Source: a virus
Reading direction: 5' to 3' (one strand)
Virus record (IMG/VR): IMGVR_UViG_3300005836_000034
Location: 1-20,685 of that record
DNA length: 20,685 nucleotides
The notes under the pieces are model-generated. The model was given only the letters and a program-made list of their open reading frames with translations. It was not told the DNA's origin and made no database searches. The translations under genes and the position numbers were made by a program. Shown here one piece after another: positions 1-20,685 of this stretch. Positions within the stretch are counted from its first letter, which is position 1. Every line of letters begins with the position of its first letter.

Positions 1-1307
1 GCGATCTGCTCTTCCAGCCGAAGCTGCAACGCCTGACGGCGGGCGTCGTCGTCGTGCTTGGCCTTGGTCTCTTCGTCGTCGTACTCGGCCAGGATCTGGT
101 CGTGCACCTTCTTCCGCTCGGTCGAGACCATCTTGAGGTGCTCTTTCCAGAGCCTCGACGCCTCGGCCATGCGCTTCGCGATCTCGGCGTCGTCTTCGGC
201 CGGCTGGAAGGCTTGTCCCTTCGACGGCTCCGAGGTCTTCTGCGCCGGCGGGTTCCACAGCGCCTTTGACGCGGCCAGGAACTTCTCGCGCACCGCGTCG
301 ACCGACTCGCCGGCTGCGTCCCACGTCATCTTGATCAGCCGGGCCCCGCCACCGATCACCGCGGCCGCGCCGAAGATGTCCCCCTCCTTCAGCGCCTTGA
401 ACGACTCCGCGATCCCCGAGAAGACTTCCTGCGTGATCGTGTACCAGCCGCGCATCTTCGCGACGTTCTCTTCGATCTGTTCGCCGAGGAACATGAAGAA
501 CTGCGCCGTCGCCTTGATCGCCAAGCCGAACGCAGCGACGAAGATCGGGCCCTGTTCGGAGAACCAGACGCCGAGCTGCGTCAGCGTCGGCAGGAGCGCA
601 TTCCCGACCTGCACCTTGAGCGCGAGGAATACGTCGTGGATTTCGTTCACGGCCTGCTTGTAGGCGCGCGACGCGGCGACTCCCTCGGGGCCGACGAGGA
701 GATGGAGCTTCTCCGCGCGCGCCCTCGCCTCTTCCATGCGCTCGGCCGTCAGCCGGAGGATAGGCTGCATCTCGCCCCAGCCACGGCCGAAGACCTTGAT
801 GCCGGCGACGTTGCGGTCGGTGCCCTCGTTCAGTTTCAGGAGCTTGTCGATCGCCTCGGACATGATCGCGGTCGTCGGCCGGAGGTTCCCCGCGGCGTCT
901 TTCGTCGCCACCCCAAGGTGTTGCAGGCCCACCGCGCCGGTCGTGATCTGCCGCGTCATCATCATCGCGGCCTTCGTGTAGACCGAGGTCTCGATGCCGA
1001 GGTCATCGAGGGCGACGTGGAGTGCGCTGGCCTCCTCCGTCGTGATCCCGAGCTGCTTCGCCATCCGCGCCGCTTCGAGATTCCAGTCCTGAGCGGCGTC
1101 GATCGAAGACCCGAACAGCTTCCCTCCGGCGAGAATTGCGGTGATGGCGATGAACGGCGCCGCCAGGTTCGTCAGGGCCGTCCCGACGCCGTTGAATGCG
1201 AGGCCGATCTCGTCGGTCGTCGTCTTGACGACGGACGTGGCCTGACCCATCCCGTCCACGAGGCCGCGGACGTTCGCGCCGATGTTGACCTGGATGTTGT
1301 CGCTCAA
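1..1307 (-). CDS. Tape measure protein, N-terminal part (cut by window edge)
   Basis: Open reading frame that runs off the left edge, with 435 residues visible. Tape measure proteins set tail length and are threaded inside the tail tube. The visible part has a hydrophobic stretch at about residues 47-66, a helical region with the KVFGRGWGEM motif at about 171-180 (resembling the LFGR-type motif common in tape measure N-termini), another hydrophobic segment beginning GPIFVAAFGL, and a highly charged coiled-coil-like end rich in E, K, D and R. It directly follows the tail assembly chaperone, its usual position. The proposed start is TTG at 1307, overlapping the TGA of the frameshifted chaperone (TTGA), with GGGA seven bases upstream; no ATG lies nearby in frame. 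The function is well supported by position and composition, the exact start is not. Confidence 0.85.
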   Translation of the reverse strand, partial: MSDNIQVNIGANVRGLVDGMGQATSVVKTTTDEIGLAFNGVGTALTNLAAPFIAITAILAGGKLFGSSIDAAQDWNLEAARMAKQLGITTEEASALHVALDDLGIETSVYTKAAMMMTRQITTGAVGLQHLGVATKDAAGNLRPTTAIMSEAIDKLLKLNEGTDRNVAGIKVFGRGWGEMQPILRLTAERMEEARARAEKLHLLVGPEGVAASRAYKQAVNEIHDVFLALKVQVGNALLPTLTQLGVWFSEQGPIFVAAFGLAIKATAQFFMFLGEQIEENVAKMRGWYTITQEVFSGIAESFKALKEGDIFGAAAVIGGGARLIKMTWDAAGESVDAVREKFLAASKALWNPPAQKTSEPSKGQAFQPAEDDAEIAKRMAEASRLWKEHLKMVSTERKKVHDQILAEYDDEETKAKHDDDARRQALQLRLEEQI

Positions 1308-1851
1308 CGGTTCATCCCGCCCGGCCCGAACTGCGAGACGAGATCGCGGATCTCGTCCTCAGTCGCCAACCCCTCCGGTCCGCTCTTGCTCTTGATTCCC
1401 ATGTAGGCTTTCACCATCAAGTGCAGCGGTGGGTTCTGGTTCCAGTACGCCGCGAGCTCGTCAACCTGCGGCATGCTCAGCTCGTCGATCTCCGCGAGAG
1501 TCCATCCGGTGACGGTGACGATCAGGCCGTAGAGACCGACCCAGTCGACGATGCCGTCACCTGCTCTTTTCCCTGGACGAAGCCGCTCACCCCCAGCACG
1601 GCTAACAGCACGTCTTTCAGGTTGCCGAGATCCAGGAAGCCTTCGACCTCTTCGGCGGTGATCTCCTGATAGTTGCGCACGATCGCCGAGTGGACGACCT
1701 CGACGACGGTGTCCATCTCTTCGTCCGTCGGGATGTCGCCCATGCTCGTGATCGCGCGGAGCTTCGGTGCGAGTTTGCGCACCGACTTCAAAGAGAGAGG
1801 CGGGACCGTGAAGTCCCGCCCCCCGAGGGTCAGTTTGACGCCGTCGATCAC
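1304..1851 (-). CDS. Tail assembly chaperone, -1 frameshifted long form (gpGT-like)
   Basis: Fusion product of about 182 residues: codons 1-95 of the short form are read, then the ribosome slips back one base on G GGA AAA (1573-1567) and reads a second open frame of 87 codons to TGA at 1306-1304. The extension starts RAGDGIVDWVGLYGLIVTV and continues with AAYWNQNPPLHLMVKAYMG, ending GPGGMNR. It has no start codon with a ribosome binding site of its own near its beginning, as expected if it is made only by frameshifting. In lambda the T extension binds the tail tube subunit while G binds the tape measure; the same division of labour is inferred here. The tape measure start overlaps the stop of this frame. 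Confidence 0.85.
1508..1573 (-). promoter_or_regulatory. -1 programmed ribosomal frameshift signal (heptamer plus stem-loop)
   Basis: The slippery heptamer GGGAAAA occupies 1573-1567 and is phased X XXY YYZ in the chaperone frame. After a 5-nt spacer (GAGCA) comes GGTGACGG (1561-1554), which pairs perfectly with CCGTCACC (1515-1508), giving an 8-bp stem around a 38-nt loop. Heptamer type, phase, spacer and downstream stem all match the usual -1 frameshift layout; lambda G/T uses the closely related GGGAAAG. Frameshift efficiency cannot be read from the sequence. Confidence 0.85.
1522..1851 (-). CDS. Tail assembly chaperone, short form (gpG-like)
   Basis: 109-residue protein beginning MIDGVKLTLGGRDFTVPPLS, a typical start for siphovirus tail assembly chaperones, which coat the tape measure protein while the tail tube polymerises. 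It sits between tail tube and tape measure genes, as in lambda (gpG/gpGT). ATG at 1851 overlaps the stop of the tail tube gene as ATGA, indicating translational coupling. A slippery heptamer at codons 94-95 allows some ribosomes to leave this frame, so the last 14 residues (from E96) belong only to the unshifted product. The sequence itself is not strongly diagnostic; position plus the frameshift signal make the call. Confidence 0.85.
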   Translation of the reverse strand: MIDGVKLTLGGRDFTVPPLSLKSVRKLAPKLRAITSMGDIPTDEEMDTVVEVVHSAIVRNYQEITAEEVEGFLDLGNLKDVLLAVLGVSGFVQGKEQVTASSTGSVSTA

Positions 1852-2603
1852 AGATCGTCCTGGTACTCGGACAGGACGTTTCCGGCCCCGTCCGCGAACG
1901 CCTCGTACTCGATGTCCTGGATCGCGTAATCGTCGTTCTTGAACGGCAGGGAGTGCTTCGTGAGGGTCGCCGCGTTCATGCGAAGACCGAAGCTCTTTCC
2001 GCGGAAGGTGTTGAACATGGCGACGCCGATGACCGTCCCGGCCCCCATGAGCTGATTCGCGTAGGCGATCGTTTTCCCCGAGGCCGCGACCGTGTAGCTG
2101 TAGCTGATCGCGACGTGGAGCCCGGAGACGTTGTCCGCCGAAGCGAAGGTGTAGACGCCCGCTGCGCTGACCGCGTACTGGCCGGCGGCCGGGGCCGATA
2201 CGACGCGCGTGAACTGCACGCCCGTTTCGACGCAGACGACGCCGAGGTCCTCCTTGAACGTCGCGCCGTTCGCCACGGTCAACTGGAAGGGAGTCGCCGG
2301 GATCGCGCCGGCGGTGCCGGGAAGTTCTCCCTCGATGCCCTTGACCTGGCCGGTCGTCTGGACGCCGCCCGAGAGGACCTGCAACCAGAGCCCGCTGTTC
2401 AGCTGCGCGAACTTCGCCTTGCCGGATGCCTTGGCGGCGCCGCGAGCGATGTCGACCGGGAACTGGTAGGCGCCGCGCAGCTCCTTGATCGTGAATGAGG
2501 TTTCGAGGCTCACCTCCTGGAGCACGCCGACTTTGACCGGGGTGGGAGTCGCCCCCGGCGGAACGATCGTGAGGAACCCTGCACCGAAGTTGTATTGCGG
2601 CAT
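1848..2603 (-). CDS. Major tail tube protein
   Basis: 251-residue protein beginning MPQYNFGAGFLTIVPPG, of the length and composition expected for a siphovirus tail tube subunit, the protein that forms the hexameric rings of the tail. It is rich in beta-prone, G/A/S/V-rich segments (for example SYSYTVAASGKTIAYANQ) and has a polar, conserved-looking end (KSFGLRMNAATLTKHSLPF). It lies directly upstream of the frameshifted chaperone and downstream of the tail terminator, its normal location. Start ATG at 2603 is preceded by GGAG eight bases away. The stop overlaps the chaperone start (ATGA). The 49-nt gap to the terminator gene (2604-2652) holds only this ribosome binding site. An additional Ig-like domain cannot be excluded. 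Confidence 0.85.
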   Translation of the reverse strand: MPQYNFGAGFLTIVPPGATPTPVKVGVLQEVSLETSFTIKELRGAYQFPVDIARGAAKASGKAKFAQLNSGLWLQVLSGGVQTTGQVKGIEGELPGTAGAIPATPFQLTVANGATFKEDLGVVCVETGVQFTRVVSAPAAGQYAVSAAGVYTFASADNVSGLHVAISYSYTVAASGKTIAYANQLMGAGTVIGVAMFNTFRGKSFGLRMNAATLTKHSLPFKNDDYAIQDIEYEAFADGAGNVLSEYQDDL

Positions 2604-2652
2604 CGCCTTGTCTCCTATTTCCTGCGCACCGCGATACGCGCGGCTCGGTTGG

Positions 2653-3582
2653 TCACGCTGCGGCCAGCATCTGAATGGGGACTCGCACGGCGGCCTGGCC
2701 TTGCGCGATGCCTTCGACGACGAGCGCCGGGAGCATCCATGCGTACTGGACGAGGCCTCCGAGCGTCGTCTGATGGCGTCGCTGCCCGAAGAACGGGTTG
2801 TCCTTGAGCGACGGGTCGAAGTCGGCCTGTTGCGCTTCGAGCGCGTTCTCGATCGCCGTCAGCGCGGCGTTCAACTGCGCGCTTGGGATCATCTCGGTCG
2901 GCTCATCGAGCCGGAAGTACATGTAGACGAACGCTTCGAGCATCCACGTCGGAGGCACGCCGAGCCGGTTGACCGGGGTCTGATCTCCGGTCGCGAGGTA
3001 CAGCGCCGGCTGCTCGTCGCGGGAGATGTCGTCCCACGTCTTCAGCCGGCGGGACATGGTGACGAAGCCTGGCACGTTCGCCTGAAGCCGCGCGAACAGC
3101 GCCGCGTAGATCGGCTCGCGATCGAGCGCCATGATTTCCTCCTCGGTCAGCGGGAGCTCGGCCTCTTGGAGCTCGAAGTCGTCGATGGCCCACGTCGCCT
3201 GGCCGTTGCCGGGAGGCGGCGAGGCTTGCAGCGTCATCTGCACGGTCGCGGCTTGCGGCGTGTACTCACCGAAGTCGTAAAGAACGAAGTCCGCGGTGAC
3301 GCCGACGGGGAAGGCGACCTCGTAGGCCGCGACGCCGTCGTCGAGAATCAGGCTCCCCGATCCGACGTCCTCGACGACCCGGATCCACACGAGCAGCGGG
3401 TAGACCTGGCCGACGACGAGGGTGAGCGTCTTCGTCCATGCCGAAGCGGTCGTGTTCGCACCATGCTTCGACGACGCGAGCGACAGCGCCGTCGGCGGCG
3501 AGACACTCCCGTTGTCGCTCGTGATCTGGGCGCGGCCAGAGACCGCCCCATCCCCGAACGGCGGGTTGAAGATGAGTTTCAT
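2653..3582 (-). CDS. Tail terminator-like protein with N-terminal beta-sandwich-like domain
   Basis: 309 residues that look like two proteins in one frame. The C-terminal part (about 151-309: MALDREPIYAALFARLQANV, TWMLEAFVYMYFRLDEP, then a helical region and MLPALVVEGIAQGQA) resembles tail terminator proteins, which cap the tail tube and join it to the head. The N-terminal 145 residues look like a carbohydrate-binding-type jellyroll: NPPFGDGAVSGRA at the start, alternating beta strands, and the ending ATWAIDDFELQEAELP, similar to the closing strand of CBM-like modules. An internal ATG at 3132 (codon 151) is preceded by AGGAGG (3143-3138) with a 5-nt spacer, so a separate 159-residue terminator could also be made. 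ATG at 3582 overlaps the upstream stop. Terminator assignment is by position and length; the N-terminal fold is inferred. Confidence 0.7.
   Translation of the reverse strand: MKLIFNPPFGDGAVSGRAQITSDNGSVSPPTALSLASSKHGANTTASAWTKTLTLVVGQVYPLLVWIRVVEDVGSGSLILDDGVAAYEVAFPVGVTADFVLYDFGEYTPQAATVQMTLQASPPPGNGQATWAIDDFELQEAELPLTEEEIMALDREPIYAALFARLQANVPGFVTMSRRLKTWDDISRDEQPALYLATGDQTPVNRLGVPPTWMLEAFVYMYFRLDEPTEMIPSAQLNAALTAIENALEAQQADFDPSLKDNPFFGQRRHQTTLGGLVQYAWMLPALVVEGIAQGQAAVRVPIQMLAAA
3130..3143 (-). promoter_or_regulatory. Strong internal ribosome binding site inside the tail terminator gene
   Basis: AGGAGG at 3143-3138, spacer AAATC, then an in-frame ATG at 3132. It falls exactly at the junction between the beta-sandwich-like half and the tail terminator-like half, so it probably allows independent translation of the terminator. 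It is a better ribosome binding site than that of most gene starts in this window. Confidence 0.6.
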
Positions 3583-4070
3583 CCGCGCACCGCCATGATC
3601 GCGGCGCGCGCGAGCCGCATGCGCACCTCGGGACGCATCTCCTCGAGCGAAGGCGCGAGGAACGGCCGGGCCGCGAAGTGCTTGATGCCTGGCGGGTGCT
3701 TGTAGATGTGGATCTCGCGGGCCAGCCCGCCGAGGTTGGCGAGGCCGCCGCTGGCATCGGCGCCGACCGGGCGATCGAACCCGCGTTCCCAGAAGGCGCC
3801 GTAATTGACGTTCGTCCCAACCGTCCCGACGATCTCGTCGCCGTTGACGCGCACGCTCTTGTTGATGCTGCGCTTCAGGCGCCCGGTCTTGACGTGCAGC
3901 ACCTGACCGGACAGCTTCTCTTCCTTGACCTTGCGCTGAAGCTGGATCGAGAGCCGCTCGACCTCTTCGCGGATCCGCTCGCGCGAGCGCGCGCTGGCGT
4001 TCACGAAGTTGAGGCGCACCGACTCGGCGCCGACGACCGTTGCCGTGATCTGGATCGGCGCACCGCTCAT
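3579..4070 (-). CDS. HK97 gp10-family head-tail (tail completion) protein
   Basis: 163 residues with the hallmarks of the HK97 gp10 family: a charged N-terminal helix (RSRERIREEVERLSIQLQRK), the motif HVKTGRLKRSI at about 59-69, VGTVGTNVNYGAFWERGF at about 81-98, and the closing AARPFLAPSLEEM at about 133-145. Members act at the neck, completing the head-tail joint. It lies between the gp6-like adaptor and the tail terminator, the normal order. ATG at 4070 overlaps the upstream stop (ATGA) and its own stop overlaps the next start. Length is typical. Confidence 0.85.
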   Translation of the reverse strand: MSGAPIQITATVVGAESVRLNFVNASARSRERIREEVERLSIQLQRKVKEEKLSGQVLHVKTGRLKRSINKSVRVNGDEIVGTVGTNVNYGAFWERGFDRPVGADASGGLANLGGLAREIHIYKHPPGIKHFAARPFLAPSLEEMRPEVRMRLARAAIMAVRG

Positions 4071-4624
4071 GCGGGCACCACGTCTTGCTCGATAGCGATC
4101 AGCCGCTTGACGTCGTCCGGCATGCCGAGAGAGAACGCGACCGTCTCGCCCGCGACCACCTTCGACGCCTGGCCGATACGGTCGAGCTGGCGGAACCAGT
4201 GCATGACGAGGCTCTCGCAGCCGCGCGTGAACTTCGCCGGGATCGCGTCGGCCGCGTACCCTGCCGTGTAGGTCACGACGACGTTGCCGAAGCCGCGTGA
4301 GAAGCTGTATTGCCCGCGCATCGCGATCTCGCGGATGGCGCAGACGTACCAGCCGGAGACGTTGGCCCCGGTGCTCTGCGGGATCGTCACGCCGTCGATC
4401 ACGACCGAGGCGACCGAGATGATCGGCCAGCGGCGGAGCGTCAGGACGAGGTTGTTGCGGCCGTCATATTGGTCGACCACCGCGGTCGAGACGATCACGC
4501 GCGAGAGTTGGCTGGTGAGGTAGTCCGACGCTTCGGCGATGAGGATCGCGATCGTGCCGTCTGATGCGGTCGCACCCAAGAGGGCCTTGACACGATCGAC
4601 GTCCGTCAAGTCCCCCGCGGCCAC
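4067..4624 (-). CDS. gp6-like head-tail adaptor (connector) protein
   Basis: 185 residues. The N-terminus (LTDVDRVKALLGA, then ILIAEASDYLTSQLSR) and the middle pattern (LRRWPIISVASVVIDGVTIP, FSRGFGNVVVTYTAGY) fit HK97 gp6/SPP1 gp15-type adaptors, which form a ring below the portal. The C-terminal part is helical (IPAKFTRGCESLVMHWFRQLDR), also typical. GTG at 4624 follows the upstream stop by three bases, with GGGGAG six bases before it. The order capsid, adaptor, gp10, terminator supports the call. Confidence 0.8.
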   Translation of the reverse strand: MAAGDLTDVDRVKALLGATASDGTIAILIAEASDYLTSQLSRVIVSTAVVDQYDGRNNLVLTLRRWPIISVASVVIDGVTIPQSTGANVSGWYVCAIREIAMRGQYSFSRGFGNVVVTYTAGYAADAIPAKFTRGCESLVMHWFRQLDRIGQASKVVAGETVAFSLGMPDDVKRLIAIEQDVVPA

Positions 4625-4627
4625 GGG

Positions 4628-4885
4628 TTACTCCCCGGCAGTCGAGAAGCCGAGGCCGAGCGCGGTGTCGACGTGCTCCACGCCCACGTCGGCCATGCCG
4701 TCGGCGACCTCGTAGAGAGTGCCGTCTTCGTGGCGGAATGCGGCGACCGTGAGCGGGGCGATCATGCGAACCCGGTGGCCCTTGATCTCGGGCGGCGGGA
4801 TGGCTGCACCCCCGTCGAGCGGGGCCGGCGCTTGGTCGACGCTCGCCGCCGCATCTGCCGCTTTGTCGTCTTGCTTCTTCGCCAT
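4628..4885 (-). CDS. Small head-region protein of unknown function
   Basis: 85 residues. The first 35 are disordered and A/P/D-rich (DKAADAAASVDQAPAPLDGG), followed by a compact domain (KGHRVRMIAPLTVAAFRHED, then DGTLYEVADGMADV). Small proteins between the major capsid protein and the adaptor are often minor head or decoration proteins; nothing in the sequence proves that here. A 23-bp sequence just upstream of the start codon is repeated inside the gene, where it encodes APAPLDGG, so part of the linker may have arisen by duplication. The start codon lies two bases downstream of a GC-rich hairpin carrying the only purine-rich candidate ribosome binding site. Confidence 0.65.
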   Translation of the reverse strand: MAKKQDDKAADAAASVDQAPAPLDGGAAIPPPEIKGHRVRMIAPLTVAAFRHEDGTLYEVADGMADVGVEHVDTALGLGFSTAGE

Positions 4886-4912
4886 TTCGCCCCCGTCGAG
4901 CGGGGCCGGCGC
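4809..4912. repeat. 23-bp direct repeat across the start of the small head gene
   Basis: Two identical 23-bp copies, 4809-4831 (inside the gene) and 4890-4912 (just upstream of its ATG), 81 bp apart. Each contains CCCCGCTCGACGGGG on the minus strand, a 5-bp stem (CCCCG/CGGGG) with a 5-nt loop. The upstream copy places the G-rich arm where the ribosome binding site should be, so folding could reduce initiation. Confidence 0.7.
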
Positions 4913-4955
4913 CGGAGCGCCGACCCCTTCTCGTGTTGGTTCGGTGAGTCCGGAC

Positions 4956-6515
4956 TTACCCGTTGCCGATGTTGGTCAGCATCGCGAAGGCCGGCGGGAA
5001 CCGGTTCTTCAGGAGCCCGTCCATGTAGATGCCGTACTCGTACTTGAGCGAGCGCAGCGGCCACTCGAGCTGGAAGTAGTCGTTGCGGCACTCCTTCTCG
5101 ATGACCGAGGGGATGCCGCCGACCTGGTAGTTCAGGGTGTCGGTGTAGAACAGGATCGTGCCGGCCGGGCAGAAGGGGTGGATCTGGATCTCGATCAACG
5201 CCGGTCCGCCGGTCGCGAACTTGTTGAGGTAACCCGATGTCGCCATGCCGCCGACGAGTCCGCTCTGGTCTGCCGTCAGGTTGAAGCGGAAGGCCGGGTT
5301 GGAGCTGCCCGCCAAGATCTTCTGCTGGATGTTCTGCGCCTCTTGCGAGGAGATGAACATGATCTGCGGGGTGAGGCGCGCGGTGTCCCACATCGCCTTC
5401 AGCGTCGCGTCGATCTCGACGATCCCGCCCTTGCCGTCGGCGGTGAGCGGCGTACCGGTTCCGAGCGTGCCGTTCGCCATGATCCCGACGATCGAGCCGG
5501 CCGTGGATCGGTAGAGGGTGCACGTCGATCCGACCGTCGAGTACGAGGTCAGCGCGGACGTGCCGATCAACTGCGTGAGCAGCCCGTCGTAGACGAGCGC
5601 GTTCGTCGACTGGTCGGACGCCGGGTGCGCGGAGGCGTTCTGCGTGCCCGTGCTGTTCGCCGTGAAGAGCTGCGAATTGATCGTGGTGATCGAGTGCAGC
5701 AGTTCCGAGCCCGAGGCTCCCACGAACCAGGCGTAGGCGAAGGCGCCGCGCACCGGGGCCACGACCGCGGAGATCGAGAGGTTGCCGCCGGCGGTCGTCT
5801 GCGCGGATGCCGCCGACTTCCTGGCCGCTCCCGATCCGAAGCTGTCGGACGAGGCGTCCGCGTTCGTGCGGGCGATCGGACCGACGACGACGCCGCCCGA
5901 GACGGACGCCGAAAGGTAGCCCTGAAGCGTGAGCGCGATGCAGATGACGTTCGTCGCCTGCGCCGTCAGCGCGCCGCCGGCCACGAGAGCCGTGGTCGGG
6001 GTGGGCGTGGTGCCGAGGGCCTGCGAGGTGTTGCCCCCGAGGTCGACCTGCTCCTCGAAGATCATCAAGGCGTTCATCAGGCCGCGCCGGGCGAGCGGGC
6101 GCAGATCGGCGAGCTGCTTGGCCGACCAGTTGGCCTGGAACGTGACGTAGTCTTCGAAGCCCAGCGTCCGGTAGGGCGCCGTGTACTCGGTGAGCGTCGT
6201 GGCGATCGCGCCGCCGCGGTTTCCGTCCGACGTGCCGCCCTGCATGTTGCCGGAGTTGACGGCGGTGACCGCCTTCCAGTTCGACGCCGTGCCGAGGCCG
6301 TTGCCGTTCCTCGGGACGCGGTTGCGGATGGGCGTGATCCGCGGGTAGAGCTCACGCGGGGGGGCTTCGAGGTTGTACCAGACGAAGCCGACCGTCTGGG
6401 AGTTGGGCTGCGCGAACGCCTTGGCGAGATCTTCGCGGCCGCCGGCTAGGGCGCCGCCCAGAAGCGCGAGAACGCCGGGGTTGAGGTTGAGCGAATCCCT
6501 GATTCCTGCTTGCAT
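4956..6515 (-). CDS. Major capsid protein, HK97 fold, with probable insertion domain
   Basis: 519 residues, longer than a bare HK97-fold capsid protein. The N-terminal part (about 30-165) and C-terminal part (about 350-519, including QIMFISSQEAQNIQQKI, ALIEIQIHPFCPAGTILFYT and ECRNDYFQLEWPLRS) fit the capsid core, with the typical late strand leading into a charged segment. Between them, about 168-330 is a G/A/S/T-rich, beta-prone stretch with an Ig-like look (AVVAPVRGAFAYAWFVGASG), read as a surface insertion domain. It lies directly downstream of the protease-scaffold gene. Start ATG at 6515 is preceded by AGGAG at 7 nt spacing. The 24-nt gap to the protease gene holds that site only. The capsid call is strong; the nature of the insertion is inferred. 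Confidence 0.85.
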   Translation of the reverse strand: MQAGIRDSLNLNPGVLALLGGALAGGREDLAKAFAQPNSQTVGFVWYNLEAPPRELYPRITPIRNRVPRNGNGLGTASNWKAVTAVNSGNMQGGTSDGNRGGAIATTLTEYTAPYRTLGFEDYVTFQANWSAKQLADLRPLARRGLMNALMIFEEQVDLGGNTSQALGTTPTPTTALVAGGALTAQATNVICIALTLQGYLSASVSGGVVVGPIARTNADASSDSFGSGAARKSAASAQTTAGGNLSISAVVAPVRGAFAYAWFVGASGSELLHSITTINSQLFTANSTGTQNASAHPASDQSTNALVYDGLLTQLIGTSALTSYSTVGSTCTLYRSTAGSIVGIMANGTLGTGTPLTADGKGGIVEIDATLKAMWDTARLTPQIMFISSQEAQNIQQKILAGSSNPAFRFNLTADQSGLVGGMATSGYLNKFATGGPALIEIQIHPFCPAGTILFYTDTLNYQVGGIPSVIEKECRNDYFQLEWPLRSLKYEYGIYMDGLLKNRFPPAFAMLTNIGNG

Positions 6516-6539
6516 CGCTGTTCTCCTTGGCTTTCGCGC

Positions 6540-7580
6540 TTAACCGATGTTCGGGAGGCCGACGGCGCGGCGGCTGACGTCGGCGCGCTTGTTCCAAGCG
6601 GCGACGGGGTCGGTCTTCTCGAGCTTCGCGAGGTCGTCGTCGCTGGTGTCTTCGACCTTGGCGACGTCGTCCGTCTTCGACACGGAGCGCAGCACGCCCT
6701 TGCGCGCGCTGGCCGGCGTGGCCGGCTTCATGCCCAGGGCCTTCGCCAGCACGTCGGAGACGGCCGCGGCGACGAGCTCGGGCAGTTCGGCGTTGGCCGC
6801 TTCGAGCTTCTCGATGCGCTCTTCCGCCGTCGCCGGCTTGAGCGTGATGCCGAGCTTCTCGGCGAGGCTCGGGTCCGCCTTCAGCGCATCCCCGAACGCC
6901 TTCACGAGCACGTCCCCGAGCGGGTTCGCCGCGGGCGTGTCGGCCTTCTTGACGTCGTCGACTTTCTTCTCGGGTTCGGGCATGGCGGGCTCCTTGGGCG
7001 TGTCGGCTTTGGCGACGGGAGTTGCGGGTTCGGTGATGCCGAGCGCCTTGCGGACGTCGGCCGCGTTTTCGGTGAAGTACTTCGTCATGGCCGCGGCATC
7101 GATCGGCTGCACGACGACGTCCACGGCCGGGTCGTCGAACTTCATCAGGTCGATTACCGAGTCCGGATTCGCCGGCCGATCGACAACGTCAATCGCGGAG
7201 AGGCGCAGCTTCTCGACCACCGATCGGTCTTTGGGGTTGCGTTGCAGCGCCTTCCCGTAGATCGAAAAGCCCTTCAGGACCTTGTGCTCGACCTTCTTGA
7301 TCGTGATCGGATCGACCAGCACGGCGCCGAAGCGCGTGCGGCCGTCTTCCTGGACCTCGGCGAAGACCGCCGTGCCCGCGGCCTTCTTGACGTCGTGCTG
7401 TTCACGTACCGTCCCGAACTTCATGTAGGCCGGAAGCGCATCGCGCATCGCGGACGGGAGAACGATCTCGCCGTCGCTGTCGCGCTGACCGGTTGAGGCG
7501 AAGCCCTCGACGTAGAGCGTCCCGTCGTTGCGCTTCTCGAGCGTTTCGAACTCGCCGAAGAGCTTGACCGCGGTTTCCAC
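6540..7580 (-). CDS. Prohead maturation protease fused to scaffold domain (XkdF/HK97 protease-like)
   Basis: 346 residues. The N-terminal 145 form a serine protease domain: LYVEGFASTGQRDSDGEIV near the start, H62 in REQHD, S106 in KGFSIYGKAL, and LSAIDVVDRPANPDS at 128-141 as expected for the family. The rest is K/E/A/P-rich and helical (NPLGDVLVKAFGDALKADPS, RIEKLEAANAELPELVAAA), a scaffold-type tail that would fill the procapsid and be digested at maturation. GTG at 7580 is the only reasonable start in the frame; it has no clear Shine-Dalgarno and follows a 6-bp hairpin (GGCGCA/TGCGCC). Its leader carries the repeated box also found before the small terminase. Gene order (MuF, protease, capsid) is standard. 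Confidence 0.85.
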   Translation of the reverse strand: METAVKLFGEFETLEKRNDGTLYVEGFASTGQRDSDGEIVLPSAMRDALPAYMKFGTVREQHDVKKAAGTAVFAEVQEDGRTRFGAVLVDPITIKKVEHKVLKGFSIYGKALQRNPKDRSVVEKLRLSAIDVVDRPANPDSVIDLMKFDDPAVDVVVQPIDAAAMTKYFTENAADVRKALGITEPATPVAKADTPKEPAMPEPEKKVDDVKKADTPAANPLGDVLVKAFGDALKADPSLAEKLGITLKPATAEERIEKLEAANAELPELVAAAVSDVLAKALGMKPATPASARKGVLRSVSKTDDVAKVEDTSDDDLAKLEKTDPVAAWNKRADVSRRAVGLPNIG

Positions 7581-7611
7581 GGGCGCAGGCTTGCGCCAAT
7601 GGTGAGTGGTG

Positions 7612-7648
7612 GGAAGGCACTGTTAGGTTTGGAGGGGGGTGCTTTTAT
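7612..7648 (-). promoter_or_regulatory. Repeated leader box, copy A (upstream of protease)
   Basis: On the minus strand this reads ATAA, a C-rich tract, CCAAACCTAACA, two variable bases and GCCTTCC. It begins at the stop codon of the MuF-like gene. The CAAACC core starts at 7631, exactly 51 nt before the protease GTG at 7580. The second copy is at 11569-11606. Function unknown: promoter, RNA leader or protein-binding site. Confidence 0.6.
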
Positions 7649-8352
7649 TCCTCGTCACGCGGCGACAGAACCGGGAGGAGGTCGCATTCGCAATTTCCGT
7701 GACGGGGCGGATCGCCTCCATCGAACTCGTCGTCAAGCGGGACGATCTGCCCGTCGAGCGCAGCGCATTCGGGGCACGGGTCCTCGCTCGCGGACCACTC
7801 CTTGCCCTCGACGACCCCCGAGGTCTTCCAGCCGATCAGGTTGCCCTCGACGTCGGCGAACGCGGTCTCCGTGCGCGCGATCATCTCGGCCCGACCCTCG
7901 GAGAACCACACCGACCCCTCGATGTTGTCGGCGAGCTCGTCGTTCGAGATCCCGGTCTGTTGCGCCTCGGCCACAAGCTGGCGCAGCTTGTCCCGCGTCG
8001 TGTCGTCGATCGACCATCGCGGGTTGGGGTTGACGATCAGCTCGCCGTCTGAGGTGCGCTTCATGCCGACCATCTCGGCCGCGCGCGCCCGGGCCCAGTC
8101 GAGCGAGGGCTCGTTCACCTGCTCGAGCATCGCCTTGTACTCGACGCCGAGACCGACCAGCCCATCTTCGGCGCCGGCCAGGGTGAGGTCTTCGAGGAAC
8201 GGGGTCAGCTCTTCGATCAGGCGCTCGCGCTCTTCCGCGGAGACTTCGGCGAGGAGCGCTTCGAGGTCTTTCTTGTCGATCTTCGCGATCTTGGTCAGTC
8301 GCCCGACCAGGCGATCACGCTGGGCCGTCAGGTACGCCGCGACCGCCGCCAC
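7645..8352 (-). CDS. MuF-like minor head protein (SPP1 gp7 / Mu gpF family)
   Basis: 235 residues. The N-terminal half is helical and charged (ERERLIEELTPFLEDLTL). The C-terminal half is the MuF domain: RAEMIARTETAFADVEGNL at 154-172, then EWSASEDPCPECAALDGQIV at 185-204 and PPRHGNCECDLLPV at about 215-228, giving a C193-C196 and C221-C223 metal-binding-type set. Such proteins sit inside the head near the portal and are often ejected with DNA. GTG at 8352 lies inside the end of the portal gene and has no visible Shine-Dalgarno. The frame stays open upstream to a 10-A run in the portal gene, so it may also, or mainly, be made as a portal fusion. Confidence 0.85.
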   Translation of the reverse strand: MAAVAAYLTAQRDRLVGRLTKIAKIDKKDLEALLAEVSAEERERLIEELTPFLEDLTLAGAEDGLVGLGVEYKAMLEQVNEPSLDWARARAAEMVGMKRTSDGELIVNPNPRWSIDDTTRDKLRQLVAEAQQTGISNDELADNIEGSVWFSEGRAEMIARTETAFADVEGNLIGWKTSGVVEGKEWSASEDPCPECAALDGQIVPLDDEFDGGDPPRHGNCECDLLPVLSPRDEE

Positions 8353-9797
8353 GAAGCCGCGCGGAATGGTACGAGGTCCATGCCGGCGCGCTTTTTTTTT
8401 TCGAGACTGCCGCCGCCGGCGCCGTCATCGACTCCCTTGGGCTTGTCGCCACCGGGGGGCATATCGCCACCGGGCGGGATGACGGGCGGGACGATCTCCT
8501 CGGGCACCGCATCCACGGGCAGGCCGTACCACTCCTTGGCGATGTACCCCGCCTTCGCGATGCGGGCGTTCACGAGGATCTGCGCGACCTGGGCCTTCTT
8601 GAGCGCGTCGGGGATCTCTTCGTCGAGGTAGACGAACTCCAAACCGTCGGCGCCGAATACCTTGGCGAGAACCTCGTCCATCAGGTCTTTGAACCAGAGC
8701 TTGATCGGCTCCAAGCCCTCGGTCTGCGCGCCCACCGCCGACTGTTGCGCTGCGGCGCGGTTCATGGGCTTGATGAGCGCGGATCGGTCGATCGACAGCG
8801 CGAACGCGATCACCGACGAGATGTAGTCGTCGGTCTCGTCCTTGAGCGCCGGGGCTTTCGCGATCGTGACGCTCGAATCGTGCGGGATCACGCGCAGACG
8901 CCGGCGCGCCTGGATGTCGCCCTCCAGGTTGTCGAGCCACCCCTGGTAATCGGCGATCTGTTGCGGCGTCCATCCCGTGGCGCCGTTCAGGAAGGCGTCG
9001 GGCACGTTGCCCGTCGTGAAGTACGAGGTCATGAAGCTCTGCCGACGGAGGGCGAGGTTCAGGATCCCGAGCACCTGCTCGACCGGGGACATCCCATAGA
9101 ACCGATACACGCGCGGGTTCCGGACCGCCGAGATCACTTCGTCCTGGGTCCAGGTCACGGGCTTCTTGCGGCCGGTCTCGTCGACGTAGGTGACGGGGAT
9201 GCCGTTGATCACCTGCGACCACGCGGGCTCAGGGGGCATAGGCAGACGGCCGTCGATCGCGGTGTACGGCTTCATCGTCGCGCCGTCGATCAGCTCGGCG
9301 ATCTCCTCGTCGGGGAGCGCGTAGACGATCACCGCGTCCGTGACGAAGCACTCTTCGAGGATCATCCGCTGCCACTGGCGGAAGGTGTGGATGCCGTCCG
9401 GCCGGCGCAGCTTCTGTTCGATCTCGCGCGCGCGGGCCCCGCCGTCGGTCTTCCCGTCGGTCGAGGCGATGGCCCAATCCTGGCCGGCCATCTGATCCTT
9501 CCGCGTTTCGATCGCCAGGCGCAGGAGGTCGAGGCCACCGAGCGCCGGATCCGCGAGCGCGCGGAGCATGTCGAATTGAAGCCCGGTCTCGCTCGCTTCG
9601 GTGCGCGGGAGGAACTGCGAGTTGACCGTGGCCGGGTAGGCGAACTGCCGCGGCTTGTCGCCGTCGATGACCGTCGGCTGCATCGGCGTGCCAGGGCCCA
9701 TCCACGCCATGCGCATGGAATCGCCGAACGCGCGGACGGACGCTACCCCTCGCTGTGCCAGGGAGGTGAATCGTGACGCGAGGCCGATTTGAGGCAT
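8328..9797 (-). CDS. Portal protein
   Basis: 489 residues. The portal forms the dodecameric channel at one capsid vertex, through which DNA is packaged. Visible family features are the long alpha/beta core with AYPATVNSQFLPRTEASE near the N-terminus, ETRKDQMAGQDWAI, an ILEECFVTDAVIVYAL segment, YRFYGMSPVEQVLGILNLAL, the SYFTTGNVPDAFLNG segment and IDRSALIKPMNRAAAQQSA near the crown. The C-terminal tail is G/P-rich (IPPGGDMPPGGDKPKG) and reaches a KKKR run coded by the A10 tract. ATG at 9797 is preceded by AAGGAG with 8-nt spacing and overlaps the end of the large terminase by 55 nt. The reading frame is open further upstream but that part is antisense-like in composition, so this start is preferred. 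Confidence 0.9.
   Translation of the reverse strand: MPQIGLASRFTSLAQRGVASVRAFGDSMRMAWMGPGTPMQPTVIDGDKPRQFAYPATVNSQFLPRTEASETGLQFDMLRALADPALGGLDLLRLAIETRKDQMAGQDWAIASTDGKTDGGARAREIEQKLRRPDGIHTFRQWQRMILEECFVTDAVIVYALPDEEIAELIDGATMKPYTAIDGRLPMPPEPAWSQVINGIPVTYVDETGRKKPVTWTQDEVISAVRNPRVYRFYGMSPVEQVLGILNLALRRQSFMTSYFTTGNVPDAFLNGATGWTPQQIADYQGWLDNLEGDIQARRRLRVIPHDSSVTIAKAPALKDETDDYISSVIAFALSIDRSALIKPMNRAAAQQSAVGAQTEGLEPIKLWFKDLMDEVLAKVFGADGLEFVYLDEEIPDALKKAQVAQILVNARIAKAGYIAKEWYGLPVDAVPEEIVPPVIPPGGDMPPGGDKPKGVDDGAGGGSLEKKKRAGMDLVPFRAASWRRSRRT
8358..8401 (-). promoter_or_regulatory. Possible -1 slippage site joining portal to MuF (A10 run plus stem-loop)
   Basis: Ten consecutive A on the coding strand (8401-8392) are phased ga A AAA AAA AAG in the portal frame, giving the heptamers A AAA AAA and A AAA AAG. 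Immediately after, CGCGC-CGG-CATGG (8390-8378) can pair with CCATTCCGCGCG (8369-8358) to form about 11 bp with one bulge and one mismatch around an 8-nt loop. The -1 frame is open through to the MuF stop at 7645. The spacer is short (0-3 nt), less than the usual 5-8. RNA polymerase slippage adding one A would give the same fusion. On the opposite strand the same DNA reads as a GC hairpin followed by ten T, like an intrinsic terminator. Confidence 0.5.
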
Positions 9798-11149
9798 GGC
9801 GCTTTCTCCTTGGCGGCGGAGGCGGATGCTTTCTGCTGGCGGATGTAGTTGGCGAAGGCGTCGCCGTCGCCTTGGGCCGTAAGCTCGGTGGCGGCCCACA
9901 CGAGCGCGTCCATGCGATCCGGCGACCGCTCCGTGCTCGTCGGATCCCACTGGCACATCTGCGATTCGAGCAACGGGAACGCGCCGACGTGATGCACGCG
10001 GCCCTGCTCGTACAGCGCGGCGATCGGCTCGGCGCGGACGGCCTTGCCGCGCGTGGCAGTGACCTTCGTGAACGCGACGTTGGGGTCGACGTTGTAGATC
10101 GTGCTGCCGATCATGTCGCCGCCGTTGTTCGTCTCGCCGATGATCCGGTCGGCCTTGAGATCGTGGTATCCCGTGACGGCGGCGACCGCCCACTCGTGAG
10201 GGCTCATGATCCCGCTGCGATCGTCGAGCACGTAGAGGTGCGGCGGGTAACGCTCGTCGATTCCGACCGCGACGATCCCGCACTCGTCGGAGGTCTCGGT
10301 CGACGTGACGGAAGGGTCGACGCCGACAACGATTCGTTGCAGAGCGGGCGCAGCGTCAACGCGCGCGGCTTCGATCTGCGAGAGCTTCCACAACGCGCCC
10401 GGGTTGTCTTCGAGGATCTCGGCGTTGATCTCTTGCCGGCCGAGGCGTGTGCCCTCGTACTTGACGAGAATGTCGGAAAACACGCTCGGCGCCAGGTTCG
10501 CCTTGTTCTCGTAGGACGTTCCTCGCGTCACGACCGTCGTCGACTTCAGCCTCAACTCGCGGATCAGCTTCGATGGCTTCGGCGTGGTCGTGACGACGAC
10601 TTGCGGCGTCTTCCCGAGGCGCAGCCCGAACATCGCCTGGTCCCAGGCTTCCTGGTAGCGCCACGCGCAGATCTCGTCCGTCCACAGGCCGCCATGCTGC
10701 TTGCCGCGAAGGCGCTCCGGCTCGTCGGCGGAGAAGATCAGCGAGCGCGCACCATTGGGCCAGGTCAGGCGCGCTTTCGACGGTTCGTAGACGGGCCGCT
10801 CGCCGTTGGGGCAGATGGCGAGGATCCCGGATTCGCCGTCGACCATCACGTCGCGGGCGTCTTGCGCCGTCGGGCCGATCAGGTTGACGTAGTTGCGTTC
10901 GCGCGACCAGACGCGCACCGTCTCCGCGCCTACTCGAGTCTTGCCGAAGCCGCGCCCTGCGATCAGGAGCCACACGATCCAAGCGCCGGGAGGGATTAGC
11001 TGATTCGGCCTGGCCCAGAACTCCCAGTCGAACGCGAGAACGTCGGCCTCAGCGTCGGTCAGTTTCGCGAAGCGCCGCTCACGCTCGTCGATCGGGAGCG
11101 CGAGGAACCGCTCCGCGAGCCCGACCTCAGAGGCCGAGGAGCTTTGCAC
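9743..11149 (-). CDS. terL: Large terminase subunit (packaging ATPase and nuclease)
   Basis: 468 residues with both terminase domains. ATPase: Walker A AGRGFGKT at 64-71, Walker B LWTDEI at 155-160, coupling motif TTTP at 187-190. RNase H-like nuclease: VVGVDPS with D278, IIGETNNGGD with E339, and SPDRMDALVW with D411/D414, supplying the acidic metal-binding residues. It pumps DNA into the procapsid through the portal and cuts the concatemer. GTG at 11149 lies inside the small terminase gene, overlapping it by 23 nt, with AAGGA eight bases upstream. The C-terminal end overlaps the portal start. Confidence 0.95.
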   Translation of the reverse strand: MQSSSASEVGLAERFLALPIDERERRFAKLTDAEADVLAFDWEFWARPNQLIPPGAWIVWLLIAGRGFGKTRVGAETVRVWSRERNYVNLIGPTAQDARDVMVDGESGILAICPNGERPVYEPSKARLTWPNGARSLIFSADEPERLRGKQHGGLWTDEICAWRYQEAWDQAMFGLRLGKTPQVVVTTTPKPSKLIRELRLKSTTVVTRGTSYENKANLAPSVFSDILVKYEGTRLGRQEINAEILEDNPGALWKLSQIEAARVDAAPALQRIVVGVDPSVTSTETSDECGIVAVGIDERYPPHLYVLDDRSGIMSPHEWAVAAVTGYHDLKADRIIGETNNGGDMIGSTIYNVDPNVAFTKVTATRGKAVRAEPIAALYEQGRVHHVGAFPLLESQMCQWDPTSTERSPDRMDALVWAATELTAQGDGDAFANYIRQQKASASAAKEKAPCLKSASRHDSPPWHSEG

Positions 11150-11537
11150 GGAGCGATTCCTTCGCCGCTTTGGTCTCGATGGGTCCGCCGTTCGGCCCCG
11201 AGTGCTCGTGGCGATCGACGAAGAGCGCGAGGTGCTTGCCGATCAGCTCATGGCCCTTCAACGCGGCCGCGTACTCCCCGGCGGCCTCGGCCTTCAGCGC
11301 GACCCGCTCGATGTCCGACAGCACGCGCTCGGCCGTGCGCTCGGTCTTGACGGCCCGGCCGGCGATCGCTTTCGCGATTGCCGCTGCGATGTAGGGCTTT
11401 GCGATGTTCTCTTGGCCGATGAGTCGCGCCGTGTGTTTGGAATACCCCGCGCGGATGGCGGCCTGCGTGGCGTTTAGGTCGACGAGGTATTCCTCGACGA
11501 ATCGCTTTTGGCGCGGGTTGACCTCGGCGCGGGGCAT
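11127..11537 (-). CDS. terS: Small terminase subunit
   Basis: 136 residues of the Terminase_2 type: NPRQKRFVEEYLVDLNATQA then AIRAGYSKHTARLIGQENIA gives the N-terminal helix-turn-helix used to recognise the packaging site, followed by a helical oligomerisation region (RVLSDIERVALKAEAAGEYA) and a charged tail. It marks concatemeric DNA and hands it to the large subunit, whose start lies inside this gene. The start ATG at 11537 has only a weak ribosome binding site. A 51-nt leader carrying the repeated CAAACCTAACA box precedes it, overlapping the end of the upstream gene. Confidence 0.9.
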   Translation of the reverse strand: MPRAEVNPRQKRFVEEYLVDLNATQAAIRAGYSKHTARLIGQENIAKPYIAAAIAKAIAGRAVKTERTAERVLSDIERVALKAEAAGEYAAALKGHELIGKHLALFVDRHEHSGPNGGPIETKAAKESLRAKLLGL

Positions 11538-11556
11538 GCGCCGACCGTCGCGCGGT

Positions 11557-11856
11557 TTACCCTTGCGTGGAAGGCCTTGTTAGGTTTGGGCGGGGGTAGC
11601 CCTTATGCGGCAACCGGAGCGGGAGTGGGTGAAACGGAGCGAGTGATGCACCACCGAGACGCGCGCCGCGCCTGCGGCGAAAATCGATTATGTCGAGCAG
11701 TGACCGATCCAGTGCAAGGTCCTCTCCGCGCAGTAGCAGCTCAGGCGTGTACTGAACGAACTGCCATAGGGCTTGCCGACAAGACGGGCAATGCGGATAG
11801 GCAACCGAGGGGTTCATCGCCGGGCGCAGTCCGCAATAATGGCACTTGACCGTCAC
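11557..11856 (-). CDS. Small zinc-finger-like protein, unknown function
   Basis: 99 residues with two CxxC knuckles near the N-terminus, C5-H-Y-C8 and C23-P-S-C26, forming a likely zinc ribbon, followed by a helical segment (WQFVQYTPELLLRGEDLALD) and a basic, P-rich tail (FRRRRGARLGG). GTG at 11856 overlaps the stop of the upstream gene as GTGA, with GGGAG seven bases upstream. The last 15 codons overlap leader box B of the small terminase. Position upstream of terminase would suit a late regulator or packaging factor, but that is only a guess from context. Confidence 0.65.
   Translation of the reverse strand: MTVKCHYCGLRPAMNPSVAYPHCPSCRQALWQFVQYTPELLLRGEDLALDRSLLDIIDFRRRRGARLGGASLAPFHPLPLRLPHKGYPRPNLTRPSTQG
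11569..11606 (-). promoter_or_regulatory. Repeated leader box, copy B (upstream of small terminase)
   Basis: Minus-strand ATAA, GGGC, a C-rich tract, CCCAAACCTAACA, two variable bases, GCCTTCC. The CAAACC core starts at 11588, exactly 51 nt before the ATG at 11537, the same distance as in copy A. Unlike copy A it lies within coding sequence of the preceding gene. In both copies the bases before the start codon can form a short GC hairpin. Confidence 0.6.
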
Positions 11857-12062
11857 GAAGCGTCTCCCGCCCGCCTGAACGCGGTGTGCTCGTGGCCGAG
11901 GTGGAACTGCCCGCAGTGGACGCAGTGGTAAGCGGACATCGAGCGAGCGATTTTCGCCTTTGACCGCCCCATGTAGCCGAGGGCCTTGTGTGCATCCCGC
12001 TTCGACGCGAAGGCGATCTTGCCGGTGCACGAGCGCTCGGGGTGAGGGATGGGGCGGGTCAT
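11853..12062 (-). CDS. Small protein with HCxxC/H zinc motif, unknown function
   Basis: 69 residues. The C-terminal half carries YHCVHCGQFHLGH (C47, C50, H54, H57), a compact zinc-binding motif seen in many small phage proteins of unknown role. The N-terminal half is basic (SKRDAHKALGYMGRSKAKIA). ATG at 12062 has no clear Shine-Dalgarno. A TATAGT box lies 15-20 bases upstream, so the transcript could start almost at the gene. Its stop overlaps the next start (GTGA), so the two zinc proteins are likely co-translated. Confidence 0.7.
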   Translation of the reverse strand: MTRPIPHPERSCTGKIAFASKRDAHKALGYMGRSKAKIARSMSAYHCVHCGQFHLGHEHTAFRRAGDAS

Positions 12063-12076
12063 CGCGACCGCCGGAC

Positions 12077-12107
12077 ACTATACGCGCGCGCGCGGACCGT
12101 AGGTCGA
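12077..12107 (-). promoter_or_regulatory. Candidate promoter for the late operon
   Basis: TATAGT (12082-12077, five of six matches to the sigma70 -10 box) stands out in a very GC-rich region. An alternating (GC)n tract of 11 bases lies just upstream, and TCGACC (four of six matches to -35) is 19 bases away, which is a poor -35. It sits in a 112-nt gap (12063-12174) between the RusA gene and the first late genes. The implied leader would be very short. No terminator is evident in the gap. Confidence 0.35.
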
Positions 12108-12174
12108 GACCTTTCCGGCTCCGATCGCCTCACCGTGGCGAACAGGCGGCTTTGTAGCGGCATCGCATTTCGCA

Positions 12175-12642
12175 TCACGCGCCACCGACCGCAGACTTCA
12201 CCACGTCCAGGATCACGCGCCCGGTCGGCCCGAGCTCCGCGATCTCGATCGTCGCTCCCGTGGGCTGGCCGGGTTCGGCGAACACCTTCCGCGTGCCGTC
12301 GAAGCTCACGATTCGAGCGTCGTCCGCGATCACGCCGGCGGTGACGAGAGCGTCCTCGGTGGCTCGGATGAGTTTCGATAAGTCAGGCTTTCTGCACGGC
12401 CCCAGCGCGGTTTTCGCTTTCGACAGGCTGGCGGGTTTCGGCAGGCGGAAAACGACGGCAAGGCGTAGGGGCCCATCGAGGACGCGGAAGTCGTCGCGCA
12501 TGGCCGCGATGCGAGCTGCAGTAGCGACGTCCTGGCGCCAGGGCTTCACGAGTTTCGAGGATTCGATCATCACGCCGTTGCCGACGTGCCGTTTCGAGCC
12601 TTGCGGTGCCGGGGTGCCGATGACGGTGAACGTGAGGGTCAT
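12175..12642 (-). CDS. rusA: RusA-family Holliday junction resolvase
   Basis: 155 residues. RusA family: GTPAPQGSKRHVGNG near the N-terminus, then KPDLSKLIRATEDALVTAGV at 85-104 and IADDARIV at 105-112. These hold the acidic metal-binding residues D87, D97 and D107/D108. In E. coli RusA the motif is DLDN; here the second Asp position is Ser89. The enzyme resolves branched DNA formed in replication and recombination, often before packaging. ATG at 12642 overlaps the upstream stop (ATGA). Family assignment is firm; activity with Ser at that position is untested. Confidence 0.9.
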   Translation of the reverse strand: MTLTFTVIGTPAPQGSKRHVGNGVMIESSKLVKPWRQDVATAARIAAMRDDFRVLDGPLRLAVVFRLPKPASLSKAKTALGPCRKPDLSKLIRATEDALVTAGVIADDARIVSFDGTRKVFAEPGQPTGATIEIAELGPTGRVILDVVKSAVGGA

Positions 12643-13118
12643 GGGGCGGGCTCTTTCGTGACCATCAAGTCGCGCAGTTTACGGGTGTTTTCCTTGGCGG
12701 TTTCGGCCATCACGCTCCCTTGGCTGTTCGGGACTTGCCACGAACGCCTGACGCTTTCCCCGGTCGGACAGATACACGGGCTGGCGAACGTCCCGAGGCT
12801 CTGCCCGTCGTCTCGGAATCGCTCGGTGAGCACGATGCCGGAGTCACGGCACGCGGGATGCTCGAAGACTTCCTCGCCGTCGATTTCTCGTGGCCTTGGC
12901 CGCTCCGGTGCCGCCGCCATCGATCGCAGTTCGACTGGCTTGGGGAAGAACGCCGCGTCGGCCGTGGCAGTCCTACATGCGCGTTCGACCGCTTGAAGCG
13001 ACAGCGGCTTGAGTGCCTCGAAGTACGAGTCCACGAGGTCGCCGTCGATCGATTTCGCGAACACGGCCGCGAGTTTCGTGACGAGCCGTGTGAACTCCTT
13101 GCGGTCGCGGTCGATCAC
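12639..13118 (-). CDS. Probable replication accessory protein (helicase loader/G39P-like N-terminus)
   Basis: 159 residues. The N-terminal 70 (FTRLVTKLAAVFAKSIDGDL, then VDSYFEALKPLSLQAVERAC and FFPKPVELRSMA) match the pattern of small helical domains in phage helicase loader-type proteins, where the segment ends with a FPKxxEL motif. The middle is P/R-rich, followed by C90, C115 and C117 (HPACRDSG, SPCICPTG), a possible metal site. Position directly after the replication initiator and before RusA supports a role in loading the replicative helicase. ATG at 13118 overlaps the upstream stop. The call rests on pattern and context only. Confidence 0.5.
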   Translation of the reverse strand: MIDRDRKEFTRLVTKLAAVFAKSIDGDLVDSYFEALKPLSLQAVERACRTATADAAFFPKPVELRSMAAAPERPRPREIDGEEVFEHPACRDSGIVLTERFRDDGQSLGTFASPCICPTGESVRRSWQVPNSQGSVMAETAKENTRKLRDLMVTKEPAP

Positions 13119-13912
13119 TGGTCGCCTCCGTTGGCGAAGGCTTCGATGCCGGCGAGGCGTTCGGCTTCTTTGCGGTCTTTCGTGCTGAGCGAAACGGTTC
13201 CGATCTCGTCATCCCATCGTCGGTTCCGAATCCACCGTTCGGCGTCTTGGAACTCGGCGCAGAAAGCCCCGGCCTTTTCGCACTCCTCCCGGTGGGTCTT
13301 CTGGCGCGTGATCGCATCGATCAGCTCGTCGGCGCGAGATTCAAGTTTTGCTTTGGCCCACTCAGATTCGGCTCTTGAACGCCCGCGCTTGGCGCCGTTG
13401 CGACTGGGGTACGCGGCCCAGAATCGAGCGAAGCCGAGAGCGCGCGCGGTGCGCGGAGCGCACGAAGCTTTTTCCAACCCTTCCCTACCACTACCCAACC
13501 CAACCCAATTACTACCCGTGGCCGGGTTTGGCCCGGACTCCGGGCCACTTTGTCCCGGGTTTGGCCCGGACTCAGAATTGGATTGAAACGGCGGGATTTT
13601 TGGATCGGCCTTGTACTTCGGTTTCTGCCACCGCCCCCACGACGGCAAATCGTAGTAGGTGGACGCGCCGATGGTGTACCAGCGGGCCATGCCGCGATCG
13701 CGGATCTCTTCGGCCCAACTTTCGACCCGACTACGGGCCAGTTTGTCCCCGCCGAAGATGGAGGCTTGGAGTGTCGATAGCGCTCCCTTCCCTCGGCCGT
13801 AGTCGTCGGCGATGGTGAACATGCCGATGAACATCAGCCGGGCTCCGTGGGATAGGGAGAGGAAGTCCTCGGAGCTGAAGATCTCGGGGTAGATGAAGCG
13901 CTGACGGCTCAT
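13115..13912 (-). CDS. Phage replication initiator (winged-helix N-terminus, helicase-interaction C-terminus)
   Basis: 265 residues. The N-terminal domain (about 1-105: RFIYPEIFSSEDFLSLSHGA, FTIADDYGRGKG, LPSWGRWQKPKY) is the winged-helix-like origin-binding module seen in many phage initiators. The linker (about 108-155) is low complexity and repeat-derived (NSESGPNPGQSGPESGPNP). The C-terminal part begins FARFWAAYPSRNGAKRGRS and contains ESEWAKAKLESRADELIDAI, the FWxAYP-type domain common to phage replication proteins that contact the helicase or its loader. ATG at 13912 is chosen because it overlaps the HNH gene stop as ATGA; an upstream in-frame start would add 16 residues of antisense-like sequence. 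The repeats in the linker DNA may be the origin. Confidence 0.75.
   Translation of the reverse strand: MSRQRFIYPEIFSSEDFLSLSHGARLMFIGMFTIADDYGRGKGALSTLQASIFGGDKLARSRVESWAEEIRDRGMARWYTIGASTYYDLPSWGRWQKPKYKADPKIPPFQSNSESGPNPGQSGPESGPNPATGSNWVGLGSGREGLEKASCAPRTARALGFARFWAAYPSRNGAKRGRSRAESEWAKAKLESRADELIDAITRQKTHREECEKAGAFCAEFQDAERWIRNRRWDDEIGTVSLSTKDRKEAERLAGIEAFANGGDQ
13478..13573 (-). other. Candidate replication origin: direct repeats and G-run tract inside the initiator gene
   Basis: Two identical 19-bp copies of GAGTCCGGGCCAAACCCGG (13573-13555 and 13540-13522 on the minus strand), 33 bp apart; each contains the inverted element CCGGG-CCAAA-CCCGG. Next, in the reading direction, come six GGG runs at 13517-13478 separated by 8, 2, 2, 8 and 2 bases, able to form a G-quadruplex. 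A related, diverged sequence with GGGACAAACTGGCCCG lies at about 13730-13750. In lambda the origin iterons also lie within the initiator gene O. Confidence 0.4.
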
Positions 13913-14421
13913 TCCGGTTTCGTCCAAGGGAAGGAATCGGCGTCGGAGCCTGGGCGCCACACACCCTCACGCCATAGACAATACCGATTCATCCAGAGGG
14001 ATTCGCCTAGGTGATCCGCCCCTATTCCTGCGACGTCCGCTGCGCCGTAGACCTCCTCGTCTGTTTCGATAATGCACAGAGAGACGGCCTCCGGGTACTC
14101 GCTTTCCTCCATCGCTCGCAGCGCTTTGGCGTACCCAGCGACCCTATCGATCTGAAGTGGTGTCAGGCGCCCGAGCGCCACTCGGGCCAGGTGGAGGCTC
14201 AGTTCCGCTTCGTCGTGACAATCGCAACAAAGCACATGTAGGAGGTCGTCCGTGTAATCCCACGGCTCGCGACCCCTGATATAGCACCCGTGGTGAACGT
14301 GAAGGGTCTTCGTGGTTGAGCCACAGGAGGAGCATCGCCAACTCGCGGCGTTGAGGCGCTCCAACCTGCGCTTTTGCCATCTTGGGTCTTTGAGTTTCTC
14401 GGCGTAACTTTGCCTGCTCAT
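13909..14421 (-). CDS. HNH-type endonuclease-like protein
   Basis: 170 residues. It has C30-S-S-C33, then LHVHHGCY with H41, H43 and H44, and LCCDCHDE with C65-C68 and H69. This is a zinc-stabilised beta-beta-alpha HNH fold preceded by the usual basic start (YAEKLKDPRWQKRRLERLNA). The long C-terminal part (about 75-170) has no recognised domain. Such proteins can be packaging-associated nucleases or nicking enzymes; its place just upstream of the replication initiator, not beside terminase, leaves the role open. ATG at 14421 has GGAG with 5-nt spacing. The stop overlaps the initiator start. Confidence 0.7.
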   Translation of the reverse strand: MSRQSYAEKLKDPRWQKRRLERLNAASWRCSSCGSTTKTLHVHHGCYIRGREPWDYTDDLLHVLCCDCHDEAELSLHLARVALGRLTPLQIDRVAGYAKALRAMEESEYPEAVSLCIIETDEEVYGAADVAGIGADHLGESLWMNRYCLWREGVWRPGSDADSFPWTKPE

Positions 14422-14475
14422 GCCAGCTCCGCGCAGTCTTCACCCCGCCCGGTTTTTGCCGGTGGCCCGAGTCGT

Positions 14476-14566
14476 TGTTCAGGCGACCGAGGCCGACTGA
14501 ACCGAACAGGGTGAAGCTGGGAACCTATCCAGTGGAGCATCGAGCCAAACCTCAGTCGCCTGAACA
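14476..14566. repeat. 17-bp inverted repeat in the largest intergenic gap
   Basis: Arms TGTTCAGGCGACCGAGG (14476-14492) and CCTCAGTCGCCTGAACA (14550-14566) are complementary at 16 of 17 positions, with a 57-nt loop. They lie in the 176-nt gap 14422-14597 between the HNH gene and the upstream gene. The arms could form a long RNA stem or bind a dimeric protein twice. A 49-codon reading frame (14418-14567) covers it but lacks a ribosome binding site. Nothing else is recognised in the gap. Confidence 0.75.
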
Positions 14567-14597
14567 TGGGGAGGATACGCCAGGACGGCTGGCCCGT

Positions 14598-14984
14598 CTA
14601 CTCTTGAAGTGGGAGCGATCGCTGCCTTTCTTCTTCGTTCATAGGCCGCGAGAAGATCTCCTCCGCGGTGTCCATTCGGATGTGGAAGATGCGTTTGCCG
14701 TTCCAGTCCTCGCGCTCTTCCACCTCGACCTCGCGGTATTCCCATCCCTGGTTGACGTAGGTGGCGAGCTCACCGACGCGGGCCTCGTGGGTCTTGATGA
14801 TCCCGTTGTGCGCCTTGGTCGCCTCTTCCTTGGCGTCCTGGGCGTGCTCGAGCCGTCCCTGTTCGCCGGCGAGCTCGATAGCGTAGGCATTGCGCTCGTC
14901 GGGCTTGAGCGTCACCTGAAGCTGTTTCGTGAACGTGCGGACGGGGCGCTCGGCCTCCGCCGTCGATGAACCCTTTCGTGCCAT
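14598..14984 (-). CDS. Conserved-type phage protein of unknown function
   Basis: 128 residues. The N-terminus is basic and S/T/E-rich (MARKGSSTAEAERPVRTFTK), followed by a helical, probably coiled-coil stretch (YAIELAGEQGRLEHAQDAKE) and a C-terminal beta/acidic part with WEYREVEVEEREDWNGKRI and the end motif DTAEEIFSRPMNEEERQ, similar to endings of several small phage proteins (T/D-G-E-x-x-x-R-x-M-x-x-E-E-R). ATG at 14984 is chosen because GGAGG lies four bases upstream; the longer frame upstream overlaps a hairpin. Function cannot be assigned. Confidence 0.7.
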   Translation of the reverse strand: MARKGSSTAEAERPVRTFTKQLQVTLKPDERNAYAIELAGEQGRLEHAQDAKEEATKAHNGIIKTHEARVGELATYVNQGWEYREVEVEEREDWNGKRIFHIRMDTAEEIFSRPMNEEERQRSLPLQE

Positions 14985-15154
14985 CAGACCTCCATGCGGT
15001 TGTTCCGCTTTTTCGACCTCAGTTGAGGGGAAGAAACAGGAAGTGAAACCCTGCCGGGGCTCGTCTCGCACCTGGGCCGGTCACCAGACGAGCCCCGTCC
15101 AGGCCCGACGCTACTAGTCGCCGGGAGGCTCACCATGAGCCCGATGCTGTTCAT
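14984..15154 (-). CDS. Possible small protein, 56 residues
   Basis: Reading frame MNSIGLMVSLPATSSVGPGR onward, rich in S, P and R. Its ATG at 15154 overlaps the stop of the HTH gene (ATGA) and its TGA overlaps the next start (TGATG), the same coupling used elsewhere in this operon. Against it: no similarity recognised, low-complexity composition, and an 11-bp perfect hairpin inside. It may be a true small gene or an untranslated leader. Confidence 0.3.
   Translation of the reverse strand: MNSIGLMVSLPATSSVGPGRGSSGDRPRCETSPGRVSLPVSSPQLRSKKRNNRMEV
15056..15096. other. 11-bp perfect hairpin between early genes
   Basis: GGGGCTCGTCT (15056-15066) and AGACGAGCCCC (15086-15096) pair perfectly around a 19-nt loop. 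No T-run follows on either strand, so it is not a classic intrinsic terminator; attenuation, RNA processing or mRNA stabilisation between operon segments are alternatives. Confidence 0.6.
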
Positions 15155-15315
15155 GCGCGGGCCCACCACTTGAGGTCGGACTCGTCGGCCTTGTATTTGC
15201 GGATGATCTGCTGTACTTGATCGGTCGTGAGCGCGTACTTCCTGGCGAGACCGACGAACGATAGGCCATAGATGAACTCGCGGAATATGCGGCGGCGGGT
15301 CCAGCGGGGGGTCAT
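15151..15315 (-). CDS. Small helix-turn-helix protein, 54 residues
   Basis: Reads MTPRWTRRRIFREFIYGLSF, then VGLARKYALTTDQVQQIIRK, ending KWWARA. The basic N-terminus plus the pattern FVGLARKY-ALTTDQVQQIIRKY is a single helix-turn-helix of the kind that recognises DNA; the second helix would be TDQVQQIIRKY. ATG at 15315 overlaps the upstream stop as ATGA. Candidate small regulator of the phage; its target is unknown, though the nearby inverted repeat at 14476-14566 is a possible site. Confidence 0.6.
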   Translation of the reverse strand: MTPRWTRRRIFREFIYGLSFVGLARKYALTTDQVQQIIRKYKADESDLKWWARA

Positions 15316-15611
15316 GGCATCTCCGTCCCCTCGACTTCGTAGGTGCCGCCGCGATCCGGTTTGGGGCCGTATTGTGTGATCGTCGTTTCGGCCACACGCA
15401 CGATTTTTTCAAAGGCAGCGAGCACGGCGTCCAGTTCAAGGCGCACGGTTATCGCATCGTCGATCGCCTTGTCGTGCGATGCCACCACCCTGTCGTACTC
15501 GCCCAGGACGGCGGCGAATGCAGCTTTCTCTTGAGCGTATGTGAACGCTGCGGAATGGCTATCCACGAGCGCCCGCACCAACCTCTCGAAACGCTCGCGC
15601 TCCGTTGTCAT
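15312..15611 (-). CDS. Small helical protein of unknown function
   Basis: 99 residues, almost wholly helical by appearance (RFERLVRALVDSHSAAFTYA, FAAVLGEYDRVVASHDKAID, LDAVLAAFEKIVRVAETTIT), with a short polar tail. No motif recognised. ATG at 15611 overlaps the upstream stop (ATGA) and its own stop overlaps the HTH gene start, so it belongs to the same coupled string of small early genes. Confidence 0.65.
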   Translation of the reverse strand: MTTERERFERLVRALVDSHSAAFTYAQEKAAFAAVLGEYDRVVASHDKAIDDAITVRLELDAVLAAFEKIVRVAETTITQYGPKPDRGGTYEVEGTEMP

Positions 15612-15880
15612 TTGTACGCCTCGATCTGATAGTCGCCTTCGTTGTTGCCAGTATCGCCCACGGCGTTGCCAACACGGATGCCGACGAGCAAGTCGAAGTT
15701 ACCTAACCGGCACTCACGGTTTTCAACGATGTCGCGGATGACACTTTGCTTGACCTTGAATCTGTGAGCGGTAAGGCGAACAGTTGGGTACTGTGTGCCG
15801 CGCCCGGAGTTTTCCGCACGGCGGATGAAACGATCCACGTAAGCCCATACGCGCTCAGGAAACTCGCGCTCGCTGCTCAT
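15608..15880 (-). CDS. Small protein, possible DNA-binding fold, unknown function
   Basis: 90 residues beginning MSSEREFPERVWAYVDRFIR, then TVRLTAHRFKVKQSVIRDIV, which could be a helix-turn-helix-like segment, and a C-terminal part LGNFDLLVGIRVGNAVGD. Start ATG at 15880 is chosen for its ATGA overlap with the upstream stop; the frame is open further upstream but that part matches antisense composition. Function not assigned. Confidence 0.65.
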   Translation of the reverse strand: MSSEREFPERVWAYVDRFIRRAENSGRGTQYPTVRLTAHRFKVKQSVIRDIVENRECRLGNFDLLVGIRVGNAVGDTGNNEGDYQIEAYK

Positions 15881-16761
15881 GGGCGGGCCTTCCCCGCTTC
15901 GATGATGCGGCGGGCATACTCGATGTAACGCTCGCGTTCTGACGTAGTAAACCAGTGCCATTTCTTTCCTGGGGAGTGAATCTCTGCCTGTGCCTTCCCC
16001 GCAGCTTCCAAGTCCACCGGCCGCTCGGCGCGGGATTTGAGGGCGTCTCGTTCACCCATGAGCCGCTCGAAGCTCTGCTGCTGTAACTCAGCATTGTTAA
16101 CAAGACGAGTAACCGTCTCGTCCCGATCCTTGATCGCATCGGCAAGGTTGTCGGCCAGATGCTTCTCCGCATCAAGCTCCGCCCTGCACGCGGCGAGGTC
16201 GGATTCGGCTTGCTTCGTACGGCGCTCGTATTCGTTGCGCTCGCGTCGAGCGTGGTGAAGGTTGCCGATCTGTTGTTCCAAGTCCTCACGGCAACCGCGC
16301 AGTTTGCGATCGCTGTCAGCGCAGCGCCCCTCAGAGATTTTGACGACGACTCGCTCCATGGCATCAATCAATGCCTGCGGTTTTGTCCCGACGGCCTGAT
16401 GCCATTCGGCTGCGGCGGTCCAGAACTCACCCGACTCTGTTGCGCTCAACCCGCCCTTGGGGTGATCCTCGCCAGGTAGCCCCCCGCCATCCGGCCCGTC
16501 TGACGCGGGCACACCAACGTGCTTGCATTCGTGCTTGTAGTGCGACGGTCGTTCTTGGCAGCCACAGTGCTCGTACGCAACGGCAAGGGGCGACGGCGGC
16601 GAGGGGCGTAAGCGCGACTGATTCTCGTGCAACTGCTCGACCTCATTCATCCCCGCGACGATCTCGGAGGCGACGGCTGGCGTCCTTGCTTGGCCCATCT
16701 CTACGTTGTCGGCATAAAGCACTCGCGCGTCGTGCCAGCCACAGCCCCACCGCGCGCTCAT
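15877..16761 (-). CDS. Coiled-coil protein of unknown function
   Basis: 294 residues. The N-terminal part (1-120) holds several Cys and His (EHCGCQERPSHYKHECKH at about 64-81), a possible metal site. From about 145 to 250 it is a long coiled coil (REDLEQQIGNLHHARRERNE, SDLAACRAELDAEKHLADNL, ETVTRLVNNAELQQQSFERL). The C-terminus has KKWHWFTTSERERYIEYARR. The start ATG at 16761 overlaps the upstream stop (ATGA); the longer frame is antisense to the neighbour. Composition is slightly less GC-rich than the structural genes. No family recognised. Confidence 0.65.
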   Translation of the reverse strand: MSARWGCGWHDARVLYADNVEMGQARTPAVASEIVAGMNEVEQLHENQSRLRPSPPSPLAVAYEHCGCQERPSHYKHECKHVGVPASDGPDGGGLPGEDHPKGGLSATESGEFWTAAAEWHQAVGTKPQALIDAMERVVVKISEGRCADSDRKLRGCREDLEQQIGNLHHARRERNEYERRTKQAESDLAACRAELDAEKHLADNLADAIKDRDETVTRLVNNAELQQQSFERLMGERDALKSRAERPVDLEAAGKAQAEIHSPGKKWHWFTTSERERYIEYARRIIEAGKARP

Positions 16762-16979
16762 CGACGCACCTTCGTGTAGAGGTCGAGTGCGAGCGCCGGG
16801 TAATTTTCCTGACACGCATCCGCGTAAGCCTTGAGCGCCGGGATAGCGAACGGATCGTGCGTAATGTCGAGCACGAAGTAGTCGCAATCGGCGTGCTTCG
16901 CCCCAGGGACGCTCGACCCGTCCGTTCGACTGATATTGAACTTGTGATATAGGCCACGCAGCCTCTTGTCGGTCTTCAT
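16758..16979 (-). CDS. Conserved-type small phage protein (HDPFA motif), unknown function
   Basis: 73 residues: MKTDKRLRGLYHKFNISRTD, then GAKHADCDYFVLDITHDPFA and LKAYADACQENYPALALDLY. The pattern of a Y-x-K-F-x-[IV]-x-R-x-D-G start, YFVLD-[IL]-x-x-D-P-x-A and AYAxAC is seen in a family of small phage proteins of unknown function. ATG at 16979 has GGAGG eight bases upstream; a GTG five codons earlier would place the Shine-Dalgarno inside the gene, so ATG is preferred. Confidence 0.75.
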   Translation of the reverse strand: MKTDKRLRGLYHKFNISRTDGSSVPGAKHADCDYFVLDITHDPFAIPALKAYADACQENYPALALDLYTKVRR

Positions 16980-17001
16980 GCGCCCACCCTCCACCGCGCG
17001 C

Positions 17002-17253
17002 TCATTTCGCCACCAGGCGGGCGAGGATAGCGTCGGCTGTCACTTCGTACAGGTAGGCATCTCGGTGCCGTGGCTCATGCGTCCAGTCGGCGTCGGCTTG
17101 GCTGATGATGCTGATCCACTCCTGCCGAGTCGGCAGCGTGAGCGACTCGATTGATTTGACGGCGTGAGTTACCGCCCACGCTACCGGGTTGTTGTCGCCA
17201 ACGTGCTCGTCGATAGCTTCTTGTACGCGCTCCGCGTCGATCAGCCGGGTCAT
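17002..17253 (-). CDS. Small protein of unknown function
   Basis: 83 residues: MTRLIDAERVQEAIDEHVGD, AWAVTHAVKSIESLTLPTRQ, ending YLYEVTADAILARLVAK. Helical by appearance, no motif recognised. ATG at 17253 overlaps the upstream stop as ATGA. A 22-nt gap follows with the ribosome binding site of the next gene. Confidence 0.65.
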   Translation of the reverse strand: MTRLIDAERVQEAIDEHVGDNNPVAWAVTHAVKSIESLTLPTRQEWISIISQADADWTHEPRHRDAYLYEVTADAILARLVAK

Positions 17254-17444
17254 TTCGGCTCCTTGAGCGGCTTGCGCTTCTTGAGCCCGCGCCCGCGCTC
17301 CTCTCCGACGGTCAGGCCGAACTCCATCGCCTCGCGGTACATCTGGCGATAGCGTTGCGAGGCGTCGGGCAAGATCCGATGCGCCTCGACTTCCATGCCC
17401 AGAGTGAACGCACGACGGATCAAGTTAAGGTCGCGGAGGTTCAT
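17250..17444 (-). CDS. Small basic protein of unknown function
   Basis: 64 residues, helical with a strongly basic C-terminus (ERGRGLKKRKPLKEPK). The middle reads EAHRILPDASQRYRQMYREA. No family recognised. ATG at 17444 overlaps the upstream stop (ATGA) and its stop overlaps the next start. Confidence 0.6.
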   Translation of the reverse strand: MNLRDLNLIRRAFTLGMEVEAHRILPDASQRYRQMYREAMEFGLTVGEERGRGLKKRKPLKEPK

Positions 17445-17722
17445 ACCGGCTCCGTGGTCGTCTTGTAGTGCGGCCTCCGCGCGGGCTGCGACTCCTGGCA
17501 GGGGCCGACGTAATCACACCCCGGCGTGTCGGGCGCCAACGTCTTAGGTTTCGCTGGCCGCTCCCAGCACCACTCGAAGAACACGATCCCGAGGCAGACC
17601 TGCCAAGCATCGGGCTGAGATGGCGGTGGCGGTGCTCGCCTCACCGATCCGGCCAACACGACGACGGCCAGCACGACGACGGCGAGCTTCTCGTAGAGGC
17701 GGAAGGGGTAGGTGCGGGTCAT
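17441..17722 (-). CDS. Small membrane-anchored protein (leader paralogue 2)
   Basis: 93 residues. Starts MTRTYPFRLYEKLAVVVLAV then VVLAGS, a basic N-terminus and one hydrophobic segment (about 13-27), then P-rich spacer (APPPPSQP), a second hydrophobic patch with Cys (VCLGIVFFEWCWE) and a polar tail with C69 and C75. The first 12 residues nearly match those of the upstream gene, sharing PFRLYEK. Start ATG at 17722 overlaps the upstream stop (ATGA). Likely an inner-membrane or exported small protein; no lipobox is seen. Confidence 0.6.
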   Translation of the reverse strand: MTRTYPFRLYEKLAVVVLAVVVLAGSVRRAPPPPSQPDAWQVCLGIVFFEWCWERPAKPKTLAPDTPGCDYVGPCQESQPARRPHYKTTTEPV

Positions 17723-18047
17723 GGCTTGTCCTCCACGATCCATTCTCCGCTGGTCGTGCGGGACAGAGCGCGCGCGATTTCTGCTACGCAGGTCTTCCAC
17801 CGTCGCTTGTCCGCTGCCTGAAAGCTGATGAAATGAGCTTCGCCGGTACATTCGTTGTAGTTGGCCCCGCAGTATGGGCACACCCCATGAGGGCACGGCG
17901 GGACGGTGGCGACGTAGAACGTCGAGGCCGTACCAGGAGCTTCCGCCGTAAACGCGCTCGGAACCGTAACGTTGTCGTCGCCTGCGAACGCGAGTCCCAC
18001 GGCCAACAGCACCGACACGGCTACCTTCTCGTAGAGGCGGAAGGGGT
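17687..18047. repeat. 23-bp direct repeat: shared 5' coding leader of two tandem genes
   Basis: Identical 23-bp stretches at 17687-17709 and 18025-18047, both coding PFRLYEK near the start of adjacent genes, 338 bp apart. Similarity continues imperfectly into the hydrophobic segment, while the rest of the two genes is unrelated, pointing to duplication followed by divergence or replacement of the 3' parts. Confidence 0.75.
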
Positions 18048-18060
18048 GGATTCGCTTCAT
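17719..18060 (-). CDS. Small exported Cys-rich protein (leader paralogue 1)
   Basis: 113 residues. The N-terminus MKRIHPFRLYEKVAVSVLLA then VGLAFAG looks like a signal peptide with a possible cleavage after AFA (about residue 26). The mature part has CPHGVCPYCG (C56, C61, C64), C71 and C91, enough for a zinc site or disulphides, and ends SGEWIVEDKP. ATG at 18060 overlaps the upstream stop. It shares its leader with the next gene although the rest differs. Function unknown. Confidence 0.6.
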   Translation of the reverse strand: MKRIHPFRLYEKVAVSVLLAVGLAFAGDDNVTVPSAFTAEAPGTASTFYVATVPPCPHGVCPYCGANYNECTGEAHFISFQAADKRRWKTCVAEIARALSRTTSGEWIVEDKP

Positions 18061-18212
18061 GGCTTCACCTCGCACCGATGCCTCGACCCGTCGCGGTTGT
18101 AGACCTCGAAGTACGGCTCGCACGCATCGCCGTTCGCGTCGATGGAGACTTCCCGCGCCACGACAGGCTGCAAGCACACGCGGCATACGGGAGGCTTCGT
18201 GGAGGAGGTCAC
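18057..18212 (-). CDS. Small CxxC protein, 51 residues, unknown function
   Basis: Reads MTSSTKPPVCRVCLQPVVAR, then DANGDACEPYFEVYNRDGSR, ending CEVKP. C10-R-V-C13 with C31 and C47 could bind zinc. GTG at 18212 overlaps the stop of the Gp3-like gene (GTGA) and its own stop overlaps the next ATG, so it fits the coupled operon even though it is short. Confidence 0.6.
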   Translation of the reverse strand: MTSSTKPPVCRVCLQPVVAREVSIDANGDACEPYFEVYNRDGSRHRCEVKP

Positions 18213-19240
18213 AGCAGCCGCCCGTCCGCCGGCACGTTCCCGGTGCGGTCCATATGCTCGCGTTCGGTGTCGGTCAGGGGCGGAAACGGCGCATCGTCGG
18301 GAACGTCCACGTCGCTCGTCAGCGCCTCGACGAGCGGGTCCGGCCCGGCCGGCGGCATCGGCTCGCTCTCGACTTGCTCGGGGTGGAACTCATCGACGAC
18401 CTCGCCGACCTCGGCATCGTCCTCGTTCTCGCCGGGAGCCTTGAGCAGGAGCCGGTATTGCTCGTCGGCTTTCCGAAGGTCTGAGATGTGCGCGACCTCG
18501 TACCGCTTCTGTTCGAGCGACCGCACCTGGATCTCGTGGAGGTCTTTGCCGCGCAGCTCGGCGTGGACCACGTAGACCGTCGTCGGCTTCCCGTCCGGCG
18601 CGACTTGCATCGGCCGAACGACGAGGCAGAGCGGCAACCCGCGCAGCACGCCGCCCGTCAGCTGCTTGATGTGCAGGATCGACCCATAGAGCTGCTCGCC
18701 GCTGATCCGCGAGGTCGTGCGGAACTTGTAGACGCCACCCCAACGGCCGGAGCGCGTGGCGATGACGCAGTTCAGGGTTGAATGCAGCTTGAAACGCGGC
18801 ACACCCTTGCCGTCTTTGAGGTCGGCGTACTCCGGCTTCCACTCGACTTCCTCGGGAGCCTTCAACACCTCGCCGCTCTTGAGGTCGATGTACTTCGTGA
18901 GCGTCACGCCGTCCGACTTCGCCGCGATCCGCTTCCCCGCGTAACAGACCCACGCGGATTGAAGGATGTCCTCGATCTCGTTCCCAAGGAAGAAGACCGG
19001 GATCTGTCGCAGCTTGCCGTCGTGGCTCCCGTTGTCCGCGAGCAGTTCGGTCATGAGCTCGTCGTCGTTGACGAGGTCGCCTTCCTTCGTGCGCTGCAAC
19101 GTCGTGATGAGGAAGTGATCGAGCTTCTCCGGCGCGCGCCACGGTCCCGAAGACGACTGGCGCACGGTGTCGGATTTCCGCCCGATCTTGATTTTCCCAA
19201 GCTCGCAGATGCGAGGCTTGAACAGGTGTTCGAGTCCCAT
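18209..19240 (-). CDS. Gp3-like (recombination directionality factor-like) protein
   Basis: 343 residues. The N-terminus KPRICELGKIKIGRKSD, PEKLDHFLITTLQR and QIPVFFLGNEIEDILQ, then KRIAAKSDGVTL, match my recollection of the Gp3-like family, named after the phiC31 integrase directionality factor. The middle (LNCVIATRSGRWGGVYKFRT) is beta-rich. The C-terminal 70 residues are acidic and P-rich (NEDDAEVGEVVDEFHPEQVE), like an SSB tail. It directly follows the RecE-like exonuclease, the place normally taken by a RecT-type annealing protein, and no integrase is in view. ATG at 19240 has AAGGA and GGAGG upstream. Family call moderate; the role here could be ssDNA handling, not excision control. Confidence 0.6.
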   Translation of the reverse strand: MGLEHLFKPRICELGKIKIGRKSDTVRQSSSGPWRAPEKLDHFLITTLQRTKEGDLVNDDELMTELLADNGSHDGKLRQIPVFFLGNEIEDILQSAWVCYAGKRIAAKSDGVTLTKYIDLKSGEVLKAPEEVEWKPEYADLKDGKGVPRFKLHSTLNCVIATRSGRWGGVYKFRTTSRISGEQLYGSILHIKQLTGGVLRGLPLCLVVRPMQVAPDGKPTTVYVVHAELRGKDLHEIQVRSLEQKRYEVAHISDLRKADEQYRLLLKAPGENEDDAEVGEVVDEFHPEQVESEPMPPAGPDPLVEALTSDVDVPDDAPFPPLTDTEREHMDRTGNVPADGRLL

Positions 19241-19244
19241 TTCC

Positions 19245-20066
19245 TTAAACCTCCACGGCCTGCGCGAACTTCGGCAGGTCGAGGTACTGAACGTGGTTGG
19301 GGTATCCGGGCCAGTAGCCCGTCGCCATCGCGTTGCGGTAGGCCGTGAGTGCCGCCGCGTTCTCCTGGCGACCTTGCGCGATCGCTTCGTCGGTCAGCTC
19401 GTACAACGCGATCGCGTGAGGCGGCGCGCTCTCGACGGCGATGAATACCATGCGGCGCTCGGCCTTCCCGAACAACTGCGCCGCCCCGTCCAAGTACCAC
19501 GCCGCCTTATTGTGGTAGCCGTAGTCCCACGCCGCCTTGGCGAAGGCCCACGGCGAGGCATCGCGGCACGTCTTGATGTCGGGGAGCCAAGTGAACTTGT
19601 CCACGACGGCGATGCGATCGGGCCGCGCCTTGCATAGAACGAGATCGTCGGCCCACGCGAGTGTCAGCTCGTTCGCACCCTCGCCGTATAGGAACCGGGA
19701 TGCTTCGGTGTGCGCCTTCACGCGATCCGAGATCGCCTGCGCGGCCTGGTATTCCTCAAGGCGCAGCGGCACGCACTTCGGATGCGAGTCGATCCACGCT
19801 TGCCAGTCCTCGCGGCCGACCTTCGTGCGCCGGTCCACGTCGGGCGGGACCGAGTACCGCTCGGAGAACTTCTCCGGCTCGAGGATCGCGTAGTGCGCGG
19901 CCTCCCCTACCATCAGGGCGGCCGTGTCTTCGCGGGGTTGGGTCATGTAGTGCCGCGCGTGCAGCGGCGACTTGCGAAACGAGCGCAGCAACGACGCCGA
20001 CACGGCATCGAGCGCCAGGTATTCGGCCATCGGCACGCCGCGGTGGAGACCGGGTTCAGGCTTCAT
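19245..20066 (-). CDS. RecE-like (exonuclease VIII, PD-(D/E)xK) nuclease
   Basis: 273 residues. Features of the RecE C-terminal nuclease: SASLLRSFRKSPLHARHY at about 23-40, LMVGEAAHYAIL with H58, ANELTLAW at 131-138 with E133, CKARPDRIAVVDKFTW at 145-160 with D150, LPDIKTC at 161-167 with D163 and K165, and DYGYHNKAAWYLDG at 181-194. It degrades one strand of duplex ends to give ssDNA for annealing recombination. K187 stands where many relatives have Gln. ATG at 20066 overlaps the upstream gene by 11 nt; a later ATG (20030) is the alternative. Confidence 0.85.
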   Translation of the reverse strand: MKPEPGLHRGVPMAEYLALDAVSASLLRSFRKSPLHARHYMTQPREDTAALMVGEAAHYAILEPEKFSERYSVPPDVDRRTKVGREDWQAWIDSHPKCVPLRLEEYQAAQAISDRVKAHTEASRFLYGEGANELTLAWADDLVLCKARPDRIAVVDKFTWLPDIKTCRDASPWAFAKAAWDYGYHNKAAWYLDGAAQLFGKAERRMVFIAVESAPPHAIALYELTDEAIAQGRQENAAALTAYRNAMATGYWPGYPNHVQYLDLPKFAQAVEV

Positions 20067-20349
20067 CGTCCGGTCCACGGCGATGCAACGCGCACGCCTC
20101 GTTATCGTCTCGCTTCGTCGCCGTCTCGGCCGCGTCCATCGCCCACACGGCCATGCGCTTGATGTCCTTCCCGAAAGCGTTGTCGAACGCGCCGACCTGG
20201 CCGCTCGGGAAATCCCGCCCCGCGTAGAGGTCCATGAAGGCGTCGTAGACGGCGCGCGCCGCCGCTTCGCCGGCACACGCTGCGCACGGGAAGGCGTCGG
20301 CTGGGATGCGCCCGAGATGGGCGTCGAGTCCAGGAGTCGGGGAGGACAC
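20056..20349 (-). CDS. Small protein of unknown function
   Basis: 97 residues starting at GTG 20349 (AAGGAG five bases upstream, two bases after the previous stop). It contains C22-A-A-C25 (DAFPCAACAGEAAARAVYDA), a helical middle (FGKDIKRMAVWAMDAAETAT) and an acidic end (RRGPDDEA). The longer frame to 20430 is antisense to the upstream gene and is not favoured. Role unknown; it precedes the exonuclease and overlaps its start. Confidence 0.65.
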   Translation of the reverse strand: MSSPTPGLDAHLGRIPADAFPCAACAGEAAARAVYDAFMDLYAGRDFPSGQVGAFDNAFGKDIKRMAVWAMDAAETATKRDDNEACALHRRGPDDEA

Positions 20350-20351
20350 GG

Positions 20352-20495
20352 CTACTCCTTGACCCGCGCGACTTTGAAGTTGATGACGGTCGCCCGCTGC
20401 ACGCCTGGGACGGCCGTGAGTGCCGCGCACAAGGCGGTCGAGTCGAGGGGCAACGGGAAGACGACTTCGATCTGGTAAACCATCTGCTTGTCCAT
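20352..20495 (-). CDS. Small protein, 47 residues, unknown function
   Basis: Reads MDKQMVYQIEVVFPLPLDST, then LCAALTAVPGVQRATVINFK, ending VARVKE. The beta-alpha-beta pattern fits a small folded domain. ATG at 20495 has AAAGG about eight bases upstream. It is the first gene after the hairpin at 20549-20580 and leads directly into the next gene. Confidence 0.6.
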   Translation of the reverse strand: MDKQMVYQIEVVFPLPLDSTALCAALTAVPGVQRATVINFKVARVKE

Positions 20496-20548
20496 GTGGT
20501 AGCCTTTCTTTGGCACGAATCCACCGCCTACCGGGCGGCGCGGGTTCA

Positions 20549-20580
20549 ACGAAGGGCTCGGGTGACTCCGGGCCCTTCGT
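20549..20580. terminator. Hairpin in the gap before the 47-residue gene
   Basis: ACGAAGGGC (20549-20557) pairs with GCCCTTCGT (20572-20580): 9 bp, with further pairing (CGG/CCG) inside the 14-nt loop. No T-run follows on the minus strand, so it may be a weak or factor-dependent terminator, or an attenuator between the small upstream reading frame and the recombination genes. Confidence 0.4.
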
Positions 20581-20583
20581 GTT

Positions 20584-20649
20584 TCAGCGGCAGCGTTTCG
20601 AGATCGGGTACGCGAACGCGAACGAGAGAATCAGCAAGCACGAAATCAT
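20584..20649 (-). CDS. Tiny hydrophobic peptide with perfect ribosome binding site
   Basis: 21 residues, MISCLLILSFAFAYPISKRC plus R, starting at ATG 20649. AAAGGAGG lies five bases upstream, the closest match to the anti-Shine-Dalgarno in this window. The hydrophobic stretch suggests a small membrane peptide or leader peptide ahead of the hairpin at 20549-20580. The frame is open to the right edge, so it could also be the end of a longer gene. Confidence 0.4.
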   Translation of the reverse strand: MISCLLILSFAFAYPISKRCR

Positions 20650-20685
20650 TGGGGCCTCCTTTCCATCAATCCACGTAGGCCGCGA
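20646..20685 (-). CDS. Possible C-terminal end of a gene cut by the right edge
   Basis: Twelve codons ending RGLMERRPQ and TGA at 20648-20646, overlapping the start of the tiny peptide as ATGA, the coupling typical of this operon. Too short to identify. Confidence 0.3.
   Translation of the reverse strand, partial: RGLRGLMERRPQ

Follow-up and report, generated by a model that had tools for sequence, protein, structure and literature searches.

This locus raises the question of whether a single open reading frame (ORF), in which a carbohydrate-binding-like domain precedes a tail terminator, yields one structural protein or two, and where the additional domain would then be placed on the virion. 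The window analysed here is the whole stretch of 20,685 nt, a 20.7 kb IMG/VR contig from an uncultured long-tailed phage with its late genes on the minus strand. Two products of 309 and 159 residues had been proposed in a preliminary description, and the coordinates and lengths were confirmed: the minus-strand ORF encodes 309 aa, and 159 aa follow from an internal ATG at position 3132 (Table 1). When an extension of the ORF was examined, the 172 codons upstream of it were open, yet ATG, GTG, and TTG were all absent from them. The overlap of the long start with the gp10 stop suggests that translation of the long ORF may be coupled to gp10. The GC content at the three codon positions of the N-terminal part (0.65/0.47/0.88) is similar to that of the flanking genes, and on this composition the N-terminal part is coding sequence. 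The product of the downstream gene is named a probable tail tube protein because of the gene order.

Table 1. Features of the fused jellyroll-terminator locus and its neighbours in the window.
Feature	Positions	Strand	Basis
Fused ORF, CBM-like jellyroll and tail terminator	2653..3582	-	309 codons, single ORF; two-domain model
N-terminal domain, residues 1-150 (core about 28-143)	3133..3582	-	Galactose-binding-like jellyroll (moderate confidence); fold, relation to L007, codon composition
Tail terminator, 159 codons from the internal ATG	2653..3132	-	phrog_8150; T5 p142/lambda gpU fold; starts of homologues
Internal ribosome-binding site, AGGAGG and AAATC before ATG 3132-3130	3133..3143	-	Sequence; -11.8 kcal/mol
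ATGA overlap of gp10/Neck1 stop with long-ORF start	3579..3582	-	Sequence
Neck1/HK97-gp10 family tail-completion protein, directly upstream	3579..4070	-	phrog_5, E 7.6e-14; PF04883
Probable major tail (tube) protein, downstream	1848..2603	-	phrog_8234, E 1.5e-49, no named function

The PHROG match, the predicted fold, and the gene order identify residues 151-309 as a tail terminator, and the identity proposed earlier thus stands. Residues 153-308 matched phrog_8150 (PHROG 8150) with E values of about 4e-26 to 4e-25, and phrog_4204, a tail terminator, was matched weakly over the same residues. The full-length AlphaFold2 model, built from 25 alignment rows with two rows from annotated phage records left out, consists of two separate domains. 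The terminator fold begins at residue 151-153, with pLDDT mostly 77-96. T5 p142 superposes on residues 152-309 with Z 15.1 and rmsd 2.1 over 132 residues, lambda gpU superposes with Z 13.8, and the terminators of DT57C, Mu, pyocin R2, and others do so as well. By fold comparison, the predicted model has the TrP fold of siphophage tail terminators, and the gene lies in the position expected for them, between the gp10/Neck1 and tail-tube genes.

A carbohydrate-binding-type beta-sandwich ending in WAIDDFEL had been described for the N-terminal part, with structure prediction and a fold search suggested as a check. These returned an independent, CBM-like N-terminal domain at moderate model confidence, with a mean pLDDT of 54 when modelled alone; in the full model, pLDDT is about 60-85 for residues 41-121 and stays under 50 in residues 1-44. 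CBM35-, CBM6-, and CBM22-type domains, a hyaluronan-binding module, and Cry domain III superpose on residues of about 28-143 of the full model with Z of about 9-10; the best values (9.2 for the domain alone, and 9.2 to CBM35 and 10.0 to Cry11 for the full model) barely exceed the stated background of the fold-search tool. CBM4 and CBM61 were also among the fold matches, and the predicted fold is the beta-sandwich of the CBM4/6/22/35/61 group. WAIDDFEL occupies residues 131-138 and is followed by an acidic linker of 13 residues to the internal Met. Because the fold matches are accompanied by an N-P-x-F...WAIDDFEL pattern, we accept with moderate confidence that the core is a galactose-binding-like jellyroll resembling CBM6, CBM35, and CBM4. 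The domain is placed in no CBM family, since it matched no CBM profile in Pfam, NCBIfam, or PHROGs, and no ligand is assigned to it. No usable match to the domain came from sequence searches of phages, viral contigs, PDB, Pfam, NCBIfam, and PHROGs, and a search of genome contigs with the full-length protein gave zero matches. Matches to a Streptomyces plasmid (E 0.5) and to Caulobacter phages (E 3-7) were judged to be due to chance. A viral structure library yielded only weak matches, which included a neck passage structure protein and tail fibres. Non-CBM proteins, including Cry domain III, match the domain about as well as the CBMs do, and glycan binding is something that we infer from the fold alone.

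At the junction of the two domains, the sequence reads CTGACCGAGGAGGAAATC-ATG, that is, the AGGAGG, 5 nt (AAATC), and in-frame ATG reported earlier. The Shine-Dalgarno (SD) pairing energy is -11.8 kcal/mol at this internal start vs. -8.5 at the long start. It ranks best among the 58 in-frame internal ATGs in the window, is beaten by none of the 20 gene starts examined there, and is equalled by about 1.2% of random window positions, which is above chance. The unpaired values for SD and start are 0.34/0.34 at the internal site vs. 0.20/0.04 at the long start, so the internal site is less folded and the long start is poorly accessible. Free-standing homologues begin at the internal ATG, right after gp10, with MAIDHEAPY (L008), MALDREAIY (L089), or MALDREPIY (L090-L092). 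Because it coincides with these starts, the internal start is, on the sequence comparison, the ancestral start of the terminator. An in-frame start with a ribosome-binding site at a domain boundary is the arrangement of two-product genes, and the earlier prediction of 309- and 159-residue products is consistent with the fold searches, the relatives, and the SD strength. The short form of 159 aa is almost certainly the working terminator, and the gene probably makes both plain and decorated versions of it.

Relatives were collected from three viral-contig scans with terminator alignments, together with L002 and annotated phage records. Both gp10 and a terminator were present at 126 loci, 98 of them distinct by sequence. 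In almost all loci, the two genes abut or overlap (-13 to +4), one gap is +40, and one row was unpaired; L019, L023, and L048 have gaps of 188-230 nt without a jellyroll. ORF-sized inserts occur only in the window (447 nt) and in the contig L007 (621 nt), both in frame with the terminator. In the survey of separate vs. fused genes that had been suggested, L007 was the only contig to share the fusion, and gp10 was followed directly by the terminator in nearly all of the 98 distinct relatives. Where other terminators are preceded by long in-frame openings, these overlap gp10 in high-GC DNA and were rejected as fusions. A small ORF lies in the gap of L019, and L023 and L048 (188-197 nt gap) carry repeat-like DNA (CGCTCCTCAGCATGAGG...) at the same junction where the window has its jellyroll. 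By comparing these loci, the gp10-terminator junction is seen to be an occasional insertion site.

The identity of L007 to the window is 57-59% in the terminator, 25-29% in the N-terminal domain, 54% in gp10, and 53% in the tail tube. The two N-terminal domains align with a BLASTP E of 0.003 in a single comparison, and 0 of 1000 shuffles reached this score. The distance from DD[F/I]E to the Met is 13 residues in both, and the internal start of L007 has a GGGGG site with the same spacing and the same Met, although it is weaker (-8.4). Since L007 has the same arrangement, linker length, and internal start, the jellyroll-terminator fusion that had been claimed, and that the single ORF and two-domain model also bear out, is real and conserved in one relative, and it is unusual. 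The long ORF of L007 has its own gap after gp10 and a strong SD (-10.2). Between the gp10 stop and this SD, a hairpin (L007 3117-3140, GGCCGCG-TTATAG-CGCGGCC; -16.7 kcal/mol in a 40-nt fold) could tune the coupling. The N-terminus of the L007 long ORF resembles a Sec-type signal peptide (IALVVALLCVAA, mean hydropathy 3.2), and a signal peptide is absent from the N-terminus of the window copy. The L007 long form would consequently be exported, unless initiation is at a second in-frame ATG at 3258 (SD -6.5), which aligns to the long start of the window and could give a non-exported long form.

We hypothesize that gp10 and the terminator gene became separated by the in-frame, stop-free insertion of a CBM-like jellyroll segment, and that the terminator retained its own start codon while a strong SD was kept or gained. 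The main product would be the ordinary terminator of 159 aa, which forms the hexameric ring capping the tail, and ribosomes coupled from gp10 would additionally make the long form of 309 aa. Most likely, the ring would take up a few long subunits, whose jellyroll would then sit on the outside rim of the neck and could bind glycans of the host surface or the environment in a weak, reversible manner. As a whole, this explanation is favoured tentatively, at slightly below an even chance. It is plausible that a minority of long subunits shows the domain at the neck, by analogy with lactococcal phages, in which neck structure, tail tube, and Dit carry CBMs (PMC6669499), and with phage genes whose internal start leads to hetero-oligomers, in ratios including 1:5 for an endolysin (PMC9430671) and 1:3 (PMC7098653). 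In R4C, the two main helices of the terminator are at the ring periphery (PMC10276861), an arrangement in which an N-terminal domain can point outward. On the other hand, the N-terminus of the T5 TrP lies in the subunit interface and contributes contacts, and N-tagged p142 stays monomeric (PMC11784142); long subunits may therefore assemble poorly. The mixed ring is further weakened because the L007 signal peptide suggests export and only two examples of the fusion are known. That dual initiation on one gene places a few glycan-binding domains at the neck, as a start-site counterpart of decorations made by frameshift, is possible but doubtful.

The same L007 features lend themselves to another explanation, in which a cargo ORF has lost its stop. 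The jellyroll would work outside the virion, e.g., exported or at the surface of the infected cell, the terminator part of the long product would be a by-product, and the short form alone would build the tail. The separate gap, hairpin, strong SD (-10.2), and Sec-type signal peptide of L007 fit such cargo, as do the much faster divergence of the N-terminal domain (25-29%) than of gp10 (54%), terminator (59%), and tail tube (53%), and the acceptance of other inserts by the junction (the small ORF of L019, the repeat-like DNA of L023/L048). However, the window copy lacks a signal peptide and its start is probably coupled to gp10. Frame and linker length of 13 residues are preserved in both phages, but this point is weak, as a random run of 13 codons has a 79% chance of being free of stops. 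We regard this explanation as unlikely, though worth serious attention.

If instead only the long form entered the ring, there would be six decorated subunits and an incidental internal start, as might be implied by the single ORF and by the conservation of frame and linker in both phages; given that the strongest SD of the set sits precisely at the ancestral start and that the terminator N-terminus is engaged in subunit contacts (PMC11784142), this is improbable. Cleavage of a long precursor near the acidic linker, which separates two independently folded domains in the model, would also free the jellyroll from the terminator. It is very improbable, and an internal start is the simpler explanation of the short form. 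Finally, an assembly or sequencing artefact merging two genes could be suspected in a single metagenomic contig, but it is largely refuted by the same fusion in the independent contig L007 and by the continuous codon composition, and is hardly credible.

Weak adhesion domains are a frequent addition to the tail, capsid, or neck proteins of phages, and in several phages frameshifting limits their number. If true, a terminator that carries an N-terminal jellyroll but retains its internal start would be a new decoration site with a simpler dosage device, and it would show the addition of a domain to an essential ring protein without loss of the plain subunit. Gene callers report one protein of 309 aa and may miss the working terminator. 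The window tail tube (1848-2603, minus strand) and the L002 head-tail connector (1583-2404) have in common an insert of about 80 residues (33% identity, E 6e-8), which is, by sequence comparison, a mobile beta domain shared by structural proteins of two kinds. A large serine/alanine-rich beta-type insert, which occurs also in L007 and L008, seems to be present in the probable major capsid protein (phrog_13692; 4956-6515, minus strand).

Among known systems, lambda gpU, T5 p142, and SPP1 gp17 (phrog_8150/phrog_4204) share with the window gene the fold, the order between gp10/Neck1 and tail tube, and the length of the short product. Known siphophage terminators begin at the equivalent of residue 151, whereas the window ORF carries an extra N-terminal domain. 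Terminators of myophages and PVC are among those with extra domains, which have other roles (PMC11784142), and our literature search found no report of a CBM or N-terminal CBM-like domain on a tail terminator. Lactococcal 936/P335 phages (NPS, MTP-TpeX, evolved Dit) likewise have a carbohydrate-binding-type beta-sandwich on a neck or tail protein, and TpeX is a limited-copy long form produced by frameshift (PMC6669499, PMC10688798). Their carriers are NPS, MTP, or Dit, whereas in the window the carrier is the terminator, the domain is N-terminal, and the choice between long and short forms is predicted to be made by the start site. In the Milano collar protein gp13, a jellyroll is present at the neck and the decorating part is like glycan-interacting proteins, but gp13 is a separate protein that forms four 15-mer rings without a terminator fusion (PMC10491603). 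In the endolysins CTP1L, LysIME-EF1, and LysP7951, an in-frame internal ribosome-binding site and start give full-length and N-truncated subunits that co-assemble; these, however, act in lysis and are not part of the virion structure. Both adhesion domains added to structural proteins of phages and genes with two in-frame starts are thus already known, and the fusion is a variant of these.

Follow-up and report, generated by a model that had tools for sequence, protein, structure and literature searches.

The usual picture of a portal ring is one of twelve identical subunits, which raises the question of how only a few copies of an accessory protein come to sit on so symmetric a structure. In SPP1, a few copies of gp7, a relative of MuF, enter the procapsid by binding the portal, as described in the available part of PMC6316719. 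At the locus considered here the question takes another form: the MuF domain lies in the -1 frame relative to the portal gene, with a run of ten A's at the junction, and it must be asked whether slippage at this run joins the two.

The portal-MuF junction of the window

The window, meaning the whole stretch of 20,685 nucleotides that was analysed, is a single metagenomic contig whose DNA gave no blastn match in a phage collection. The minus strand carries its terminase, portal, MuF and adjoining head genes. The portal ORF (8328..9797, minus strand) has 489 codons, from the ATG at 9797 to the TGA at 8328-8330, and carries the A10 run at 8392..8401 (minus strand; T10 on the plus strand), which the portal frame reads as GAA AAA AAA AAG, as the initial annotation had described. 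No other homopolymer of at least 8 nucleotides occurs on either strand of the window, the longest after A10 being C7. The zero-frame TGA (8328..8330, minus strand) ends the plain portal 20 codons past the run, while the -1 frame past the run, which encodes the MuF domain (7645..8391, minus strand), is open for 248 codons to the TAA at 7645-7647; by codon count the fusion would have 469 + 248 = 717 residues, the length that had been estimated for it.

Profile searches place both halves in one known family. The profile PHROG 2662, which has 717 positions and spans portal plus MuF, matches the portal half at positions 68-395 (6.2e-35) and the MuF half at 493-714 (3.4e-29), so that both halves match in order. 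The MuF frame scores 55.1 bits against Pfam Phage_Mu_F (PF04233), over the gathering cut-off of 29.6, and the portal scores 31.1 bits against Phage_portal (PF04860), under the cut-off of 39.1. An AlphaFold2 model of the portal, built from a 10-row alignment, has a mean pLDDT of 45.9.

The local signals in the window are few. The portal frame contains the slippery heptamer A_AAA_AAG. The initial annotation called the phase of the run the most slip-prone possible; any run of nine or more contains an in-frame A_AAA_AAN. There is no SD in the 30 nt preceding the run. The imperfect 11-bp stem noted earlier, in the 45 nt past A10 (8347..8391, minus strand), does fold, yet no better than shuffled sequence (z = -0.66), and is therefore not counted as a functional part. 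The first start codon in the MuF frame past the run is a GTG (8350..8352, minus strand), 13 codons after A10, and it does lack an SD-like sequence upstream, as had been observed.

The junction among relatives

The A-run was absent from the search patterns that gathered the relatives, and was used only in later pattern scans of IMG/VR. Of 320 records, window included, 85 had no portal or MuF match and 4 were classed as "far", and 147 clusters were left, 3 of them "far"; L001 and L002, which are the window itself, were removed before counting. Run and flank counts use 144 clusters, and the portal tree has 139 rows, omitting the 3 far clusters and 5 with portal cores of less than 280 residues. 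Because the later searches were seeded by alignments of 10 loci (the window, 8 A-run splits and one +1 split), and relatives are the best 80 per match list, cluster proportions are not population frequencies.

Among the matches listed, portal and MuF lie in frame as one gene in 106 of the 147 clusters, and this, together with the single 717-position PHROG that spans both halves of the window, marks fusion as the common state of the family. Where MuF lies at -1, a run of A8-A10 stands at the junction in 21 of 25 clusters, window included, again among the matches listed (11 A9, 9 A10 and 1 A8); all 21 split clusters that carry an A-run are in the -1 relation, and the break is free of an A-run in each of the 11 +1 clusters. 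A9 or A10 is also present in 34 of the 106 listed fused-gene clusters. On the coding strand, 55 runs of A9 or A10 fall within 85,375 b of portal-MuF linker, and no run of A9 or longer was found in 1,005,772 b of flank from the 144 clusters. Codon choice follows the same division, with KKK written as AAA AAA AAA in 19 of 53 cases inside linkers versus 0 of 31 outside. When IMG/VR was scanned for A9 followed by DNA coding for IDR[DE]R, all of the 17 stretches retrieved contained MuF, and 16 of them contained portal also.

The fused genes are informative about the unused frames. In the 34 fused genes with A9 or A10, the +1-frame stop comes at a median of 2.5 codons (own-gene percentile 0.22, p = 3.4e-11) and the -1 stop at a median of 12 codons (percentile 0.39, p = 0.0076). 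This is the layout of near stops described for Thermus dnaX (PMC5009743, available part). The phase of the run is variable among A9 relatives, and A10 shares the phase of the window in 18 of 22. One fused and one split relative (L187 and L007) both have A10 and differ by one base just past the run, and at least 9 swaps between fused and split states occur among the A-run rows of the portal tree; the genome frame may thus flip while the A-run stays. Comparison of relatives shows that in many of them selection favours recoding at this junction. The earlier suggestion of a portal-MuF fusion made by slippage at the A-run gains support from the presence of the run at the same place in divergent relatives, from the -1 relation of every split that carries it and from the openly encoded fusion of most relatives. 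The window motif corresponding to the I-D-R-x-R of relatives is degenerate (TIPRG), so the window's own case leans on those relatives.

The signal is not found everywhere. On the tree, 54 of the 139 rows were sorted as plain fusion, a bin that takes in L255, which has a +1 motif, L164, which has A8, and 8 rows in which a different heptamer is paired with an SD. Most of the bin carries no signal, so the making of two products may not extend to every member. No recoding signal was found in the fused homologues of Brevundimonas phage Polewnik, an N. gonorrhoeae prophage, Arthrobacter phage Mufasa8 and Alicyclobacillus phage MMB025, and a stray heptamer, in the first codon, is all that the homologue of Arthrobacter phage Sonali shows. 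An A9 stands at the junction of Thermoanaerobacterium phage THSA-485A (L084), though in an A-rich genome and in a gene with several A6-A7 runs. Prophages of Limnobacter litoralis (L175) and Trinickia mobilis (L194) also belong to the family.

Probable slippage, by polymerase or ribosome

The A10 of the window is very likely a programmed slip site, at which slippage by RNA polymerase would give plain portal and portal-MuF in a set mixture. That bacterial ribosomes also slip on A_AAA_AAG, a heptamer which A9 and A10 contain, makes it necessary to separate the two mechanisms. Transcriptional slippage would call for a run of about nine or more A's, conserved among relatives, and for an absence of ribosomal stimulators, and both are seen at this junction. 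An SD of at least 5 nt within 24 nt occurs at 0 of 55 A8-A10 sites; a few have 4-nt SD-like stretches, and in L042 an AGGAG ends 20 nt upstream of the run, just beyond the 24 nt tested. The comparison of relatives that had been proposed as a check finds the A-run kept, but downstream structure at A9/A10 is on average absent, with a mean z of -0.30 in 21 split and +0.22 in 34 fused relatives. Since SD and hairpin are both missing at A8-A10 sites, transcriptional slippage is favoured, and what the initial annotation had listed as an alternative appears to be the more likely mechanism at A9/A10, with ribosomal slippage fitting the A6/A7 class. Selection against such runs starts at nine nucleotides in a large share of genomes (PMC1088944, available part).

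A -1 slip of the ribosome on A_AAA_AAG within A10, which would give the same fusion, is unlikely in the window. The heptamer is in frame there, the A7 relatives resemble ribosomal sites, and the -1 relation of all 21 A-run splits would fit ribosomal slippage as well as it fits the insertion of one A. Against this stand the missing stimulators, the fact that among the clusters listed no A-run split falls below A8, though seven A's suffice for a heptamer, and the nearest stops of the fused A9/A10 genes, which lie in the +1 frame that -1 slippage does not use.

The A6/A7 relatives have a slippery heptamer, mostly with an SD 13-14 nt upstream and mostly with a downstream hairpin; one with A7 is a Herbaspirillum seropedicae phage-plasmid (L323). 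Of 16 in-phase A7 sites, 12 have an SD of at least 5 nt within 24 nt; the downstream fold of A7 sites has a mean z of -3.37, with z below -1.5 in 12 of the 16 in-phase clusters. As tested on these sequences, heptamer, SD and hairpin fit a dnaX-type -1 ribosomal frameshift. The support for the hairpin comes from single-sequence z-scores only, because the stems lie, by eye, in slightly different registers, and the RNAalifold consensus of 15 aligned A7 sites has no shared pairs. Where the A7 gene is fused, the distance to the -1 stop is not unusually short for that gene (percentile 0.48, p = 0.38), which goes against the simplest expectation for this class, although the stop comes 4 codons on in 7 of 17 A7 rows. 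A scan of IMG/VR with the A7-plus-SD consensus gave 23 stretches, of which 10 are A7 sites within the family's portal genes, accompanied by MuF in 9 cases, and 13 are not, so that pattern alone is not specific.

A third signal, GGAGG-T-NN-CTT-C, is found at the junction of five clusters, of which L010, L035, L254 and L259 are +1 splits and L255 is fused; the RF2-type arrangement of SD, three nt, CTT and then +1 coding is thus present in 4 of the 11 +1 clusters. In these relatives the codon after CTT is CGA, CGG or CCG, not a stop. A strict scan of IMG/VR for the +1 motif gave no match.

It is very improbable that MuF is made separately from GTG 8352, perhaps by coupling to portal translation, with the A-run incidental. 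The GTG is in the MuF frame close to the portal stop, and in some relatives without an A-run MuF is a separate, overlapping or otherwise split gene, but the GTG has no SD, A9/A10 is otherwise absent from 1.0 Mb, and conserved coding precedes any available start: in 17 of the 21 A-run splits an I/L-D-R-x-R-like peptide (a loose pattern, defined after the sequences were inspected) lies in the -1 frame past the run ahead of any ATG, GTG or TTG. No SD-bearing start at or before this peptide was found in the 21 A-run split clusters, so the pairing of a broken A-run with a good MuF ribosome binding site, named beforehand as one observation that would count against slippage, does not occur among them.

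That the frame break stems from faulty sequencing or assembly, or from a recent mutation disabling what is truly an in-frame fusion, is just as improbable. Homopolymers are error-prone, the window is one contig and most relatives are fused, but the -1 split with its run is common to 21 clusters and is not mirrored at +1. An error in homopolymer length, first listed as an alternative, is unlikely because near-identical loci have the same run length, near relatives whose gene is fused in frame share both A10 and its phase with the window, and the splits go one way only. The same constancy of run length leaves next to no room for a hypermutable contingency site, at which run length would vary in the population and switch the fusion on and off; long runs of A also invite slippage during replication (PMC1088944, available part) and the tree shows frequent exchanges between fused and split states, but other relatives rely on signals that work during expression, either A7 with SD and hairpin or a +1 site. 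A plus-strand intrinsic terminator, suggested by a GC-rich inverted repeat that by eye adjoins T10, can be set aside almost entirely, as the genes around it are on the minus strand, A9/A10 relatives on average have no structure beside the run, and the coding constraints on both frames would be left unexplained.

Known recoding systems and a probable portal of two forms

The proposed polymerase slippage at the portal-MuF junction has close parallels elsewhere. In Thermus thermophilus dnaX, A9 within a fused gene has close stops in both other frames and gives two products with a common N-terminus (PMC1088944 and PMC5009743, available parts); here the gene is a phage portal gene, and in the window and 20 further clusters the frame of the genome encodes the short form, so that the long one would be the product of slippage. 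That direction is shared by tssM of Citrobacter rodentium, where A11 before a stop gives the long form by transcriptional slippage without SD or structure, and a set ratio of the two forms is needed; tssM, however, belongs to a secretion machine and the run is reported in few tssM genes, whereas here it spans many phage lineages (PMC4256274, available part). Escherichia coli dnaX, a -1 ribosomal site with A_AAA_AAG, SD and stem-loop, resembles most A6/A7 relatives, unlike the window, which has neither SD nor significant hairpin. The five +1-motif clusters recall prfB (release factor 2; +1, SD then CUU_U), except for the missing stop, and theirs is not the signal of the window. The G/GT frameshift of tail assembly chaperones also gives short and long forms of a phage structural gene, but is ribosomal and concerns the tail, not the portal. 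Portal and MuF are joined in one protein in Microbacterium and Arthrobacter phages (PMC7302621, available part; Sonali record), where the fusions are described as plain and recoding is unmentioned in that part of PMC7302621. No report of portal-MuF recoding was found in the open-licence library searched; the word "portal" is absent from the main text of PMC3711429 and PMC4066793 and from the available part of PMC5009743, and such recoding does not appear in the available parts of PMC7911831, PMC6095929, PMC10299305, PMC2628397 and PMC5506516.

In the mechanism proposed, RNA polymerase would slip on A10 to give a pool of mRNAs with varied run lengths, in which 10-A messages would yield the plain portal and 11-A (or 8-A) messages would bring MuF into frame. 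Each phage would then make both proteins, plain portal and portal-MuF, at a fixed proportion, and the ring, as a set mixture of the two, would place a few MuF domains at the portal vertex. The action of the polymerase rather than the ribosome at A9/A10, the ratio of the products and their role in the ring are what we infer from these patterns.

For annotation it matters that these genes would be broken in two by a plain gene caller, and that many of the split ones have a MuF frame without a start codon ahead of its conserved part. The family also offers a natural set in which transcriptional and ribosomal recoding can be compared within one gene. On balance it is probable that the portal ring throughout this family of tailed phages consists of two isoforms, plain and MuF-bearing, in a ratio set by recoding. 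The need for this would be strong enough for evolution to have arrived at it along separate routes at one place: by polymerase slippage on A9/A10 (from either genome frame), by -1 frameshifting on A6/A7 (perhaps also G_GGA_AAN) with SD and hairpin, or by an RF2-like +1 frameshift. If slippage of polymerase or ribosome gives MuF to a set share of the portal subunits, the copy number of MuF would be fixed at expression, and the rings would be heteromeric, not assemblies of twelve equal subunits.

The portal-MuF junction and its relatives

The window is an IMG/VR virus record of 20,685 b. Its minus strand carries genes for a terminase (matching PHROG 979 and others), a portal protein (PHROG 2662, 6e-35), a protein with a MuF domain (Pfam PF04233, 55.1 bits against a cut-off of 29.6) and one that matches a head protease family more weakly. 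The last 55 b of the terminase gene (9743-9797) also form the start of the portal gene. The portal reading frame ends with GAA AAA AAA AAG, followed by 20 codons and TGA. The A10 run in this stretch (8392-8401) is the only homopolymer of 8 or more in the window, and the -1 frame stays open for 248 codons after it, up to the MuF stop. The initial annotation had proposed that slippage on this run, together with an adjacent imperfect 11-bp stem, may join portal to MuF in a product of about 717 residues. Its coordinates and arithmetic are correct. The stem folds no better than shuffled sequence (z = -0.66). Both halves match a single 717-position PHROG (portal at 68-395, MuF at 493-714).

MuF relatives were gathered first (at least 80), and at least 80 more were added through each of the MuF alignment, the portal alignment against bacterial genomes and the portal alignment against viral contigs; a few rows overlapped earlier ones, and two phage records were added. 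Among the matches listed, profile searches sorted 320 records, including the window, into 177 fusions of portal and MuF in a single frame, 33 with MuF at -1, 18 with MuF at +1, 3 with separate same-frame genes, 4 with the genes far apart and 85 without both domains. Merging near-copies among these listed matches left 147 clusters: 106 fused, 25 at -1, 11 at +1, 2 same-frame splits and 3 far. One merged cluster is mixed, containing L007 (split) and L187 (fused); L-numbers denote related loci or records.

A-runs in split and fused genes

Among the matches listed, an A8-A10 run is present in 21 of the 25 -1 clusters (11 A9, 9 A10, 1 A8) and absent from the other four (L054, L178, L261, L273). In these 21 the zero-frame stop lies 1-25 codons past the run, an I/L-D-R-x-R-like motif is encoded in the -1 frame directly after the run and before any ATG, GTG or TTG in 17, and an SD-bearing start (SD, ribosome-binding stretch) at or before the motif point is found in none. 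The window has a degenerate form of the motif, with GTG 8352 as its first MuF-frame start. None of the 11 +1 clusters among the matches listed has an A-run at the frame break; L059 has an A9 some 700 nt ahead of the ORF stop, and L306 an A8 260 nt downstream. The A-run and the frame break belong together in the -1 clusters.

In L059 (region 2757-3783) the A9 lies inside the portal gene, the frame of which continues for more than 200 codons into another domain, taken by eye to resemble a 2H phosphoesterase, with a separate MuF gene after it; slippage there might choose a different extension. In L178, L273, L272 and L288 the part of the ORF just before MuF resembles, by eye, inserted coding and not portal, and no recoding signal was seen in that part.

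The longest A-run in the portal-MuF linker is A9 or A10 in 34 of the 106 fused clusters among the matches listed (21 A9, 13 A10), A8 in 1, A7 in 17 and A6 in 4, while T-runs in the same linkers, used as a control, reached T7 once, at most. The linkers, which total 85,375 b, hold 33 A9, 22 A10, 3 A8 and 21 A7 runs; in 1,005,772 b of flanks of 144 clusters there is no coding-strand A9 or longer (A7 47, A8 8), as would be expected under selection against slippage outside the junction. The run lies about 100 codons upstream of the MuF core in all classes (medians 102.5-106.5).

In the fused A9/A10 genes (n = 34) a +1 stop follows at a median of 2.5 codons (own-gene percentile 0.22, p = 3.4e-11) and a -1 stop at 12 codons (percentile 0.39, p = 0.0076). 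Thermus dnaX has been described with this layout, its short product arising by slippage (PMC5009743, PMC1088944), and one slip site could therefore serve either genome frame. L007 and L187 share GTC GAA AAA AAA AA, with L007 lacking one base just after the run, and show how easily the frame flips.

Polymerase, ribosome and other junction signals

Most weight falls on RNA polymerase as the agent of slippage at A10, with a ribosomal share possible. Polymerase slippage on A10 would yield both the plain portal and the portal-MuF fusion at some ratio, so that the ring would carry few MuF domains. Slippage by the ribosome, which carries less weight, agrees with the in-frame A_AAA_AAG and with the -1 direction of every split, but an SD of at least 5 nt within 24 nt is found at 0 of 55 A8-A10 sites, a hairpin is on average lacking (mean z of the downstream 45 nt -0.30 in 21 split A8-A10, +0.22 in 34 fused A9/A10), run length is held at 9-10, and the fused genes have +1-frame stops nearby. 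The same distinction has been drawn for tssM: the lack of both SD and structure favoured polymerase there, cDNA products had varied run lengths by mass spectrometry, and slippage was about 20-25% (PMC4256274).

The A7 relatives are arranged like the frameshift cassette of E. coli dnaX. The run is an exact in-frame A_AAA_AAA heptamer in 16 of 17 A7 fused clusters, an SD-like stretch of at least 5 nt lies upstream in 12 of 16, in most cases with its end 13 nt from the run, and the downstream 45 nt have a mean z of -3.37 (12 of 16 below -1.5). Two results count against this likeness: the consensus fold of the A7 sites has no shared pairs, and the distance to the -1 stop is not unusually short. 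Heptamer plus SD occurs in 14 of 18 A6/A7 rows, 8 of 54 fused rows sorted as 'none', 0 of 32 fused A9/A10 rows and 0 of 1,256 control windows, each 40 codons long.

Heptamers of the form G_GGA_AAN are present in 10 of these 54 'none' rows, compared with 10 of 1,256 controls (p = 8e-10). Nine fused loci without an A-run (L013, L027, L057, L065, L075, L137, L139, L282, L290) have in-frame G_GGA_AAA or G_GGA_AAG close to the junction, in some cases accompanied by an SD or hairpin, and are perhaps an additional slippery class. The junctions of the fused genes L210 and L216 (both from Methylobacterium) and L212 contain C_CCT_TTC or C_CCT_TTT preceded by an SD-like stretch, and the two of them that were folded have no hairpin. 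The fused portal-MuF homologue of L322 (NZ_CP119140.1), a chromosome-sized 2.17-Mb N. gonorrhoeae record labelled a plasmid in the database, has no slip signal.

GGAGG-T-NN-CTT-C is found in 4 of 11 +1 clusters (L010, L035, L254, L259), at or shortly before the onset of +1-frame coding for the conserved motif, and also in the fused L255; outside linkers it occurs in L004/L103, L028/L029 and L179 (1.75 Mb of loci, duplicates included). It resembles the release-factor-2 site as described in PMC5009743 (SD, then CUU_U) but lacks its stop codon. The motif is absent from the +1 splits L192, where CTG CTT CGA precedes +1-frame FDIRKR coding, and L239, which has a TAT TAA junction.

A miscounted A10 is an unlikely cause of the window split: three fused near relatives (L124, L113, L089) have A10 in the same phase, so that a miscount is not what separates the window from them. 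Run length also agrees among near-identical loci from different assemblies. An IMG/VR scan for A9 followed by I-D-R-[DE]-R-coding DNA returned 17 stretches (A10 in 11, A9 in 6, none longer), not all independent (L337, L338, L341 and L342 lie on earlier-seen contigs, and L340 has the junction sequence of L343), with MuF in all 17 and portal in 16. These 16 comprise seven -1 splits, eight fused genes and L343, a fragment of scripted class 'split0' that reads as fused. On a quick tree of 139 portal cores, in which 48 of 136 inner branches are open and L084 with L137 carries a long-branch warning, six states require at least 45 changes (minimum possible 5, shuffled mean 75), at least 9 exchanges between the fused and split states fall among A-run rows, and the window's group includes seven fused A9/A10 rows along with a single +1 row (support 90, not starred).

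Recoding and its proposed link to MuF copy number

Portal-MuF fusions have been published for Microbacterium phages (PMC7302621), and the record of an Arthrobacter phage annotates one. As a general point, the PRFect paper notes that genes which are fused in certain genomes may rely on frameshifting in those where they are split (PMC10274946). Searches of the main texts in an open-licence library found no report of recoding at the portal-MuF junction. Slippage of each kind is known already; what appears new is its deployment on a portal through several routes. Comparison shows that recoding at this junction, through several signals, has been selected for in many members of the portal-MuF family, and in the window phage we infer that polymerase slippage on A10 yields both products in a ratio. 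The proposed need for few MuF domains fits the account of SPP1 gp7, few copies of which enter the procapsid through portal binding (PMC6316719).
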